The position numbers and the translations under genes were made by a program. This document shows, piece after piece, positions 1 to 64,000 of a stretch of 64,000 nt of DNA (positions are counted from its first letter, which is position 1; the number at the start of each line of letters is the position of its first letter). The stretch covers positions 2,542,001-2,606,000 of the forward strand of contig NZ_AP024845.1 in NCBI RefSeq assembly GCF_020892095.1, given 5' to 3'. This DNA is from Claveliimonas bilis. GTDB taxonomy: Bacteria > Bacillota > Clostridia > Lachnospirales > Lachnospiraceae. Under the pieces are notes generated by a model. It did not search any database, was not told where the DNA came from, and saw nothing but the letters and a program-made list of their open reading frames with translations.

Positions 1-570
1 CTTTATACAAGGCAGAATGACAAAACTTTGTACCAGCTGGAAAGAGATGGAAGGATCATCAACCAGAGAGTATACGTGGAGCTTCATTTCGGAGACATTG
101 CGCCTCTTTTTATGGAAAGCTACGACTGGTTTACAGAGGAGGCGGCCAGGAGAGTGGAAAAACCGGCAGACGTACATGCGCCTATCTGGTGCTCCATCAG
201 CAGGGAAAACTGCCTGAAGCCCATTGAAGGAACAGTGGTATATGTTCTGGAAGTGCCGGCGGAGAAGATCATCTATTTCGATGAAGGAAAGTGGGATTAT
301 GTGCTAAACCGGATCTACCTTCCCAAAGATGAAACGGACAGACAGGAGTATAAACAGCACTTGAAAGATATTGGCGTTGTAAACGGATTTGAGTTCTTCC
401 AGGGCAGGTATGCGGGAAAATATCCACAGGAGGAGGCCCGCATAAAAGAGAGCTGGCTTAGAGTGTTTGAAATTGACAACTGGACTATTTTCAATGTCTG
501 CGGAAATATCTGGGAGATCCGCAAAGAATGGGTAAAGCAGATTGTACATCCCGGAGAAGCTGTGGTATAA
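1..570 (+). CDS. DUF3841-family protein, 5' end outside window
   Basis: The reading frame is open from the first base (LYTRQNDKT...), so the start codon lies just upstream; an internal TTG at 28 is not needed. About 189 residues are visible, ending in a TAA at 568-570. The N-terminal TRQ motif, the aromatic-rich first half (VELHFGDIAPLF, WFTEEA, APIWCSIS) and the length fit the DUF3841 family of short Firmicutes proteins, whose function is not known. There is no signal peptide or membrane segment. It is followed by a repeat-rich intergenic region, so it probably ends its transcription unit. The family call rests on recalled family character; no function is claimed. Confidence 0.6.
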   Translation, partial: LYTRQNDKTLYQLERDGRIINQRVYVELHFGDIAPLFMESYDWFTEEAARRVEKPADVHAPIWCSISRENCLKPIEGTVVYVLEVPAEKIIYFDEGKWDYVLNRIYLPKDETDRQEYKQHLKDIGVVNGFEFFQGRYAGKYPQEEARIKESWLRVFEIDNWTIFNVCGNIWEIRKEWVKQIVHPGEAVV

Positions 571-597
571 TGTCCACGTAGGCAATGAGCCGTGCAA

Positions 598-651
598 AAA
601 TGTGGAAAACGCAAACGCCTGCTTGCAGGCGATTTGAGGTTTTCGCATTTT
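598..651 (+). terminator. stem-loop downstream of the DUF3841 gene
   Basis: A GCCTGC-TT-GCAGGC hairpin sits inside a wider imperfect pairing of GAAAACGCAAA with the GGTTTTCGCA/TTTTT side. A short T run follows. It could end transcription of the DUF3841 gene; the T tract is weak. Confidence 0.4.
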
Positions 652-655
652 TATA

Positions 656-822
656 GGGCGAAAGCCCGTGAGCGAGAGCCTGGAAGGGCGCGAGCTGGCA
701 CGGCGGCTGGTATAGGGGGCGAAAGCCCGTGAGCGAGAGCCTGGAAGGGCGCGAGCTGGCACGGCGGACAGCACACATGCGAAAGCCCGGAAGCGAGAGC
801 GTGAAGGGCCCGGCAGCAGGCA
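656..822. repeat. three tandem GC-rich repeat units with GNRA hairpins
   Basis: Units begin at 658, 719 and 779 (period 61 then 60). Units 1 and 2 are identical over 49 bases (658-706 and 719-767); unit 3 is degenerate. Each unit opens with a GCGAAAGC(CC) element, and in the first two the preceding G run gives a GGGC-GAAA-GCCC type hairpin with a GNRA tetraloop. No convincing ORF covers the array. It lies between two plus-strand genes. Confidence 0.85.
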
Positions 823-855
823 TAGCGTAAACTGGACTACAAAGGAGGAATTGGT

Positions 856-1341
856 ATGAAATTAGTAATAACAATGAGCCGGCGATACGGTACAGGAGCA
901 AGCAGGATTGCACAGGAGCTTTCAGAAAGGCTTGGCATTCCGGTATATGACAAGGTGAATGTAGAGGAAGAGCTTGGCAGGCATACTTATGAATCCGAAG
1001 TGGAAGTGATAAAGAAACTGGCAGAAAAGCCCTGCATTATCCTGGGACGCTGCGCTTCTGAAATCCTGAAAGATCAGAGAAATGCGTTTAATATTTATGT
1101 GTGCGCAGATAAGGAGGATCGTATCCGGCGAATTATGGGGAAAGAAAATCTGACCTATGAGGAAGCAAGTAACAAGATAGAGATGACAGACCAGGAGAGG
1201 GCAGATTACTACCATGAACATACAGGAAAGGCGTGGGGAGATGTTAACAATTACCATATGATCTTGAATACATCGGATCTGGGTCTGGAAAATTGTGCAG
1301 ATATTTTAATGAAGTATTTTGAACGGCAGGAACTGATATAG
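856..1341 (+). CDS. cytidylate-kinase-like family protein
   Basis: 161 residues, preceded by an AAAGGAGG ribosome site at about 841. The N-terminus (VITMSRRYGTGASRIAQELSE) has the start of the cytidylate-kinase-like P-loop family (Cytidylate_kin2), in which the loop is degenerate compared with true Cmk (GTGAS in place of GxGKS). Later family-type motifs are IILGRCASEIL and a D-R-x-x-R-R-I lid-like stretch (DRIRRIM), then DQERADYYHEHTG. It is probably a cytosolic nucleotide-binding protein. The family is common in Clostridia and its substrate is not established, so CMP kinase activity is not claimed. Confidence 0.8.
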   Translation: MKLVITMSRRYGTGASRIAQELSERLGIPVYDKVNVEEELGRHTYESEVEVIKKLAEKPCIILGRCASEILKDQRNAFNIYVCADKEDRIRRIMGKENLTYEEASNKIEMTDQERADYYHEHTGKAWGDVNNYHMILNTSDLGLENCADILMKYFERQELI

Positions 1342-1353
1342 TTTCTGCCGCTA

Positions 1354-1432
1354 TTTTATTTAATAGGAAATTTCTTTCCTATTAAATAAAACGCTCCGCG
1401 GGATGCGCACTCGCGCGAAGTGGAAGCTGTTG
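1354..1432. repeat. dispersed intergenic repeat, copy 1 (hairpin plus GCGGGATGCGCA block)
   Basis: A perfect 17-bp stem (1354-1370 with 1375-1391, loop TTTC) is followed by ACGCTCCGCGGGATGCGCAC and a CGCGCGAAG block. The same layout recurs at about 61097-61175, so this is a dispersed element rather than a simple terminator. It is non-coding. Confidence 0.75.
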
Positions 1433-1455
1433 CTAAAACGACCGCGCTCGGCGCG

Positions 1456-1484
1456 AGAGTTCCGCTTGCGGAACTCTTTTTTTC
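1456..1484 (+). terminator. Rho-independent terminator
   Basis: AGAGTTCCGC-TT-GCGGAACTCT is a perfect 10-bp stem followed by a run of seven or more T. It ends transcription of the cytidylate-kinase-like gene, and faces the convergent gene ending at 1532. Confidence 0.85.
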
Positions 1485-1531
1485 TTTTGACGGCTGCCGG
1501 AGTCACAGTGAGAAGCTGTGGGAGATTTCAT

Positions 1532-2797
1532 CTAGGTCAGTTCAGCGATTCTTGATACTCCGACATAAATTTCTGAAATTTTATACCAGGTCGAATAATC
1601 AGTGATTCCGGTTTCGGGAAGCCCAAACACTTCCTGGAATTTTCGGACTGCTTCAGCAGTGGCAGGTCCGTAAATTCCGTCGGCAGTCAGCTTTGGAAGG
1701 GCCGGATACGCATCTGAAATTACATTAAGCTGTTCCTGAAGCTGTCGGACCTTATTGCCGGAAGACCCAATCTCCAGATTGTAACCCGGCCAGGAGGATG
1801 GGATACCGGAGATTGCCTCTGCGGTGTTAATATACATATCTGCGCCGTAATAGTAGCGGAGGATCTCAATAGGAGAGTAGCCCTGATCTCCCAACGATTT
1901 AGACCCCCACTGTGTCATCCAGTTGGGACACTGCACGCGCCGCCCGTCACAGTACTGTGTCAGGATCGGCTGCCGGACGTTGGGGCGGGAAAGATAGCTG
2001 GCAAACAATTCATCTACAATAACGGAAATGGTATCGTAGATATTCCGTTCCGGAATCCATTTGTGGTCAAAAGCAGTGGAGGAAGTAATAGTGAAGTCAA
2101 AACCCTGATTCCGGTACCACTCCGTGTAAACCCTGTTTAAAGTAAAAGACATGATGGCAAGAACATTGGCACGGATTGTATTGGCAGGCCAGGTGGCATA
2201 TATTTCACTTGACGCTACATTTTTGATATAATCCTTATATTTGACATAATAATTCCGAGCTGTACTGTCCCGGGGGCTTCCGTCATGCACCACGATATAT
2301 TCCGGTACAACCACGCGGCTTAATACGATTTCCCCGGTTTCATTGACAGGTTTGATCTCTGCTTCAGGAATTTTCTCCGGGTAGATTCCATATAAAGTAT
2401 GTGCGGGAATCACGAACCGTTCTTCCCCCGTCTCCGAAGAATCAGACGGACGCATCTGTATGTTCTGGATGGCAGTGACATCTGCAAGGATTTCTGTGCC
2501 GGCAATGCTGATTGTTTCAAATCCCGGAGCAGTGATAAGAAGGGTATATTCCGAATAAGGCTGTTCTTCTGAAGTGACGTCCAGACTGTATTCTACCGGA
2601 GGGGCATCGAGCTCCAGAGTTTCTGACTGTCCGGAGGAATCCGTGGTCACTTCCTCTATTGTACTGTCAGGTATTCCGGTGTAGGAAATGCGGATATTGG
2701 CACCGGATACAGGAAAGTGATTGATTTCTGATGTAACATTGATCTGAAGTTTTCCCTTGGAGGGAGTGTCTGAATTAGTGGGAATGGAACCATTCAT
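1532..2797 (-). CDS. SpoIID-like, peptidoglycan-binding protein
   Basis: 421 residues on the minus strand, with an AGAGGT ribosome site upstream of ATG 2797. The N-terminal 130 residues read as two beta-sandwich repeats of the carboxypeptidase-regulatory type (LQINVTSEINHFPVSGANI; YTLLITAPGFETI). Residues about 165-330 resemble a SpoIID/LytB-like segment (IRANVLAIMSFTLNRVYTEW, then SSTAFDHKW). The C-terminal 75 residues form a PG_binding_1 domain (GSSGNKVRQLQEQL, DGIYGPATAEAVRKFQ). No signal peptide is visible. Related proteins in spore-forming Clostridia are thought to act on cortex or cell wall. That role is inferred here; catalytic residues were not identified. Confidence 0.65.
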   Translation of the reverse strand: MNGSIPTNSDTPSKGKLQINVTSEINHFPVSGANIRISYTGIPDSTIEEVTTDSSGQSETLELDAPPVEYSLDVTSEEQPYSEYTLLITAPGFETISIAGTEILADVTAIQNIQMRPSDSSETGEERFVIPAHTLYGIYPEKIPEAEIKPVNETGEIVLSRVVVPEYIVVHDGSPRDSTARNYYVKYKDYIKNVASSEIYATWPANTIRANVLAIMSFTLNRVYTEWYRNQGFDFTITSSTAFDHKWIPERNIYDTISVIVDELFASYLSRPNVRQPILTQYCDGRRVQCPNWMTQWGSKSLGDQGYSPIEILRYYYGADMYINTAEAISGIPSSWPGYNLEIGSSGNKVRQLQEQLNVISDAYPALPKLTADGIYGPATAEAVRKFQEVFGLPETGITDYSTWYKISEIYVGVSRIAELT

Positions 2798-2859
2798 AAT
2801 AAGAACCTCTCAGGCCATTTAAGTCTGTTGCATATAGTATATGCAAAAAAGTCCGGAAG

Positions 2860-2952
2860 GTGATTGACCTATACAAAATCTTGATGCAAACAGGAGGCAT
2901 TTACCCTTTGGGAGAGATTACGCCGACAATAGTTGACGCTATGCGGATGTAA
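2860..2952 (+). CDS. possible 30-residue peptide gene
   Basis: A GTG-started frame encodes 30 residues (IDLYKILMQTGGIYPLGEITP...) in the divergent gap before carA. The composition is protein-like. The ribosome site is poor (CGGAAG directly before GTG) and no relative is recognised. A 13-base palindrome (CATATAGTATATG, 2831-2843) lies just upstream. The rest of 2798-2979 shows nothing else clear. Confidence 0.25.
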   Translation: MIDLYKILMQTGGIYPLGEITPTIVDAMRM

Positions 2953-2979
2953 GAACAAAAATAAAAATGCGAGAAGTGG

Positions 2980-3008
2980 TTGAAAAAAGTCTTAGATTGT
3001 AGTATAAT
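2980..3008 (+). promoter_or_regulatory. sigma-A promoter of carAB
   Basis: TTGAAA (2980-2985), a 17-base spacer and TATAAT (3003-3008). Transcription should start near 3015, giving a leader of about 135 bases before carA. Confidence 0.8.
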
Positions 3009-3054
3009 CAATACAATTTGTGGAGACATGATTTGTCGCTGGAAATAGACATAG

Positions 3055-3088
3055 AAAGGCAGTTGTGCTTGCACGGACTGCCTTTTTT
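3055..3088 (+). terminator. leader terminator (attenuator candidate) of carAB
   Basis: AAAGGCAGT pairs with ACTGCCTTT around an inner GTGC-TT-GCAC helix, followed by six T. It lies inside the leader, between promoter and carA start, so it should stop most transcripts unless it is overridden. No PyrR-box or arginine-repressor site is obvious, so the controlling signal is unknown. Confidence 0.7.
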
Positions 3089-3150
3089 ATGGGGCAAAAC
3101 ATGACTTTACATATTGCCATTAAAACAAAGTGAAGGGAAAAGGTGAATAA

Positions 3151-4221
3151 ATGAAAGCGTTTCTTATTTTAGAAGACGGAACCGTCTTTACAGGAACCAG
3201 CATAGGTTCTACGAAAGACATGATAAGTGAAATTGTATTTAATACCTCCATGACAGGCTATCTGGAGGTGCTGACTGACCCTTCTTACGCAGGACAGGCC
3301 GTAGTTATGACCTATCCATTAATTGGAAATTACGGAATAACACCGGATATGGAATCAAAGAAAGCATGGCCGGACGGTTACATCGTAAGAGAATTATCAA
3401 GAATGCCCAGCAATTTCCGATGCGAGGGCACCATTCAGGATTTCCTGAAGGAGCAGGATATTCCGGGAATCGCCGGAATTGATACCCGTGCCCTTACAAA
3501 GATCTTAAGAGAAAAAGGTACGATGAACGGAATGATCACGACCAATGAAAACTATGATCTTGATGAGATTATCCCGAAACTTCACGCATACAAAGTCGGA
3601 GATGTGGTATCCAAGGTAACCTGTGAGGAGCCATACGTGCTGGAGGGCAACGGACCGAAAGTGGCTCTGATGGATTTCGGCGCAAAGAATAATATTGCAC
3701 GCTCTCTTAATAAGAGAGGATGCCGCGTGACCATTTATCCGGCTGATACATCGGCAGAGGAGATCATCGCATCCAAACCGGACGGCATTATGCTCTCCAA
3801 CGGCCCTGGAGATCCGGAAACCTGTACCGAGATCATTGCAGAGATCAAGAAGCTCTATGACACAGATATCCCGATATTTGCCATCTGTCTGGGACATCAG
3901 CTTATGGCCCTGGCAAATGGAGGAAAGACATATAAGCTGAAATACGGACACAGAGGAGGAAATCATCCGGTGAAAGATTTAAGCAACAACCGGGTATATA
4001 TTTCCTCACAGAATCACGGGTATGCAGTGGATGCATCCACCATTGATCCGTCTGTGGCAAAGGAAGCTTTTGTCAATGTCAACGACGGAACGAACGAAGG
4101 ACTTTCTTATATCGGAAAGAACATCTTTACGGTTCAGTTCCATCCGGAAGCATGCCCGGGACCGCAGGATTCCGGTTATTTGTTTGACAGGTTTATGGAT
4201 ATGATGAAAGGAGCAAACTAA
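3151..4221 (+). CDS. carA: carbamoyl-phosphate synthase small (glutaminase) subunit
   Basis: 356 residues, the usual length. The N-terminal CPSase small-chain domain runs to about residue 150 (FNTSMTGYLEVLTDPSYAGQ, GIAGIDTRALT). The C-terminal class I glutamine amidotransferase has the nucleophile C246 in AICLGHQ, the oxyanion-strand LSNGPGDP, SSQNHGYAV and the catalytic His/Glu in QFHPEA. It releases ammonia from glutamine and channels it to CarB for carbamoyl phosphate, which feeds pyrimidine and arginine synthesis. An AAGG ribosome site precedes ATG 3151. The stop overlaps the carB start by one base (TAATG). Confidence 0.97.
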   Translation: MKAFLILEDGTVFTGTSIGSTKDMISEIVFNTSMTGYLEVLTDPSYAGQAVVMTYPLIGNYGITPDMESKKAWPDGYIVRELSRMPSNFRCEGTIQDFLKEQDIPGIAGIDTRALTKILREKGTMNGMITTNENYDLDEIIPKLHAYKVGDVVSKVTCEEPYVLEGNGPKVALMDFGAKNNIARSLNKRGCRVTIYPADTSAEEIIASKPDGIMLSNGPGDPETCTEIIAEIKKLYDTDIPIFAICLGHQLMALANGGKTYKLKYGHRGGNHPVKDLSNNRVYISSQNHGYAVDASTIDPSVAKEAFVNVNDGTNEGLSYIGKNIFTVQFHPEACPGPQDSGYLFDRFMDMMKGAN

Positions 4222-7200
4222 TGCCAAGAAATAAAGATATTAAAAAGGTACTGGTGATTGGATCCGGACCGATTGTAATCGGGCAGGCTGCAGAATTTGA
4301 CTATGCGGGAACACAGGCGTGCCGTTCTCTGAAAGAAGAGGGGCTTGAGGTTGTGCTTCTCAATTCCAACCCGGCTACAATTATGACAGATAAGGATATT
4401 GCAGACCGTGTTTACATTGAACCGCTGACTGTAGAAGTGGTAGAACAGCTGATCTTGAAGGAAAAGCCGGACAGCGTGCTTCCTACTCTGGGAGGACAGG
4501 CAGCTCTGAACCTTGCCATGGAGCTGGAAGAAAACGGCTTCCTTAAGAGAAATAATGTCCGCCTTATCGGTACAACCTCCGAAACGATCAAGAAAGCGGA
4601 GGACCGTCTGGAATTTAAGACTACCATGGAAAAGATCGGAGAGCCATGTGCAGCGTCCCTCGTTGTGGAAAATGTAGAGGATGGTATTAAGTTTGCAGAG
4701 AAGATCGGTTATCCTGTTGTGCTTCGTCCGGCCTATACTCTGGGAGGAAGCGGCGGCGGTATCGCCCATGACAGAGAACAGCTGGTAGAGATCCTGGAAA
4801 ACGGACTTCGTCTCTCCCGTGTCGGACAGGTTCTGGTAGAGCGCTGCATCGCCGGATGGAAAGAGATCGAGTACGAGGTGATGCGTGACGGAAACGGCAA
4901 CTGTATCACAGTATGTAATATGGAAAATATCGACCCGGTAGGCGTTCACACAGGAGACAGTATTGTAGTAGCTCCGTCCCAGACTTTGGGAGATAAAGAG
5001 TATCAGATGCTGCGTACCTCAGCTCTTAACATTATCAGTGAACTGAACATCACCGGAGGATGTAACGTGCAGTACGCTCTTCATCCGGAGACATTTGAAT
5101 ATTGCGTTATCGAGGTAAATCCGCGTGTCAGCCGTTCTTCAGCGCTTGCTTCCAAAGCTACCGGATATCCGATCGCAAAGGTTGCAGCTAAGATTGCCCT
5201 TGGTTATACACTGGATGAGATCAAAAATGCGGTTACACAGAAGACATACGCAAGCTTCGAGCCTATGCTGGATTACTGTGTCGTAAAAATGCCGAGACTT
5301 CCGTTTGACAAATTCATCAGTGCGAAACGTACGCTGACAACACAGATGAAGGCGACCGGAGAGGTCATGAGTATCTGCGACAACTTCGAGGGTGCACTGA
5401 TGAAAGCGATCCGTTCTCTGGAGCAGCATGTGGACAGCCTGATGTCCTATGATTTCTCCGATCTTACTAAAGAGGAGCTTCTGGAAAAGCTTGAGATCGT
5501 AGATGACCGCCGGATCTGGATGATCGCAGAGGCCATCAGAAAAGGTATCTCCTATGATGAGATCAACCGTATTACAAAGATTGACAAATGGTTTATTGAT
5601 AAGATTGCCCGTCTGGTAGAGATGGAGCAGACCTTAAAGACAACATCACTTTCAGCGGACATCCTGAAAGAAGCCAAGAGAATGGAATTTCCGGACAATG
5701 TGATCGCGGCTCTGACCGGCAATACGGAGCGTCAGATCCACGATATGCGTCACGAGTATGGAATCACCGCTTCCTACAAGATGGTAGATACCTGTGCGGC
5801 AGAGTTTGCGGCAGCGACGCCATATTATTACTCCGTATACGGAAGTGAGAATGAAGTGGAGGAGACAAGCGGCCGGAAAAAGGTACTTGTTCTTGGTTCC
5901 GGGCCGATCCGCATCGGACAGGGAATCGAGTTCGACTTCTGTTCTGTGCATTGTACATGGGCATTCTCAAAAGAAGGCTATGAGACGATTATTGTAAATA
6001 ATAACCCGGAGACAGTAAGTACAGACTTTGACATTGCAGATAAGCTGTATTTTGAGCCTCTGACACCGGAAGATGTGGAGAGTATTGTCGATCTGGAGAA
6101 ACCGGACGGAGCGGTTGTGCAGTTCGGCGGACAGACTGCTATCAAGCTGACAGAGGCACTGATGAAGATGGGAGTGCCGATCCTTGGTACATCTGCCGAG
6201 AATGTAGATGCAGCAGAAGACAGAGAGCTGTTTGATGAAATTTTGGAAAAATGCGGAATCCCGCGTCCGACCGGAGGAACCGTCTTTACAGCAGAGGAAG
6301 CCAAAGAGGTTGCAAACCGTCTGGGTTATCCGGTTCTTGTGCGTCCATCCTATGTACTTGGCGGACAGGGAATGCAGATTGCCATCAACGATCACGACAT
6401 TGATGAATTTATCGGTATTATCAACCGGATTGCACAGGATCACCCGATTCTTGTTGATAAGTACCTTCAGGGAAAAGAGATCGAAGTAGATGCGGTATGC
6501 GACGGCGAGGATATCCTGATTCCGGGTATCATGGAGCATATCGAGCGTGCGGGAATCCACTCCGGAGACAGTATTTCCGTTTATCCGGCACAGAGTATTT
6601 CGGAGAAGACAAAGAGAACCATTGAGGACTATACAAGAAAGCTGGCGCAGTCCCTGCATGTCATCGGACTGATCAACATTCAGTTCATTGTGTGCGGTGA
6701 GGAAGTATACGTCATTGAAGTAAATCCCCGTTCCAGCCGTACGGTTCCTTATATCAGCAAGGTGACAGGCATTCCGATCGTTCCTCTTGCAACAAAGGTT
6801 ATCATCGGACACAAGATCAAAGACCTTGGTTATACGCCGGGACTCCAGAAAGAGGCGGATTACTTTGCCATTAAAATGCCGGTATTCTCCTTTGAGAAGA
6901 TCCGGGGCGCTGATATCAGCCTCGGACCAGAGATGAAGTCAACAGGAGAATGTCTGGGTATTGCCCGCACCTTTGACGAGGCGCTTTACAAAGCATTCCT
7001 GGGAGCAGGAATCAAACTGCCGAAGTACAAGAACATGATCATTACCGTAAGGGATGAGGATAAGCCGGAAGCAGTAGAGATCGGACGCCGCTTTGAAAAG
7101 ATCGGCTACAAGATCTTCGCTACAAGAAGTACAGCTAAGGCACTGCAGGACGGAGGAGTAAAAGCGATCCCGGTCAACAAGATCGAGCAGGAATCTCCGA

Positions 7201-7418
7201 ACCTTATGGACCTGATCCTGGGACATGAGATCGATCTTGTCATCGATACGCCGCCTCAGGGCGCTGATCGTTCCAGAGACGGATTCGTGATCAGAAGAAA
7301 TGCCATTGAGACAGGCGTAAACGTGCTCACGGCTATTGATACAGCGGAAGCTTTGATCACCAGTCTGGAAAATACAGATATCAAGAAGCTGACACTGATC
7401 GATATTGCGAAAATTTAA
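4221..7418 (+). CDS. carB: carbamoyl-phosphate synthase large subunit
   Basis: 1065 residues, full length. Two homologous halves are visible. The carboxyphosphate half opens with VLVIGSGPIVIGQAAEFDYA and has RPAYTLGGSGGG. The carbamate half opens near residue 554 with VLVLGSGPIRIGQGIEFD and has RPSYVLGGQGM. Each half carries an ATP-grasp ending in EVNPR (VNPRVSRSSAL; VNPRSSRTVPY). The C-terminal MGS-like allosteric domain (residues about 935-1065) contains KIFATRSTAKAL and LVIDTP. Cytosolic partner of CarA, translationally coupled to it. The 1-base overlap and shared promoter make carAB one operon that ends at 7436-7471. Confidence 0.97.
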   Translation: MPRNKDIKKVLVIGSGPIVIGQAAEFDYAGTQACRSLKEEGLEVVLLNSNPATIMTDKDIADRVYIEPLTVEVVEQLILKEKPDSVLPTLGGQAALNLAMELEENGFLKRNNVRLIGTTSETIKKAEDRLEFKTTMEKIGEPCAASLVVENVEDGIKFAEKIGYPVVLRPAYTLGGSGGGIAHDREQLVEILENGLRLSRVGQVLVERCIAGWKEIEYEVMRDGNGNCITVCNMENIDPVGVHTGDSIVVAPSQTLGDKEYQMLRTSALNIISELNITGGCNVQYALHPETFEYCVIEVNPRVSRSSALASKATGYPIAKVAAKIALGYTLDEIKNAVTQKTYASFEPMLDYCVVKMPRLPFDKFISAKRTLTTQMKATGEVMSICDNFEGALMKAIRSLEQHVDSLMSYDFSDLTKEELLEKLEIVDDRRIWMIAEAIRKGISYDEINRITKIDKWFIDKIARLVEMEQTLKTTSLSADILKEAKRMEFPDNVIAALTGNTERQIHDMRHEYGITASYKMVDTCAAEFAAATPYYYSVYGSENEVEETSGRKKVLVLGSGPIRIGQGIEFDFCSVHCTWAFSKEGYETIIVNNNPETVSTDFDIADKLYFEPLTPEDVESIVDLEKPDGAVVQFGGQTAIKLTEALMKMGVPILGTSAENVDAAEDRELFDEILEKCGIPRPTGGTVFTAEEAKEVANRLGYPVLVRPSYVLGGQGMQIAINDHDIDEFIGIINRIAQDHPILVDKYLQGKEIEVDAVCDGEDILIPGIMEHIERAGIHSGDSISVYPAQSISEKTKRTIEDYTRKLAQSLHVIGLINIQFIVCGEEVYVIEVNPRSSRTVPYISKVTGIPIVPLATKVIIGHKIKDLGYTPGLQKEADYFAIKMPVFSFEKIRGADISLGPEMKSTGECLGIARTFDEALYKAFLGAGIKLPKYKNMIITVRDEDKPEAVEIGRRFEKIGYKIFATRSTAKALQDGGVKAIPVNKIEQESPNLMDLILGHEIDLVIDTPPQGADRSRDGFVIRRNAIETGVNVLTAIDTAEALITSLENTDIKKLTLIDIAKI

Positions 7419-7435
7419 GGATAATTCTAGAAAGG

Positions 7436-7471
7436 GCATTCTGAAGACAAGGAATCTTCAGAGTGCTTTTT
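7436..7471 (+). terminator. terminator of carAB
   Basis: A 12-bp stem (7436-7447 with 7455-7466, one G-T pair) is followed by TTTTT. Confidence 0.85.
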
Positions 7472-7579
7472 CTATATTTATTTTATGATATATCTTGCAG
7501 GAAAATTTTTAAATTACTGTTCAAGGATGGATTTATCATGTAGAATACTATCAGGAAGAAGGAAAATTTAGGAGGGATT

Positions 7580-8254
7580 ATGTACCGTATCTTGATCGTG
7601 GAAGATGACAGAACAATTGCACAGGCTTTGAAAAGACATCTGTCAGGCTGGGACTATGAAGTATATTGTGTAGAGGATTTTAAAAATGTGATGGAAGAAT
7701 TTTCAAACGTTCAGCCTGATCTTGTACTTCTGGATATCGGACTGCCCTTTTATAATGGCTATCACTGGTGCAGCAGTATCCGCAGGATTTCCGATGTGCC
7801 CATTATTTTTCTGTCAGCGGCAGGAGACAATATGAATATTGTTATGGCTATGAATATGGGCGGAGATGAATTTATTGAAAAACCCTTTGATTTGAATGTG
7901 GTGACAGCGAAGGTGCAGGCAATGTTCCGAAGGGCTTATTCTTACAGAGGGAATACCAATATTATTGAACACAAAGGATGTATCCTCAATTTGTCGGATG
8001 CTTCGCTGATCTATCAGGAGCAGAAAATAGAACTGACGAAAAATGAATTTCGAATTCTGCAGATTTTACTGGAACATGCAGGAAAAATTGTTTCCAGGGA
8101 CGAGATCATTGCAAGGCTGTGGGAAAGCGACGCCTTTATTGATGAGAACACACTGACAGTCAATGTGGCAAGGCTCAGGAAAAAATTGGCCGGGGTAGGC
8201 CTGGAACAGATGATCGTGACAAAAAAAGGGATTGGATATATGGTGGAAGCATGA
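7580..8254 (+). CDS. OmpR-family response regulator, BceR-like
   Basis: 224 residues, with an AGGAGG site 5 bases before ATG 7580. Receiver domain: acidic pair near D9-D10, phospho-acceptor D52 in LLDIGLP, the LSA stretch and the K of EKPFD. The C-terminal winged helix (about 125-224) has the OmpR-type LTKNEFRILQ and VARLRKKL. It overlaps the kinase gene by 4 bases. Regulators of this size paired with a short two-TM kinase control BceAB-type peptide-detoxification transporters. The matching TNACA-N4-TGTNA operators lie upstream of the split ABC gene at 14340. A TAGAAT box at 7542 may be its promoter. Confidence 0.85.
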   Translation: MYRILIVEDDRTIAQALKRHLSGWDYEVYCVEDFKNVMEEFSNVQPDLVLLDIGLPFYNGYHWCSSIRRISDVPIIFLSAAGDNMNIVMAMNMGGDEFIEKPFDLNVVTAKVQAMFRRAYSYRGNTNIIEHKGCILNLSDASLIYQEQKIELTKNEFRILQILLEHAGKIVSRDEIIARLWESDAFIDENTLTVNVARLRKKLAGVGLEQMIVTKKGIGYMVEA

Positions 8255-9267
8255 AAACAGCAGGCTACTATTTAAAAGAACACTGGAGAGGAATCGTTGG
8301 TTACTTTGGAGCCGCAGCGATTATTTTGATAGTGGGGCTTCTCTATGAAGTTCGGATGGAGGCCATGTCATACGCAGTCTTTTTGTCGATGATATGGCTG
8401 ATTTTGTGGGGGAGTGCAAATTTTGTCCGTTATGTAAGAAGAAGCAGAGAAAGGGAAGAAATGCTGAAAAACATTTCTTTTTTAAGGCCGGGAGCGCAAA
8501 GTGCAGATACTCTGGCAGAGGAGCAGTACCAGAAAATGCTGTCGGTTCTCTGGGATCAGAAGATGGAGAAAGAGTCAGACGCCGCCATTGCAAGACAGGA
8601 GAGTGTAGATTATTACAGTCTGTGGGCGCACCAGATCAAAACGCCCCTTGCGGCAATGCGTCTTCTTTTGCAGGAAGAAGGGCAGGAACATGGATCAGAC
8701 AGTTTTCTAAAGGAAATGGACAAAGAGCTCTTTCGCACAGAACAATATGTGGAGATGGTCATGACCTATGTGCGTATCGGGGATATTTCCAAAGATCTTG
8801 TGCTGCAGTGGTATTCTCTGGATAAATTAATTAAACAGGCAGTACGAAAATATTCCAGACTTTTTATTTTGCAGAAGCTGAAATTGAATTATCAGGAATC
8901 AGACCGGATCGTGCTCACAGACGAAAAATGGCTGTCCTTTATTTTGGAACAGCTTTTATCCAATGCGCTGAAATACACAAAGGAAGGAGAAATATCGATC
9001 CGTGTATCCGAAGGAAAGGAGCATGAGCTTACCCTGATGATCCAGGATACCGGAATCGGTATTTATGCAGAGGATCTTCCCCGTGTATTTGAAAGGGGCT
9101 TTACCGGCTATACGGGAAGAGAGCACAAAAAGTCTACCGGTATAGGGCTGTATCTTTGCAAACAGGTGGCGGATAAGCTGGGGCACAGTATCTGGATCGA
9201 ATCAGAACCCGGCGTTGGGACAACTGTATTTCTGGGTCTGGGAAGAGTTCCTGTGCAGGCGGAGTAA
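8251..9267 (+). CDS. intramembrane-sensing histidine kinase, BceS-like
   Basis: 338 residues. Two membrane helices near the N-terminus (about 15-32 and 38-57) are separated by only a few residues, so there is no sensory ectodomain. This is the hallmark of intramembrane-sensing kinases that take their signal from a partner ABC transporter. H-box: H127 in WAHQIKTPLAAM. The ATPase part shows LEQLLSNALKYT (N box), DTGIGI (G1), the F-box-like RVFERGF and STGIGLYL (G2). It should phosphorylate the adjacent regulator. Its presumed transporter partner is the BceAB-like pair now split by the prophage; that link is inferred from the operators and the family. Confidence 0.85.
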   Translation: MKTAGYYLKEHWRGIVGYFGAAAIILIVGLLYEVRMEAMSYAVFLSMIWLILWGSANFVRYVRRSREREEMLKNISFLRPGAQSADTLAEEQYQKMLSVLWDQKMEKESDAAIARQESVDYYSLWAHQIKTPLAAMRLLLQEEGQEHGSDSFLKEMDKELFRTEQYVEMVMTYVRIGDISKDLVLQWYSLDKLIKQAVRKYSRLFILQKLKLNYQESDRIVLTDEKWLSFILEQLLSNALKYTKEGEISIRVSEGKEHELTLMIQDTGIGIYAEDLPRVFERGFTGYTGREHKKSTGIGLYLCKQVADKLGHSIWIESEPGVGTTVFLGLGRVPVQAE

Positions 9268-9378
9268 ACGAGAAATAAAACCTACCGGCAGCTTTTTGCC
9301 AATAAATTGAATGTAACAAATCTGATCTCGCGTATGGAAATTTATATGGAATAAAAATCAGGAGATGAAGAAGGACTT

Positions 9379-10191
9379 ATGATAAAACTGCTTGCTGTGG
9401 ATATGGACGGCACTTGCTTAAACAGGAAGAGCCTGATGACAGAAGAAACGAAAAAGGCGCTGGAGGCAGCGGCAAAGTCGGGGATTACGGTAGTGCCTAC
9501 TACCGGAAGATGCCTTTTTTGCCTGCCTCATCAGCTGGCGGGAAGGAAAGATATCTATCGGTATGTGATCAGTTCCAATGGAGCCCGGGTGACAGACTGT
9601 GAGCTGGATAAAAGTTTGCTTTGTTCTGATATTTCTAAGGAGACCGCCCTTTCACTTTTAGAGGAGTGTGCCGGAAGCGGGGCAGGAATCGCGGCCCACA
9701 TGGAGCATGTCTATCTGATACAGGGAAGAATGCTTGCTCTTATGGGGAGAACATTTTACGGAAAAGACGCCAGGGGAGTGGAGCCTGTAAAAAATATGGC
9801 GTCCTATATCCGGAGCAGGAACAAAGGGGTGGAGGAGATCCAGTTGTATTTCCTTGCACCGGGCACAAGGATCAGGCTGGAAAAGATTTTGGGAAATTTT
9901 CCTCAGCTTTCTTTTGCCAGTACGAAAATATATATGGAAATCTTTTCCCGTAATACGTCCAAGGGAACAGCGCTTACAGCGCTTTCCGGTCATCTTGGGA
10001 TCCAAAAGAGCGAGATTGCCTGTATCGGGGACGGGGAGAACGACCTTTCCATGTTTGAGGCTTCCGGACTGAAATTTGCCATGGGAAATGGCGTGAAAAA
10101 ACTAAAGGAAAAGGCAGATTACGTACTTCCGTCAAATGAGGAAAACGGGGTGGCGGCTGCCATAAAAAATTATATCCTGGGAGGCTGTTAA
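9379..10191 (+). CDS. Cof-type HAD-IIB phosphatase
   Basis: 270 residues. Motif I is DMDGTC (D8 nucleophile, D10 acid/base), motif II TTGR near residue 42, motif III Lys in the NTSKGTAL region (about 193-200) and motif IV GDGENDLSMFE (about 215-225). The C2 cap lies between. These are the standard features of Cof/YidA-type sugar-phosphate or flavin phosphatases; the substrate cannot be told. An AGGAGATGAAG-type site precedes ATG 9379, and the gene abuts the MBL-fold gene with a 2-base gap, suggesting one transcript with it and the following two-component genes. Confidence 0.88.
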   Translation: MIKLLAVDMDGTCLNRKSLMTEETKKALEAAAKSGITVVPTTGRCLFCLPHQLAGRKDIYRYVISSNGARVTDCELDKSLLCSDISKETALSLLEECAGSGAGIAAHMEHVYLIQGRMLALMGRTFYGKDARGVEPVKNMASYIRSRNKGVEEIQLYFLAPGTRIRLEKILGNFPQLSFASTKIYMEIFSRNTSKGTALTALSGHLGIQKSEIACIGDGENDLSMFEASGLKFAMGNGVKKLKEKADYVLPSNEENGVAAAIKNYILGGC

Positions 10192-10193
10192 AA

Positions 10194-11054
10194 ATGAAAA
10201 TTACAGTTTTAATGGAAAATGATTCCGGACGAGAGGGATGCCTTAGCGAGCATGGGCTTAGTTTATACATAGAGACGAAGAAGCATAAGCTTCTGATGGA
10301 TACAGGGGCCAGCAGTCAGTTCCTTAAAAATGCCGGGATGCTCGGGATCGATATGGCGGGAGTGGATACGGTAATTTTAAGTCACGGCCATTACGACCAT
10401 GGCGGAGGGATTCCCGGCTTTTTGGAATGCAATCAAAAGGCAGTTATTTACATGCAGAGGACAGCCGGAGGAGCCTTTTATCATGTGGAGGAAGAAGAAG
10501 TCAGGTATATCGGAATAGATCCTGATATTCCGGAGGATTCACGCTCTGTTTTGCTGGACGGAGATTACAGGATCGATGAGGAACTTTTCCTATTTTCCCA
10601 TATTTCCGGAAGGAAACTGTGGCCGGAAGGGAACCGGGTCCTGAAAAGAAGGACAGAAAAGGGGTTTGTTCAGGATGTGTTCGACCATGAACAGTGCCTC
10701 GTGATCAGGCAGGATGGAAAGCATTATCTTCTCTCCGGATGCGCACATAATGGGATCCTTAACATTCTGGAACGCTATAGGAAGATTTACCACAGTTATC
10801 CGGATGCAGTGATCAGCGGCTTCCATATGAAGAAAAAGAAAGGCTACACTGCGGAAGATATCCGAAACATTGAGGAGACAGCCAGAGTTTTAAAAGAGAC
10901 GCCGACGATCTACTATACCGGACACTGTACGGGTGAGGAGCCATACCGAATGATGAAAAAAATCATGGGAGAAAAGATCCGGGCGATCCACAGCGGGGAT
11001 ATTCTTTTGCAGGAGATGAGAGGAGAAATGCCAGATGAAAATAGCAGTATGTGA
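10194..11054 (+). CDS. MBL-fold metallohydrolase
   Basis: 286 residues. The metal-binding signature is SHGHYDHGGG (residues about 63-72), with DTGAS before it, a later SGCAHNGI histidine and a C-terminal YTGHCTG histidine. This pattern matches the MBL subfamily often annotated with the methanopterin-related 7,8-dihydropterin-6-methyl phosphate synthase (COG1237), whose bacterial role is unknown. It is cytosolic, with no signal peptide. Its 3' end overlaps the LytTR regulator by 20 bases, so the two are co-transcribed and probably translationally coupled. Confidence 0.82.
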   Translation: MKITVLMENDSGREGCLSEHGLSLYIETKKHKLLMDTGASSQFLKNAGMLGIDMAGVDTVILSHGHYDHGGGIPGFLECNQKAVIYMQRTAGGAFYHVEEEEVRYIGIDPDIPEDSRSVLLDGDYRIDEELFLFSHISGRKLWPEGNRVLKRRTEKGFVQDVFDHEQCLVIRQDGKHYLLSGCAHNGILNILERYRKIYHSYPDAVISGFHMKKKKGYTAEDIRNIEETARVLKETPTIYYTGHCTGEEPYRMMKKIMGEKIRAIHSGDILLQEMRGEMPDENSSM

Positions 11055-11736
11055 CGATGAGCCCATCTTCCTGGAAATGATCCGTAAAGAACTGGAACAG
11101 TACTATAAAAGTCTGGATGTAATGATTGAAACATTTCATTCCGGAGAAGATCTTCTTCGAGTGATAAAAAGGAATCCGCAGATCTACCGATGCATTTTTC
11201 TCGATATTGAAATGCCAGGCTTGTCAGGATTAGATACAGCAGAAAAAGTAAAAGAAATGGGACTTTCCATACCGGTCATTCTTCTGACAAGTCATACAGA
11301 ATATGCTATGCAGGGCTATGAAGTGGGGGCTTTTCGGTTTCTTGGAAAACCGGTGGAGCAAGAAAAGCTGCACCAGGCTTTGGAATCTGTAGAAAAAATG
11401 GAAGCGGAAGGAAGACGCTTATCTGTCAGGGTGGATGGAAAGGATCTTTTTATCCCTGTGGAGGAAATTCTTTATTTAAAAAGTGAGAACGTATATCTTT
11501 CTATCCAGACAGAAAAGGAACGCTATTTGATAAGAGGCAAAATAAAAGATCAGCTATTCCAGCTTCCTGAAGAACAGTTTTTCCAGATTCACAGAAGCTG
11601 GATCATTAATCTTAGAAAAGTATATTCCTATGATGGAAAGAAGGTCTTTTTAACAGAGGGCACGCAGATTCCGGTAGGGCGCAACCGAAGAGAATCCTTT
11701 CAGAGGATGATGTCTAAATGGGTGAAAGAGAACTGA
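11035..11736 (+). CDS. LytTR-family response regulator (AgrA/VirR type)
   Basis: 233 residues. The receiver domain has acidic residues in CDDEP (D8-D9), the phospho-Asp in FLDIEMPG (about D58) and K near 108 in GKPVEQEK. The C-terminal LytTR DNA-binding domain (about 130-233) shows ILYLKSENVYLSI, FFQIHRSWIINLRKV and VGRNRRESFQRMM. It is followed 15 bases on by a GHKL sensor kinase. Candidate binding sites are the two GTACC(A/G)TT(C/T)ACAAC direct repeats at 13111-13145, just downstream of the kinase and ahead of the CPBP gene. Confidence 0.9.
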   Translation: MKIAVCDDEPIFLEMIRKELEQYYKSLDVMIETFHSGEDLLRVIKRNPQIYRCIFLDIEMPGLSGLDTAEKVKEMGLSIPVILLTSHTEYAMQGYEVGAFRFLGKPVEQEKLHQALESVEKMEAEGRRLSVRVDGKDLFIPVEEILYLKSENVYLSIQTEKERYLIRGKIKDQLFQLPEEQFFQIHRSWIINLRKVYSYDGKKVFLTEGTQIPVGRNRRESFQRMMSKWVKEN

Positions 11737-11751
11737 CAGGGTGCAAAAAGT

Positions 11752-13110
11752 ATGGGGAAATTGGCATTATGTTTATATAACTGTATAGAGATGGCGGAGA
11801 TTTTGCTGGCGCTTTTGGCTGTGAGCCGATATGTTTATCTGGAGCCGGTTCTGAAAAATAGAAAGGCTCAATTCATATATGGAACAGCCTTTTTTGTTTT
11901 TACATTTGTTGTTCAGATGCTTCCCGGAATTTGGGAAGATATACAGATTACAGGAATTTTATTTTTTGGTGTCTATATATTTTTGACAAGGGAAAGTCAC
12001 AGGATAAGAGGGATATTTCTTTTGATTCCGGCGCTTGGATTTTTGGTAGGGATTACGGCGCTTTTCTATGCTGTTCCATATCTGGTGACAGGAGCCTATC
12101 TTCCGGAAAGAGAAAATGCACTTCTTTCGGACGGAATCTTCTGGATAGTTGTCTTGATTTTCTATATCAAAGGTGCGGGATTCCGGCAGAGGGCGGCCAA
12201 AGAAAGTGCTTACAGGCAGCTTGGAAGGTGGGAGAGGAACTTTCTTCACGGAGTGGGGATTTTCCTTTTTGCAGTGGGCTCTTTCCTGATAACCATATAC
12301 GAAGCCGGACTTTCGCAGGATATGTCGAGATTTTTGACAGGTCTTGGATGTCTGTCTATCGTATTTCTTGAAGTTTCTGCAGTTGCTTTGGTACAACAGG
12401 GAAACAAAAAGGGATATTTTCAATATATGACAACTATAGGGGAACATTATATGAGAGCCGAGCTGGTACATTTCCGCGCTTATAAGGAACAGGAAGTGAG
12501 ACTTAGGAGATTTCGTCATGATATCAAAAACCATCTGGCATGTCTGTGCAGACTTTCAGAGACAGGAGACCTGGACAGAATGAGAACTTATCTGGAAAAT
12601 CTGGAGGGAGAGCTTCGTCAAACAGATCATGCCGTGCAGACTGGAAATGAGATTGTGGATGCAATTTTAAATGAAAAACTCCTTCTTGCACAAGCGATGG
12701 GAGTCTCATTTTCTCTGGACGGAAATTTTTCATGTGAAATTGAAATGCAGGCGATGGATATTTGTACCATATTTGCAAATGCATTGGATAATGCACTGGA
12801 AGAGCTGGAAAGGTCGTCAGCGGCAAAGATGGACAGGAAAGAGGACGGTGAGCAGCAGAATGGCTGGATCAGGTTAAAAATTTCCTGTCAGGGGAAAATG
12901 GCATGTTTTGTGTTTGAGAATCCGGTTTGTCCGCAAAAAAAGATCATGCCGCCAGGATGCACTGATAAGAAAAACGAAAAGGAGCATGGATTTGGTCTTT
13001 TAAATATTGCTTATGTGGCAGAAAAATATCATGGCAGCATGAAACAGCAGATCCGTGAAGAAAAAGAAGGGTCTGTATATAGTCTGGAAGTTCTTGTGTT
13101 TACAGAATAA
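11752..13110 (+). CDS. GHKL-domain sensor histidine kinase (AgrC-like)
   Basis: 452 residues. About six hydrophobic segments fill the first 225 residues. The cytosolic kinase part starts near residue 240 with the DHp-type RRFRHDIKNHLACL (His in RHDIKNH), followed by the GHKL ATPase: FANALDNALEEL (N box) and HGFGLLNI (G box). This architecture is typical of kinases that sense peptide signals through their membrane domain. The ribosome site before ATG 11752 is weak (ACAGGGTG). It pairs with the LytTR regulator directly upstream. Confidence 0.87.
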   Translation: MGKLALCLYNCIEMAEILLALLAVSRYVYLEPVLKNRKAQFIYGTAFFVFTFVVQMLPGIWEDIQITGILFFGVYIFLTRESHRIRGIFLLIPALGFLVGITALFYAVPYLVTGAYLPERENALLSDGIFWIVVLIFYIKGAGFRQRAAKESAYRQLGRWERNFLHGVGIFLFAVGSFLITIYEAGLSQDMSRFLTGLGCLSIVFLEVSAVALVQQGNKKGYFQYMTTIGEHYMRAELVHFRAYKEQEVRLRRFRHDIKNHLACLCRLSETGDLDRMRTYLENLEGELRQTDHAVQTGNEIVDAILNEKLLLAQAMGVSFSLDGNFSCEIEMQAMDICTIFANALDNALEELERSSAAKMDRKEDGEQQNGWIRLKISCQGKMACFVFENPVCPQKKIMPPGCTDKKNEKEHGFGLLNIAYVAEKYHGSMKQQIREEKEGSVYSLEVLVFTE

Positions 13111-13145
13111 GTACCATTCACAACAAAATCAGTACCGTTTACAAC
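13111..13145 (+). promoter_or_regulatory. direct-repeat operator, probable LytTR-regulator site
   Basis: GTACCATTCACAAC (13111-13124) and GTACCGTTTACAAC (13132-13145) are imperfect direct repeats 21 bases apart, i.e. two helical turns. LytTR regulators bind paired direct repeats with this spacing. The site lies between the kinase stop and the CPBP gene, so it probably controls the latter. Confidence 0.65.
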
Positions 13146-13208
13146 GAAAAAACTCCGTTCTTTCCAAAGTGAGATATGGTGAATACAGGAAAGAAAGGAG
13201 AAATAACA

Positions 13209-14174
13209 ATGGACACAAAGAAAAGAGCTTTAAAAAAGAAGATAAATCACACAGCCAGAGGGGTACTGTTTTATAATGTGATCCTTGTAGGAGTGACATT
13301 GCTTTTTGCAGTGGGATATGGTGTGTATGTCGCGTTGAATCCTTCTTGTGCAGGAGACTCTGGTACGATGCAGAAAATCCTGGAAAGAAGTCTGGGAAAT
13401 TATGCAGGTGTCTTGAGTATTGCAGGCGTGGCAGCAGGGCTTTTATATCTTGGAATACGGCATAGAAAAAATGGCTATCTTAAGGAGAGCTTTGTAAGGA
13501 AAAAGGGGATGACACCAGCGGTATTTGGACAGATGGCCTGTGTATTTATGTCGCTGCAGGTGCTTTTTATTGTGGGAGCGGCATTGGCAGAGATTATTTT
13601 AAATCAGTTTGGTTATTCTCTTCAGGCATCAGTGGACAGTGCCGCATCTGCAAGCACGGACTGGTCAATGTTTCTCTATGTGGGGCTGGTAGGGCCGATA
13701 GCGGAAGAACTGGTGTACCGGGGAATCGTGATGCAGAGTCTTATGAGTTACGGCAAAGGATTTGCAGTAGGGATATCAGCACTGCTTTTTGGAGTAATGC
13801 ATGGGAATTTTCCCCAGGGACTATTTGCTGTTGCGGCAGGAGTTGTGTTTGGCTATATAGCATCGGAGTATTCCATTCGGTGGTCTATTGCTCTTCATAT
13901 ACTGAATAATGTGATTTTCAGTGAGGCTTTGGGAAAACTGGCAAAGCTTTTACCGGAAACAGCGGCAAGTGTGGTAGAATACGGTACGCTTATTGGATTT
14001 GCTGTTCTTACCTGTGTCATTTTTTGCAGAAAACGGGATAAGATTGCTTCCTGGTGGAGAGAAAATCGTCCTGAAAAATCCATGTGGTTTTCTGCCCTGA
14101 CAGCGGTGTGGATGATATTGTTTTTTATTATGGAGTTTTTTATCGCGTTGAATGGTATCAAGCCAGTTGCATAA
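13209..14174 (+). CDS. CPBP-family intramembrane metalloprotease
   Basis: 321 residues from ATG 13209, chosen because an AAAGGAG site precedes it; the upstream ATG 13176 has none. Multiple membrane helices. The CPBP (Abi/CAAX protease) motifs are in order: EELVYRG (motif 1, EExxxR), FGVMHGNF (motif 2, FxxxH) and HILNN (motif 3). Members process CAAX proteins in eukaryotes. In Firmicutes they often sit beside LytTR/GHKL systems and bacteriocin clusters, where they have been linked to peptide maturation or self-immunity. The substrate here is unknown. The paired repeats upstream suggest control by the adjacent LytTR regulator. Confidence 0.88.
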   Translation: MDTKKRALKKKINHTARGVLFYNVILVGVTLLFAVGYGVYVALNPSCAGDSGTMQKILERSLGNYAGVLSIAGVAAGLLYLGIRHRKNGYLKESFVRKKGMTPAVFGQMACVFMSLQVLFIVGAALAEIILNQFGYSLQASVDSAASASTDWSMFLYVGLVGPIAEELVYRGIVMQSLMSYGKGFAVGISALLFGVMHGNFPQGLFAVAAGVVFGYIASEYSIRWSIALHILNNVIFSEALGKLAKLLPETAASVVEYGTLIGFAVLTCVIFCRKRDKIASWWRENRPEKSMWFSALTAVWMILFFIMEFFIALNGIKPVA

Positions 14175-14207
14175 GAGAAGTTTCCTGAAATTTCCGACAA
14201 TGTTTAC

Positions 14208-14232
14208 TTACATGGATGTGACAAAAATGTAA
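14208..14232 (+). promoter_or_regulatory. two overlapping BceR-type operators
   Basis: TTACA-TGGA-TGTGA (14208-14221) and TGACA-AAAA-TGTAA (14219-14232) both match the TNACA-N4-TGTNA pattern of BceR-like regulators and share three bases. They lie 55-79 bases upstream of the TATAAT at 14287, the position expected for an activator. Confidence 0.75.
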
Positions 14233-14286
14233 GGATGAAGGGCCGGAATGTAAGTTAAATGAATGGAAGAGACCTGCCTTCTTTTG

Positions 14287-14292
14287 TATAAT
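14287..14292 (+). promoter_or_regulatory. -10 box of the BceA-like gene promoter
   Basis: TATAAT at 14287-14292 has no good -35 box 17 bases upstream, in keeping with a promoter that needs an activator at 14208-14232. Confidence 0.6.
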
Positions 14293-14339
14293 AGGCCTGT
14301 AAATAAAATGACAAAGGCAAAAAAGGAGGCAGGTTTTTT

Positions 14340-14897
14340 ATGTCATTACTGGAAGTGAAAAATGTAAAGAAAATATATACGACCCGCTTTGGAGGGAATC
14401 AGGTGGAAGCACTGAAAAATGTAAATTTTTCCGTGGAACCAAGAGAATATGTTGCGATCATGGGAGAATCCGGTTCCGGTAAGACCACACTTTTGAACAT
14501 TCTGGCTGCGTTGGATAAACCTACGTCAGGGAGAGTTTATCTGAAGGGAAACGATCTAAGTAAAGTAAAAGAAAAAGAAGTGGCAGCTTTCCGGCGTCAG
14601 AATCTGGGGTTTGTCTTTCAGGACTTTAATCTTCTGGATACGTTTTCTGTGCAGGATAATATCTTTTTGCCGCTGGTTCTTTCCGGCAAAAGCTATGAAG
14701 AAATGTCAGGGCGCCTTAAGCCCATTGCAGAAAAGCTGGGAATCAGCCAGATCCTTGGGAAATTTCCTTATGAGATCTCTGGCGGACAAAAGCAAAGGGC
14801 GGCGGTTGCAAGAGCTCTCATCACAAAACCGCAGCTGATCCTTGCAGATGAGCCGACCGGTACTGTACGGTTAGTACACAAAAGATTAAAAAAATGA
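14340..14897 (+). pseudogene. BceA-type ABC ATPase, 5' half cut by prophage
   Basis: Host codons run from ATG 14340 to about 14857; the frame then reads 13 or so phage-derived codons (TVRLVHKRLKK) to a TGA. The fragment holds Walker A GESGSGKT (residues 42-49), the Q-loop FVFQDFN, the signature SGGQ (147-150) and Walker B LILADE (166-171). It ends at EPTG, just before the D-loop. Switch/H-loop and C-terminus are at 54771-55022. Joining the halves restores ...EPTGALDS... in frame. The intact protein would energise the BceB-type permease at 55015. As it stands, the product should not be a working ATPase. Confidence 0.92.
14840..14877. other. attL (host/prophage left junction)
   Basis: Host sequence reads to CTTGCAGATGAGCCG, then the shared dinucleotide AC (14856-14857), then phage sequence CGGTACTGTACGGTTAGTA. 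With the right edge this rebuilds attP as two 19-base arms matching at 12 positions as an inverted repeat around AC. The host gene defines the position to within a base or two. Confidence 0.8.
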
Positions 14898-16265
14898 AAT
14901 GCCAGTGATATTCTGGCCATTATCAATGCGGATCTCTTTGATCACGCTTTTCCAGAGCGTCCGCTTTTCCTCCCGGGATAAAGTATCATAGATCTCCCGG
15001 AAGCCTTTGGAAACGACCTGGCGGACTCCGGACAGATCTATGCGCTTCTCATCCGGCGCCGGCGCCTGCAGCTTTTCCAGGGCGGCGGTATAGGTCTCAT
15101 AATCTTTCTTGTATTCCTCAATATCAATCAGATCATTCAGATACAGCTCTTTGAGCTTTGTGAGCTTGCGGCGCAGGGTGGAGCGGTCCACACTGGCAGC
15201 AGTCTTTTTCCGTTCAGCGGCCTGGACATCCCAGGACACCTCATACTTTTCAATCTCATCAGACAGATGCTCAAAAAGCCAGGTCTCAATCCGATCCTCC
15301 CGGGCGGAACGGTTATGGCAGCAGCGGCCTCTCTGAAAATGCTGGTTACAGCGGTAATAGAAAAAATCCCGTGTCTGATATCCAACCAGATTATGCCGGC
15401 ACTCCTCGCAGACAAGGATCCCAGTGAAAATATATACCTTGCCGGATGGATTGCTCCGGGAGTTCCTGCTGGTCAGCTCCTGCACCCGGTCAAACTGCTC
15501 CTTGTTGATGGCAGCAGGGCAAAAGTTCGGATTATATCTCCCGTTCCGGTCATAGACGCCTATGGCCAGCTTATCATGGAGCATCCGCCGGAAAGTGGCG
15601 TCACACCAGTTTACACCATAGGTCTCACGGATATACCGGATCGTAGCACGCTGGGAAGTGCTCCGCTCATAATAATCAAAAGCATCCTGCATGATGGCGG
15701 CCTTTTCCGGGATCAGCTCCAGACGCTTCTCATCATTCACACGCAGCCAGAAAGGACAGTTCCCGGAGAGGACAGTGCCATGCTGCACCTTGCTGTCAAA
15801 TACAACGTCTATCCTCTCCCCGTCCAGATCTGCCTCATTCTGTGCAATGGAGAGCTTGATATTGATATACAGCCGCCCACTGGCGGTAGTAGTATCATAA
15901 CCCTCCCCGTCATCTATGGTTTTCCATTCACAGTGATGGGCCTCCAGGATTTCCATGACCTTATAGTAGTCCGGAACGGACCGAAACCAGCGATCCAGGC
16001 GGGTAAAAAGCAGCATATCAACCTCATCCCGCCGGACGGCATCCAGCATTTTCTGGAACTCAGTACGCTTGTGCAGCTTTTTCCTGGCCGTTTTTGCGGC
16101 ATCAATATAGACGCCGACAATAACCCAGCCACGTTCTTTTGCATAGGCCTCCAGGCGTTCCCTTTGAGACTCCAGGGAGAGGCCTTTTATTTTCTGCTCC
16201 TCTCCGGAGACACGGATATACAGCGCAACACGGATCAGTCTGTTCTCAATTTCTTTTTCTGACAT
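14886..16265 (-). CDS. large serine recombinase (prophage integrase)
   Basis: 459 residues from ATG 16265, which has a GGAGTG site; the longer ATG at 16334 has no ribosome site. Resolvase catalytic domain: S20 in ALYIRVSGEEQ, the arginine-bearing FTRLDRWFRS (about 87-96) and SLESQRERL. A recombinase domain follows (about 160-265), then a zinc ribbon (C286, C289, C306, C315/C316) and a C-terminal coiled coil. Integrases of this kind act on short, non-identical attB and attP sites with a 2-bp core, as seen here. The gene ends 29 bases inside attL and reads toward it, the usual place. Confidence 0.95.
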   Translation of the reverse strand: MSEKEIENRLIRVALYIRVSGEEQKIKGLSLESQRERLEAYAKERGWVIVGVYIDAAKTARKKLHKRTEFQKMLDAVRRDEVDMLLFTRLDRWFRSVPDYYKVMEILEAHHCEWKTIDDGEGYDTTTASGRLYINIKLSIAQNEADLDGERIDVVFDSKVQHGTVLSGNCPFWLRVNDEKRLELIPEKAAIMQDAFDYYERSTSQRATIRYIRETYGVNWCDATFRRMLHDKLAIGVYDRNGRYNPNFCPAAINKEQFDRVQELTSRNSRSNPSGKVYIFTGILVCEECRHNLVGYQTRDFFYYRCNQHFQRGRCCHNRSAREDRIETWLFEHLSDEIEKYEVSWDVQAAERKKTAASVDRSTLRRKLTKLKELYLNDLIDIEEYKKDYETYTAALEKLQAPAPDEKRIDLSGVRQVVSKGFREIYDTLSREEKRTLWKSVIKEIRIDNGQNITGISFF

Positions 16266-16297
16266 AATATCACTCCTGTAAAAAGGTATAAAAAATA

Positions 16298-16311
16298 CAC
16301 CTATACAGGTG
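16298..16311. promoter_or_regulatory. palindromic operator candidate upstream of the integrase
   Basis: CACCT-ATAC-AGGTG is a perfect 14-base palindrome 33 bases upstream of the integrase start, inside its presumed promoter region. A related TATCACCGGTATA lies at about 16362. The binding protein is unknown. Confidence 0.4.
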
Positions 16312-16424
16312 ATAAAAAAATGTGATATAATCAACTTGTTCGGGGTTGCTTATATCGGTATTATCACCGGTATAGTAATTCTCTGGCCGTCTCTGTTGGC
16401 GCAGGGGCGGCTTTTATTTTTAGC

Positions 16425-16443
16425 CGGTGACAATTTGTCACCG
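16425..16443. promoter_or_regulatory. 19-base perfect palindrome between integrase and exonuclease genes
   Basis: CGGTGACAATTTGTCACCG is symmetric about one base. A second small hairpin (TTGCGC-TG-GCGCAA, about 16459) follows, close to the exonuclease stop. It may be an operator or the terminator of the minus-strand exonuclease gene. A weak 69-codon plus-strand frame (16309-16518) with a hydrophobic stretch crosses this area and is not called. Confidence 0.45.
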
Positions 16444-16474
16444 TTTCGATTCTTCTTTGATTGCGCTGGCGCAA

Positions 16475-17692
16475 TTATTCTTCAGAAATCATGTCATAAA
16501 AAACATCCTCGGATATAATTTCAATATCATTGCCAGCCAGCTTTAAGGCTTCCGCTTTCTTTTGTTTGGAACTCTTCCCATCTTTTATCAGAGGGCAGTA
16601 GTCATTATTGCCCAGAATTAAAAAGTTGGTCTTTTTTGTCACAGAATTTCCTACCTGTCCACCGAGGTCTACTACTATTTGCATGGCATCTTTCCGCTGC
16701 ATTTTTTCAAGGGTACCAGTAAACACACACAATTTTCCATACAAAGGATGTGTTTCATCAAATTCAGTCCGGGTGGTTACAATATCCTTTGCTGATAGAG
16801 AAGGATGTGACTTATTTGTTTTAGGAACCGGAATCCCTAACATTTTACACCAGTCCTTTTCTGAAAGGATTATCAGAGTACCTGCATCTGTAAGTCTATT
16901 TGCTTTTTCAAACTTTTCGCTGATCTCTCCTCTCTTGTATCTTTGGTATGTATAATTACTAAAAATAATGTAGTCGCATGAACTATAAAATATATCACTC
17001 ATGGATGCCTGGCATTTGGAAGATACCTCTTTCATAAAAGCATATGAGTATAACTGTGGCAGCCCTTTCACGGCGATCCGCTTATTGTAAAAAGGATTTG
17101 ATTCATCAAATACTAAGGTCTCCAGTAAGGATTGTTCCACATCAGTAGGTTTTAGGGAAGCTTCCTGCAGCTTCTGATAAAGGTGATACGTAGTTTCGCA
17201 GTCATCCAGTGCCCTGTGAGAATTATCAACAGGGATATCAAGGAAACGTGCCAGTTCAGTCAGTTTGTAGGAGGGAGCAGACCGAAAATATTTTTTGCTT
17301 AATTTCATAGTATCTACAAAGTTGTTCTCTAAATACTTATTAAGGTATTGCTTCATGGCATCATATAGGAAATTGATATCAAAATGGACATTGTGGCCGA
17401 CCAGAATGGAGTCCCCTATAAAATCAAAAAAGTCAGATAATGCGTGTTCTGGCTCCGGAGCAGATATCAAGTCTTGATTCGCAATTCCGGTAAGATCTGT
17501 TATAAATGAATCTATCTGAACACCAGGGTTTACCAAAGTTGAAAAAGTATCTGATATACTTCCATCTACAATTTTGATAGCACCTATTTCAATAATGTGA
17601 TCACGTGCCGGATCCAAACCAGTGGTTTCTATATCAACCACTGCATAATACTCTGGAAAATCCAGTAAAGAACGTCCTTTATATTCTCTCAT
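16475..17692 (-). CDS. DEDDh 3'-5' exonuclease with C-terminal BRCT domain
   Basis: 405 residues, AAGGAG site before ATG 17692. The N-terminal DnaQ-like exonuclease (about 14-180) has the ExoI motif YAVVDIETTG, ExoII LVGHNVHFDINFL and ExoIII SHRALDDCETTYHL, giving the D-E-D-H-D set. The middle part is unassigned. The C-terminal 90 residues form a BRCT domain (LCVFTGTLEKMQRKDA; GGQVGNSVTKKTNFLILG) like that of NAD-dependent ligase. It is a cytosolic DNA-processing enzyme carried in the lysogeny arm, beside the repressor. Exonuclease-BRCT fusions occur in Firmicutes and their phages; a role in repair or in degrading competing DNA is a guess. Confidence 0.88.
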   Translation of the reverse strand: MREYKGRSLLDFPEYYAVVDIETTGLDPARDHIIEIGAIKIVDGSISDTFSTLVNPGVQIDSFITDLTGIANQDLISAPEPEHALSDFFDFIGDSILVGHNVHFDINFLYDAMKQYLNKYLENNFVDTMKLSKKYFRSAPSYKLTELARFLDIPVDNSHRALDDCETTYHLYQKLQEASLKPTDVEQSLLETLVFDESNPFYNKRIAVKGLPQLYSYAFMKEVSSKCQASMSDIFYSSCDYIIFSNYTYQRYKRGEISEKFEKANRLTDAGTLIILSEKDWCKMLGIPVPKTNKSHPSLSAKDIVTTRTEFDETHPLYGKLCVFTGTLEKMQRKDAMQIVVDLGGQVGNSVTKKTNFLILGNNDYCPLIKDGKSSKQKKAEALKLAGNDIEIISEDVFYDMISEE

Positions 17693-17753
17693 TGTTATCT
17701 CCTTTTTGTATTAGCAAAGTTTACATATAAAATATTTTTGTCCTTATAGTATT

Positions 17754-18116
17754 TTATGCCATTTTTGCTGGCTCCCCTTTTGTTGCAGCATCATCAATGG
17801 AAAGAGCACGTAGCACCATTGCCTTTGTTATATCGTCTGCCTTGCGATATTCTATTATAATTCGTTCTTCTATCTGATTCATGGTGATGGATGGATTAGG
17901 GTGCGTAGAAGATGTGCCATCCCATCCCATTAAATATGAGGGGCGACAGTCCAAAACCTGAGCCATTTTTTCTATGGTAGATCTCTTTATGTTTTCAACT
18001 CGTCCGTTTTCATATTTCGCTATAGCAGATTTTTGGAGATTTAATTTTGAAGCAAGCTCTTCCTGAGTGTATCCCATGGCGATGCGGCGTTCTTTTATTC
18101 TTTTTGACATACACAT
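17754..18116 (-). CDS. XRE-family repressor, CI-like
   Basis: 120 residues from ATG 18116, fixed by GAGGTG 7 bases upstream; the 228-codon frame reading on to 18440 runs through the switch region and is not used. The HTH_XRE domain covers residues 5-60 (KERRIAMGYTQEELASKLN; SAIAKYENGR). The short C-terminal part (IEERIIIEYRKADDITKAMVLRALSI) is the kind found in small Firmicutes phage repressors that lack a LexA-like peptidase. It is divergent from the Cro-like gene, with GTGTCTT operators between. It should hold lysogeny; how it is induced without self-cleavage is unknown. Confidence 0.88.
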   Translation of the reverse strand: MCMSKRIKERRIAMGYTQEELASKLNLQKSAIAKYENGRVENIKRSTIEKMAQVLDCRPSYLMGWDGTSSTHPNPSITMNQIEERIIIEYRKADDITKAMVLRALSIDDAATKGEPAKMA

Positions 18117-18136
18117 ATGACTACACCTCGCTTTCA

Positions 18137-18173
18137 GTGTCTTAATATTACTACACATCATGGAATAATGCAA
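18137..18173 (-). promoter_or_regulatory. repressor promoter with half-operator
   Basis: On the minus strand: TTGCAT (18173-18168), 17-base spacer, TAATAT (18150-18145). The -10 box lies within GTGTCTTAATATTAC (18137-18151), which carries one GTGTCTT operator half, suggesting self-control of the repressor. Confidence 0.6.
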
Positions 18174-18188
18174 GAAAAATAAGAAAAA

Positions 18189-18205
18189 GTGTCTTAAAAA
18201 GACAA
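18189..18205. promoter_or_regulatory. repressor operator O1
   Basis: GTGTCTTAAAAAGACAA: TGTCTT-AAA-AAGACA is a perfect 6-3-6 palindrome. It lies just upstream of the -35 box of the early promoter. Confidence 0.75.
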
Positions 18206-18213
18206 CAAAACTG

Positions 18214-18242
18214 TTGACAGTGCGAGAATGAAGTGCTACTGT
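18214..18242 (+). promoter_or_regulatory. early (lytic) promoter
   Basis: TTGACA (18214-18219), 17-base spacer, TACTGT (18237-18242). It is bracketed by operators O1 and O2, so bound repressor would block it. Confidence 0.7.
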
Positions 18243-18246
18243 ATAA

Positions 18247-18263
18247 GTGTCTTGACAAGACGC
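18247..18263. promoter_or_regulatory. repressor operator O2
   Basis: GTGTCTTGACAAGACGC keeps the GTGTCTT-N3-AAGACNC pattern and covers the expected start point of the early transcript. Confidence 0.75.
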
Positions 18264-18285
18264 AAATAGAAAAGAGGTGAAATTT

Positions 18286-18504
18286 ATGAACAAAAAACTT
18301 TTGGAAGCCAAAATGAAGTTACACGGAGATATTGGAAAAACCCTTGCTATGCATATAGGAATTGCAAGAACTACGCTCTCGAATAAAATGAATGAAACGA
18401 ATGGAGCAGAATTTACACAGAGAGAAATTTCAAAAATCAAAGAGAGATATAGTTTGACTGCAGAGGAGGTAGATGAAATTTTTTTTGCCTCAAAAGTGTC
18501 TTAA
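18286..18504 (+). CDS. Cro-like HTH protein (DUF739-like)
   Basis: 72 residues from ATG 18286; the AGAGGTG at 18272 is its ribosome site, so the GTG at 18277 (inside that site) is rejected. MNKKLLEAKMKLHGDIGKTL with a helix-turn-helix of the IGIARTTLSNKMN type resembles DUF739, a Cro-like family in Firmicutes phages. It is the first gene of the early operon, opposite the CI-like repressor. It probably antagonises the repressor at the shared operators. Its stop codon lies inside operator O3. Confidence 0.75.
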   Translation: MNKKLLEAKMKLHGDIGKTLAMHIGIARTTLSNKMNETNGAEFTQREISKIKERYSLTAEEVDEIFFASKVS

Positions 18505-18512
18505 TAAGACAC
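18496..18512. promoter_or_regulatory. repressor operator O3
   Basis: GTGTCTTAATAAGACAC is a perfect 17-base palindrome (7-3-7), the best of the set. It overlaps the stop codon of the Cro-like gene and lies 45 bases before the next start. Confidence 0.75.
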
Positions 18513-18556
18513 AAATAGCTTTTATATTTTCAAGTTTAATAAAGAAGGAGGCACCT

Positions 18557-18787
18557 ATGAAGAGAATATCAAAGAGGATTAGATCTGCAGCGGGAAAAGT
18601 AATGAGTTCCAAAGACGGATATGAGGTCAGAGATGCCATAGCATCCGCCCTGGTGGATGTAGCGGACGCTATGGAAGATTATGAAAGACCTAAGTTGATG
18701 ATGCGCCGGATCTGTATCATGTGCACGCTGATCAGCGTATGTATATCAGCGGCGGCAACATGCTTGTTTATTTATTTACTGAAGTAA
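18557..18787 (+). CDS. small early membrane protein
   Basis: 76 residues from ATG 18557, set by AAGGAGG; the upstream frame to 18473 crosses operator O3 and is not used. A basic N-terminus (MKRISKRIRS) and an amphipathic middle precede one C-terminal membrane helix (IMCTLISVCISAAATCLFIY). No family is recognised. It lies directly behind operator O3, so it could be kept silent in the lysogen. Confidence 0.6.
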   Translation: MKRISKRIRSAAGKVMSSKDGYEVRDAIASALVDVADAMEDYERPKLMMRRICIMCTLISVCISAAATCLFIYLLK

Positions 18788-18807
18788 GTTTCGGAAAGGA
18801 GGTACCT

Positions 18808-19167
18808 ATGGTCCAGGATCTGAAAGAATTTGCTCCCTGCGGAATGAGAATACATTACACAGTGGATAGCGAGACGGATTTTATAACCTACACAGACATC
18901 AATGACAGAGGCAAAAACAGACGTTGCGAGGCCTGCGAGAGATGCAGCTGGAGCGCCATCTGCCAGCCGACAGAATGTAATTATATGGCGATCATCCAGG
19001 AGCACCTGGGGAGAGCAGTGAACCCGCTGGATGTGATCACACAGATCTATGAGCAAGCGGCAGCAGGATATGAGTCGGAGACCATCCACGGGCCGGACGG
19101 CGTGATCAGCGTAAGAGTCAGAAAAGAGCCATACAGATGGAAGGACGGAGGAGAAAAGCATGAATGA
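18808..19167 (+). CDS. early protein with cysteine cluster, unknown function
   Basis: 119 residues from ATG 18808, chosen by the AAAGGAGG site. Six cysteines, including CEACERC and a later C-x5-C, suggest a small metal-binding knuckle. The C-terminal half is helical (NPLDVITQIYEQAAAG). No known family is recognised. It overlaps the next gene by 8 bases. Confidence 0.6.
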   Translation: MVQDLKEFAPCGMRIHYTVDSETDFITYTDINDRGKNRRCEACERCSWSAICQPTECNYMAIIQEHLGRAVNPLDVITQIYEQAAAGYESETIHGPDGVISVRVRKEPYRWKDGGEKHE

Positions 19168-19390
19168 AATTATGGAATTACTGGAGCAGGGCCAGACGGT
19201 AGTGGCAAAGATGGGCGAGAAAGCGGATCCGGAGGAACTGGCTGCGGCGGTCCTACACTACTGCGAGGCGGCGGGATACACCATCAGCGAAGTGGATGTT
19301 GTGATGCTGGCACTCTATAGAGAATCAACAGAGGCATCAAAAGAGTGCCAGCGAAACACAAAATTTACTTTAGTTGGCGATAAGCGGTAA
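19160..19390 (+). CDS. small early protein, unknown function
   Basis: 76 residues, ATG 19160 with a GGAGG site. Acidic and helical (MNEIMELLEQGQTVVAKMGE). It overlaps the preceding gene, and its 3' end overlaps the end of a convergent minus-strand gene by 26 bases. No family is recognised. Confidence 0.55.
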   Translation: MNEIMELLEQGQTVVAKMGEKADPEELAAAVLHYCEAAGYTISEVDVVMLALYRESTEASKECQRNTKFTLVGDKR

Positions 19391-19550
19391 CGATCTCACC
19401 TGATAGACGCTCATTAAATTCTTGAGAATGCAGAGCATTTTCAAGAACATCAGTCATCAGCTCTGTAAACTCATCAGGAGTCAGATCAGAAACACGCTGG
19501 AATGGATGCTCTTTCACAGCATCCTTCACGACATCTCTAAGAAACTTCAT
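19365..19550 (-). CDS. small antisense-oriented protein in the early region
   Basis: 61 residues from ATG 19550 on the minus strand, with an AAAGGAG site. The sequence (MKFLRDVVKDAVKEHPFQRV... ending VTAYRQLK) is ordinary and helical, and no larger gene covers it on the plus strand. It is the only minus-strand gene between the switch and attR. No family recognised; a moron or regulator read during lysogeny is possible. Confidence 0.55.
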   Translation of the reverse strand: MKFLRDVVKDAVKEHPFQRVSDLTPDEFTELMTDVLENALHSQEFNERLSGEIVTAYRQLK

Positions 19551-19641
19551 ACAATGCTCCTTTCCTATGTACTCAGCTCCGGCCAGGGAGCCTGCAAGTA
19601 AAGTATAGGAGCATAAGCGGGGAATGACAAGGGAGGACAAA

Positions 19642-19815
19642 GTGAACACCACAACAGAATTGATACGGAAACGGAACCGGGAGCTGGATCTGGCTCATTA
19701 CGCACTCACAGCAGAGAGCCGGAAAAAGCACCGGGAGGAAGTAAACAGATTGAACAGAGAGATCAGGCGCCGGGTACGGCAGGAGGTAGGAAATGGAGGT
19801 CAGAGGGAATTTTGA
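19642..19815 (+). CDS. small basic protein, unknown function
   Basis: 57 residues from GTG 19642, preferred because GGGAGG lies 6 bases before it; ATG 19624 is the alternative (63 residues). Highly charged and helical (RKKHREEVNRLNREIRRRVR), perhaps a coiled coil or nucleic-acid binder. It overlaps the next gene by 23 bases. Confidence 0.5.
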   Translation: MNTTTELIRKRNRELDLAHYALTAESRKKHREEVNRLNREIRRRVRQEVGNGGQREF

Positions 19816-19939
19816 TGTTAAGAGATTTTATGAGGTGCTGGCAGGGATCCTGTCAGAGAAGTATAAGGCAAAAATCACAGCGGATATCCAGGAGGTGCCG
19901 GTACTGGTGGCACAGCCGGCCGGTCAGAAAATGGCGTAG
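19793..19939 (+). CDS. 48-residue protein, unknown function
   Basis: ATG 19793 has a perfect AGGAGG at 19781-19786. The product (MEVRGNFDVKRFYEVLAGIL... to QPAGQKMA) has a sensible alpha/beta make-up with a KITADIQEVPV strand. It overlaps the following membrane-protein frame in another phase. No family recognised. Confidence 0.6.
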   Translation: MEVRGNFDVKRFYEVLAGILSEKYKAKITADIQEVPVLVAQPAGQKMA

Positions 19940-20153
19940 GCGGATCCACAACGGGATCCTAAAGACCATCACAGCGGTGGCGGCCCTGGCGTATGTTGGA
20001 GCAGTATGCGGCATAGACAGCCCGGATGGGAGGATCAGTATTCCCACATGCCTGATCATCTGCGCCATAAGCGGGATGTGGCTAGTGCTCTTCTCCATAG
20101 CAAATAACTGGTTTGAAGAGGACGGAGAGGAGGATGAGCCGTGGAATATGTAG
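19812..20153 (+). CDS. small membrane protein, start uncertain
   Basis: The C-terminal half is credible: two membrane helices (ILKTITAVAALAYVGAVCGI and IPTCLIICAISGMWLVLFSI) and an acidic tail. The first 40 codons lie in an alternate frame over the 48-residue gene at 19793 and look like out-of-phase translation (rich in R, C, W). The true start is therefore probably further in, near 19930-19990, with a non-ATG codon. No family recognised. Confidence 0.45.
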   Translation: MMLRDFMRCWQGSCQRSIRQKSQRISRRCRYWWHSRPVRKWRRRIHNGILKTITAVAALAYVGAVCGIDSPDGRISIPTCLIICAISGMWLVLFSIANNWFEEDGEEDEPWNM

Positions 20154-20239
20154 CAGCATTTCTGGGAGGCGCCCTGTTCGGAGCCTTTGCGGTTATCTTA
20201 TGGGCGCTTATAGCGGCCAACAGAAAAGATGATGAATGA
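20141..20239 (+). CDS. DUF3789-like 32-residue membrane peptide
   Basis: GTG 20141 follows GGAGAGGAGG and overlaps the preceding gene. The peptide is one membrane helix with a short basic-acidic tail (MEYVAAFLGGALFGAFAVIL... ANRKDDE). Length and pattern fit DUF3789, tiny membrane proteins common in Clostridia phages and plasmids. The function is not known. Confidence 0.6.
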   Translation: MEYVAAFLGGALFGAFAVILWALIAANRKDDE

Positions 20240-20476
20240 AAATTGCGCTCTCTGCACCGGGCAGCCAGGGCCGGTCCGACTCCGGCAGAGCGTGTTATAG
20301 CAGGGTGGCTCCCTGCATAGGTGCGGCAGCAGGTCAAGAGCTGTCTCATGGGTACCATGCAAAAATGACGGTGGTCACGCCGACCAGAGAGCGTGTGGTA
20401 GGTCAACAGGTTTTCGGAGTCTTTTTAATGCGAAAAGACCAACAGGGTACACAAGCCAGAAAAAGGAGGCGGTCAC
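20240..20476 (+). ncRNA. non-coding gap with hairpins, possible structured RNA
   Basis: This is the largest gap in a tightly packed region. Hairpins GCCGG-N7-CCGGC (20270-20286) and GCAGGG-TGGCT-CCCTGC (20300-20316) are visible. The open frames across it have unlikely compositions and no ribosome sites. It could be a phage small RNA, a leader for the next gene, or part of the origin. No known RNA family is recognised. Confidence 0.35.
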
Positions 20477-20683
20477 ATGATAAGGGCACCGCCGGAGGTG
20501 GATATGAGAAGCAGGGAGATAGGGGAGAACCCGATCAAGATCATAAGGTGGAGCGCAAATGTAACGCTGCCATCCGGGAATAGAGCAAATATGTATTGCA
20601 CGAGCGGATCCATGGAGGAGGTCATGGAGTTCGCCAAGAAGATCGCAGAGGAGAACGGAGTGACCGTTGAGGCTGTGGTCTGA
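20477..20683 (+). CDS. small early protein, unknown function
   Basis: 68 residues, ATG 20477 with AAAAAGGAGG. The C-terminal part (MEEVMEFAKKIAEENGVTVEAVV) looks like a helix and strand of a small alpha/beta fold; the N-terminal part has IKIIRWSANVTLPSGN. No family recognised. It lies before the hairpin region preceding the Rep-like gene. Confidence 0.5.
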   Translation: MIRAPPEVDMRSREIGENPIKIIRWSANVTLPSGNRANMYCTSGSMEEVMEFAKKIAEENGVTVEAVV

Positions 20684-20691
20684 ACATGAAA

Positions 20692-20820
20692 AAAGCTGGC
20701 GTCTGCAAACGCCAGCAGGCCCGGTGGGCTATGGAAAAACTTCCTGGAACCATAGTATCACTACGGCCTTATAAAGTCAAGGAAAACGGGGGCTTTTGCC
20801 TGCCGTTTTGGACTTGATAA
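20692..20820 (+). other. hairpin cluster upstream of Rep-like gene (origin candidate)
   Basis: A perfect GCTGGCGT/ACGCCAGC stem (about 20697-20718) is followed by a long hairpin of about 20777-20818: TCAAG and AAAACGG pair with CCGTTTT and CTTGA around a GGC-TTTT-GCC top. There is no ORF. HUH endonucleases commonly nick at a hairpin near their own gene, which makes this a candidate origin. It could instead be a terminator-like leader. Confidence 0.4.
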
Positions 20821-20845
20821 AGCTATTAAAGATAGGACAGATACT

Positions 20846-21604
20846 ATGGCAATAAAGAGGAAAACATATAGGTTCCGGAGGGGAGCCATCATTGATGTGG
20901 AGGAGTTCCATGATGGGAGGTATGGCGCCCCGGGAGTAAAGAGGAACAAGAGGGCAAAACCCACAGAGGAGCAGATGCGGGCCGTAAATGCCAGGAACAA
21001 GGCCAGGAGATGCCGGCACCGGTTACTGGAGTATTTCAAGCCGGGGGATATCTGGGCGACATGGACCTACAGTGTGCAGAACCGGCCGCCGGATATGGCA
21101 GCGGCTCTGAAAGATTTTCAAAAGGCCATGAGGTATGTACGGAAGGAATACAAGAAACGAGGGTATGAGGTGTTCTGGATCCGGAATATAGAGCAGGGCA
21201 CCAGGGGAGCCTGGCACATCCATCTGATCATCAACGAGATCGGGGACACGGCCAGCATCATCCAAAAAGCCTGGGAGAAGGGAGGCACCTGGTTCACGGA
21301 GATCCGGAAAAGCCAATACTATGACGAGGACTTTACAAAGCTGGCCAGCTACATCACGAAGGACCAGCACACGGTAGAGACTAAAAAGGACGGGACACCG
21401 GGAAAGCCCAGACTCCGGGAGGCCAATTATGGAACCAGCCGGAATATGCCTCTGCCGGAGCCAAAGAAGGACAAGCTGGTGCGGTGGAAACCGGAGCCGA
21501 AACCAAAGAAAGGATACTACATGGCCCACATCCATGAGGGCATCAACCCGGTTACGGGATTTAAGTACAGACGATACACCATGATCCGGTATAGGAGGAA
21601 ATAA
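20846..21604 (+). CDS. HUH-type replication initiator-like protein
   Basis: 252 residues. The HUH motif is WHIHLII (near residue 132; His-hydrophobic-His), preceded by a motif-1-like strand IWATWTYS and followed by LASYITKDQ near residue 172, the Tyr-x2-Lys catalytic motif of rolling-circle Rep proteins. The basic N- and C-termini suit DNA binding. It would nick and join single strands at an origin. Such Rep-like proteins occur in Clostridia temperate phages and integrative elements. The adjacent hairpins may be the target. No ATG ribosome site is strong, but the frame is unambiguous. Confidence 0.72.
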   Translation: MAIKRKTYRFRRGAIIDVEEFHDGRYGAPGVKRNKRAKPTEEQMRAVNARNKARRCRHRLLEYFKPGDIWATWTYSVQNRPPDMAAALKDFQKAMRYVRKEYKKRGYEVFWIRNIEQGTRGAWHIHLIINEIGDTASIIQKAWEKGGTWFTEIRKSQYYDEDFTKLASYITKDQHTVETKKDGTPGKPRLREANYGTSRNMPLPEPKKDKLVRWKPEPKPKKGYYMAHIHEGINPVTGFKYRRYTMIRYRRK

Positions 21605-21605
21605 A

Positions 21606-22043
21606 TTGTATCAGACAAAGATCTATATAACCACAGACAGCAGCTCTCCGAAAGCCACAGAGAAACATTACGGCTATGTGCTGGAGTGCATGGTGGGAGG
21701 AGAGGCGAAGACACGAGAGGGATTTGGAAAAGTAACGGGTACATATCATCAGGCGGTATTGACAGCACTGGCGGAGGCCCTGGGAAGGTTCAACCAGAGC
21801 TGTGAGGTCTGCATCTGCACAGAGGATGATTTTGTCCTCAATATGCTGGAGCGCAACCTGGCGATCTGGGCGGGAAACGAATTTCTGACCAGTAAGAAAA
21901 AGCCGGTGGCCAACCAGGAGGAGTGGATGAGGATATGGAGCCTGTCAAACAAGCATCTCATCCTGACGTCTCCCGGAAAGCATGAATATACCGGGTGGCT
22001 GCAGGGGGAAATAGAAAAACGAAAGGAGCAGGAGAATGTTTGA
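21606..22043 (+). CDS. RNase H-fold-like protein
   Basis: 145 residues from TTG 21606 (GGAGG at 21594; stop of the Rep gene one base before). The opening KIYITTDSS, the paired strands (GYVLECMVGG) and the helix VLTALAEALGRF recall RNase HI, but the four-acid set is incomplete: D in TTDSS and the ED of CTEDDF are clear, the rest uncertain. It may process primers or R-loops in phage replication. The fold call is inference from pattern. Confidence 0.5.
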   Translation: MYQTKIYITTDSSSPKATEKHYGYVLECMVGGEAKTREGFGKVTGTYHQAVLTALAEALGRFNQSCEVCICTEDDFVLNMLERNLAIWAGNEFLTSKKKPVANQEEWMRIWSLSNKHLILTSPGKHEYTGWLQGEIEKRKEQENV

Positions 22044-22530
22044 GAAGTTTGGAGAACTCAATTCTTTTGGAGAAATCAACGAGCTGGCAGAAAATCTGTT
22101 CAATGAGGGAGACACAGAGAGTCTGAAAGCAATGGCAAAGGAGAACGGGATACAGAATGAATTTATTCAGATGTACCTGCAGGGAGACATCCCGGTGCTC
22201 TGCGATCCGCTGACCGCAGCCATGGGAAAGATTGACGTGGAGGTAGCGGAGCTGAAACCACAGGAGATCATGGAGGACTGGGTGGAATATCTCAGAGGCC
22301 AGTGCATGGAAAACGAGATCCTGGCGTACCAGGTCCGAAAAAAAGGAAAGAGCCTGAAAGGCTGCATTGCTGCCCTACTGAAATGGTCATTTTCCAATCA
22401 GCAGCAGATTGACAAGGACATCATCAAGGCAGCAGGCGTCTCCGCCGGTAAAGTGACACTGGGGATCCCGGGCATGGCCAGGGCGAAAAAGATCATCACG
22501 GACTACTACATGGGAGGGGAGAAAGCATGA
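22036..22530 (+). CDS. PcfK/AcrIIA9-like protein
   Basis: 164 residues. The C-terminal half (YQVRKKGKSLKGCIAALLKW... then GIPGMARAKKIITDYYMGG) resembles PcfK, a small protein of conjugative and phage modules nearly always placed next to PcfJ, as here. The Cas9 inhibitor AcrIIA9 belongs to the PcfK-related group. The first 80 residues are acidic and unassigned. It overlaps the upstream gene by 8 bases and the PcfJ-like gene by 4, so the three are co-translated. An anti-CRISPR role is possible by family only. Confidence 0.5.
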   Translation: MFEKFGELNSFGEINELAENLFNEGDTESLKAMAKENGIQNEFIQMYLQGDIPVLCDPLTAAMGKIDVEVAELKPQEIMEDWVEYLRGQCMENEILAYQVRKKGKSLKGCIAALLKWSFSNQQQIDKDIIKAAGVSAGKVTLGIPGMARAKKIITDYYMGGEKA

Positions 22531-24461
22531 AACGGACAAAGTTATTGAAAACGCAGCCCTGCGAGGCTCCCCGGATCAGCAGCGAGGAGGACGTGATCTG
22601 CGCCAGCCAGATCGTGGAGGCGGACGGAGAGAAGGCCCTGGAGATTTCGCTGTTTTACAAGGGCAAGCTCAGAGGACGGTATTTTGCGGATGAAGAAAAC
22701 CACAATGCCTGGATAGATGGAAAGTGGTACACATTACGGCTGAAAAACGTGATCCGGGTGTGCATGGATGCATCTCCTTTGAAAAATGACTATTACTACT
22801 GTACGCCCAGCACAAAATGGGCGGCGCGGGAAGACAAGGAAAGGGCATATGATTTTCTGGACACCTACGGCATAGAGGACTATGAGGTAAGGCTGGGAGC
22901 GAGAAAGCGACAGAAAGCGTTTGAGAGAAAGCTGGAGAGAATAGACCAGATGATGGCGGATGTTCCCTGTGTTCCGGAGGATGCGGAGACCTGGATGGAA
23001 AATGAGATATTCCCGGAGAACATATTGTTTTTCAAAAAAGGGGAAAAGCGGATCACATACAGCTGTACCGCCTGCGGAGCTACAAGCTGGCGAAAGAAAG
23101 CCTGGAAGCATGGAGAAAAAACAGTCTGCCCGAAGTGCGGGAGACCAGTGACGGCCAACTGCCGGCAGCAGGAGCGGACCAGGAAAGAGCCGATTATCAT
23201 ATTACAGCAGTATGGCAGCGGGTGGATCGAGCGCCAGTTCCGGGCAATCTGCAGATGGAGCTACGGAGAGAAAAAAGAGATCCAGCTCAACGAGGAGATC
23301 AGGGCGATCATTCCGGAAGGACAGCACTGGGGCAAGGTGTGGTATGGAACCATATACAATGCAGACGAATTTGAGCAGGAGTTCTGGGACAAGAACGGGC
23401 TAAACAAGCGCTTTTTATCCTCATACCTCTATCCGGGAGATCTGCCAGAAACTCTGAAAAGAGGAAACCTGGAACACAGCGGAATGGATCTGCTGGCCGC
23501 CAGGCGGGAGAAATTCAATGTGAACAAGTATATTACGACATTCTACAAGCGGCCATACCTGGAGTATCTGGCCAAAGCGGGACTGACCAGGCTGGCAGCG
23601 GAAATTGTGGATAATTACGGATGGTGGGGAGAGCCGAGTACGATTTTTCAATGTGGAGACACCATGGTGGATGTTCTGCAGATAGACGGAAACCGAGTCA
23701 ACCGCATGAAACAGATCAACGGAGGACTCCATGCGCTGGAGTGGCTGCAATATGAGGAGGACATGGGCGTGAAGATCTCCCAGGAGTCTCTGGAGTACCT
23801 GGAAAAGAAGAAAGTGGGCCTGGACGGATGCAGGCCGATCCTGCAGGAGGTAAAGAGCGTCAACCGGATGGTCAACTACATGAAGAAACAGAAAGGCGAA
23901 GTATCAAAACTGTGCATTACCTGGGCGGACTATCTCCGTATGGCAAAGGCGGAGGGATACGACACCACGGATGATATTGTGAGATTTCCGAGAGATCTGA
24001 AAGCCAGACATAACGAACTGGTAGAGCTGGACAACAAACGAAAAGATGAGAAACGCCTCCAGGAATATAGAGAGCTGGATCAGCAGATCAAAGAAAGGCT
24101 TCCGGAAGCGGCGAGATACTTCTGGGAGGATGAAAAGTATATGATCATTCCGGCTGGAAAATGTGAGGAGCTGATCAACGAAGGACGGACGCTCCACCAT
24201 TGCGTGGGCCGTGATGACCATTACATGAGGAAAATGGCAGCAGGCACCAGCTGGATCCTCTTCCTCCGGAGGAAAGAAGACCTGGAAACACCATACTACA
24301 CGCTGGAGATTGACATGCAGCAGGACCGGATCCTGCAGTATTACTCTGAATTTGACCGCCAGCCGGACAAGCCGATCATCACAAAGGTCCTGGACAAGTT
24401 CCGGAAGGGTATCAGGAGACAGCAGAACCGGATCCGAACGCAGGTGGCGGCGATCGCATAG
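22527..24461 (+). CDS. PcfJ-like protein
   Basis: 644 residues. A zinc knuckle sits near 173-210 (CTACGATSW... CPKCGRP). The C-terminal PcfJ domain has the strong marker RTLHHCVGRDDHYMRKMA, followed by ILFLRRKEDLETPYYTLEID and a Q-x-R-R-x-R tail. PcfJ was named from the pCF10 conjugative plasmid, and homologues are widespread in Clostridia phages; its biochemical role is unknown. Paired here with the PcfK-like protein (4-base overlap). No membrane segment. A DNA-processing role beside the Rep-like gene is inferred from position. Confidence 0.75.
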   Translation: MKRTKLLKTQPCEAPRISSEEDVICASQIVEADGEKALEISLFYKGKLRGRYFADEENHNAWIDGKWYTLRLKNVIRVCMDASPLKNDYYYCTPSTKWAAREDKERAYDFLDTYGIEDYEVRLGARKRQKAFERKLERIDQMMADVPCVPEDAETWMENEIFPENILFFKKGEKRITYSCTACGATSWRKKAWKHGEKTVCPKCGRPVTANCRQQERTRKEPIIILQQYGSGWIERQFRAICRWSYGEKKEIQLNEEIRAIIPEGQHWGKVWYGTIYNADEFEQEFWDKNGLNKRFLSSYLYPGDLPETLKRGNLEHSGMDLLAARREKFNVNKYITTFYKRPYLEYLAKAGLTRLAAEIVDNYGWWGEPSTIFQCGDTMVDVLQIDGNRVNRMKQINGGLHALEWLQYEEDMGVKISQESLEYLEKKKVGLDGCRPILQEVKSVNRMVNYMKKQKGEVSKLCITWADYLRMAKAEGYDTTDDIVRFPRDLKARHNELVELDNKRKDEKRLQEYRELDQQIKERLPEAARYFWEDEKYMIIPAGKCEELINEGRTLHHCVGRDDHYMRKMAAGTSWILFLRRKEDLETPYYTLEIDMQQDRILQYYSEFDRQPDKPIITKVLDKFRKGIRRQQNRIRTQVAAIA

Positions 24462-24470
24462 GAGGCCGAT

Positions 24471-24848
24471 ATGATTGAGGATTATCGGATCAAAATCAGG
24501 GTAGGCAGGTCAGAGGGCACCGGAGTATATGAGATTACAAAGAGAGGAACCAGGAGAGAAAAGTCAAGGTTTGTGGAAAGGTACGAGACTCCGGCGGGAA
24601 CATTCCTGCCGGAGGAATGGAAAAAACGGGCGAAGGCCGCCATTGAAGCGGAGGGAGAACTTGCTCTCCTGGAAAGAGTCAAAGATCACTGCAGAGAGCA
24701 CTGTGCATGGCTGCACACAGAGAGCGATCTGGAAGAGTATGCCATAGATTGCACATGCGGACGGGTATATAGACACTGGAAAGACTTTGAGAACACAGAA
24801 ACAATAATCTGGATGCAAGGAGGCAGAAGATGGAATATGTGCAGATGA
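24471..24848 (+). CDS. early protein, unknown function
   Basis: 125 residues, AGGAGG site before ATG 24471. It has a beta-rich N-terminus (DYRIKIRVGRSEGTGVYEI), a helix rich in E and K, and four cysteines near the end (CREHC, CTC). It overlaps the next gene by 19 bases. No family recognised. Confidence 0.55.
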   Translation: MIEDYRIKIRVGRSEGTGVYEITKRGTRREKSRFVERYETPAGTFLPEEWKKRAKAAIEAEGELALLERVKDHCREHCAWLHTESDLEEYAIDCTCGRVYRHWKDFENTETIIWMQGGRRWNMCR

Positions 24849-26299
24849 CACTCAACGACTGGGTGGAAATGAAAAGGAAACTGAGACAGGAGCTGCTGGG
24901 AGTAAAGCAGAGCTTTGTCCGGATCGGATACGCACTCCGAAAGATAGAGGACCAGAAACTCTATGAGAATGATGGATACAAGAGCATAGCGGAATTTGCC
25001 AAGGAGGAGTATGGCCTGGAACCGTCCACCACTTCCCGGTTCATGAGCATCAACCGGGAATACTCCATTGACGGATATTCCGAACAGCTCCGGCCGGAAT
25101 ATGCGGATCTGGGGCGGAGCCAGCTGGAGGAGATGCTGAAACTGCCGGAAAGTGACCGGCAGATGATCCAGCCGGAGACATCCCGGGAAGATATCCGGGA
25201 GTTAAAGCGGTTCAATAAGGTGGAGCCGGCCGCAGGCGTGGCGGACGATCTGCGCCAGCTGGTGGAGAAATTCTACTACGACAACCCGGAAATCCTCAAT
25301 GGGGTATTCAGCAAGCCGGAATATGAAGAGCAGACCATCAAACACTTTGCGGAGATCGTAAACCCCGGAGGGAACCGGTCCTACAAGAAAGGCCTCTACT
25401 TCCTGATGATGTATGAAAACCGGGTAGTGGTCAAGAAATTTGGAACGGATCCGCAGGATCTGACCTGGTGGGATTTCTGGCAGATCACACGGGATATTTT
25501 CGGGGAGGCGGCAGCAGGCCCGAAAACCTGGCAGAGCTATTTTGGAGGGGACGAGGATGAAGGAACTGAGCAGGGAGGCAAAGAGAGTGATCCGGAAAGC
25601 GGATCAGGCACTGGAGACGGGAGCGATCACATACAGCAGGCACCGGACGATAGTGGAGAACGTCAGGAAGGGCCGGCCGGCCAGTCCTCTGAGTCAGAAG
25701 GAAGTGGAGAGCCAGAGGATGACGGTGGAGCAGATGGAAAAAAGAGCACTGATATTGAGCAGGAAACTGAGAAAGGAGCCGGGAGAGATTATGGAGCAGC
25801 TGATGAGTCAGGAACAGCAGAGACGGAAGATGACACCTCTGGAGAAAAAAGCGGCGAAGGAGATCGTGAAGAGACTGCAGGAGGACAGACCGCTGAACCG
25901 GGAGGAACGGAGAGCCAGGGAGAGGAAATTGCGCCGGCGCAAAAATCCCCGGAAATCCTAGAAAAAGAGGCGCCTGATGAGACCGAAAGAGAGACTGACC
26001 TGGGAGACGAAGATGGAAAAACCGCTGAACCGGAGACAACGGAGGCAGCAGAAGCGGAAACGAAAGAAACAGAACCCGGCTTTGAGGCTATGAACGCACC
26101 GGAGGTCATAGAGAAACCATTCGGAAGCAGAAAGGACTGGCTGGATACTCTCACAGCATATGGAATGGCCGTGGAGATGGCCAAGATGATGAAAGCCATG
26201 CTGACAGAGAACCTGGCCGACATGACGGAGACCTCATTCTGGGAGCGGTGGCTGAATGAGGAGGTGGATGATCATGGCCAGAAGATTGAGGAGGCATAA
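24830..26299 (+). CDS. DUF3102/ParB-like protein with long acidic linker
   Basis: 489 residues. Residues 1-120 (LRQELLGVKQSFVRIGYALR; EEYGLEPSTTSRFMSINREY) resemble DUF3102/ParB-type helix-turn-helix regions. Residues 125-240 are globular (DLTWWDFWQITRDIFGEA). Residues about 243-420 are a low-complexity linker of E, G, S, D, T. The last 65 residues are again ordered (GSRKDWLDTLTAYGMAVEM; FWERWLNEEVDDHG). The linker DNA is read in the +1 frame by a convincing gene (25557-25961) and a second short frame (25977-26093). So either this is real overprinting, or the long frame is open by chance between two separate genes. Confidence 0.6.
   Translation: MEYVQMTLNDWVEMKRKLRQELLGVKQSFVRIGYALRKIEDQKLYENDGYKSIAEFAKEEYGLEPSTTSRFMSINREYSIDGYSEQLRPEYADLGRSQLEEMLKLPESDRQMIQPETSREDIRELKRFNKVEPAAGVADDLRQLVEKFYYDNPEILNGVFSKPEYEEQTIKHFAEIVNPGGNRSYKKGLYFLMMYENRVVVKKFGTDPQDLTWWDFWQITRDIFGEAAAGPKTWQSYFGGDEDEGTEQGGKESDPESGSGTGDGSDHIQQAPDDSGERQEGPAGQSSESEGSGEPEDDGGADGKKSTDIEQETEKGAGRDYGAADESGTAETEDDTSGEKSGEGDREETAGGQTAEPGGTESQGEEIAPAQKSPEILEKEAPDETERETDLGDEDGKTAEPETTEAAEAETKETEPGFEAMNAPEVIEKPFGSRKDWLDTLTAYGMAVEMAKMMKAMLTENLADMTETSFWERWLNEEVDDHGQKIEEA
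25557..25961 (+). CDS. basic helical protein overprinted on the linker
   Basis: 134 residues in the +1 frame of the 489-residue ORF, from ATG 25557 with GGAGGGG-ACGAGG just before it. The composition is far more protein-like than the overlapping linker: MKELSREAKRVIRKADQALE, then long charged helices (KALILSRKLRKEPGEIMEQL-like) and a very basic end (REERRARERKLRRRK). It could bind nucleic acid or be a scaffold. No family recognised. Confidence 0.6.
   Translation: MKELSREAKRVIRKADQALETGAITYSRHRTIVENVRKGRPASPLSQKEVESQRMTVEQMEKRALILSRKLRKEPGEIMEQLMSQEQQRRKMTPLEKKAAKEIVKRLQEDRPLNREERRARERKLRRRKNPRKS
25977..26093 (+). CDS. possible 38-residue basic peptide
   Basis: Same +1 frame, 15 bases after the preceding stop: ATG 25977 to TGA 26091-26093. 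Its EKPLNRRQRRQQKRKRKK stretch echoes the RPLNREERRARERKLRRR end of the previous ORF, as if duplicated. Its TGA overlaps an in-frame ATG (26090) of the 489-residue frame in an ATGA junction. Weak ribosome site. Confidence 0.3.
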   Translation: MRPKERLTWETKMEKPLNRRQRRQQKRKRKKQNPALRL

Positions 26300-26513
26300 G
26301 AAAAGAACGCTCCAGGAAGTCGTGCAGGATGGAAACGTCCTGCACTCTCCGGAGTATTTGACCATGTGCGCCAGAGGAATAAAAGAACATTGCGAAACCA
26401 CGGAATATATGGCCGAGTGTATCTTTGCAAGGACGGGGGTATGTGACGGGAGCTGCACGCTCTGGAAAAACACTCCAAATTTCTGGCCGGAAAGGAGATG
26501 GACGAAAAAATGA
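26274..26513 (+). CDS. small cysteine-containing early protein
   Basis: 79 residues from ATG 26274, with AGGAGG at about 26259; ATG 26256 lies before that site. Five cysteines (including MCARGIKEHC and CDGSC) and a basic N-terminus suggest a zinc-stabilised fold. It overlaps the gene before it by 26 bases and the gene after by 4 (ATGA). No family recognised. Confidence 0.55.
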   Translation: MARRLRRHKKRTLQEVVQDGNVLHSPEYLTMCARGIKEHCETTEYMAECIFARTGVCDGSCTLWKNTPNFWPERRWTKK

Positions 26514-26917
26514 ATACCAGACAGAAAAAGAAGCAGTACAAGAAACGGTATGGCCACAACCCGCCAAGGGGAGCGGATGGGCGCTATTTGTTTCACGTCA
26601 CTTATGGACTGGACCTGGCAGCAGGGCAGGACCATTCCGGAACACTTACTCCGGGGCAGGTGGAGGCGCTGACAAAAATACAGGCACTTACTCCGGAGGA
26701 TGCGGAACGCATAAGAAAATCATTTTGTGAGGCTGCAGCCATAGCAGCGCAGGCACTGGCGGACTTTGCGGCCGCCATCAGCCAGGGATTTTCCAATATG
26801 GCGGATATGCTTAGAGGGCAGATAGAGGAGCAGGAGGAGCCGCCGGTAGTGGTGGCCAGGCACCTGGCAGAAAGGAGAAGGAAATGCAGAAAAGAGTGGA
26901 AAGCGTCAAAGAGATAG
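26510..26917 (+). CDS. early protein, unknown function
   Basis: 135 residues from ATG 26510, in an ATGA junction with the previous stop; the AAAGGAG at 26489 suits this better than the ATG at 26498 that abuts it. Basic N-terminus (NTRQKKKQYKKRYGHNPP), an alanine-rich helix (AAAIAAQALADFAAAI) and a basic end. No family recognised. It overlaps the next gene by 34 bases. Confidence 0.55.
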   Translation: MNTRQKKKQYKKRYGHNPPRGADGRYLFHVTYGLDLAAGQDHSGTLTPGQVEALTKIQALTPEDAERIRKSFCEAAAIAAQALADFAAAISQGFSNMADMLRGQIEEQEEPPVVVARHLAERRRKCRKEWKASKR

Positions 26918-27141
26918 ATTTCTCCGGGCTGAAAGTGCCGTTTATTGCGGTGTACCAGCACCCGGAGGATTTTCCGGAGAAGTACGTGGCCAGGGTCTAT
27001 GAGCTGGACAAGCCAACGGACACGCTTATGATCAAAGACACACTGAAAGAGATTGAGATGGATATCCGGAAAAACACAGGAATGACATTCATTCCCAGAG
27101 GGGTGGAGGATGTGCTCTCTCTGGTGGGAGTATGGATGTAG
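26884..27141 (+). CDS. small early protein, unknown function
   Basis: 85 residues, ATG 26884 with an AGGAGAAGG site inside the preceding gene. Alpha/beta pattern (KVPFIAVYQHPEDFPEKYVA; DTLMIKDTLKEIEMDI). The family is not recognised with certainty; short proteins of this sort recur next to ssb in Clostridia phages. Confidence 0.55.
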   Translation: MQKRVESVKEIDFSGLKVPFIAVYQHPEDFPEKYVARVYELDKPTDTLMIKDTLKEIEMDIRKNTGMTFIPRGVEDVLSLVGVWM

Positions 27142-27154
27142 GAAGGAGCAGAGG

Positions 27155-27265
27155 ATGAAAAGAACAACGGAGCAGGTTAAACAGGCCATGGAGCAGCAGA
27201 CGAAGAAACCGAAGGACCGGCCGGTAAAAAGGCAGAAAGGGATCCGGAAGGGAGAACGCAGATGA
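27155..27265 (+). CDS. 36-residue basic peptide before ssb
   Basis: ATG 27155 follows AGGAGCAGAGG. The peptide (MKRTTEQVKQAMEQQTKKPK... KGERR) is very basic, and its TGA overlaps the ssb start in an ATGA junction, so it may couple ssb translation. No family recognised. Confidence 0.5.
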   Translation: MKRTTEQVKQAMEQQTKKPKDRPVKRQKGIRKGERR

Positions 27266-27678
27266 ATAAAGTGATTTTGGTGGGGAGACTCACAAGGGAT
27301 CCAGAGGTCAGATATTCCCAGGGAAGGGAAGCTCTGGCCATTGGCCGTTATACCATTGCGGTGGATCGGAAATATAAACGGGAGGGAGAGCCTACAGCAG
27401 ATTTTATTCCCTGCGTGATTTTCGGGAAAGCTGCAGAGTTCGCAGAGAAATACTTCCGCCAGGCCATGCGGATCTCCATCTCCGGCCGGATCCAGACCGG
27501 ATCCTACACGAACAGGGATGGCCACAAGGTATATACCACCGAGGTAATAGTGGAGGAGCAGGAGTTCGCAGAGAGCAAGAGAGAAAGCCAGCAGGGGCAG
27601 CAGGCGCCGCCGAAATATGACGGAGACGGGTTCATGAACATTCCGGAGGGCATTGATGAGGAGCTGCCGTTCAATTAA
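27262..27678 (+). CDS. ssb: single-stranded DNA-binding protein
   Basis: 138 residues. The OB fold runs from residue 1 to about 105 (MNKVILVGRLTRDPEVRYSQ; AIGRYTIAVDRKY; FIPCVIFGKAAEFAEKYFRQ; ISGRIQTGSYTNRDGHKVYT). A short Q-rich linker follows and an acidic tip EELPFN, the phage version of the DDDIPF tail that recruits partners. It protects single strands during phage replication, fitting the Rep-like and nuclease genes upstream. The start overlaps the preceding peptide by 4 bases. Confidence 0.95.
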   Translation: MNKVILVGRLTRDPEVRYSQGREALAIGRYTIAVDRKYKREGEPTADFIPCVIFGKAAEFAEKYFRQAMRISISGRIQTGSYTNRDGHKVYTTEVIVEEQEFAESKRESQQGQQAPPKYDGDGFMNIPEGIDEELPFN

Positions 27679-27693
27679 GGGAGGGAAAGTGAG

Positions 27694-28059
27694 ATGACAA
27701 CAAAGATAGGATTTTGTAGGTATTGCAACAACCAGAGGATGGTGGAGGTGCCGGATGACGCCACAGAGGAACTGATCAACCAGGAAGCAACGGCCACATG
27801 TGACTGTTACCGGGCAAAAGCGGAGAGGGAAAAGGAGTATCAGAAAGAGGCGTGTATTGCCAATATAGACGATATGCTGGGAAAGAAGTATCCTGAGATC
27901 GCTTCTCTGCTCAAAGACAGCATTGACGCCATCCAGGCGTCAAAAATTAAGAAAATCACGGTAAACACACATTTCAACCAGACCATCCGGCTCCAGAAAG
28001 CAAAGGACGGGATCAAGGTGGAACTGGAGAGAAAGCTGAAAGAGGAGAGCCTGGCATGA
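27694..28059 (+). CDS. CxxC zinc-ribbon-type early protein
   Basis: 121 residues, GGGAGGG site before ATG 27694. CRYCNNQ and a later CDC form a putative four-cysteine metal site in the first 50 residues. The rest is helical (YQKEACIANIDDML; ERKLKEESLA). No enzyme motif. It overlaps the HNH-like gene by 4 bases. Confidence 0.55.
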   Translation: MTTKIGFCRYCNNQRMVEVPDDATEELINQEATATCDCYRAKAEREKEYQKEACIANIDDMLGKKYPEIASLLKDSIDAIQASKIKKITVNTHFNQTIRLQKAKDGIKVELERKLKEESLA

Positions 28060-28538
28060 AGTATCCGAAACAGAAAAGACGGAAAAAGAGAAAAGAGCAC
28101 AAGCCCAGCATCCTCCACCAAAAGGATGGGACCTGCTATCTGTGCATAAAGCTGAGAAAGGACTACCGGATCCACCCGGTAGTCCATGAGCATCATATTT
28201 TTGGAGGACCGAACCGGCAGATCTCAGAGGCAAAGGGGCTGAAAGTCTATCTTTGCCTGGAACACCATCTCTGGGGGCACCAGGCGGTACATAACAATCA
28301 TGAAATTATGCGCCTCCTGCAGCAGGACGGCCAGAGAGCCTATGAGCGCACGCACTCCAGAGAGGAGTTCATGGCGTTGATCGGGAGGAATTACCTGGAC
28401 ATGGAGCCATTTATTGTGCCGCCGGAAGAGGCAGAAAAAGTTGAGCCAGGGATCACATTCCTGGAGCCGGACTGCCGGGGATGTTTTGGGGCATCAGAAA
28501 ATCAGTGCAAAAAATGTGAGGAGGAGCGGCATGGCTGA
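28056..28538 (+). CDS. HNH-like nuclease domain protein
   Basis: 160 residues. Basic N-terminus; a CYLC zinc pair near 30; HEHHIFGG (about 47-54), the HNH-type metal/catalytic motif; and CLEHHLWGHQAVHNN near 70-84. The C-terminal CRGC and CKKC pairs add a second knuckle. The layout is like phage HNH/NinG-type recombination nucleases. Its target is unknown. It is in an overlapping run with both neighbours. Confidence 0.7.
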   Translation: MKYPKQKRRKKRKEHKPSILHQKDGTCYLCIKLRKDYRIHPVVHEHHIFGGPNRQISEAKGLKVYLCLEHHLWGHQAVHNNHEIMRLLQQDGQRAYERTHSREEFMALIGRNYLDMEPFIVPPEEAEKVEPGITFLEPDCRGCFGASENQCKKCEEERHG

Positions 28539-28638
28539 GAGACTGAGACACTGGCTTTTCCGGTCAAGGAGAAAAGGCTGCCGGCATTGCTGTTTGTGGT
28601 GTGAATACTGGGATATCTGCAGGAGGGAAGAGAAGTGA
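28531..28638 (+). CDS. 35-residue Cys-rich peptide
   Basis: ATG 28531 follows GAGGAGCGGC and overlaps the preceding stop. The peptide has a CRHCCLWCEYWDIC cluster (five Cys), a likely zinc knuckle. It overlaps the next GTG start by 4 bases. No family recognised. Confidence 0.5.
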   Translation: MAERLRHWLFRSRRKGCRHCCLWCEYWDICRREEK

Positions 28639-29060
28639 ACTATCAGGATATAGGGGTATTTACGGTCAGTCTCCTCATCATTATGACGGAGGGCGTATTT
28701 CTGGCCTGCGGAGGATTTGAGACCATAAAAAAGGCCATGCAGGCAGCAGGAGGAGCGATCTGGTGCATGATTTCCTGGCCATGGAGATTATGGAAAAACC
28801 ATAAGAGAGAAAAGTGGCTTGAACGGCAATGGCTGGACTATATAAACCAGCATAAGCTGGAGATTTTAGACAGCTTAATGAAAACGACCAGGAAAGAGAT
28901 GAGTTATAAGCAATTCACTACAAAAGAAGCCGTAGAAGGATTAGCGGAGGCGATGGAAATGATTAGAAAAGCCGGAACTTCCACAGAGGACATCAAAACG
29001 AATGAGGAGGAGAGAACGTGGAGGGAGAATTTCATGAAGCGCTTTATGACAAAAACGTAA
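28635..29060 (+). CDS. membrane-anchored early protein, unknown function
   Basis: 141 residues from GTG 28635 (GGAGGGAAGAG upstream). One or two N-terminal membrane helices (VFTVSLLIIMTEGVFLACGG; GAIWCMISWPW), then a long charged cytosolic helix region. No family recognised. It overlaps the next gene by 43 bases. Confidence 0.5.
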   Translation: MNYQDIGVFTVSLLIIMTEGVFLACGGFETIKKAMQAAGGAIWCMISWPWRLWKNHKREKWLERQWLDYINQHKLEILDSLMKTTRKEMSYKQFTTKEAVEGLAEAMEMIRKAGTSTEDIKTNEEERTWRENFMKRFMTKT

Positions 29061-29281
29061 ACGAGAAAATGCTGTTTACAAATAATGCAAGAAAAATGGC
29101 CGGAGTTCCTATGCGAAGAAAAAAAGACAAGCGAAAGCGGATTTTCACAAGGAATAGGGCAGAGGAAGATCTGGATGCGTTTTACGATTATTGTAACGGG
29201 AAATGGGATGATTATTTTGAAAGGAGAAGCCATGGCAAGTATTTATGTGAAAATGAAAAACGGAACCAAGAAAGAGTTTAA
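29018..29281 (+). CDS. small early protein, unknown function
   Basis: 87 residues from GTG 29018, with GGAGGAGAG upstream. Basic middle (MRRKKDKRKRIFTRNR) and aromatic-acidic region (LDAFYDYCNGKWDDYFERR). No family recognised. It overlaps both neighbours. Confidence 0.5.
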   Translation: MEGEFHEALYDKNVNEKMLFTNNARKMAGVPMRRKKDKRKRIFTRNRAEEDLDAFYDYCNGKWDDYFERRSHGKYLCENEKRNQERV

Positions 29282-29429
29282 GCACGAGGGAAGGGCAGGA
29301 GGAAGCTATACAAAGAGTATCCGATACGAGGGAGCATTTGCGATTATAACTGATGAATGGGGAAGCGAGACAGCCATACCGGTGCAAGACATAGAGGAAA
29401 TTAAGGTAGACAGACCAAGATACTATTAA
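29232..29429 (+). CDS. 65-residue beta-rich protein
   Basis: ATG 29232 is set by AAAGGAG 6 bases upstream; the frame upstream to 29085 is a shadow of the previous gene. The product is mostly strands (ASIYVKMKNGTKKEFKHEG; GAFAIITDEWGSETAI). No family recognised. Confidence 0.55.
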   Translation: MASIYVKMKNGTKKEFKHEGRAGGSYTKSIRYEGAFAIITDEWGSETAIPVQDIEEIKVDRPRYY

Positions 29430-29470
29430 GGCTATGAGACAACAATAAAAAGCAGGGAGGAGAAAAAGGG

Positions 29471-29884
29471 ATGCCGAATGTGCGACCATTGAACAAAAAG
29501 AAATACGGGATAAGCAAGTACGCATTTCAGACGGCTTATTCGTATTGTCTGCAGTACCCAGAATGGAAAGAGGAGCTGGGCAGCAGGACCTCAACAGTAA
29601 AAAGCCCTCAGATCACTGGGATGCCGGGAGCGCACAGCGGCAGTGACGCCACAGCAGCCCTGGCCCAGAGGAGGGTGGAGCTGCAGCAGAAAGTGGACAA
29701 TGTGGAAAACACAGTCAGAGAGGCCATAGGGAAAGAACGGGGCCTTTATCAGTATTTACTGGAATACGTGACCACAGAGGGAGCCACCTTTCACTGGATC
29801 AAACAGAAAGGGATGCCATGCGAGAGGACTTACTTCTACCAGGTACGAAGGTATTTTTATTACCTCATGGCAAGAAAAATATAA
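29471..29884 (+). CDS. phage late-transcription regulator-like protein (RinA/ArpU-type)
   Basis: 137 residues, GGGAGG site. It matches the recurrent phage family that lies at the end of the early operon just before HNH-terminase: NKKKYGISKYAFQTAYSYCL, ITGMPGAHSGSDATAALAQR, then a C-terminal helix-turn-helix-like segment with a conserved basic-aromatic end (RTYFYQVRRYFYYLM). Members resemble RinA/ArpU regulators that switch on the packaging and structural operon. The function here is inferred from position and size. Confidence 0.6.
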   Translation: MPNVRPLNKKKYGISKYAFQTAYSYCLQYPEWKEELGSRTSTVKSPQITGMPGAHSGSDATAALAQRRVELQQKVDNVENTVREAIGKERGLYQYLLEYVTTEGATFHWIKQKGMPCERTYFYQVRRYFYYLMARKI

Positions 29885-29967
29885 GTGCGGTACTCGCAGG
29901 ACAACTTTTGTGATATAGTGATAGCGTCCAAAAGATATGAGACAAAGTTCTCAGACATATCCCTCAC

Positions 29968-29996
29968 AAAGGCTCCGGAGTATCCGGGGCCTTTTG
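29968..29996 (+). terminator. terminator at the early/late boundary
   Basis: AAAGGCTCCGGA-GTA-TCCGGGGCCTTT forms a 12-bp stem with one G-T pair, followed by a short T run. It ends the early operon just before the HNH gene. Confidence 0.75.
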
Positions 29997-30009
29997 CATT
30001 GGAGGAAAT

Positions 30010-30351
30010 ATGACACAGCAGGAAATTGAATATGTGCAGGAGTGCATCAGGACGGATATACACAGCTTCTATGTGTGGGGCAAGTGGAAAGCGGTACGCA
30101 GGAAGGTCCTGCAGATGGATCATGGAGAGTGCCAGAGATGCAAGGCAAAAAAGAAATATACCAAGGCGACCACTGTGCATCATGTAAATTATGTGAAACG
30201 ACATCCGGAGCTGGCTCTGGAAATATGGTATGAGTGGTATGGAGTCAGGAAAAGAAACCTGATCAGCCTGTGCCATGATTGCCATGAGGCGGTGCATGGA
30301 TACAGAAAGCCGGAGGACAAGAAACCTCTGACAGAGGAAAGGTGGGATTGA
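30010..30351 (+). CDS. HNH endonuclease next to terminase
   Basis: 113 residues. Zinc pair CQRC (about residues 37-40), the HNH motif TVHHVNY (about 57-63), then RNLISLCHDCHEAVHGY with the second zinc pair and a final catalytic-site His. Standard small phage HNH. In HK97-like phages such a gene next to the terminase is needed for cos cleavage and head morphogenesis. It starts the late operon here. Confidence 0.9.
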   Translation: MTQQEIEYVQECIRTDIHSFYVWGKWKAVRRKVLQMDHGECQRCKAKKKYTKATTVHHVNYVKRHPELALEIWYEWYGVRKRNLISLCHDCHEAVHGYRKPEDKKPLTEERWD

Positions 30352-30352
30352 T

Positions 30353-30673
30353 ATGAGCAGAGCAGTGTGGACCGACACAGCAGACTACATGATCCTCAGA
30401 TGTGCAGCGTGTGGGATGCCTCACATAGTACACAGGCAGATGATGCGGGATGGAATATCATACAGAGACTGTGGAACGGGACCGCTGATACCGGAAGGGT
30501 ATGCCATCATGATAGACAAAAGGCCGGCGGATATTATTGTGAAAACGCAGGTGGATACATCAGACCTGGACAAGGTGCAGCGCATGGTGGATGAGATACA
30601 GACATCTGTGAATAGCATGATAGAAAAACTGACAGAGACAAAGGAGATCCTGGAACATGAAACAGATCGCTAA
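30353..30673 (+). CDS. late-region small protein, unknown function
   Basis: 106 residues, ATG 30353 one base after the HNH stop. An N-terminal CAACG pair with a later C, and a C-terminal amphipathic helix (VDEIQTSVNSMIEKLTETKE). It overlaps the next gene by 17 bases. No family recognised. Confidence 0.5.
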   Translation: MSRAVWTDTADYMILRCAACGMPHIVHRQMMRDGISYRDCGTGPLIPEGYAIMIDKRPADIIVKTQVDTSDLDKVQRMVDEIQTSVNSMIEKLTETKEILEHETDR

Positions 30674-30854
30674 GAAGATGAAGGGCATGACTCTATACAT
30701 GTGCAACCCGGAAATCAATAAGGAATGTGACAAACGGTTTTGCATGTATAACACGAATGCAGTGGATTATTTGTGTGAGTGCACAAGCAAAAAGGAATTT
30801 GCCCTAAAAATTGGAGAGGCGGCGGTGGAAAAAGAATACACTCCCCCGGTCTAA
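30657..30854 (+). CDS. small Cys-containing protein
   Basis: 65 residues, ATG 30657 inside the previous gene. Four to five cysteines (CNPEINKEC, CMYN, CEC) suggest a metal site. No family recognised. Confidence 0.45.
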   Translation: MKQIAKKMKGMTLYMCNPEINKECDKRFCMYNTNAVDYLCECTSKKEFALKIGEAAVEKEYTPPV

Positions 30855-30956
30855 AAAAATCGCATTTTAATTTCAGCGCTGGAGACCGGTGGGTGGCCTC
30901 GACAATTCCGAGAAATCTCGCACATGATCAAAAATAAAAAAATAGGGGGTGGAAAT
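30855..30956. other. gap before terminase small subunit, cos-site candidate
   Basis: About 100 bases without a gene in an otherwise gapless late operon. It holds a GGAGACCGGTGGGTGGCC block and a TTCCGAGAAATCTCGCAC stretch with a CGAGA/TCTCG inverted pair. The place, between an HNH gene and terS, is where cos lies in HK97-like phages. The cut position cannot be read. Confidence 0.35.
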
Positions 30957-31274
30957 GTGGCTCAAAAAAAAGGCGATATATTAGAAAGTTTAGTTTCACA
31001 GCTGGAGAGAAAAGAGGCGGATATTTCCTGTTTTTTGGACCTGCTGGATGACTATATGGCCCTCTATGACATCAAAAAGAAGCTGAAAGCGGACATCAAA
31101 AAGAGAGGAGTATCCTATGAGACCACATCTGCATCCGGCAAGGCCACCATAGTAAAACAAAACCAATCAGTCAAGGATCTGGTAGCTGTAAATAAGCAGA
31201 TGCTGATGATCCTGGACAAGCTGGGACTGACTACCGAAAAGACCATAAAGGATGATGATGATGAAAAACTGTGA
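30957..31274 (+). CDS. terminase small subunit (P27-like)
   Basis: 105 residues from GTG 30957, fixed by GGGGGTGG; the upstream ATG 30924 has no ribosome site. Helical (DILESLVSQLERKEADISCF; LMILDKLGL) with an acidic end, as in P27/Terminase_4-type small subunits. It recognises the packaging site and hands DNA to TerL. It overlaps terL by 23 bases. Confidence 0.75.
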   Translation: MAQKKGDILESLVSQLERKEADISCFLDLLDDYMALYDIKKKLKADIKKRGVSYETTSASGKATIVKQNQSVKDLVAVNKQMLMILDKLGLTTEKTIKDDDDEKL

Positions 31275-32949
31275 TCCACGCATAGAGTCCTATATGGAGG
31301 CCGTGGAGACCGGAGCAGTAAGATCATCCAAGGAAATCAAGGCCCTTGTGAAGCATGTGAGGGAGTGCTTTGAGACAGAGGACATTTACGTGGATCAGCA
31401 GCAGCTGACGGACTATCTGGGGCTGGCAAGATATTTTCCATACGAGCGGGTGTTCCCGTGGCAGGAATTTGTCATAGCCCTGCATGACACGACATACTGG
31501 CGGGAGAGCGGGATGCCCCGCTGGCCGGATCTGTTCTGCCTGATCGGCCGTGGAGCCGGGAAAGATGGGACCATTGCCCTGGAGGCGGTGGCTCTGTCAT
31601 CTGAGTACAACGGGATCCGGGAGTATGATGTGGACATCTGTGCGAACAATGAGGACCAGGCCCTCCGGCCGGTCCAGGATATTGTGGGAGCGTTTGAGCA
31701 GCCACGCTGGATCAAAAAGCTACAACGCTTTTTCCGGTGGACCATGGAAAAAGTGATCAACCTCAAAACGAGATCAACGATCCGGGGGCACACCAACAAC
31801 CCCGGAGGAAAAGACGGACTCCGGTCCGGAATGGTGGTACTCAACGAGATCCACCAGTATCAGGACTATAAAAATATCAATGTATTTACGACCGGCCTGG
31901 GGAAAAAGAAACATCCACGCCGGTCTTACTATACCACCCAGGGAGACGTGAGAGAGGGGCCGCTGGACGACCTCCTGGAGACCGCAGAGGGCATCCTGTT
32001 CGGGGGAGAGCCGGACAACGGACTCCTGCCATATATCTGCAGGCTGGACAGCAAGGATGAGGTCCATGATGAGGCGAACTGGGAGAAAGCCAACCCCTCA
32101 CTGCCGTATCTGCCGGATCTGCTGGAAGAGATCCGGAAAGAGTACAGAGACTGGATCAAGCATCCGGATAAGTTCACAGCATTTATGACCAAGAGGATGA
32201 ACATACCGGACGGAACCAGCGAGATCAAGGTCTGCAGCTATGAGCGGATCAAGGCCACCAACAGGCCGGTGCCGGTGGACGATCTGCAGGGGCGAGTCTG
32301 CACCTGCGGGATAGACTTCTCAAAAATCACAGACTTTGTATCTGTCAACCTGCATTTTCGGGACGGAAATATCCGGTACGACCTCAACCATTCATGGCTG
32401 TGCCTCAACTCTAAGGATCTGCCACGGATCAAAGCTCCGTGGCGGGAGTGGGCGAACCGGGGGCTGATCGACCTGGTGGATGATGTGGAGATCCACCCGG
32501 AGACCATAGTGGAGTACATAGAGATGCAAAAGGAATATTATTCCATCAAGATGATGGCAATAGATGACTTCCGCTATGCGCTGCTGGCGCAGTATCTGAA
32601 AGGAATAGGCTTTGATGCGAAAGCCTACAAGAACCTGAAACTGGTCCGTCCCTCAGACATCATGAAGGTGGCGCCGGTCATAGACAGCTGCTTTGCCAAT
32701 GATTATTTTGCGTGGGGAGACAACCCCACACTGCGGTGGGCCGTCAACAACACAAAGATGATCCGATATGGCCGGAAGCTGGGGAAAGAGGATGATGCCG
32801 ACATAGGCAATTTTGTATATGCCAAAATCGAGGCGAAGTCCAGAAAAACAGACCCGTTCATGGCCCTGGTGGCATCCATGGCGGTTGAGGACGCCCTGCC
32901 ATACGCCCAGGTTACTAATGCGCCGGATCTGGGCGTCTTCACATACTGA
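31252..32949 (+). CDS. terL: terminase large subunit
   Basis: 565 residues; one of four consecutive ATGs (31252-31263) is the start. The N-terminal ATPase has Walker A GRGAGKDG (99-106) and a Walker B-type acidic end after YDVDICANNEDQA. The C-terminal nuclease has CGIDFSKITDFVSV (catalytic Asp), MMAIDDFRYALL and a last acidic residue in MAVEDALPYA. It is of the HK97/lambdoid Terminase_1 type. It is the motor that pumps and cuts phage DNA into the prohead, working with the portal encoded next. Confidence 0.95.
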   Translation: MMMMKNCDPRIESYMEAVETGAVRSSKEIKALVKHVRECFETEDIYVDQQQLTDYLGLARYFPYERVFPWQEFVIALHDTTYWRESGMPRWPDLFCLIGRGAGKDGTIALEAVALSSEYNGIREYDVDICANNEDQALRPVQDIVGAFEQPRWIKKLQRFFRWTMEKVINLKTRSTIRGHTNNPGGKDGLRSGMVVLNEIHQYQDYKNINVFTTGLGKKKHPRRSYYTTQGDVREGPLDDLLETAEGILFGGEPDNGLLPYICRLDSKDEVHDEANWEKANPSLPYLPDLLEEIRKEYRDWIKHPDKFTAFMTKRMNIPDGTSEIKVCSYERIKATNRPVPVDDLQGRVCTCGIDFSKITDFVSVNLHFRDGNIRYDLNHSWLCLNSKDLPRIKAPWREWANRGLIDLVDDVEIHPETIVEYIEMQKEYYSIKMMAIDDFRYALLAQYLKGIGFDAKAYKNLKLVRPSDIMKVAPVIDSCFANDYFAWGDNPTLRWAVNNTKMIRYGRKLGKEDDADIGNFVYAKIEAKSRKTDPFMALVASMAVEDALPYAQVTNAPDLGVFTY

Positions 32950-32969
32950 GCGCAGAAAGGAGGAAAGAG

Positions 32970-34166
32970 ATGGGGTTCAGCATAAAACGATTGTTCAAAA
33001 GCCGGGAGACTCCGGAGCCGGAGAAAGTAACCACCATAGAGATCACGGATCAGCAGGTCCGGGATGCAGCGGCCGAGGTATGCCTCCGGGAGCTGGCGTT
33101 CTGGACTTGCATAGGCAAGATTGCGAACGCCCTGACAAAATGCGAGTTCCGCACCTTCTACGAGGGCAGGGAGATTTTCGGAGACGAATACTACACCTGG
33201 AACTATGAGCCGAACCGCAACCAGAACAAGGCGGAATTTCTCAGCAAGGCCATAGAAAAGCTGTACCGGGAAAATGAGCTGCTGATTGTAGAGAGTTATG
33301 ACGGACAGCTGCTGGTGGCGGACAGCTTTGATGTAACACGCAACACACTGTATGGAGACACCTACAGAAACGTGCTGGTGGATGACTACCAGTTTTCACG
33401 GACATTCCACAGCGCAGACGTGCTCCACTGGAAGCTCAACAACCGGAATGTGAACAAAATTATCAATGGCCTGTATGGCTCCTATAGTAAACTGATCGAC
33501 TACAGCGCACAGTCATACCTCAAAAGCAGGGGCAGCAGGGGAATACTGAACATTTCGACCATGGCGCAGTCAGAGAAACTGTTTGAGGAGAAGCTGAAAA
33601 AGCTGATGAATGAATACTTCAAGTCCTTTTTCAACAGCTCCAATGCGGTCCTGCCGTTATTTGAGGGGTATGAGTATACAGACCTGGGATCCAAAACATA
33701 CAGCGAGGGAACGAGCCGGGACATCAAAAATCAGTATGATGATATCTTTGATTTTACAGCGAGAGGAATTTCCATGCCGCCGTCCCTTGCCAAGGGAGAC
33801 GTACAAGACACCAGTAAGGCGGTGGAGGAAATGCTGACATTCTGCCTGGATCCCCTGGCCGAAATGCTGCAGCAGGAGATCAACAGAAAGAGGATAGGCA
33901 AGAGCGGAGTGGAGAAAGGCACCCGCCTGCAGATCAACACCATGAGGGTCAAGCACATTGACATGTTTGACATAGCCACTCCGGCGGATAAGCTCATCAG
34001 CTCCGGGATCTATACAGTGAATATGCTTCTGAGAGCGTTGGGAGAACCGCAGCTATCAGATGAGTGGGCGAACCAACATTTTATAACCAAAAACTACTCG
34101 ACTATCCAGGATTTCCTGGAAGAACAGAGCAAGAAAGGAGGTGGAGAAGGTGCCGAAACCAATTAA
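32970..34166 (+). CDS. HK97-type portal protein
   Basis: 398 residues, AGGAGG site. A basic N-terminus is followed by the portal core (LAFWTCIGKIANALTKCEFR; NRNQNKAEFLSKAIEKLYRE) and the clip/stem region (GISMPPSLAKGDVQDTSKAV). The C-terminus reads VNMLLRALGEPQLSDEWAN. The order terL-portal-ClpP protease-capsid is standard HK97. It forms the dodecameric DNA gate of the head. It overlaps the protease gene by 26 bases. Confidence 0.92.
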   Translation: MGFSIKRLFKSRETPEPEKVTTIEITDQQVRDAAAEVCLRELAFWTCIGKIANALTKCEFRTFYEGREIFGDEYYTWNYEPNRNQNKAEFLSKAIEKLYRENELLIVESYDGQLLVADSFDVTRNTLYGDTYRNVLVDDYQFSRTFHSADVLHWKLNNRNVNKIINGLYGSYSKLIDYSAQSYLKSRGSRGILNISTMAQSEKLFEEKLKKLMNEYFKSFFNSSNAVLPLFEGYEYTDLGSKTYSEGTSRDIKNQYDDIFDFTARGISMPPSLAKGDVQDTSKAVEEMLTFCLDPLAEMLQQEINRKRIGKSGVEKGTRLQINTMRVKHIDMFDIATPADKLISSGIYTVNMLLRALGEPQLSDEWANQHFITKNYSTIQDFLEEQSKKGGGEGAETN

Positions 34167-34908
34167 CTTTTGCTTTCAACAGTCAGCAGGAGTCCATAAG
34201 CTGTATATCTATGATGATGTGACAGCTTATGGCACGTTTGACTGGACGACCTGGACCATGAAGGAGTCAGAGACCTCTGCAAAGTATTTTCGTGACCAGC
34301 TGGAGGCCATCCCGGACACCGCTACGATTGAGCTGCATATCAACTCAAACGGAGGTTCTGTCAAGGAAGGTGTGGCAATCTACACACAGCTGAAACAGAA
34401 AGGCTGTAAGAAGGTGGGATATGTGGATGGCGTGGCCTACAGCGTGGCTTTCCTGATCCTGCAGGCATGTGATGAGAGGATCATGGGGCTGGGAACATCC
34501 GCCCTTGTGCATAACATGTGGATGAGCGTGGAAGGAAATGCCAAAGAACTCCGGAAAGCCGCAGATGATCTGGACGTGCTGATGGAGTCAAACCGGAAAA
34601 TTTTCCTGGAAAGATCCAACCTGGAAGAACAGCAGCTCATTGACATGATGGAGGCGGAGACATTCCTCACGCCGGATCAGTGCCTGGAATATGGACTGAT
34701 CGACAAGATCGACAGCTATCAGGCGGATGAGCAGGACACTCAGCAGAAGCTGATGGAGCAGGTGCAGCAGCTTACCCAGATGATCGCACAGCAGAAGTCA
34801 TTCCGGGAGCAGATGCAGGCCATGATCCAGCCGCCGGCAGCAGATCCGGAACCGAAACCGGAAAAGAAACTCACGAACCAGTTGGCAAACTTTTTCAAAA
34901 ATATGTAA
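34141..34908 (+). CDS. ClpP-like prohead maturation protease
   Basis: 255 residues from GTG 34141 (GTG 34150 is an alternative after AAAGGAGGTGG). ClpP/crotonase fold: IELHINSNGGSVKEGVAIY, nucleophile S101 in DGVAYSVAFL, catalytic H124 in ALVHNMW and a final Asp near 170-175. The motif reads AYS where ClpP has AAS. The C-terminal 60 residues are Q-rich coiled coil (LMEQVQQLTQMIAQQ), perhaps a built-in scaffold. It trims the capsid scaffold part of the protein encoded next. Confidence 0.88.
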   Translation: MEKVPKPINFCFQQSAGVHKLYIYDDVTAYGTFDWTTWTMKESETSAKYFRDQLEAIPDTATIELHINSNGGSVKEGVAIYTQLKQKGCKKVGYVDGVAYSVAFLILQACDERIMGLGTSALVHNMWMSVEGNAKELRKAADDLDVLMESNRKIFLERSNLEEQQLIDMMEAETFLTPDQCLEYGLIDKIDSYQADEQDTQQKLMEQVQQLTQMIAQQKSFREQMQAMIQPPAADPEPKPEKKLTNQLANFFKNM

Positions 34909-34920
34909 AGGAGAACCAAG

Positions 34921-36378
34921 ATGAAGAACAAAGACATTTTAGCAATGGAGAAAGCCAAGATTGTGGAGAAGATGAACCAGGCCATCAAGGATGATGACGC
35001 CAAGATGTTCAGCGAGGCTTTCACGGAACTCTGCCAGAAAATCGAGGAGAACGTCCTGGAGCAGGCAAGAGAAATGATGAATGAGCAGGATGTGACCATC
35101 CTGGCCCAGAGAGGCGTGCGTCAGCTGACCTCCAAGGAAAGAGAATACTATGAAAAGGTCATTGAGGCCATGAAGTCTAAAGACCCGAAGCAGGCACTCA
35201 ATGATGTTGAGGTGGTTATGCCGGAGACAATCATCAACTCTGTATTTGATGAGCTGTCCACTAACCATCCGCTGCTCTCCCGGTTATCTGCGACAACCGT
35301 CACAGGACTGACCAGGATGATGATGAACACCAACGGAGAGCAGAGAGCGGCATGGGGTAAGCTGACCGCCAAGATCATTGAGGAGCTGACCTCCGGATTT
35401 AAAGAGGTGGATGTAACCCAGGACAAATTGAGCGCATTTCTGCCGGTATCTAAGGCCATGCTGGACCTGGGGCCTGTGTGGCTGGACAATTACGTGCGCC
35501 AGGTGCTCTATGAGGCGCTGGCCAATGGCCTGGAGTATGGAATTGTCAATGGTACCGGAAAGGATGAACCGATCGGAATGATGCGCCAGGTAGGAGATGG
35601 CATCTCTGTGAAAGACGGAGTATACCCGGAAAAATCCGCCATCAAAATGACCGCACTGGACATGGAGCAGATGGGGAACATAACGGCCATCATGGCGAAG
35701 AATGACAAGGGCCAGGCCAGAACCGTGACAGGACTGATCCTCCTGGTCAATCCGGTGGACTATTTTCGGAGAGTGCTGCCGGCCACCAGAATGCTGACGC
35801 CGGACGGAGTCTATGCCTCTGTGCTGCCGGTGGATGCGGAAATTATCCAGAGCGCAGCCGTGAAGGAGGGCAAGGCGGTCTATGGAATGGCATCCAAGTA
35901 TTTCCTGGGCGTAGGAATGGCCAGAAATGGAAGGATCGAATATTCTGACGAATACCGGTTCCTGGAAGATGAAAGAGTATATCTGATCAAGCTCTATGCC
36001 AACGGCTTTGCCATGGATAACAACGCCTTTCAGGTGCTGGACATCACAGAGTTGCAGCCGGTACGCTTCAAAGTCATTTCCACCACAGAGGAAAAGACAT
36101 ACAGCGCTGACCTGGCTGATCTGAAGATCGGAAGCCTGGCGCTGTCTCCTGAGTTCGCCGCCGGAACAACGACCTACACCGCTACTACCAGCAACGCCAC
36201 CAACGTCATCACGGCAGTGCCGGCCAGCGGATCCGCTGAGATCGAGATCACGGTAGGAGAAACGCCCGTGACAAACGGAACAGCGGCCACCTGGGCGTCT
36301 GGAGCCAACACGGTCAAAGTCAAAGTAACTGACGGAGAACTCACGAAGACCTACACGATCACAGTAACAAAGGAGTAA
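34921..36378 (+). CDS. HK97-fold major capsid protein with C-terminal Ig-like domain
   Basis: 485 residues. Residues 1-100 are a charged helical delta/scaffold region. The HK97 fold follows (about 105-385: TIINSVFDELSTNHPLLSRL; VLPVSKAMLDLGPVWLDNYV-like region; GLILLVNPVDYF). The last 90 residues form a cadherin-like beta-sandwich (LKIGSLALSPEFAAGTTTYT... TVKVKVTDGELTKTYTITVT), a surface Ig-like decoration seen on several phage capsids. AAGGAG-type site before ATG 34921. The protein builds the icosahedral shell. Confidence 0.92.
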   Translation: MKNKDILAMEKAKIVEKMNQAIKDDDAKMFSEAFTELCQKIEENVLEQAREMMNEQDVTILAQRGVRQLTSKEREYYEKVIEAMKSKDPKQALNDVEVVMPETIINSVFDELSTNHPLLSRLSATTVTGLTRMMMNTNGEQRAAWGKLTAKIIEELTSGFKEVDVTQDKLSAFLPVSKAMLDLGPVWLDNYVRQVLYEALANGLEYGIVNGTGKDEPIGMMRQVGDGISVKDGVYPEKSAIKMTALDMEQMGNITAIMAKNDKGQARTVTGLILLVNPVDYFRRVLPATRMLTPDGVYASVLPVDAEIIQSAAVKEGKAVYGMASKYFLGVGMARNGRIEYSDEYRFLEDERVYLIKLYANGFAMDNNAFQVLDITELQPVRFKVISTTEEKTYSADLADLKIGSLALSPEFAAGTTTYTATTSNATNVITAVPASGSAEIEITVGETPVTNGTAATWASGANTVKVKVTDGELTKTYTITVTKE

Positions 36379-36385
36379 AAGAGCT

Positions 36386-36697
36386 ATGGCAGACGATAAG
36401 GACAAAAAACTCCTCAGTGACATAAAGAACTATCTGGACATCACATGGGACGATACCCTGGGAGACCAGAAGTACATGGGGATGGTCCAGAGAGGGATGG
36501 CTGCCATTAAGGGAAAAATAGGGGAGTGCAATTTCTATGAGGAGACTCAGGAAAGAGCGCTCCTTTTTGATTACGTCATGTATGCGAGGGCGGGAGAGAT
36601 ACCGCAGTTCTGGGCGAACTACAAGGAGGAAATCCTCTCCCTGCAGATCGCAAGAAAGGTGGACGCTTATGCCGCGGATACAGAGCAGACAATTTGA
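36386..36697 (+). CDS. head-tail connector (gp6-like)
   Basis: 103 residues, directly after the capsid gene. Helical (LLSDIKNYLDITWDDTLGDQ; KYMGMVQRGMAAIKGKIGEC) as in HK97 gp6/DUF-type DNA-packaging connectors. It would sit under the portal. The 3' end overlaps the next gene by 29 bases. Confidence 0.8.
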   Translation: MADDKDKKLLSDIKNYLDITWDDTLGDQKYMGMVQRGMAAIKGKIGECNFYEETQERALLFDYVMYARAGEIPQFWANYKEEILSLQIARKVDAYAADTEQTI

Positions 36698-37061
36698 AAA
36701 TTTCGGGGACGGGCTGCTGACTGTCTGTGAAGCAGATGAGCGCACGATAACCAGGACGAAAATGGAGCACATCCGTTTTGGGAACCGGACGGTGGGAGTG
36801 CAGCGTTTCTGGCAGGCAAAGACCGCAGGGAATAAAGTTGATAAACTGCTGGCGGTACCACTACCTGTGCTGGGAATAGACATGATTGAAGTCAACGACA
36901 TAGTCATCCTGGAGAATGAGAAGGAGATAGAAAAAAGATCTGGACAGTACCAGATCCTGCAGATCCAACCGAAGTATGACACAAAGCCGCCGGCGCTGTA
37001 TCTGTCTCTGGAAAAATTAGTGCATCCATACAAAGACGGGAGGGGTGACGGTGGCGGTTAA
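36669..37061 (+). CDS. head closure / head-tail adaptor protein
   Basis: 130 residues from ATG 36669 (GAAAGGTGG upstream); the frame upstream of that is a shadow of the connector gene. Beta-rich (QFENFGDGLLTVCEADERT; IDMIEVNDIVILENEKE) like SPP1 gp16-type head-closure proteins. It overlaps the next gene by about 11-17 bases. Confidence 0.7.
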   Translation: MPRIQSRQFENFGDGLLTVCEADERTITRTKMEHIRFGNRTVGVQRFWQAKTAGNKVDKLLAVPLPVLGIDMIEVNDIVILENEKEIEKRSGQYQILQIQPKYDTKPPALYLSLEKLVHPYKDGRGDGGG

Positions 37062-37422
37062 AATAGGCAATCTGGCCAAGGAAGTAATGAAGCAGCTGGA
37101 GGACTATGGCATTGAGACCGGGCTGGAAGTGGAAAAGGTATCCCGGGAAGTGGCGGAGGACACAGCGAAAATGCTGAATAAGAACTCTCCGAAACTGACC
37201 GGAGACTATGCTGAATCGTGGACCTATGGAGTCGGGGAAACAAAAAGAACCAGGCACACCATGATAGTACACGCCGCAAAACCGGAATATGCCCTGTCAC
37301 ATCTGCTGGAGAAAGGCCATCAGAACCGAGATGGCGGACGCACTCCGGCGATCGTGCACATTGCGCCGGCGGAAGAGGTGGCAGCAGAAGAACTGGAAAA
37401 GGAGTTGCGGAAAAGACTATGA
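37045..37422 (+). CDS. HK97 gp10-like neck protein
   Basis: 125 residues from GTG 37045 (GTG 37051 is also possible after GGGAGGGG). It has the gp10 hallmarks: an N-terminal helix (LAKEVMKQLEDYGIE), SPKLTGDYAESWTYG, a strand with AAKPEYALSHLLEKGHQNRDGG and a C-terminal E/K helix. It is a head-tail joining component. The TGA overlaps the next ATG (ATGA). Confidence 0.85.
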   Translation: MTVAVKIGNLAKEVMKQLEDYGIETGLEVEKVSREVAEDTAKMLNKNSPKLTGDYAESWTYGVGETKRTRHTMIVHAAKPEYALSHLLEKGHQNRDGGRTPAIVHIAPAEEVAAEELEKELRKRL

Positions 37423-37745
37423 CAGCGGAACAGATTGAAAAAATGCTGGAGGAGATGGAGATCCCGTTCAAGTATCATCATTTTACCCAGAAGGAGATGC
37501 AGGACGTATCCCTCCCCATACTGGTCTGGATCGTGCCGGGAACAGACAACTTTTTTGCGGACGGGCAGACCTATCACAAGATCAAAGAACTGGACATTGA
37601 ACTCTACACAGATGAAAAGGACTGGGCGCTGGAGGAGAAGCTGGAGGGCATCCTGGATAAATACGGGATCCCGTGGCAGCAGACAGCCTCTGAGTGGCTG
37701 GAGACTGAAAAGATGTGGGAGTCACTTTACGAAATGGAGGTTTAA
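37419..37745 (+). CDS. tail completion / terminator protein
   Basis: 108 residues, ATGA-coupled to the gp10-like gene. Pattern MTAEQIEKMLEEMEIPFKYH, LPILVWIVPGTDNFFADGQT, YHKIKELDIELYTDEKDW, ending EWLETEKMWESLYEMEV. This fits the small tail-terminator proteins between gp10 and the major tail protein. Confidence 0.75.
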   Translation: MTAEQIEKMLEEMEIPFKYHHFTQKEMQDVSLPILVWIVPGTDNFFADGQTYHKIKELDIELYTDEKDWALEEKLEGILDKYGIPWQQTASEWLETEKMWESLYEMEV

Positions 37746-37748
37746 CAC

Positions 37749-38444
37749 ATGGCTGGAAACAAGGAAAACAAAGTCAAGTATAACATCAAAAATGTGCATG
37801 TGGCAAAGCAGACGGAGACGGCCGGCGAGGACGGCGCCACCACGTACTCCTATGCCACACCGAAGAACATTCCGGGCGCTGTAAGTATCAGCCTGGACGC
37901 AGAGGGCGAGATCTCCACATTCTATGCGGATGGTATCGCCTATTTTGTTACAAGTGCAAACAACGGATACTCCGGAGATCTGGAGATGGCGCTCATCCCC
38001 AGCTGGTTCCGGACAGAGATCCTCAATGAGACGCTGGATGATAAAAGCGTTCTGGTGGAGAACGCCAACAACAACACCAATCCCTTTGCCCTGCTCTTTG
38101 AGTTTGACGGCGATCAGAGGGCAATCCGCAGGTGCCTCTATAACTGTACATGCACCAGGCCGTCCATTGAGTCTGAGACCACGGAGGAGACGGTGGAGCC
38201 TGGAACAGAGACATTATCCATCACGAACAGCCCACGGTCAGATGGACTGGTAAAAGCACAGACAGGGCCGGACACGGACGCAGAAACATACGCAGGATGG
38301 TACTCAAACGTGTATACGCCGGTTACCTCAGCAGAGGAGACATCACTCACTGCGGATCAGGGAACAAGCCAGGCAGCAGGTCCGGCAACGCAGAATGATG
38401 ATCAGAGCACAGGCCAGGAGGCGGGAGCCGCCGGAACAAATTAA
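37749..38444 (+). CDS. major tail tube protein
   Basis: 231 residues, GGAGG site, 3 bases after the previous stop. The phi13-type tube fold is visible (VKYNIKNVHVAKQTET; GAVSISLDAEGEISTFYADG; GYSGDLEMALIPSWF; NPFALLFEFDGDQRAIRRC). The C-terminal 60 residues are a low-complexity T/E/Q/G tail, possibly a surface extension. It polymerises around the tape measure to form the tail. Confidence 0.88.
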   Translation: MAGNKENKVKYNIKNVHVAKQTETAGEDGATTYSYATPKNIPGAVSISLDAEGEISTFYADGIAYFVTSANNGYSGDLEMALIPSWFRTEILNETLDDKSVLVENANNNTNPFALLFEFDGDQRAIRRCLYNCTCTRPSIESETTEETVEPGTETLSITNSPRSDGLVKAQTGPDTDAETYAGWYSNVYTPVTSAEETSLTADQGTSQAAGPATQNDDQSTGQEAGAAGTN

Positions 38445-38456
38445 GGAGGGATAAAA

Positions 38457-38846
38457 GTGCTGAGAAAGAAAGTCATGATTGACGGGAAAGAGGTGGAGTT
38501 CAAGGCATCCGCAGCGGTGCCGAGAATTTACCGCATGAAATTCCGGAGAGACCTTTTCATGGATCTCCAGAAAGTAGCGAAGTCAGTGGACAAGAAAGGC
38601 AAGAAAAAGGACAAAGAGGAAAGCGAGATCCCTATTGAGGATCTGGAAATGTTTGAGAATATCGCCTATGTGATGGCGCAGCACGCAGATCCAAAGAACG
38701 TGCCGGCGGACATCATGGAATGGCTGGAGCAGTTCCAGACGTTTTCCATCTATCAGATCCTGCCGGCCATCCTGGAACTCTGGAACCTGAATGAAGAAAC
38801 CCAGAGCAAAGCAAAAAAAAACTTAGACCAAGTAGCAGGGAGTTAA
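38457..38846 (+). CDS. tail assembly chaperone, gpG-like
   Basis: 129 residues from GTG 38457 with AAGGAGGG. Helical, charged middle (SVDKKGKKKDKEESEIPIED) and a conserved-type end (ILPAILELWNLNEETQSK). Near its stop the run of nine A (38813-38821) followed by C contains A-AAA-AAC (38816-38822) in phase, a classic -1 slippery site. Confidence 0.85.
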   Translation: MLRKKVMIDGKEVEFKASAAVPRIYRMKFRRDLFMDLQKVAKSVDKKGKKKDKEESEIPIEDLEMFENIAYVMAQHADPKNVPADIMEWLEQFQTFSIYQILPAILELWNLNEETQSKAKKNLDQVAGS

Positions 38847-39007
38847 ACACTCCTTTGTTTTTGCTGCGGTGCTGCCAGGTGGGGATATCTATCCGGGATC
38901 TGGACCTGCTTACAGTGGGAATGGTCATGGATATGTTTACGGAGCAGCAGAATGACTCCTACAAATATCCACGCATGGCTACACAGGAAGACTTTGACAG
39001 ATTTTAA
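38457..39007 (+). CDS. tail assembly chaperone, gpGT-like (-1 frameshift product)
   Basis: If ribosomes slip back one base at AAAAAAC (38816-38822) the frame avoids the TAA at 38844 and reads about 60 more codons to TAA 39005-39007. The extension is protein-like: RELNTPLFLLRCCQVGISIR, DLDLLTVGMVMDMFTEQQND, then a YKYPRMATQEDF end. This extension otherwise has no start codon with a ribosome site. It is the siphophage G/GT arrangement before the tape measure gene. Confidence 0.85.
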
Positions 39008-39019
39008 GGAGGTGGAAGG

Positions 39020-42000
39020 ATGGCAGCAGGCCGCAACATAAAGGGAATAACGATAGAAATCGGAGGCGATACCACAGGCCTACAGAAAGCCCTCAGTGAT
39101 GTGAATGGGAAGCTCAAAAGCACCCAGGCACAGCTGAAAGATGTGAACAACCTGCTGAAATTGGATCCCTCCAACACTGTATTGGTGGCCCAGAAGCAGG
39201 AGCTGCTGAAAAATGCAATTGCGGACACCACAGAGAAACTGGACAGCCTGGAGGCTGCACAGAAAGACGTTACAGCCGCCCTGGAGGCCGGGAAGATCGG
39301 CCAGGAGCAGTATATGGCTTTCCAGCGGGAAGTGGAAGAGACCAGGGCGACACTGACAAGATATGAGACGGAGCTGGCCGGTCTGAACACAGAGCAGGAC
39401 CGGCTGGCCACCAATACCGATCGGCTGAACAAATTATTCCAGGCCACCGGGACGAACGTGGATGACTATGCGGACGTCCTGGGAAACCGCCTGGTCACAG
39501 CGATCAAAAACGGATCCGCCTCTGCTGATCAGCTGAAACTGGCGATAGAAAAAATCGGGAAATCAGCCACCGGAGGAAAAGCGGACATCAGGCAGCTGAC
39601 GGACGCTCTGGACACGGTGGATGACGGCCAGGCTATCCAGAACCTGATCCAGGATCTGCGGGACGCCGGATCACAGGCAGGCAACACAGCGGAGCAGCTG
39701 GACGGAATGGGAAAAACTCTGACGGGAGGCGTGCTGCTGGAGGCGGCAGAACAGCTCTCTGCAGTCGGGGATAAGATAACTGAATTAGGAGAAAAAGCCA
39801 AGGATGCTTTTACCGAGACGCAGGACGCCACGGTAAAGGCATCCACTTATTTTGGAGAAACCGGAAAAGCGGCAGAACAGACCGCAAGCGTCATCAAGGA
39901 TGTGTATGGCGAGGGCGTAGGCGACTCCATGGACACGGTTTCCAATGCGGTCATAACTGTTAAGAAAAACCTGCAGGATCTGGACCAGACGGAGCTGACC
40001 AACCTCACAGAGCAGGCCATCACGCTGGAAGAGCTGTATGGAATTGATATGAACGAGACACTCCGGGGCGTCAATTCTCTAATGGTCAATTTTGGGATGA
40101 GCGCCCAGGAGGCCATGGATTATATTGTATCCGGAACCCAGAACGGTCTGGACAAGACCAACGAGCTGGGAGACAACATCTCAGAGTACGCCGGGAAGTT
40201 TTCCCAGGCTGGATATTCCGCACAGGAATATTTTCAGCTCCTCCAGAACGGCCTGGAGGGCGGCGCCTATAACCTGGACAAGGTAAATGACGCAATCAAC
40301 GAGGTCACAACCAGACTGGCAGACGGCACCATAGCGGACTCACTCAGCAAGATCAACGAGGAGACCGGGCAGGTGGAGGCTGGAACCGGCGGCTGGGGAG
40401 AAGAGGTTGAGAACGTATTCAAACAGTGGCAGCAGGGCGGAGCTACCCAGAAGCAGGTCATTGATGCCATTGTGAAGGACATACAGAACACAGAGAACCA
40501 GCAGGACAAGCTGAACAAGGCAGCCCTGGCGTTTGGAACCATGGGAGAGGATGGAAACACCCGGTTTATAGAGTCGCTGACCTCAGTGGGGCAGACCTAT
40601 GATGAGGTATCTGGATCCGCCCAGAATATGTTTGACTCCTCCACAACGGAGTCACAGAAGTTTGAGGCCAGCATGAGGCAGCTGCAGCAGAGCCTCATCC
40701 CTTTGGGGGAGGCACTGATGAACCTGGCCAATCAGATCATACCGCCGCTGGCGTCAGGAATACAGAAGATTGGAGAATTTTTCGGGAGCCTCCCGGAACC
40801 GGTGCAAAATTTTGTCATCATACTGGGGGCGCTGATTGCCGCCTTTACTGCGCTGGCGCCAGTTATTATGGCTGTGGTCCAAGTAGTAACTTTTTTAGGA
40901 ACGGCAACTCTGGGGCCAATCATAGGCATCATTGCCGGAGTGGCCGCAGCAATAGCCGGGATCATAGCCATAGTGAAAAACTGGGGCGCCATAACGGAGT
41001 GGTTCGGAAATTTGTGGCAGACAGTCAAAGACAAGTGCGCTGCAATATGGAACTCTATCTGTTCATTTTTTACCGAGACGATCCCGGCGGCCTGGGACGC
41101 TCTGGTGGCGAAATTCCAGGGTGCGGCTGAGTGGTGGTCCGGGCTGTGGTCACAGATCGGACAGTTTTTCTCCGGGATCTGGACGGGCATCTGCACATTT
41201 TTCACGCAGACGATCCCGCAGGCCTGGCAGTCTGTGGTGGCCTGGTTCCAGGGGATCCCAGAATGGTGGTCCGGTATCTGGCAGCAGGTACATGACTTCT
41301 TTGTGAACATCTGGACCATGATGATGCAGAACCCGGTCATTTCCGGGATCGTAACGACCATACAGACATTGTGGCAGAATGCCGTCACGACACTGCAGGG
41401 CATCTGGACCGGACTGCAGCAGATTGCGTCCGGCGCCTGGGAGCTGATCAAAAACACGATACTGGGACCGGTGCTGCTGCTGATCGACCTTGTGACCGGA
41501 AACTTCACGCAGCTGAAAGAGGATGCTCAAAATATCTGGTCCAATATCCAGCAGGCAGCCTCAACAATCTGGTCCGGCATCAAGCAGGTGGTCTCATCTC
41601 TGGCGCAGGGGCTGGTTACACATGTGACCACGCTGATCACGGGATTTAAGGACACCCTGGGAAATTTGTGGGAGATGGCGAAGCAGGCGGCGAGCACAGC
41701 CTGGAACAATATTAAGCAGGCGGTGGTCACAGCGGCCACAAACCTCAAAAATTCAGCGGTGCAGGCTGTAACGAACCTGAAAAATTCCGTGTCGCAGGCA
41801 TGGAACAATATGAAATCTGCCGCCTCACAGGCATGGCAGAATATCAAAAATTCCGTGGTGCAGACCGCCACGAACCTCAAAAATTCAGCGGTGCAGGCGT
41901 TCCAGAACCTGGTCTCCGGGATCCGGAACGCATTGAGCAGCCTGGGGAATGTTGTGAGAAACGGATTTCAGTCTGCGATCAGTTTCATCACATCCCTGCC

Positions 42001-42466
42001 GAGCAGAGCACTCCAGTGGGGCGCTGACTTTATTAACGGAATAGCAAGGGGCATCCGGAACGCCATAGGAAATGTGACCAGTGCGGTCTCCAGTGTGGCA
42101 AATAAGATCCGGTCATTCTTGCATTTCTCAGTCCCGGATGAGGGGCCGTTGACAGAATATGAGTCCTGGATGCCTGACTTTATGGAAGGGCTGGCCAAGG
42201 GCATAGAAAAGAGCAAGTCCGTTGTGACGGACGCCATAGCCGGAGTGAGCAAGGACATGAGCATCAATGCCAATGCCATGGTGGATCAGAGCAATGCAGC
42301 TCAGAACAACGCCATCCTGTCCATCACCTCACTGCTGGCTCAGTACCTGCCGTATCTGGCCCAGGGCTTAAACCTCAGATGGGAGACTGGAGAGGTGGCG
42401 GCACATCTGGCCAGAGACATGAATATACAGCTGGGGATCCTGGCACAAGAGGAGGGATATTTGTAA
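39020..42466 (+). CDS. tail tape measure protein
   Basis: 1148 residues, AAGGAGGTGG site. N-terminal coiled coil (residues about 25-150: DVNGKLKSTQAQLKDVNNLL) and a TMP core with the GxYxxYxxxL-like region around 330-400. Hydrophobic segments lie at about 590-660 (VIILGALIAAFTALAPVIMA). Long tandem repeats rich in W and N (NLKNSAVQAVTNLKNSV; IWSGIKQVVSSLAQGL; WWSGLWSQIGQFFSGIW) follow, then a C-terminal coiled coil. Length predicts a tail of roughly 170 nm by the usual 1.5 angstrom per residue rule. It sets tail length and helps DNA entry. TAATG overlap with the next gene. Confidence 0.95.
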   Translation: MAAGRNIKGITIEIGGDTTGLQKALSDVNGKLKSTQAQLKDVNNLLKLDPSNTVLVAQKQELLKNAIADTTEKLDSLEAAQKDVTAALEAGKIGQEQYMAFQREVEETRATLTRYETELAGLNTEQDRLATNTDRLNKLFQATGTNVDDYADVLGNRLVTAIKNGSASADQLKLAIEKIGKSATGGKADIRQLTDALDTVDDGQAIQNLIQDLRDAGSQAGNTAEQLDGMGKTLTGGVLLEAAEQLSAVGDKITELGEKAKDAFTETQDATVKASTYFGETGKAAEQTASVIKDVYGEGVGDSMDTVSNAVITVKKNLQDLDQTELTNLTEQAITLEELYGIDMNETLRGVNSLMVNFGMSAQEAMDYIVSGTQNGLDKTNELGDNISEYAGKFSQAGYSAQEYFQLLQNGLEGGAYNLDKVNDAINEVTTRLADGTIADSLSKINEETGQVEAGTGGWGEEVENVFKQWQQGGATQKQVIDAIVKDIQNTENQQDKLNKAALAFGTMGEDGNTRFIESLTSVGQTYDEVSGSAQNMFDSSTTESQKFEASMRQLQQSLIPLGEALMNLANQIIPPLASGIQKIGEFFGSLPEPVQNFVIILGALIAAFTALAPVIMAVVQVVTFLGTATLGPIIGIIAGVAAAIAGIIAIVKNWGAITEWFGNLWQTVKDKCAAIWNSICSFFTETIPAAWDALVAKFQGAAEWWSGLWSQIGQFFSGIWTGICTFFTQTIPQAWQSVVAWFQGIPEWWSGIWQQVHDFFVNIWTMMMQNPVISGIVTTIQTLWQNAVTTLQGIWTGLQQIASGAWELIKNTILGPVLLLIDLVTGNFTQLKEDAQNIWSNIQQAASTIWSGIKQVVSSLAQGLVTHVTTLITGFKDTLGNLWEMAKQAASTAWNNIKQAVVTAATNLKNSAVQAVTNLKNSVSQAWNNMKSAASQAWQNIKNSVVQTATNLKNSAVQAFQNLVSGIRNALSSLGNVVRNGFQSAISFITSLPSRALQWGADFINGIARGIRNAIGNVTSAVSSVANKIRSFLHFSVPDEGPLTEYESWMPDFMEGLAKGIEKSKSVVTDAIAGVSKDMSINANAMVDQSNAAQNNAILSITSLLAQYLPYLAQGLNLRWETGEVAAHLARDMNIQLGILAQEEGYL

Positions 42467-43218
42467 TGAACGCCATAACAAACGGGGCCACCATTGAGAT
42501 CGTGGCCACCGGCGAACAGTACCACACTCTGAAAAACTGGGGCCTGGCCATTGGAAACAACGACTATATAGGGGATGTAGAGCAGGAGACCTATTATGTG
42601 GATGTACCGGGAGCGGATGGGTTCCTGGATTTCTCAGAGGCGATTGCCGGCCGGCGGATATTCAAAAGCCGGCCGATCAATATAGAGCTGGGCGGGAAAA
42701 AGCCGAGGAATGACTGGGATATCTTTATCTCAGACCTCCGGAACCTGATTGAGGGAAGGGAGATCAAGCTCATTTTTGACAATGATCCCGGCTTTTATTG
42801 GACCGGCCGGGCTACAGTACAGAGCTTTGACCGGAACCGGGAGCTGGGTACATTCACACTGTCCATCCCGAAAGCGGATCCATACAAGTATAATGTGGCA
42901 GACTCCACGGAGGACTGGCTGTGGGATCCGTTTGACTTTGAAACCGGCATCATAGACGAAGGTACAGAGATCACGCTTGCGGGGCCTACGAGCACACAGA
43001 GCTACACGATCGTACCGGACCTGATGCCTTTTGTACCAACCATCCAGGTCAGCCAGATGGGAGCTGCCGGCATTACCATGACGGCAGGAGGAGAAACCTA
43101 CACGCTGATCCAGGGAAAGAACCGCTTTGCGGATATTGTAGTAGATCAGGAGGATGTGACTCTGACATTTAAGGGGCAGGGAACGCTCACGATCCGGTAT
43201 AGGAGGGGGTCATTGTAA
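42466..43218 (+). CDS. distal tail protein (Dit)
   Basis: 250 residues from ATG 42466, overlapping the tape measure stop by one base; AGGAGGG upstream. Siphovirus Dit-type sequence: LKNWGLAIGNNDYIGDVEQE, DGFLDFSEAIAGRRIF, ELGGKKPRNDWDIFISDLRN, and a beta-rich C-terminal domain. It forms the hub joining tube and tip. One-base overlap (TAATG) with the next gene. Confidence 0.9.
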   Translation: MNAITNGATIEIVATGEQYHTLKNWGLAIGNNDYIGDVEQETYYVDVPGADGFLDFSEAIAGRRIFKSRPINIELGGKKPRNDWDIFISDLRNLIEGREIKLIFDNDPGFYWTGRATVQSFDRNRELGTFTLSIPKADPYKYNVADSTEDWLWDPFDFETGIIDEGTEITLAGPTSTQSYTIVPDLMPFVPTIQVSQMGAAGITMTAGGETYTLIQGKNRFADIVVDQEDVTLTFKGQGTLTIRYRRGSL

Positions 43219-46200
43219 TGTATAAAGTGAAAATGGATGGCCAGGTCCTATACTACCCGGGAGACAAGGAGGCGGTATTGACCGCCCCCACAGTCAACCT
43301 GCAGACGGGATATTCCGGCACATTTGAGTTTACGGTGCCGCCGATCAACCCGCTGTATGACAAGATCAAGAACCGGCGCAGCATGGTCAGTGTATTCCGA
43401 GACTCAACAGAGATCTTCTACGGAGAGGTGCGGAAGCAGCCAAAAGTAGACAGATACAAAAACAAGAGCGTGTATTGCGCCGGCGCAATGAGTTTCCTTT
43501 CCGACTCCCTGCAGCCACAGGCAGAATATCACGACATGACACCGGAGCAGATGCTGGGGGCGTTCCTGGATATCCACAACAGCCAGGTGGAGGACCGGAA
43601 AAAGATCTATCTGGGGATCGTGACCATCACGGATCCGAATGACTCTCTATACCGGTATACGAATTTTGAGAACACGCTGAAAGCCATCCGGGAGAAGCTG
43701 GTGGACAAACTGGGCGGATATCTGAGGATCCGCCATGAGAACGACCGGTTGTATCTGGACTGGATCACACTGGAGGAATACGGAAAGTATTGTGATCAGC
43801 CGATTGAGTTCGGGCTGAACCTGCTGGACTACTCCGAGAGTGTGACCGCAGAGAACCTGGCCACAGCCCTGATCCCGCTGGGAGCGAGGCTGCAGGGGGA
43901 GTCAGACATAGAGGCCCTGGAGAAATATGTGGATATTACCAGCGTAAACGGTGGATCAAATTATATATACAGTCAGGAGGCGGTGGACAACTTTGGATGG
44001 GTATGGACCACGCAGACCTGGCAGGACGTGACAGAGCCGTCCAACCTGCTCCGGAAGGGACGGGAATGGCTGGCAGACAATCAGTTTGAGGAGCTGGAAC
44101 TGACACTCACGGCAGTAGACCTGTCCGCCATGGACAAGGAGTACACCGCTTTTGACATAGGAGACCGGATCCAATGCAGGGCGAAACCATACGGCATGGA
44201 CCGGGTATTCCCAGTCATGGAGATGACGATCCCTCTGCAGCAGCCGGACAATGCCAAGCTGACGCTGGGAGAAAACCGGAAACTGTCATATACAGAGCAG
44301 CAGAACAAGATCTATTCCGGAATCACGGCGGACGCCGAAGAGCGCAGGAAGATCCAGAACGAGGCTGTAAAAGCGGCCATAGACAATCTGACCGCACAAA
44401 TGACGGGAAGTAAAGGGGGATACAAACTATCAGAATATGACGAAAATGGGATGTGGCTCCGGGATCTCTACATGGACGCCCCGGACAAAGACAAGGCCAC
44501 AAAGATCCTGCAGATCAACAACTATGGCATAGGAGGCAGCCGGAACGGGTATGAAGGACCATACACAGTAGGAATGACACTGGACGGCCAGATAGTCGGG
44601 GAGCGGATCACGGCCAACTCCATAAGCGCAGAAAAGCTCACACTGGAATATAGGACCGAGCTGGAAGAAAAATTCACACAAGTTGGAGAGGATGCAAACG
44701 AGTACACCGACCAGAGAGAAACCGTTGTAAAAGAACTGATCACGACCAGCATCCGGTCTGTGGAGGACCAGATCCAGCTGGCAGTGACCGACCAGAAAAG
44801 CGTCACGAACCGGTATAACTACGTGGTCAACGGAGACAACCAGGACCTAGATCCGGATGCTTTCACAGCATCCTCCAATCTCACGGTGGGAACCGGACAG
44901 GCCGGGGACATCAAAGCGTTTCATCTGACAAAGACCAATACATCCATGGCCACGCTCCAGCAGAGCCTGGGGCAGCTGCCGGCGGGCACCTACGAGGTGG
45001 AGCTTAAAATATATCTCCCGGCCGGCGTGAAGCCTTCATACTGCTATTTTGGGCTGAACGGATACACACAGTATCAGAGCTTCTCTTCCATGGCCACAGA
45101 TACCTGGTACACCATACGGCGGACGGTCACACTGACCAGCGCCTCGACGAGGTCATTCTATTTTGCGCTCTATGGCAGCAGTGCAAGAGAGGCATACGTC
45201 ACGGACATCCGGGTGCTCCGGAATATCAAGGAGCTGATTGATGACGTAGACGCCAGGATCACAGTGGAAGCCGGAAAGATAACCCAGAGCGTCACGGAGA
45301 TGTATGAGGCACAGCAGCATAATTATGCTATTGATGGAAGTTTTTCCGGGACGGTAGACACAAACTGGTACAGAAGCAACACCAGCTATGTATATAAAAC
45401 GACATGGAAAAATAGGTCTTGCATATGCATCAATCTGGGGGATACCACAAGCACAAGCCATTACGTGCGTACGAAGGCGGCCATAAAAGTACCAAAGACA
45501 GGGAAATTTACGATCAGAATGAAAGCGTGCTGCGGAAAAGCGGGAACCAGATTAAGATGCTCATTCGGATCCAGTGCATATACAACTGCCGGACAGATTG
45601 GAACGGAATGGAAGACCATTGAGCTGACAATCAACAGCGTCAGTGCTGGAAGTAAATACCTGTACTTATACTGCTATACAGCGGGGGATTATGTATGTAT
45701 CACAGACATAGAGATACTGGGGTATGCGAGCCATTACAATGCGGCGCAAATAGAGGTCCTGGCTGACAGCATCACATCCACGGTGAAGCAAAATGAATTT
45801 GCCTCATACGTGACACAGTATTATGATCGAGTAATCACAGCGTTCAACAATTCAAGTAAATATGTGCAGATCACAGCAGGAGCAATCTCCATCTATGATG
45901 GATCTGTGACAACATCAAAGCGCAGGGCAACGTTCAACGAGAACGGGAACCATTTCTATAGAGATGGGTATTACGTTGGGAAGATCGGTACCAATCAGCT
46001 GCAGAGCGATAATTCCAAAAAGGGGTTGAACTTTGACCTGGAAGATGATGCTGCATATATGACATGGGCTGCGAAAGACTCAGCTTCTGCCACGGTCTAC
46101 ACAATGAAATTGACATATGTGCAGAAAGGAAAAGGCTGGGGAAACTATACGGCCGGAGATCTGCACGCAGGGGCAAATTTAGACATGCATGGATGGACCC

Positions 46201-46358
46201 TGAAAAACCCGTCCTTTGAGGGAGGGGGAATAACGGGAACTTTAAACTTTGTACAGCCAATAGCCATGAACAGTGACGGTACTGTGTCGAGATGGTCAAA
46301 CAACGCACAGCTGCAATTTAAAAACGGGATACTGATATATGGCAGATGGTACGGGTAG
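43218..46358 (+). CDS. tail-associated (Tal-like) tip protein
   Basis: 1046 residues. The N-terminal 370 residues carry the gp27-like tail-hub fold of the prophage endopeptidase tail family (VNLQTGYSGTFEFTVPPINP; YCAGAMSFLSDSLQPQ; GGYLRIRHENDRLYLDW). A helical linker follows, then two carbohydrate-binding-module-like beta-sandwich repeats (about 530-665 and 690-840: PAGTYEVELKIYLPAGVKPS; KTGKFTIRMKACCGKAGTRL). A C-terminal fibre-like part ends at YGRWYG. No clear peptidase residues were seen. It probably makes first contact with the wall glycans. Confidence 0.85.
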   Translation: MYKVKMDGQVLYYPGDKEAVLTAPTVNLQTGYSGTFEFTVPPINPLYDKIKNRRSMVSVFRDSTEIFYGEVRKQPKVDRYKNKSVYCAGAMSFLSDSLQPQAEYHDMTPEQMLGAFLDIHNSQVEDRKKIYLGIVTITDPNDSLYRYTNFENTLKAIREKLVDKLGGYLRIRHENDRLYLDWITLEEYGKYCDQPIEFGLNLLDYSESVTAENLATALIPLGARLQGESDIEALEKYVDITSVNGGSNYIYSQEAVDNFGWVWTTQTWQDVTEPSNLLRKGREWLADNQFEELELTLTAVDLSAMDKEYTAFDIGDRIQCRAKPYGMDRVFPVMEMTIPLQQPDNAKLTLGENRKLSYTEQQNKIYSGITADAEERRKIQNEAVKAAIDNLTAQMTGSKGGYKLSEYDENGMWLRDLYMDAPDKDKATKILQINNYGIGGSRNGYEGPYTVGMTLDGQIVGERITANSISAEKLTLEYRTELEEKFTQVGEDANEYTDQRETVVKELITTSIRSVEDQIQLAVTDQKSVTNRYNYVVNGDNQDLDPDAFTASSNLTVGTGQAGDIKAFHLTKTNTSMATLQQSLGQLPAGTYEVELKIYLPAGVKPSYCYFGLNGYTQYQSFSSMATDTWYTIRRTVTLTSASTRSFYFALYGSSAREAYVTDIRVLRNIKELIDDVDARITVEAGKITQSVTEMYEAQQHNYAIDGSFSGTVDTNWYRSNTSYVYKTTWKNRSCICINLGDTTSTSHYVRTKAAIKVPKTGKFTIRMKACCGKAGTRLRCSFGSSAYTTAGQIGTEWKTIELTINSVSAGSKYLYLYCYTAGDYVCITDIEILGYASHYNAAQIEVLADSITSTVKQNEFASYVTQYYDRVITAFNNSSKYVQITAGAISIYDGSVTTSKRRATFNENGNHFYRDGYYVGKIGTNQLQSDNSKKGLNFDLEDDAAYMTWAAKDSASATVYTMKLTYVQKGKGWGNYTAGDLHAGANLDMHGWTLKNPSFEGGGITGTLNFVQPIAMNSDGTVSRWSNNAQLQFKNGILIYGRWYG

Positions 46359-46367
46359 GAGGTCAAG

Positions 46368-46490
46368 ATGGAAAAAATGCTGATTGAAGAAAACACCACG
46401 AAAATCAAAAAACCGGATCAGGGCGAACTGCAGGAGCAGGTCAAAGCGGAGGGAAGAAAGGAGAAGGAAGATGGAAGGAAAACCGACTAA
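46368..46490 (+). CDS. 40-residue charged peptide
   Basis: ATG 46368 follows AGGAGGTCA. The peptide is almost wholly charged (EEQVKAEGRKEKEDGRKTD-type end). The position after Tal recalls XkdX-like small proteins, but the sequence does not match. It overlaps the next gene by 20 bases. Confidence 0.45.
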   Translation: MEKMLIEENTTKIKKPDQGELQEQVKAEGRKEKEDGRKTD

Positions 46491-46731
46491 ACCGGCAAGC
46501 ATGGTATACGGGGAAGCGAAGAGCGCAATGACAATGGCAGTGAGAAATGTAGCAAAAGCGTATAAGCTCCCTCTGTTTCTCGTAGCAGCGATTATGGGGG
46601 ATATTGCGGCGGAGTATGAAAGAGAGGCAGGAAACGAGCTTGCGATCGAAACGGAGCAGTACACGTCTGAACTGGAAACGTACTACCAGGAAAAGCTGGA
46701 GGACCAGGAACCGGAGCCGGAAAAGGGGTGA
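46471..46731 (+). CDS. small tail-region protein, unknown function
   Basis: 86 residues from ATG 46471 (AGGAGAAGG before it); the upstream start at 46384 reads the previous gene out of phase. One amphipathic or weakly hydrophobic helix (LPLFLVAAIMGDIAAEYERE) and an acidic tail. No family recognised; it is not Avd-like. Confidence 0.55.
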   Translation: MEGKPTKPASMVYGEAKSAMTMAVRNVAKAYKLPLFLVAAIMGDIAAEYEREAGNELAIETEQYTSELETYYQEKLEDQEPEPEKG

Positions 46732-46737
46732 TAAAAA

Positions 46738-47541
46738 GTGGCAGATGTAAAGAAGTACACAGAGCAGATTGCCAATGCAAAAAAAGGGAAAGATGTGCGG
46801 GCCAGCATCGTGGCGGCCATTAACGAGGTATCTGATGAAAATAATACCTACAATCAGGTAAAAACTGACATATTGGCCGCCCAGGAGAAGGTCTCTCAGG
46901 ACGTGGCGGAAAATAAGAAGACACAGAAGGAATTCAGCGATAATCTGGAAGAGGCCAAACAGGTGAACGCATCACTCCAGCAGAATGTTACGGCCGCCGG
47001 AAAAGCGGAGGACAGCCTGGAGGCGGATATCACGGCCGCCGGTCAGGCCGAGAAAAGCCTGGAGGCGGATATCACGGCCGCCGGTCAGGCCGAGAAAAGC
47101 CTGGAGGCAGATATCACGGCCGCCGGAAAAGCGGAGGACAGCCTGGAAGCAGATATCACGACCGCTGGCCAGATAGAGGACAGCCTCGAGGAGAATATCA
47201 CAGAGGCAACGCAGATCAACCAGCAGCTTGCCACGAATAACGAGCAGGCAGAGAGTGCGGAGGAGCTGAGAAGGCAGGCGGAACAGGCCAGGGCGCAGGC
47301 GGAACAGGCCAGGGCGAAAGCAGAGCAGGCCAGGGCGCAGGCGGAACAGACAAGAGCGGATCAGGAGACCACGAGACAGCAGCAGGAGCAGGCCAGGCAG
47401 CAGGCGAGCAGCCAGGCGGTGGCCAACGCCAACGCAGCGGCACAGGCCGTCATGGATCAGGTCAACAGCCTCACTTTTGCCCTGAACGCAGAAGACAGAG
47501 GGCTTGACGTAACATACACGTATGACACAGAAACAGAATAG
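46738..47541 (+). CDS. coiled-coil tail fibre shaft protein
   Basis: 267 residues from GTG 46738. After a 35-residue head, almost the whole protein is coiled coil: five 14-residue repeats (type TAAGKAEDSLEADI) at residues about 85-154, then QARAQAEQ heptads and a Q-rich stretch. The last 30 residues (TFALNAEDRGLDVTYTYDTE) form a small cap. It is probably a trimeric shaft that carries the DGR-diversified protein encoded next. Confidence 0.75.
   Translation: MADVKKYTEQIANAKKGKDVRASIVAAINEVSDENNTYNQVKTDILAAQEKVSQDVAENKKTQKEFSDNLEEAKQVNASLQQNVTAAGKAEDSLEADITAAGQAEKSLEADITAAGQAEKSLEADITAAGKAEDSLEADITTAGQIEDSLEENITEATQINQQLATNNEQAESAEELRRQAEQARAQAEQARAKAEQARAQAEQTRADQETTRQQQEQARQQASSQAVANANAAAQAVMDQVNSLTFALNAEDRGLDVTYTYDTETE
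46990..47199. repeat. five 42-bp in-frame tandem repeats
   Basis: Units begin at 46990, 47032, 47074, 47116 and 47158 (type ACGGCCGCCGG... GATATC). Units 2 and 3 differ at one base; unit 5 is most diverged. They encode the 14-residue coiled-coil repeats, so copy number would change shaft length. Confidence 0.9.
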
Positions 47542-47555
47542 GAGGTAGAAAGAAC

Positions 47556-49244
47556 ATGGCTCAGGAAGTAGTAAACATTCCCCGGGAGAGCACTATGAGA
47601 CAGATGATGCTCTCACAGAAAATCAATGCGGAAGGTGCGGCGGACATTGCGTACAAGGAAAAGGTGGCGCTTGCCACCACGAAAGAGGAAGTGGACGCGC
47701 TCTTTGTGGAGTGGTGGAAATATCAGTACCATCCGGATCTCCACACTAAAGCGGAAATGTTGGAGCGGTGGTTCGGGAATGTGCTGGATGATGACCGGGT
47801 GCATGGAGTATCCTTCCCACTGTATGGCACCAGCACGTCTGCAGTCGGAGAGCTGACGGATGACAGCGTGGGGCTTACGGTCACGCCATCCACAGAGGAG
47901 GAAGCGGGGCAGGATGATTTTGCGAAACTGCCACAGTTCTGGTGCCTGGAGGTATCAGCGGAAAAGCTCACGGATGGATCCCATGAGATCTATTATATTG
48001 AGCACATTGACAGCATGAAAAAAGTCAGATCCGGAGAACATCTCACATGGGTGCTCCAGAAAAACACATGGACAAGAGAGTGGGATGAAGGAGGATACAG
48101 ATACCTCAAAATGCGCTGCCATCCGGCGCCGGGATATGAGCAGTGGCCGGATGGAGAGGATAAAAACGGAAATGTATATGCCTACATGGCACATCCGAAA
48201 TATCCGGCTGGAGAGCTGGATGGAGTCATCACATGCGGAACCGGGCTTGCGCCGCTGAACTGGACAAGCCATACAACTGGCGTATCAAAATGGAGAGCCA
48301 GAGGGGAACAGTACAGCGGAGCAAGCGGAAACCTGGTTAAATTCCTGCTCCGGATGATGTGGCTGAAATACGCACAAAAGGGAAACGCTGGGAAGATTAC
48401 GGGCTGCAATCAGTACAATTATCAGTATACCGCAGCGATCTCCGAGGTGGGAGTTGAGCGTGTGATCCTTACGAAAGCCCAGGCAGCCAACCTTTTCGTG
48501 GGTTCGTCTGTTCAGATCGGTATCCAGTCCGGAACTGACAGAAACACAGCGAGCAATTATTCTGTCTGCAGGAATAAGCTGATCACACGCATTGAGGACT
48601 TTGAGGTTGAGGATGATGAAACGGAATACTCAGCGGTATACGTGGACAATGGAGGGGAAACCTTTGACACGACAGCCGGATCCACGCTGATCAGTACAGA
48701 TCCATACTGGTCCGGATGGAATGACAATGTAAAGGGTACAGACGGAAGCAGATACAGCGCCACAAGCGGGAAAGAGCCTGGACTCCTCCAGAAAATTGAG
48801 TTTATGAATGGCGCCTATCTGATCGTATCGGATGAGCTTTGGCAGTGGTCCACGGACGACAATGGAGACTATAATTTTGAGTGCCATACCTGCCATGACC
48901 AGTCAAAGGTGGCGTCATCCATCACGGCGAACTACGAGAAGCAGGAAGACCTCACAATGGTTATTCCGGCTGGCACAGCTGCAGGCTGGAAATACATTGA
49001 GGATACCGCAATATCCAAAGATCCGGCAGTCCTCTGGCCTGCAGGTATCGGAGCCAGTGGCAGTGGCGTTGGGTGTAAGGCAGCCTTCTACTGCTACCCG
49101 GCCGCTTCCGGCGTCCGGGCTGCGTGGGTGTTCGGCTCCTTGGGCAACGGCGGCTCTGCCGGCCTGGCGTGTCGCTACTCGCCCAATGGCGTGTCGAACG
49201 CTTCCTGGCACGGCGCTCTGGGCGCACCTGGCCTGGCTGGGTAA
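47556..49244 (+). CDS. DGR target: diversified tail-tip receptor-binding protein
   Basis: 562 residues, AGGAGG site. Residues 1-75 are an attachment region; the rest is a large beta-rich body. The C-terminal 50 or so residues are the variable region (AAFYCYPAASGVRAAWVFGS... to GALGAPG), in the place and with the G/W-rich style of C-type-lectin-fold DGR targets. Compared with the template, 11 codons differ: N to Y (3), S (3), G, P, H, and T to S, T to P. Two cysteines are kept. It lies among tail genes, so it is probably the adhesin that recognises the host surface. Fold inferred, not proven. Confidence 0.88.
   Translation: MAQEVVNIPRESTMRQMMLSQKINAEGAADIAYKEKVALATTKEEVDALFVEWWKYQYHPDLHTKAEMLERWFGNVLDDDRVHGVSFPLYGTSTSAVGELTDDSVGLTVTPSTEEEAGQDDFAKLPQFWCLEVSAEKLTDGSHEIYYIEHIDSMKKVRSGEHLTWVLQKNTWTREWDEGGYRYLKMRCHPAPGYEQWPDGEDKNGNVYAYMAHPKYPAGELDGVITCGTGLAPLNWTSHTTGVSKWRARGEQYSGASGNLVKFLLRMMWLKYAQKGNAGKITGCNQYNYQYTAAISEVGVERVILTKAQAANLFVGSSVQIGIQSGTDRNTASNYSVCRNKLITRIEDFEVEDDETEYSAVYVDNGGETFDTTAGSTLISTDPYWSGWNDNVKGTDGSRYSATSGKEPGLLQKIEFMNGAYLIVSDELWQWSTDDNGDYNFECHTCHDQSKVASSITANYEKQEDLTMVIPAGTAAGWKYIEDTAISKDPAVLWPAGIGASGSGVGCKAAFYCYPAASGVRAAWVFGSLGNGGSAGLACRYSPNGVSNASWHGALGAPGLAG
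49079..49231 (+). repeat. DGR variable repeat (VR)
   Basis: About 152 bases at the 3' end of the target gene, aligned without gaps to the template repeat at an offset of 261. There are 16 mismatches, and all 16 are at template adenines (A to T 7, A to C 7, A to G 2). The adenine-poor stretches (for example 49090-49136) are identical. The 3' end, GGCGCTCTGGGCGCA, is the GC-rich part expected to act in homing initiation. Confidence 0.93.
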
Positions 49245-49255
49245 AAGCGGGGTGA

Positions 49256-49316
49256 ATGCCCGAAGGGCAAGAGGGGCGGCAGGCCCCTGATATGAGAAAC
49301 GGCGGAATATTTCCGC
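49256..49316 (+). other. hairpins between VR and TR
   Basis: GCCC-GAA-GGGC (49258-49268), AGGGGC...GCCCCT (about 49272-49288) and GCGGAA-TAT-TTCCGC (49302-49316). Hairpins just downstream of VR enhance target recognition in other DGRs. They may also end the target gene's transcript, although no T run is present. Confidence 0.6.
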
Positions 49317-49339
49317 TGGGGTTGTATGGTGTTCCCAGA

Positions 49340-49492
49340 GGCAGCCTTCAACTGCAACCCGGCCGCTTCCGGCGTCCGGGCTGCGTGGGTGTTCGGCAAC
49401 TTGAACAACGGCGGCAATGCCGGCCTGGCGTGTCGCAACTCGAACAATGGCGTGACGAACGCTAACTGGAACGGCGCTCTGGGCGCAACTGG
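49340..49492 (+). repeat. DGR template repeat (TR) in non-coding RNA
   Basis: About 152 bases, begins GGCAGCCTTCAAC and ends GGCGCAACTGG. It has 28 adenines, nearly all in the first two positions of AAC/AAT codons when read in the VR phase, so mutation would hit amino-acid-changing positions. There is a long run without A (about 49358-49397). It is not part of the target gene and lacks its own ribosome site. Confidence 0.93.
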
Positions 49493-49629
49493 TTATTAAA
49501 AATAGTGCATGATCACATTGCATCATACAATCCACGCTTATGTGCGAAAATTACTTGAAACCAGCGGAGGCTAGTACCGAGAGGGAAAGTCCCCGGCAGT
49601 AACCAGATGATGCACGAAAGGATGGTAAC
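49493..49629 (+). ncRNA. DGR RNA spacer between TR and reverse transcriptase
   Basis: 137 bases with strong pairing potential: TGCATCAT (49519-49526) with ATGATGCA (49607-49614), TTACT (about 49551) with AGTAA (about 49599), and CCG-AGA-GGG-AAAGT-CCC-CGG (about 49577-49596). In studied DGRs the TR plus downstream spacer forms the structured RNA that primes cDNA synthesis. The same role is inferred here. The end of the RNA is unknown. Confidence 0.6.
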
Positions 49630-50889
49630 ATGAAGACATACTGCAAACCTGCAGATACAGACATAGAAAACGCAGATCAAAATATGCCTGCGGTTAAGAA
49701 GTGCTTTGATGGAAAGCTGAAAAGAAAAGACTTCCAGCGGGTCCTGATCAGAACCGGGAAGATCACAAAGCAGGAAATAGCCCAGGCAAGACTGGATCAT
49801 GACAAAACCAAAGTCAATGCGGCAATCCGGGCGGTATGCGAGAGACTGACACAGAGGATCCGGGACAGAGATCTGAGGCTGCCACCGATCCGGCAATTCA
49901 AACGGAGAGACGGACTGACCAATAAGATGCGGGATATATGCCAGGAGTCTCCGGATCAGCAGATCATGGAATATATGGCCGTGGAGGCTCTGATGCCAAT
50001 GTTCAAGGCGAAGCTCCTCAAACATCAGTACGGCAGTATTCCGACAAGAGGCCAGGTGGGCGGAAAGAGACAGATCGAAAGATTATTAAGGAGAAAGTAT
50101 CCGGGAAAAGTGGATGCCGTGAAGTGTGACGCAGAAAAGGCATATCCATCTATTACGGTGGAGTGCTCTATGAAGCTGCTCCGGCGGGATATCGGGAAAA
50201 ACAAAATACTGCAGTGGTTTTTAGGTGCTCTCATGGAGAATTATCCAGGAGGGCACCTTTGCATTGGAGGATATCTCCCAGCGTGGTTATTCAACTATGT
50301 GATGAGCTATGTACTCAGGTATCTCCTGAGTCTGGAGAACACAAGAAGAGGAGTGAAAACCAAAATGATCCAGGCGGTGGTGTGCTTTGCGGATGACTTC
50401 ACTATGTTTGGACATTTTTCACAGATCCGGAAAGCAATCCGGAAAGCGTCAAAATGGAGCAGATCCACCCTGGGGCTGAAAATCAAAAATGCGTGGCAGA
50501 TCTACCACCTGACTACGTTTGAGGCGGAAAAGGAGCAGAAGAAAAGGAGGGTGGAGGGAAGCAGAAAAAGGACCTGCGGTGTGGATATGATGGGCTTTGT
50601 CACATATAGGACCTACACGATTATCAGAGGGAGGATCTTCCGGCGGATCCGGAGGCAGATCCTACGTGCTGCAGAGGACCTGGAAAAACTGGGATATATA
50701 CCCTGGTGGAGAGCCTGCAAGCTGTCAGCATACAAAGGCTGGCTCAAACACAGCGATAGTGAGAAGTTCGCAAAGAAATATCATGTAAATGAAATATTCA
50801 GAAAGGCTGCGCAGAGCGTGTCTCTGCATGGCAGAAAGGAGCATATCAGAAATGAAAGAGCGTTACTTATTGAAGCCTGCAGAGGTTGA
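49630..50889 (+). CDS. DGR reverse transcriptase
   Basis: 419 residues; ATG 49630 after GAAAGGATGG. RT motifs in order: HQYGSIPTRGQVGGKRQIER (residues 132-151, fingers), VKCDAEKAYPSI (catalytic D167), CIGGYLPAWLFNYVMSYVLR (211-230), VVCFADDFTMF (catalytic D255-D256, FADD in place of YxDD) and LGLKIKNAW. A basic thumb region follows. No maturase, integrase or nuclease domain is present, as for DGR enzymes. It would copy the TR RNA with errors at adenines. It lies on the same strand, 137 bases after TR, and overlaps the next gene by 38 bases. Confidence 0.92.
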   Translation: MKTYCKPADTDIENADQNMPAVKKCFDGKLKRKDFQRVLIRTGKITKQEIAQARLDHDKTKVNAAIRAVCERLTQRIRDRDLRLPPIRQFKRRDGLTNKMRDICQESPDQQIMEYMAVEALMPMFKAKLLKHQYGSIPTRGQVGGKRQIERLLRRKYPGKVDAVKCDAEKAYPSITVECSMKLLRRDIGKNKILQWFLGALMENYPGGHLCIGGYLPAWLFNYVMSYVLRYLLSLENTRRGVKTKMIQAVVCFADDFTMFGHFSQIRKAIRKASKWSRSTLGLKIKNAWQIYHLTTFEAEKEQKKRRVEGSRKRTCGVDMMGFVTYRTYTIIRGRIFRRIRRQILRAAEDLEKLGYIPWWRACKLSAYKGWLKHSDSEKFAKKYHVNEIFRKAAQSVSLHGRKEHIRNERALLIEACRG

Positions 50890-51589
50890 CGTCTTCCCGC
50901 TGAAATCAGGAACAGACGTCATTCTCAGAAAAAATATTGCGGAAATCAGCGTCAAGAATGAGGAAGGGGCTGGGACTTATACAGCGTGGGAATGCGAAGA
51001 GGTACAGTTCCGGTACCCTGGCACGATCACGGAGGAGGAAATCTCCACGGACTTTGAATACTGGTTTGAAAACGGCCCGAAGGTATCCAAAGGGGAGGAT
51101 GTGGACCTCAGTTTTGAGCAGATGAGAAATGAAAAATACGCCGAAGTGAGCGCAGCTTGCGAGAAGACGATTTATACCGGTGTAGATGTGACATTATCCA
51201 CAGGACTTGAACATTTCAGCCTGACGGAAAAAGACCAGATCAACCTTTTTGGGAAGCAGGCGCAGCTTGCGGCGGGGGCAGAAAAACTGGAATACCACCA
51301 GGACAAACAGCCCTGCAAGTATTACAGCGCCGCCGATATGCAGAAAATCATTGATGCTGCCTTTTTCTATGTATCTTATAACACCACATACTGCAATGCG
51401 CTGAATATGTGGATCAAGGCGGCCACGAAGCCCAGCGATTTAGAGGAAATTCACTGGGGGACCACGATCCCGGAGGAACATAGAAACGAGGTACTCCTGG
51501 ACTACATGGAGATCATGGCCGGCGGATCTGCAGAGGATACTGAGGCCACAGAGAACGGGGCAAGCTCCGGGGAGGGAACAACGGCATGA
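50852..51589 (+). CDS. tail fibre-associated protein (DUF4376-like)
   Basis: 245 residues from ATG 50852 with AAAGGAG; the upstream start at 50789 reads the RT gene out of phase. The centre (NEKYAEVSAACEKTIYTGVD... TEKDQINLFGKQAQLAAGAE) resembles DUF4376-type phage proteins linked to fibre assembly. Acidic Thr/Glu/Gly tail. It starts inside the RT gene, so the two are co-expressed. It could be a chaperone for the diversified fibre or an accessory of the DGR. Confidence 0.6.
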   Translation: MKERYLLKPAEVDVFPLKSGTDVILRKNIAEISVKNEEGAGTYTAWECEEVQFRYPGTITEEEISTDFEYWFENGPKVSKGEDVDLSFEQMRNEKYAEVSAACEKTIYTGVDVTLSTGLEHFSLTEKDQINLFGKQAQLAAGAEKLEYHQDKQPCKYYSAADMQKIIDAAFFYVSYNTTYCNALNMWIKAATKPSDLEEIHWGTTIPEEHRNEVLLDYMEIMAGGSAEDTEATENGASSGEGTTA

Positions 51590-52020
51590 AGAAACTTGTT
51601 GAACTGACAACTCTCTTTCTGATCGGAGCAGCGGTCTACTACAGCGCAGAAATGCTGATCCGGGGCAGATCCCACTGGACCATGGCCGTGACCGGAGGAA
51701 TATGCTTCCTGGCAATAGGCGGGATCAATGAGGTTCTGGACTACGAGATGCCTTTTCTCCTTCAGATGCTGTATGGAGCGATTGCGGTCACAGCCACAGA
51801 GTTCATTTTTGGGTGTGTCCTCAATCTCTGGCTGAAACTGGATATATGGGACTACAGCAACCTTCCGGGAAACATTCTGGGGCAGATCTGTCCGCAGTTT
51901 ACCGTCCTATGGTTTTTTGTTTCCGGGATCGGAATTGTAGTGGATGACCTGGTTCGCTGGAAATTGTTCGGGGAAGAAAAACCACACTATAAGCTCCTGA
52001 CGGGAGGCAGAGGAAAATGA
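51586..52020 (+). CDS. membrane protein of the putative ABC-permease (DUF1113-like) family
   Basis: 144 residues, four membrane helices (LTTLFLIGAAVYYSAEMLI; AVTGGICFLAIGGINEV; MLYGAIAVTATEFIFGCVLN; PQFTVLWFFVSGIGIVVDDL). NLWLKLDIWDYSNLPGNILGQICP is a marker of the widespread Firmicutes family labelled putative ABC-transporter type IV, function unknown. It is common in the lysis region of Clostridia prophages. ATGA overlaps on both sides. Confidence 0.75.
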   Translation: MKKLVELTTLFLIGAAVYYSAEMLIRGRSHWTMAVTGGICFLAIGGINEVLDYEMPFLLQMLYGAIAVTATEFIFGCVLNLWLKLDIWDYSNLPGNILGQICPQFTVLWFFVSGIGIVVDDLVRWKLFGEEKPHYKLLTGGRGK

Positions 52021-52202
52021 CAAAGCTCCAGATCATAAGCAGGCTATGGTCATCCATCTATGATCTGCTCCTGCTAACGAAGGGAACGGGAAAGAAACCC
52101 CTGGAAGATATTGAGAGGGATCTGGACGTGCTGGAAATGCACTGCAGAAAATACGTGGATGAGGATGATTTTGAGCTGATCGAGAACGGAGGTGGAACAT
52201 GA
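52017..52202 (+). CDS. small lysis-region protein, unknown function
   Basis: 61 residues, ATGA-coupled to the membrane protein. Helical and acidic (ISRLWSSIYDLLLLTKGTG; DIERDLDVLEMHCRKYVDED). No family recognised. Confidence 0.5.
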   Translation: MTKLQIISRLWSSIYDLLLLTKGTGKKPLEDIERDLDVLEMHCRKYVDEDDFELIENGGGT

Positions 52203-52283
52203 ACACAAAGAGAGCAAGAGACGAACCTGGCCGCTGGCAGGGCAAAACGGGATGATTATTGAAAGAGGGGAGGTGGATGCGGT

Positions 52284-52838
52284 ATGGATTATTTTTTGCG
52301 GCTTTTTGGCAGCGTAACGATTGAGAGCGCAGTCTTTGTTCTGGCGGCGCTCTTTTTCCTCTGGAAGACCTACAAAAAAGTGGAAAAGTATTTTTCAGAG
52401 AAAGCACTTGCGGAAAAGGCAAAAGATACCAAAATGGAGGAAGTCATGGACCAGGTAAACAAATACCCACTGTGGCACCAGCAGTCCCTGGATATCCAGA
52501 AAAAATTTACTCAGGAAATCGAGGGCCTGAGAAAAGGACAGCAGGAAAACAATGAGCGGTTGGAAAAGATGGAAGAGGAGAACCGGAGGAGAGAGCGAAA
52601 TAAGCTGAGAGATCGGATTTTGCAATCATACCGGTATTATACATCCCCAGAGAAAAATCCAATGAGAGCCTGGTCAGAGATGGAGGCGGACGCTTTCTGG
52701 AAAATCTTCAAAGACTATGAGGATCTGGATGGAGATGGATATGTTCACAGTGAGGTGCAGCCGGCCATGAATGACCTGGAAAAGATACCAATGCATGAGA
52801 CGGAAAGGATCGCAGAGCTGATGAAAAGCCGTAGGTAA
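52284..52838 (+). CDS. membrane-anchored coiled-coil protein of the lysis cassette
   Basis: 184 residues from ATG 52284 (GGGGAGGTGG upstream). One N-terminal membrane helix (TIESAVFVLAALFFLWKTY), a long coiled coil (about 30-115) and a C-terminal EF-hand-like loop (DLDGDGYVHSE). It lies just before the holin. A holin partner or spanin-like helper is possible, but no family is recognised. Confidence 0.55.
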   Translation: MDYFLRLFGSVTIESAVFVLAALFFLWKTYKKVEKYFSEKALAEKAKDTKMEEVMDQVNKYPLWHQQSLDIQKKFTQEIEGLRKGQQENNERLEKMEEENRRRERNKLRDRILQSYRYYTSPEKNPMRAWSEMEADAFWKIFKDYEDLDGDGYVHSEVQPAMNDLEKIPMHETERIAELMKSRR

Positions 52839-52869
52839 CAATTTGAAAAAAGATATGGAGGAAAAAATC

Positions 52870-53124
52870 ATGAACAAAATTGACTGGAAAAGAAAACTGA
52901 CAAGCAGAAAATTCTGGGCTGCGGTAGTCGGGTTCATTACACCGATTATGATCGCTGCAGGCGCAGGAGATAACGAGATCACGCAGGTGGTAGCAATCGT
53001 GATGGGAGGCGCCACGCTGATTGCCTACATTATCGGAGAGGGCCTTGTGGACTCCGCCTCCACGGACCTGGTAATTGACACAGAGATCACTGCAGATGAC
53101 GCAGCGGAAACAGATGAGAAATAA
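52870..53124 (+). CDS. holin
   Basis: 84 residues from ATG 52870, set by GGAGG at 52857; TTG 52843 is rejected. A basic start (NKIDWKRKLTSRKFWAAVVG) and two membrane helices (VVGFITPIMIAAGA; VVAIVMGGATLIAYIIGEG), then an acidic tail. This is the phi-LC3-type holin pattern common in Firmicutes phages. It would make the membrane holes that release or activate the lysin encoded next. Confidence 0.78.
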   Translation: MNKIDWKRKLTSRKFWAAVVGFITPIMIAAGAGDNEITQVVAIVMGGATLIAYIIGEGLVDSASTDLVIDTEITADDAAETDEK

Positions 53125-53482
53125 GAGCGGGAGGCCTGGCAGACGCCGGGCCTCTTTTTCGAAAAGAAAGCCCTGGATGCGTGCGCTGGCCATACTCATG
53201 GCGCTCTGCCTGCTGGTGGTACCCACGCTGTACCTGGCAGGTACACAAAAAGAAATAGAGCAGGAGGAACCGCCGGAACCGCTGGAGATCACAATCCCGG
53301 AGCCATGCAGGACCGGGACGGTCACGGTATACGCACAGGATCAGGTTATCTATCAATATGGCGGAGAGATTTCCATCCGGAATGACGGACAGAACGGAGA
53401 GGAGATTGAGATAGTAGTGGAATATCCGGAGGGAACATGGCCGTGCAGATGCTACGGCGAAAGTGAACAGGAGGTAAGATAA
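53114..53482 (+). CDS. signal-anchored small protein of the lysis cassette
   Basis: 122 residues from ATG 53114, overlapping the holin end by 11 bases. A strongly basic N-terminus ([18 protein letters not shown]) precedes one membrane helix ([20 protein letters not shown]). The external part is beta-like ([19 protein letters not shown]). No family recognised. It ends one base before the lysin ATG. Confidence 0.5.
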
Positions 53483-53483
53483 T

Positions 53484-54695
53484 ATGGCATATATGAATGG
53501 TATTGATGTGAGTAACTGGCAGGCGGGCATTAATCTGGCTGCTGTACCCGCCGATTTTGTAATCTGTAAAGCGACACAGGGAACTTCGTATGTATCCCCG
53601 GATTGCGCCCGGCAGGTAGAGCAGGCCGCTGGTGCAGGTAAACTGGTGGGAACATACCACTATATCTCTGGATCGGGCGCAGTAGCGGAGGCAGATTTCT
53701 ATCTCGATAATATCAAAAGCTGGATCGGGAAATATATGATTTGTCTTGACTGGGAGTCAAATCAGAATTCACAGTGGGGAAATGAATCCTATCTCAAACA
53801 GGTCGCGCAGAGAATTATTGAGAGAACTGGCATCCCTCCGGTAATCTATGTACAGCAGTCGCGACTTTCGGCTGTAAAACCGATCGCAGAAGAACTGAAC
53901 TGCGGATTATGGGTTGCCCAGTATGCAAACATGGATCAGACGGGCTATCAGGATGCACCGTGGAATGAAGGGGCGTATTCCTGCGCCATCCGTCAGTATA
54001 GCTCGGCAGGGCGTTTGAACGGATACAACGGGAATCTGGATCTCAATAAGTTCTATGGCGATAAGAATGCATGGATGAAATACTGTAATCCGGACAGCGC
54101 TCACGAAGATGCGGGCGGATCTACTGCACCCTCTAATCCCACAAGCCCTACGGGATCAACAATTGATCTTGTTGTTGGAGTAATGCAGGGAAAATACGGG
54201 AATGGCGATTACCGTAAAGCTGCATTAGAGGCTCGGTATGATGAAGTACAGAATATGATTAACCATATCAGCACTGCGTCTGTGTCTACACTTGCATCGG
54301 AAGTTAAAGCCGGAAAGTACGGCAACGGAGAAACAAGAAAGATTGTGCTCGGATCACGATACGATGAAGTGCAGAAGGCTGTAAACGGAAGCAGCAAAAA
54401 AAGCGTAGCCGCCATTGCCGACGAAGTGATCGCTGGAAAGTGGGGCAATGGAAGTGATCGGAAGAACAAACTGCAGGCGGCAGGGTATGATTACAATGCT
54501 GTGCAGGCCGAGGTAAATAAAAAGCTCGGATCAGGTTCGAGCAACTCTGCGAAGCAGTACTACACGATCAAGAGCGGAGATACCCTCTCTGAAATAGCTG
54601 CGAAATACGGCACTACTGTAAGCCAGCTGCAGTCATGGAACGGAATTAAAAATGCAAATGTAATCTATGCAGGACAGAAAATAAGAGTAAAATAA
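53484..54695 (+). CDS. endolysin: GH25 lysozyme with Cpl-7 repeats and LysM
   Basis: 403 residues, GGAGGTAAG site. GH25 catalytic domain, residues 1-200: [13 protein letters not shown], then LDWES with D89 and E91 as the acid pair. Three Cpl-7 (CW_7) repeats follow (about 225-360; each with GKYGNG or GKWGNG and a DEVQ or NAVQ end). A C-terminal LysM runs 359-403 ([29 protein letters not shown]). It cuts the glycan backbone for release of progeny. It is the last phage gene, with a terminator and attR right behind it. Confidence 0.95.
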
Positions 54696-54708
54696 TGCAA
54701 GAGATAAC

Positions 54709-54744
54709 AAAACAGCCCCGGATGAAACCAGGGGCTGTTTTTTA
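54709..54744 (+). terminator. terminator of the late operon
   Basis: AAACAGCCCC (to 54719) pairs with GGGGCTGTTT (54731-54740), followed by a T run. It keeps phage late transcription out of the host genes beyond attR. Confidence 0.88.
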
Positions 54745-54751
54745 TTATGCA

Positions 54752-54790
54752 TACTAATTTAACATAACCCACAGGAGCGCTGGATTCCAG
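54752..54790. other. attR (prophage/host right junction)
   Basis: Phage arm TACTAATTTAACATAACCC (54752-54770), core AC (54771-54772), then host AGGAGCGCTGGATTCC. Reading host-left plus AC plus host-right restores the ABC gene in frame (E-P-T-G-A-L-D-S). The phage arms share TACTAA/TTAGTA ends and an ACA/TGT core of symmetry with attL. Confidence 0.8.
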
Positions 54791-55022
54791 GGCATCGGAT
54801 GAACTTCTTAGGCTGTTTACTCAGATTAACAGGGATGGGCAGACGATTTTGATGGTGACTCACAGTGTCAAGGCAGCCAGTACAGCGGATCGGATTTTGT
54901 TTATTAAGGATGGGGAGGTATTTCATCAACTGTACAGAGGAAATCTGACCAACGAGCAGCTTTACCAGAAGATTTCTGATACACTGACTGTACTTGCCAC
55001 AGGAGGTGAGAGGAATGAATAG
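54771..55022 (+). pseudogene. BceA-type ABC ATPase, 3' half
   Basis: No start codon. The open frame from ACA 54771 reads TGALDSRASDELLRLF (D-loop), ILMVTHSVKAAS (switch H-loop), DRILFIKDGEVFHQLYRGNL and ends at TAG 55020-55022, overlapping the permease start. It completes the fragment at 14340. With the prophage in place it cannot be translated from its own start. Precise excision would rebuild a gene of 257 residues. Confidence 0.92.
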
Positions 55023-56961
55023 CAGAATTTATTCCAGACTGGCAGTCAGCAATATCAAGAACAACAGAAAAACCTATGTCCCGTTTATTTTCACATCCAT
55101 CCTTACGGTTATGATGTACTATATTATAGACGCCCTTGCAGGGAATGGCAGTATTGAGATTACAAATGTGATCACAGTGCTCCGGATGGGATGTGGCGTG
55201 ATGGTTGTATTTTCCGTGATCTTTTTGTTTTATACCAACAGTTTTCTCATCAAGCGCCGGAAAAAGGAGATTGCTGTTTACAATATCCTTGGAATGGGAA
55301 AAGGACATATCGGAAGGATGCTGACAGTAGAGACGCTCATAGTGGGAGGAACCAGTATTGCAGGCGGCATTGCCGGAGGAATGGCCTTTGGGAAGCTGAT
55401 GCATCTCCTTTTAATACGGATCATTCACTATGATGTGGGAATGGAGTTCCATATTTCTGTGCAGTCTGTATCTGATACGGTGATACTGTTTGCATTTATC
55501 TTTTTCCTGACATGGTTTTATAATCTGTTTCAGATCAGGCTGGCTAATCCCATTGAGCTTCTGCGGGGCGGAAGTGCAGGGGAAAAAGAGCCGAAGACAA
55601 AAGTGATTCTGGCTTTAGTCGGAGTTGTTACTATGGCAGCAGGATACTATCTTGCTGTGTCAACCAAGAACCCTCTTGAAGCGATCAATACATTTTTTGT
55701 GGCTGTAATTTTAGTCATTATCGGAACGTATGCACTGTTTTTGGCAGGAAGTATTGCTCTTTTGAAACTGCTTAGAAAGCGGAAAAAATTTTATTATAAG
55801 CCCAATCATTTTGTCTCTGTTTCCGGAATGATTTACCGAATGAAACAAAATGCCGTGGGGCTTGCCAATATTTGCATTTTAAGTACGATCGTGCTTGTGA
55901 TGATATCCAGCACAGTGAGTCTGTATGTAGGTATGGACGATGTGATGGCACATCAGTATCCCAATGATTATCAGATGACGCTCTATGAAGCAAGCCAGGA
56001 AAAGATAGACAAAGCGAATAAGCTTATTGAGGAAGAGCTTGACCGGGGAGGTCTTAAGAAGGAGGGAGAGACAGCCTGCCACTATGGAACAGCAGTTCTT
56101 ATCAGTCAAGGAGGAAACAAATTTACGACCAGCGAGAATGGGACTTATTCTCCCCGGGATCTTACAGAATTGTACGTGATTCCACAGGAAGATTATCAGA
56201 AACTGGAAAACACCTCCACCAGTCTGAAAGAAAATGAAGTGATCATCTATACTACAGCTGAGAATTACGGAAGAGATTCGATTCAGATCGACGGCCGGAA
56301 ATTTCAGGTAACAGAAGAGCTGGATGACTTTGTTCTGGAAGAGAAGAATCAGTCACGGGTTGCGCCGGGAATGTATATGATCGTGGCAAACGATGAAGTG
56401 GCAATGCAGCTGGATTCACTGAAAAGCGGTCTTCGGTATGACATAGATTTTGATATGACAGGCAGTGATGAAGAAAAGGCTGTGGTAGAGGAGAAGATTG
56501 CGGACAGGATCACAGAAGAACTTCCGGGTACTTATTTTACCAGCAGACAGGCAGGGACAGAAAGCTTTTTCGGCTTTTACGGATGTTTGTTCTTCATCGG
56601 TATGTATCTTGGATTCATGTTTTTAGTGGCGACAGTGCTGATCATCTACTACAAACAGATATCTGAAGGTCTGGATGACCGGGAACGGTATGTGATCATG
56701 CAGAAAGTAGGAATGGACAAAAGAGAAATACGCCGGGCGATCCGCAGTCAGATCCTGATTGTATTTTTCCTGCCTCTGCTGTTTTCCATCCTTCATATTA
56801 TGGTTGCCTTCAATGTGATAACAAAACTTCTGGGGATATTCGGACTTTTCAATACCGGGCTTTTCGTCCTGTGTACTGTGGTGACTGTGCTGATATTCGC
56901 GGCATTTTACATTATTGTATTCGCTATTACCGCAAGAGAATATTATAAGATTGTCAATTAA
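55015..56961 (+). CDS. BceB-type ABC transporter permease
   Basis: 648 residues from ATG 55015, with AGGAGGTGAGAGG; it overlaps the ATPase stop. FtsX-like permease with ten predicted membrane helices and one large extracellular domain (about residues 310-510) between helices 7 and 8, the BceB layout. These transporters free cell-wall targets from peptide antibiotics and serve as the sensor for their BceS kinase. The prophage now separates it from its promoter, operators and ATPase. Any expression must come from phage read-through or a promoter near attR. Confidence 0.92.
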   Translation: MNSRIYSRLAVSNIKNNRKTYVPFIFTSILTVMMYYIIDALAGNGSIEITNVITVLRMGCGVMVVFSVIFLFYTNSFLIKRRKKEIAVYNILGMGKGHIGRMLTVETLIVGGTSIAGGIAGGMAFGKLMHLLLIRIIHYDVGMEFHISVQSVSDTVILFAFIFFLTWFYNLFQIRLANPIELLRGGSAGEKEPKTKVILALVGVVTMAAGYYLAVSTKNPLEAINTFFVAVILVIIGTYALFLAGSIALLKLLRKRKKFYYKPNHFVSVSGMIYRMKQNAVGLANICILSTIVLVMISSTVSLYVGMDDVMAHQYPNDYQMTLYEASQEKIDKANKLIEEELDRGGLKKEGETACHYGTAVLISQGGNKFTTSENGTYSPRDLTELYVIPQEDYQKLENTSTSLKENEVIIYTTAENYGRDSIQIDGRKFQVTEELDDFVLEEKNQSRVAPGMYMIVANDEVAMQLDSLKSGLRYDIDFDMTGSDEEKAVVEEKIADRITEELPGTYFTSRQAGTESFFGFYGCLFFIGMYLGFMFLVATVLIIYYKQISEGLDDRERYVIMQKVGMDKREIRRAIRSQILIVFFLPLLFSILHIMVAFNVITKLLGIFGLFNTGLFVLCTVVTVLIFAAFYIIVFAITAREYYKIVN

Positions 56962-57020
56962 TGTCCGGGTGTGGTAAAATAAGGACAGGGTATTTTGCAA
57001 AAATACACACCACTTGTGTT

Positions 57021-57063
57021 AATTTGGGACGTAACACTTTTTAAAAGTGTTACGTCCCAAATT
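57021..57063. repeat. 43-base perfect palindrome
   Basis: Two 21-base arms around a single T, beginning AATTTGGGACGTAACAC. It lies between the permease and the cupin gene, and ends 6 bases before the cupin ribosome site. It may be a terminator (weak T run), a large operator or a mobile palindromic repeat. Confidence 0.9.
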
Positions 57064-57085
57064 GAAAAAAAGGAGGACATGAATC

Positions 57086-57430
57086 ATGACAAAAGCAAAC
57101 GAAAGAGAAGTTGTTACTGTGGAGCGTGCCAACGGCGGTGCCGGTTTCATTATGAAGGAAGGGCTGCTGAATGAGGAGCAGCTGGGCGAGCACTGCCGTA
57201 TGTTCAGCCGTGTAACACTGAAACCGGGCTGCGAACTTGGACATCATGAGCATCACGGTGAGACAGAAACTTACTATGTGTTAAGTGGAAAAGGCATGTA
57301 CGATGACAACGGAAAGGCTGTTCCGATTGAAGCCGGAGATGTAACATTCTGCAAGGACGGCGACGGACACGGAGTAAAGAATAACGGCGATGAAGATCTG
57401 GTATTTGTAGCCCTGATCCTGAAAAAATAG
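57086..57430 (+). CDS. small cupin-domain protein
   Basis: 114 residues, AAAGGAGG site before ATG 57086. Single cupin_2 barrel: metal motif 1 GHHEHHGETETYYVLSGKG (two His pairs and Glu) and motif 2 GDVTFCKDGDGHGVKN. Such stand-alone cupins bind a metal and often a small ligand; substrate unknown. It is monocistronic, between a palindrome and a strong terminator. Confidence 0.9.
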   Translation: MTKANEREVVTVERANGGAGFIMKEGLLNEEQLGEHCRMFSRVTLKPGCELGHHEHHGETETYYVLSGKGMYDDNGKAVPIEAGDVTFCKDGDGHGVKNNGDEDLVFVALILKK

Positions 57431-57450
57431 CAGTAGAGAATAGAAAGAAA

Positions 57451-57512
57451 AAGCAGGCAATGTTATCAGAATATGTCAGTTAACAATTCTGATAACATTG
57501 CCTGCTTTTTGT
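57451..57512. terminator. strong bidirectional terminator
   Basis: A 22-bp perfect stem (57451-57472 with 57486-57507) and T runs on the plus strand, with A-rich sequence upstream that gives a T run on the other strand. It serves the cupin gene and the convergent chimeric ORF. Confidence 0.9.
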
Positions 57513-57537
57513 TATACGTCTGAAAGCGCACATTGCT

Positions 57538-58767
57538 TTATTCTTCACTGCCGCCTAATAGATTGTTCAGAATGCCGGAGCTTACCAGATATACAAGATC
57601 AGAGTCCTGTACCTGCACGTAGCGGGTGTCGTCGTCTGTAGTATTTCCGATATACAGCGTAAAGGTCAGAGGATCCTCATCAGATTCTTCTTCAGAAGAT
57701 TCATTGTAAGTCAGTTTCACTGTGATTCTGGAATCTTCATCCAGGCCAAAGGAAGCCAGCTCCTCGGCATCGGCATGATAGCTTGCAAGCTCCGTCAGAC
57801 TCATGGCGCCGTATCCGCCGGCAATGGTAGAGATAGTTTCCGTCTGTTCGTCATTGTCAGATGAGTAGATTGTTGTTGTCCCGTTTTCGGTAATATCAGC
57901 CTGTACAGGGTTTCCGCTTCCGATAGAGGGGACATCATCTTTTGCAACCATGGTATCAAGGTCATACTGCATGGATGATACAATGGAGGAGTCTGCCGTA
58001 TAAAGAATATCTTCCTGCCCGTTTACAGCAAGGTAGTAGTCTTCATCTACAGAATTGCCGATGGTAACAGTTGTAAGAGTTCCGTCCTGATCTGTTAGTT
58101 CGATGGTATAGGCAGGATCTTCAAGCCCGTAGTCAGAGAGGGCATCAGGATCAGAAATTTCCCGGGTGGCGGTAAGAGAACAGAAGGTATCTTCCATGGT
58201 TTCGATATAACTCTGCGTCAGAGGGATATCTCTGTCATTGGAGACATACCAGGTATCTCCGTCTTTTGCAAAGCTCATGGTGGTTCCCTCGCTGTGGTCT
58301 GTATAGGAAAGAGCTAAGAGGGATTCTATGTCTGTGACAGATATTTGAGAGTCATCCCCGCCGGTTTGTTCTTCCTGTTTCCTTCGGTTTCTGACAGAAC
58401 CAAGCTTTACAAGACGGATGATCTTCTCAAGCTGCTCTTCCTGAAACGTTTTGCCAAGCTGCTTCAGACAGAAAACAAATTTCAGATATTCCAGAACGGT
58501 CATATCCATATAGAGGGGCGGCTGTTCCGGCAGATAACCGATATCCTTTTTGGCTTTGTAAGGCTCTGTGAGAATATTGTGGCCATTAATGAGAACTTCT
58601 CCTTCCGTTGCTCCCAGATAACCGGTCATGATATTCATAGTTGTTGATTTTCCGGCGCCGTTTGGACCGAGAAAACCATAGATCTGCCCTTTTTTGATCG
58701 TAAAATTCAGATGATCCACGGCGGTATGTGATCCGTAGCATTTTACAAGATTTTTCACTTCGATCAA
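57538..58767 (-). pseudogene. chimeric ORF: ABC ATPase N-terminus fused to DUF4340 C-terminus
   Basis: About 409 residues from TTG 58767 (AGGAGG 8 bases before it). The first 130 residues are a GldA-type ABC ATPase start: IEVKNLVKCYG, Walker A GPNGAGKS and a Q-loop at YLPEQPPLYMDM. It breaks off before the signature and Walker B. From about residue 145 the sequence is a DUF4340 protein without its N-terminal membrane helix (DIESLLALSYTDHSEGTTMS; LTQSYIETMEDTFCSLTATR). In related genomes ATPase, permease, GldG-like and DUF4340 genes are neighbours, so an in-frame deletion of the genes between is the likely origin. It is unlikely to work as a transporter. Confidence 0.8.
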
Positions 58768-58806
58768 TGCACTACCTCCTCGCTTCAGAAAATTTTTCTT
58801 TTTCAT

Positions 58807-58965
58807 TTTAGAAACAGAATGTGTATAAAATGTGATGAAAGTCTGAAAAATTTTTGGGCATACAGGAAGAAAAGAAAAATGAATAAAATGGCAAAATTGC
58901 AGAAAGTAACTGTATGAATATTCAAAGAAAAAAGAAATTTTTATAAAAAAGTGAAAAAATATACC
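58807..58965. other. AT-rich intergenic region, upstream part
   Basis: This region separates the divergent chimeric ORF and symporter units. It is very A-rich and holds no ORF with a ribosome site. The promoter and small transcript that follow are listed separately. Nothing else was recognised. Confidence 0.6.
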
Positions 58966-58994
58966 TTGACAATACAGTCAGACAAGCATATAAT
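58966..58994 (+). promoter_or_regulatory. consensus sigma-A promoter
   Basis: TTGACA (58966-58971), 17-base spacer, TATAAT (58989-58994): a perfect consensus. A terminator follows within 65 bases, so the main product may be a short RNA. Confidence 0.9.
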
Positions 58995-59000
58995 ACAATC

Positions 59001-59058
59001 CATATTTGAAAAGATGCAGGCAAAGAGGTTGTTGGACTGATTTTCCTGCGTCTTTTTT
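59001..59058 (+). ncRNA. short transcript ending in a terminator (sRNA or attenuated leader)
   Basis: From the start point near 59001, AGATGCAGG (59012-59020) pairs with CCTGCGTCT (59045-59053), followed by six T. The loop holds AGAGGTTGTTGGACTGA. The RNA would be only about 55-60 bases, either a small RNA or a leader that limits the symporter 300 bases downstream. No known riboswitch recognised. Confidence 0.5.
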
Positions 59059-59353
59059 CATAAAAAGCCAAAATTATAGATATATTTTGGTAAAAATAAG
59101 TGCAATATAGCGGAAATGAGGTGTGAGACTAAATATTCAATAACTTGAAGAAAGAGAAACACAATTGCATGTTAAAGTTGTAACGATACTTGCTATTTTC
59201 AGAAAATTTTGGTAAAATAGAAAATAACAATACGGAAGAGAGGAATCAGAGAATGCTTTTCCGTGTACCGGTACGTTACAAAGTCAAAACAACAAGGCAA
59301 AAAGCAGCAGAAAACACAAAGGAATTTCAAAATGGAAGAGAAGGGGGCATTTT

Positions 59354-60751
59354 ATGTTTGAAACAATCAGTAATGCGATCTATGATATTGATGCTGTGAT
59401 TTGGGGCTGGTGGCTGATCATTCTGTTATTTGGTACCCATATTTTCATGACAATTCGTACTGGCTTTATCCAGAGAAAGACATTGAGCAAAGGAATTAAG
59501 CTTTCTGTAACCAGAGATCCGGATGCAGAAGGAGAGGTTTCCAACTTTGGAGCGCTTACAACAGCGCTTGCCGCTACCATCGGTACCGGTAATATTGTCG
59601 GTGTAGGTACTGCGATTGCTCTTGGCGGTCCGGGAGCTGTGCTTTGGTGCTGGCTTTCCGGTGTATTCGGAATTGCTACAAAGTATTCCGAATCTCTGAT
59701 CGCGGTAAAATACCGTGTAAAGACAAAAGACGGACGTATGCAGGGCGGTGCCATGTATGCACTTTCCAGAGGGTTAAAATGGAAAGGCCTTGGAAAAGTT
59801 CTTGGTATGATCTTTGCGATTTTCGCTGGATTTGCTTCTTTTGGTATCGGCTGTGCTACACAGGTAAACGCGATTGCCAATATCGTGGAAGAAAACGTTG
59901 GTGTTCCGGGATGGATCGTTGGTATTGTAATTGCTGTTCTTACTGCGATTGTTATTTTCGGCGGTATTAAGAGTATTGCAAGCGTGTGTGAGAAGCTGGT
60001 TCCATTTATGGCAATCTTTTATGTACTGGGATGTATTATTATTCTTGGATTCAATTATGACTATATTATTCCTGCAATCAAGACAATCTGTACACTGGCC
60101 TTTACTCCGGGAGCAGCGGCAGGCGGACTTGTAGGAACAGGTATTATGGCTGCAATGCGTTTTGGTATTGCGAGAGGTCTTTTCTCCAATGAATCTGGTA
60201 TGGGTTCTGCTCCTATCGCGGCGGCAGCAGCACAGACAAGAAATCCGGTTCGTCAGGCGCTGGTATCTTCCACAGGTACTTTCTGGGATACAGTAGTTGT
60301 ATGTCTGATGTCCGGTCTTGTAATCGTAACTTCTGTTATGAAGAATCCAAACATTAATGCGGATGAGATCGAGGACGGTGGAGTTTTAACTACATTAGCA
60401 TTCCAGCAGATTCCGTATCTTGGACCGATCATTCTGACACTCGGTATTATCTGTTTCGCATACTCAACAGTTCTTGGATGGGCATATTACGGAGAACGTG
60501 CAGTAGAATACTTTGCAGGTAAAAAAGTACTTATCGGATATCGTATCCTTTATGTTGCTGTAGCAGCAATCGCTCCGGTTGTCGCACTTGACGTTGTATG
60601 GGCACTGGCAGATATCCTGAATGCTTTGATGGCTGTACCTAACTTGATCGCAGTTCTTCTGTTGTCAAATGTCATTGCCAGTGAAACGAAGAAGTACATT
60701 AATGATCTGGATGCCTGGGATGAAACCCCTGTTCCGGTTATCGATGACTGA
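59354..60751 (+). CDS. alanine/glycine:cation symporter (AGCS family)
   Basis: 465 residues, GGGGGC/AAGAGAAGG-type site before ATG 59354. About eleven membrane helices. The family signatures are clear: GALTTALAATIGTGNIVGVG near residue 66, MQGGAMYAL, and GIARGLFSNESGMGSAPIAA near 270-290. It takes up alanine or glycine with Na+ (or H+). It is probably driven by the promoter at 58966 if the terminator at 59011-59058 is passed. The stretch 59059-59353 holds no other convincing gene. Confidence 0.95.
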   Translation: MFETISNAIYDIDAVIWGWWLIILLFGTHIFMTIRTGFIQRKTLSKGIKLSVTRDPDAEGEVSNFGALTTALAATIGTGNIVGVGTAIALGGPGAVLWCWLSGVFGIATKYSESLIAVKYRVKTKDGRMQGGAMYALSRGLKWKGLGKVLGMIFAIFAGFASFGIGCATQVNAIANIVEENVGVPGWIVGIVIAVLTAIVIFGGIKSIASVCEKLVPFMAIFYVLGCIIILGFNYDYIIPAIKTICTLAFTPGAAAGGLVGTGIMAAMRFGIARGLFSNESGMGSAPIAAAAAQTRNPVRQALVSSTGTFWDTVVVCLMSGLVIVTSVMKNPNINADEIEDGGVLTTLAFQQIPYLGPIILTLGIICFAYSTVLGWAYYGERAVEYFAGKKVLIGYRILYVAVAAIAPVVALDVVWALADILNALMAVPNLIAVLLLSNVIASETKKYINDLDAWDETPVPVIDD

Positions 60752-60777
60752 TAAAATAATTTTAAACGGAAAATGTC

Positions 60778-60806
60778 TTGACAAAATGATCTGAGAGAGG
60801 TAAAGT
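60778..60806 (+). promoter_or_regulatory. promoter of the T-box/trpXYZ unit
   Basis: TTGACA (60778-60783), 17-base spacer, TAAAGT (60801-60806); an overlapping TAATAT follows. It precedes the T-box leader. Confidence 0.65.
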
Positions 60807-60841
60807 AATATCCATCAGATACATATAAGCAAAACCGATGA

Positions 60842-61100
60842 GAAAGAGAAGTAGATTATCATTGTAAGGTGAAAGAGAGCGGCAGATGGTGGAAGTGCCG
60901 TACCGGACGGATAGTTGAATGGACTTTCGAGGGCGGCCTGAAAACCGGGAACGGTGAGTATGGTTTGTCGGGAACCGAACCCGTTATCAATCAGGAGTGT
61001 ATGTTAGTACATGAGAAAAGTGGACGCTTCGTCAATTTGAGTGGTACCGCGATAATAAAGTTTATTACCGCCTCAAACCTTTGGTTTGGGGCGGTTTTTT
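60842..61100 (+). promoter_or_regulatory. T-box riboswitch, UGG (Trp) specifier
   Basis: Stem I: GAAAG (60842-60846) pairs with CTTTC (60924-60928). The specifier loop has AGAAGTAG on the 5' side and GAATGGA on the 3' side, giving codon TGG at 60920-60922 followed by a purine. The T-box core TGAGTGGTACCGCG is at 61038-61051. Uncharged tRNA-Trp would favour the antiterminator over the terminator at 61067-61099. The tRNA-end bulge is TGGT, which pairs with A73 or wobbles with G73. It controls trpXYZ downstream. Confidence 0.9.
61067..61099 (+). terminator. T-box-controlled terminator
   Basis: ACCGCC-T-CAAACC, loop TTT, GGTTTG-G-GGCGGT, then six T. Its 5' arm overlaps the region that must pair with the T-box in the antiterminator. 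Confidence 0.88.
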
Positions 61101-61175
61101 ATTTGACAGGAAACCTCGTTCCCCATGAAATAAAACGCTTGGCGGGATGCGCATTTGCACGAAGAAGAAGTTCAT
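61097..61175. repeat. dispersed intergenic repeat, copy 2
   Basis: Same order as 1354-1432: TTTTATTT...AAATAAAA stem (here imperfect), then ACGCTTGGCGGGATGCGCAT and a GCACGAAGAAGAAG block. It begins inside the T run of the T-box terminator and ends about 60 bases before trpX. Confidence 0.7.
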
Positions 61176-61234
61176 TTCACGATTTTCTCTCCTAACAACA
61201 GCAAAGAATCAAAAAGGAAAAGGAGAACAAAACA

Positions 61235-62266
61235 ATGAAAAGAAGAACAGTAGCAGTATTATTAACAGCAGTAATGACGATGGCAATGACGGCAGGATGC
61301 GCAGGCAGCTCCGGATCATCTGATTCCGGAAGTGGAGAAGAGAGCTATACCATTGGTATTTCACAGTTTGCAGAGCACGGCTCTTTGGATAACTGCCGGG
61401 AAGGATTCTTACAGGGCTTGGAAGAGGAAGGAATCGTTGAAGGAGAAAATCTTACGGTGGACTACAAAAATGCAGCGGCAGATATGGGGACGGCAAGTCA
61501 GATATCCGATACTTTCGTTTCTGACAAGGTGGATATGATATGCGCCATTGCAACGCCTACTGCTCAGAGCGCATACAATGCAGCAATGGATACAGATATT
61601 CCGGTTATTTATACAGCAGTAACAGATCCGGTGGCGGCAGAACTTGCAGATGAAGAAGGAAATCCGGTAGGAAATGTGACAGGAACATCTGACGAACTGC
61701 CGATCAAAGCACAGCTTGAGATGATCCGGACTATGCTCCCTGATGCCCAGAAGATCGGCATCATGTATACTACAAGTGAGGCCAACTCTATTTCAGCGCT
61801 GGAAACATATAAAGAACTTGCAGGAGATTACGATTTTGAGATTGTGGAAAAAGGGATCACGGCAACAGCGGATATTTCTCTTGCGGCAGATGATTTATTA
61901 AGCCAGGTAGACTGCATTACAAATCTGACAGACAATACAGTGGTTGCGTCCCTGCCGACTATTCTGGAAAAGGCGAATGAAAAGGGAATCCCGATTTTCG
62001 GAAGCGAGATCGAGCAGGTAAAGATCGGCTGCCTTGCAGCAGAAGGATTGGATTATATTGCGCTTGGAAAGCAGACAGGACAGATGGCGGCAAAGGTGCT
62101 CAAAGGAGAGGCAGAGGCGTCAGAACTTCCTTATGAAACGATTACAGAGCCCGGATTTTACGTAAATACAAAGGTAGCGGAAAATCTTGGAATTACTGTA
62201 CCGGAGGAGCTGGCAGGAACAGCAGTAGAAAGCTTTGATACGATCTCTGAGGCAGAGGCGGAATAA
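61235..62266 (+). CDS. trpX: tryptophan ABC transporter, substrate-binding lipoprotein
   Basis: 343 residues, AAAAGGAGAAC site. Lipoprotein signal: MKRRTVAVLLTAVMTMAMTA then GCAGSS, lipid on the Cys at about 22, and a Gly/Ser linker. The body is the COG2984 (ABC_sub_bind) family: IGISQFAEHGSLDNCREGFL, ITNLTDNTVVASLPTILEKA, PIFGSEIEQVKIGCLAAEGL. It is the first gene of trpXYZ, and the UGG T-box in front supports tryptophan as substrate. It acts at the outer face of the membrane, delivering to TrpY. Confidence 0.9.
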   Translation: MKRRTVAVLLTAVMTMAMTAGCAGSSGSSDSGSGEESYTIGISQFAEHGSLDNCREGFLQGLEEEGIVEGENLTVDYKNAAADMGTASQISDTFVSDKVDMICAIATPTAQSAYNAAMDTDIPVIYTAVTDPVAAELADEEGNPVGNVTGTSDELPIKAQLEMIRTMLPDAQKIGIMYTTSEANSISALETYKELAGDYDFEIVEKGITATADISLAADDLLSQVDCITNLTDNTVVASLPTILEKANEKGIPIFGSEIEQVKIGCLAAEGLDYIALGKQTGQMAAKVLKGEAEASELPYETITEPGFYVNTKVAENLGITVPEELAGTAVESFDTISEAEAE

Positions 62267-62311
62267 AGAGACGTATCTGCAGAGGAAATAACAGAAGGTG
62301 AGGCATGATTC

Positions 62312-63211
62312 ATGGATTTTGTTGTAACTATTTTTGAGCAGGGGTTGATATATGGCATACTTGCTCTTGGGGTTTATATCACATACAAGATACTGGATTT
62401 TCCGGATCTTACGGTAGATGGAAGCTTTCCGCTTGGCGGAGCGGTGACCGCTCTTCTTATTATAAAGGGGATAAATCCTTATCTCTCTCTTTTAGCAGCC
62501 TTTCTGGCAGGAGCTTTGGCAGGGGTCTGCACCGGGCTGATCCATGTGAAGGGGAAAGTAAGAGATTTGTTATCGGGAATTATTATGATGACGGCTCTTT
62601 GGACTATCAATTTGTATATAGCGGGAACTTCCAATGTACCGTTGTTTTCCCAGGACAGTATCTTTAAAAATGACTGGATCCAGGGAATCATGCCGGAAGC
62701 CCTGCAAAGCTATATAACGCTGATCCTGGCTCTTGTTCTGGCAGCGATCAGCAAGATCCTTCTGGATCTTTATTTGAAAACAAAGTCCGGCTATCTTCTT
62801 CGGGCGGTGGGTGACAATGATGTGTTGGTAACTTCTCTGGCCAAGGATCAGGGCAATGTGAAAATCGTAGGCCTTGCCATCGCCAATGGCCTTGTAGCTC
62901 TGGCGGGAAGCGCATTCTGCCAGGAGGAGAGAGTGTTTGAGATTTCAATGGGAACCGGGGCGATCGTGATCGGATTGGCGAGTGTTATTATCGGAACAAG
63001 TATCTTTAAAAAGCTTACTGTTATGAAGGCTACTACAGCTGTTTTGATCGGCTCTGTCATATATAAAGCCTGTGTGGCTGTCGCTATCCGCAACTTTGAA
63101 CCACAGGCAATGAAATTGATCACAGCAGTTTTATTCCTGGTAATTTTGATTATCAGTATGGAAAGAAGAAAGAAGGTGAAACCGGATGCTGGAACTCAAA
63201 GACATTCATAA
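62312..63211 (+). CDS. trpY: tryptophan ABC transporter, permease
   Basis: 299 residues, AAGGTGAGG-type site upstream. Eight or so membrane helices of the COG4120 type, with the BPD_transp_2-like signature in the first half (YGILALGVYITYKILDFPDL; TVDGSFPLGGAVTALLIIKG) and VIIGTSIFKKLTVMKATTAV. It overlaps the ATPase gene by 26 bases. It is partner of TrpX and TrpZ in one transporter. Confidence 0.9.
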   Translation: MDFVVTIFEQGLIYGILALGVYITYKILDFPDLTVDGSFPLGGAVTALLIIKGINPYLSLLAAFLAGALAGVCTGLIHVKGKVRDLLSGIIMMTALWTINLYIAGTSNVPLFSQDSIFKNDWIQGIMPEALQSYITLILALVLAAISKILLDLYLKTKSGYLLRAVGDNDVLVTSLAKDQGNVKIVGLAIANGLVALAGSAFCQEERVFEISMGTGAIVIGLASVIIGTSIFKKLTVMKATTAVLIGSVIYKACVAVAIRNFEPQAMKLITAVLFLVILIISMERRKKVKPDAGTQRHS

Positions 63212-63959
63212 ATACTATAATCCCGGTACAGTCAATGAAATGTGTCTGTTCCACGGGTTTAACCTGTCCATAGAAGAAGGAGAATTTGTCTCCGTGATCG
63301 GGAGCAACGGTTCCGGAAAAACGTCTATGCTGAATATTATCTGCGGAAGCATTCCGGTAGAGGCCGGCCAGATTTTTATGAACGGCTCTGACATTACGAA
63401 AGAGAAAGAATACAAACGAAACCGAAGGATCGGAAGGGTGTATCAGAATCCGGCCATGGGGACCTGTCCTTCCATGACGATTCTGGAGAATATGGCATTG
63501 GCGGATAATAAAGGAAAGGTGTATGGATTCGGACGGGGGACCAATAAGGCGAGAATTTCCTATTATAAAGAACTTTTAAGCCAGCTGGGACTTGGTTTGG
63601 AGGATAAGCTGGATATTAAGGTGGGAGCGCTGTCCGGAGGCCAGAGACAGGCGATGGCTCTTTTGATGTCTACGATGACTCCTATAGAATTTCTTATTCT
63701 GGATGAACATACGGCGGCTCTGGATCCTAAGACGGCAGAGTTGATCATGGAGCTGACAGACAAAATCGTAAAAGAGAAGAAACTGACTACGATCATGGTA
63801 ACTCACAATCTCCGTTATGCGGTAGAGTATGGAGACCGTCTTTTGATGATGCATCAGGGCGAGGCTGTACTTGATCTGAAAGGTGAGGAAAAAAAGGCGA
63901 TGTCTGTAGATGAAATATTGAAGCAGTTTAACGAAATCAGCATAGAATGCGGCAACTAG
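63186..63959 (+). CDS. trpZ: tryptophan ABC transporter, ATP-binding protein
   Basis: 257 residues (COG1101 family). Walker A GSNGSGKT (about 38-45), Q-loop VYQNPAMGTC, signature LSGGQRQAMALLM, Walker B FLILDEHTAALDP and H-loop MVTHNLRYAVEYGD. The HTAALDP D-loop is typical of this family. The start lies in the 3' end of trpY, so both are translated together. It powers uptake. Confidence 0.92.
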   Translation: MLELKDIHKYYNPGTVNEMCLFHGFNLSIEEGEFVSVIGSNGSGKTSMLNIICGSIPVEAGQIFMNGSDITKEKEYKRNRRIGRVYQNPAMGTCPSMTILENMALADNKGKVYGFGRGTNKARISYYKELLSQLGLGLEDKLDIKVGALSGGQRQAMALLMSTMTPIEFLILDEHTAALDPKTAELIMELTDKIVKEKKLTTIMVTHNLRYAVEYGDRLLMMHQGEAVLDLKGEEKKAMSVDEILKQFNEISIECGN

Positions 63960-63975
63960 AGAATCATCCAAAATT

Positions 63976-64000
63976 AAGAACCCGTCAGGGTTCTTTTTTT
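63976..64000 (+). terminator. terminator of trpXYZ
   Basis: AAGAACCC-GTCA-GGGTTCTT with a T run reaching the window end. Confidence 0.88.

Follow-up and report, generated by a model that had tools for sequence, protein, structure and literature searches.

An in-frame fusion of ABC ATPase and DUF4340 genes in Claveliimonas bilis that is very probably a deletion scar

Does an open reading frame that joins half of an ABC transporter ATPase to a DUF4340 domain represent a new fusion gene, or the remains of two broken ones? One such frame lies in the window, the stretch of 64,000 nucleotides of C. bilis DNA analysed here (Table 1). A reading made from the sequence alone had called it a fusion scar, left when the end of the ATPase gene, a permease gene and a GldG-like gene were deleted. 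Comparison with intact alleles leads us to conclude, with little doubt, that the frame is a strain-specific chimeric pseudogene produced by one 3041-bp deletion.

Table 1. Coordinates of the chimeric frame and its parts in the window
Feature	Position	Strand	Description
Chimeric open frame	57538..58767	-	5' third of ABC ATPase gene joined to DUF4340 gene
Shine-Dalgarno AGGAGG	58775..58780	-	Ribosome-binding site of the former ATPase gene, intact; seven bases 5' of TTG 58767
ATPase remnant	58385..58767	-	Reduced to Walker A and the Q-loop region; no difference from the intact G061 allele
DUF4340 remnant	57538..58384	-	Membrane anchor lost with codons 1-29 and two bases of codon 30
Deletion junction	58384..58385	-	Site at which 3041 bp of G061 sequence are lacking; no bases common to both sides

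What the chimeric frame encodes

Both halves lie in a single minus-strand frame whose stop ends at 57538, as the sequence-only reading had described. The product would have 409 amino acids when translated from the TTG at 58767 and 422 from the mechanically assigned ATG at 58806. The TTG, which had been proposed earlier and is preceded by the AGGAGG of Table 1, is the preferred start.

In the fusion, the Pfam match to ABC_tran spans profile positions 2-104 of 137. The DUF4340 domain is present, recognized by Pfam at 5.2e-30 with a score of 105.4 bits (cut-off 25). The best NCBIfam match, GldA, covers positions 3-126 of 301 and, at 138.2 bits, stays below its cut-off of 402.6. The fusion and the intact allele were scanned for ABC motifs, for which we took LS.G..QR to be the signature and LSSH the H-loop. 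Walker A is kept in the fusion. The signature, Walker B and the H-loop are each absent from it, and all three are present in the intact ATPase of G061, a second genome labelled as the same species. The missing signature and Walker B agree with what had been noted before, and the H-loop extends the list; the fusion thus lacks the LSxG signature, Walker B and H-loop of a functional GldA/DrrA-type ABC ATPase. The absence of a membrane start from the DUF4340 part was likewise borne out. No 19-residue Kyte-Doolittle window exceeds 1.6 in the fusion, compared with 12 in the intact DUF4340 protein, and the anchor codons are deleted relative to G061. The fusion therefore has the DUF4340 domain without the N-terminal membrane segment found in the functional DUF4340 protein of the operon.

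In the AlphaFold model of the intact DUF4340 protein (mean pLDDT 90.0), a helix at residues 4-36 is followed by a beta-rich domain. From this helix, the anchor would normally place the DUF4340 domain outside the membrane. The model had no Foldseek match in the PDB at E <= 0.001. In a second look, the highest Z was 7.0, to 4q0y (a thioesterase-like protein of Clostridium sporogenes), followed by 6.5 to 4r7r (a putative C. perfringens lipoprotein), and Z values below 8 may reflect merely a common arrangement. By sequence, the ATPase matched many ABC ATPases of solved structure, ABCA-type proteins being the best, and the GldG-like protein matched no solved structure at E <= 0.01.

The intact allele and the deletion

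The G061 genome, a single 3.11-Mb contig recovered in the genus-level search, is the one other strain on which the within-species comparison is based. It carries the counterparts of both halves of the fusion about 3 kb apart, residues 1-142 at 99% identity and residues 140-422 at 98%, and the adjacency of the halves in the window is therefore no chance coincidence. The G061 genes form an operon that encodes an ATPase (369 aa), an ABC-2 permease (289), a GldG-like protein (460) and a DUF4340 protein (311), with Pfam matches to ABC_tran, ABC2_membrane_2/5, ABC_transp_aux with DUF7088, and DUF4340, respectively. Operons of this composition, a GldA/DrrA-type ATPase with an ABC-2 permease, a GldG-like ABC_transp_aux/DUF7088 protein and a DUF4340 protein, occur in Lachnospiraceae and other Clostridia. 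The window remnants are pieces of the first and last genes of such an operon in their original place and orientation. Compared with it, the window lacks the catalytic half of the ATPase and the DUF4340 anchor, and nothing in it matches the permease or the GldG-like protein.

The two strains align at 99.66% over window positions 58385-64000 and at 99.24% over 57067-58384, with 3041 bp of G061 in between, so that a close relative retains the complete operon and the window is collinear with it save for this one piece. The same four genes are intact, in a matching neighbourhood, in Lachnoclostridium sp. An118 (G005) and in G006, which identifies the intact operon as ancestral and the window as the deleted state. 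Since G061, G005 and G006 are all intact, the deletion should not predate the divergence of the two strains, barring recombination. The missing DNA runs from the last base of ATPase codon 141 to the end of that gene, through the whole of the ABC-2 permease and GldG-like genes, and into the anchor-coding start of the DUF4340 gene. The loss of the ATPase end and of the permease and GldG-like genes is exactly as had been predicted.

The junction falls between 58370 and 58400, where it had been expected, whereas the short repeats anticipated there were not found: 0 bp are shared on either side in the G061 sequences. A search for direct repeats within 25 bp on each side returned a longest common word of 7 bases, a length that 291 of 2000 pairs of places drawn at random from the G061 stretch reach or exceed, and this candidate was rejected. 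One or two bases of microhomology may have been erased at the junction by later mutation. We infer that the break arose by homology-independent rejoining. Ku was not detected in any of three genomes (the window strain's own, G061 and G005), in a search whose control was positive in one of 14 control genomes, Bacillus subtilis.

That the deletion is known from one genome assembly raises the alternative that the strain still has the 3 kb, which were dropped in assembly. The window genome, however, is a single contig and 99.94% complete, and a junction with no shared bases and a 7-base common word at chance level is unlike a collapsed repeat. We consider such an artefact very improbable.

The starts of the ATPase and DUF4340 genes lie 3374 bp apart in G061, a frame offset of 2, and 3041 modulo 3 is also 2, so that the deletion brings the two genes into register. 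As coding sequence lies on both sides, roughly one in three random junctions would stay open, and the open frame requires no selection.

A new gene or a recent pseudogene

Chimeric pseudogenes formed by internal deletion are an ordinary form of bacterial gene decay. The frame resembles them in having arisen from a single deletion, in being composed of two truncated genes, in having an intact allele in a sister strain and in showing little further mutation; it differs only in that its junction is in frame by chance. In the proposed course of events, one 3041-bp deletion would have joined the broken ATPase and DUF4340 genes through homology-independent rejoining, and the frame would have stayed open by chance. 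The old ribosome-binding site could still start translation and, given the open frame and the intact start region, the fusion protein may be made. Its product would be cytosolic and incapable of ATP hydrolysis, and its DUF4340 domain would lie in the wrong compartment. Because ATP hydrolysis would be lost, the domain misplaced and the membrane partners gone, the fusion is most likely non-functional. The four-component transporter has, most likely, been lost from the window strain, and the fusion protein most likely does nothing.

No replacement was found in the strain's own genome. Searches with the G005 permease and GldG-like protein gave no match at E <= 0.01, in runs without an internal positive control, and there is no second DUF4340 locus outside the fusion frame. 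The ATPase itself has paralogues in the genome. No intact copy of the lost genes was seen elsewhere, a result that for the permease and GldG-like protein comes from searches without a positive control, and essential parts of both joined genes are missing by the motif, membrane-segment and Pfam results.

The frame could instead encode a new gene, in which an N-terminal part that binds ATP without hydrolysing it carries a cytosolic DUF4340 domain in a selected role. The open frame, the intact start and ribosome-binding site, and the retention of Walker A and the DUF4340 domain would all fit such a role. Set against it is the distribution of the fusion, which is found in the window strain only, while G061 and sister species keep separate genes. 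The DUF4340 remnant also carries Leu189Pro, one of three amino-acid changes, at a position where all 38 aligned intact homologues (G061 and 37 loci out of the 76 that gave a DUF4340 match) have L, I, V or F. Finally, the fusion was modelled by AlphaFold with a mean pLDDT of 49.5, far below that of the intact DUF4340 protein, a contrast to which we give little weight because the two models were built on alignments of different make-up. A selected new gene thus has hardly any claim to credence.

Relative to G061 there are no mismatches in the ATPase remnant and its upstream DNA over 58385-59353 (969 bp), with 0 of 422 bp changed within the frame, and 7 substitutions in the 847 bp of the DUF4340 remnant (4 synonymous and 3 nonsynonymous codons). 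The deletion appears young, since the remnant is nearly unmutated. Changed codons amount to 2.5 per 100 in the DUF4340 remnant, and eight intact neighbour genes span 0.7 to 6.4. Nonsynonymous changes make up 3 of 7 changed codons in the remnant and 16 of 84 in the eight neighbours, where 68 are synonymous; the larger share in the remnant is not significant (Fisher p = 0.16). When polarised by G005 and G006, Leu189Pro and the synonymous change at Gly222 are derived in the window, Asn197 is derived in G061, and four changes are unpolarised. A derived proline at position 189 fits a loss of constraint on the DUF4340 remnant. The sequence-only reading had offered either a recent event or a new use for the open frame. 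The small number of substitutions favours the first of these, and the second finds no support, as about one junction in three would be open by chance.

Conservation of the same fusion across species, which would have spoken against a scar, did not turn up in any of the sets searched. None of the 10 further genomes in the genus set has the fusion, and it is hence absent from any second lineage there. Among the 11 genomes of that set the operon is intact in six (G061, G003, G004, G005, G006 and G008) and broken in two (G000 and G009), and the remaining three have no ATPase-DUF4340 pair (G001, which is 82% complete, G002 and G007). At family level, the ATPase N-terminus was matched at E <= 1e-36 in 214 of 397 genomes. 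Among the 150 ATPase matches listed, one frame is shorter than 316 aa, that of G364 (190 aa), which was rejected as a second fusion or truncation as it is cut by a contig end. Of the long frames (475 aa in G412, 400-441 aa in the others), that of G412 was opened; its operon proved to be intact, and the ATPase has a long tail. A long frame alone is no proof of an intact ATPase. Among viral contigs 33 stretches matched a pattern and none encodes a relative, and among 5000 plasmid records listed none covers 80% of the query.

Fate of the operon in other genomes and the surroundings of the fusion

All four operon genes are present in 68 of 80 loci, the best 80 of 195 relatives in named genomes, when near-complete ATPase and GldG profiles, a permease of at least 230 aa and a DUF4340 profile matched from its start are demanded. 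The DUF4340 C-terminus lies outside this definition, and a locus with a shortened DUF4340 (L057) counts as complete. Of the 12 remaining loci, those of C. monacensis (L039) and a Mediterraneibacter MAG (L062) are broken, and in L104 the ATPase is truncated and unrelated genes come after it. One (L055) reaches the end of its DNA with the permease and GldG frames open, and six (L074, L077, L094, L098, L103 and L113) apparently extend to the limit of the retrieved sequence, as judged by length. In the last two (L080 and L084), the ATPase, permease and GldG-like genes are intact with no DUF4340 match downstream; L084 has a gene that we take, from its sequence, to be DegV-like.

Compared with An118 (96.3% identical DNA), C. 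monacensis DSM 108991 (L034/L039) has three separate lesions in the operon: the ATPase gene has lost 119 bp, the GldG-like gene has gained 4 bp, and the DUF4340 gene has lost 269 bp between 9-bp repeats, copies of GAAAACACC. The locus of Candidatus Mediterraneibacter stercoripullorum (L062:4063-5261), judged against other species, has two deletions. The first, apparently between CTGATC repeats, removed the ATPase signature and Walker B, and the second extends from the ATPase end into the DUF4340 gene and includes the permease and GldG-like genes. In both organisms the operon was inactivated by deletions, as in the window, with lesions that are other than the one found there. Judged from these alleles, loss of the operon is recurrent and took place independently, via different lesions, in the window strain, C. 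monacensis and L062. One explanation would be intermittent selection for transporter loss in Claveliimonas and Mediterraneibacter, for instance by a phage or a toxic substrate that uses the transporter. This seems unlikely to us; if true, the transporter would have been knocked out repeatedly, in the window strain, C. monacensis, L062 and possibly L104, and the in-frame fusion would be one snapshot of that process.

The ATPase breaks of the window (codon 141), L062 (edge at RLIR) and L104 (L104:325-768, homology ending at RNRLIRNL) all fall within about six codons, which may be coincidence. We claim no breakpoint hot spot, because the break in L062 can be explained by repeats and L104, from a MAG, lies close to the end of its contig.

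The frame offers a clean example of a deletion scar that resembles a new fusion gene, and a warning for automatic domain-fusion annotation. Furthermore, the transporter is dispensable in some Claveliimonas, and a natural null and an intact strain of one species are available for tests of its function. Among the literature matches listed, we found no functional study of the four-gene operon in Clostridia. The deoxycholate producer c-25 presumably belongs to C. bilis. Claveliimonas is mentioned in PMC11984160 (in the reference list) and PMC13416699, and strain c-25 in PMC8623032. In a section on gene essentiality in Verrucomicrobium spinosum, a DUF4340-domain protein is described as holding an essential domain (PMC12283558), and PMC8088628 also mentions DUF4340.

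Several differences from G061 lie near the fusion, in a neighbourhood where the names AGCS symporter, cupin, BceA-like, BceB-like, CPBP and histidine kinase are our own assignments, made from sequence. A prophage of about 39.9 kb occupies window positions 14860-54766, with a serine-type integrase at 14886-16334 on the minus strand (phrog_95, also the DNA invertase phrog_125). It is inserted at the Walker B motif (LADEPTG) of a BceA-like ABC ATPase gene, and the empty site in G061 is an intact gene of 255 aa. The longest common word within 120-130 bp around both prophage ends is 7 bases. Within the prophage, a template repeat resembles the end of the gene at 47556-49244 (49078-49197 and 49339-49458), with all 12 mismatches over 120 aligned bases at template adenines, and the template precedes a reverse transcriptase gene (phrog_1423) at 49630-50889. 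We take this set to be a diversity-generating retroelement.

The BceB-like gene beside the prophage (54766-56988) is 97.75% identical to G061, compared with 99.66% for the DNA beyond the deletion. Between this gene and the cupin gene, about 78 bp (56989-57066) are inserted compared with G061 and hold the palindrome AATTTGGGACGTAACACTTTTTAAAAGTGTTACGTCCCAAATT. With up to 3 mismatches the palindrome occurs at 12 genomic sites, counting this one, and its reversed control at none; by sequence it looks like a small mobile palindrome.
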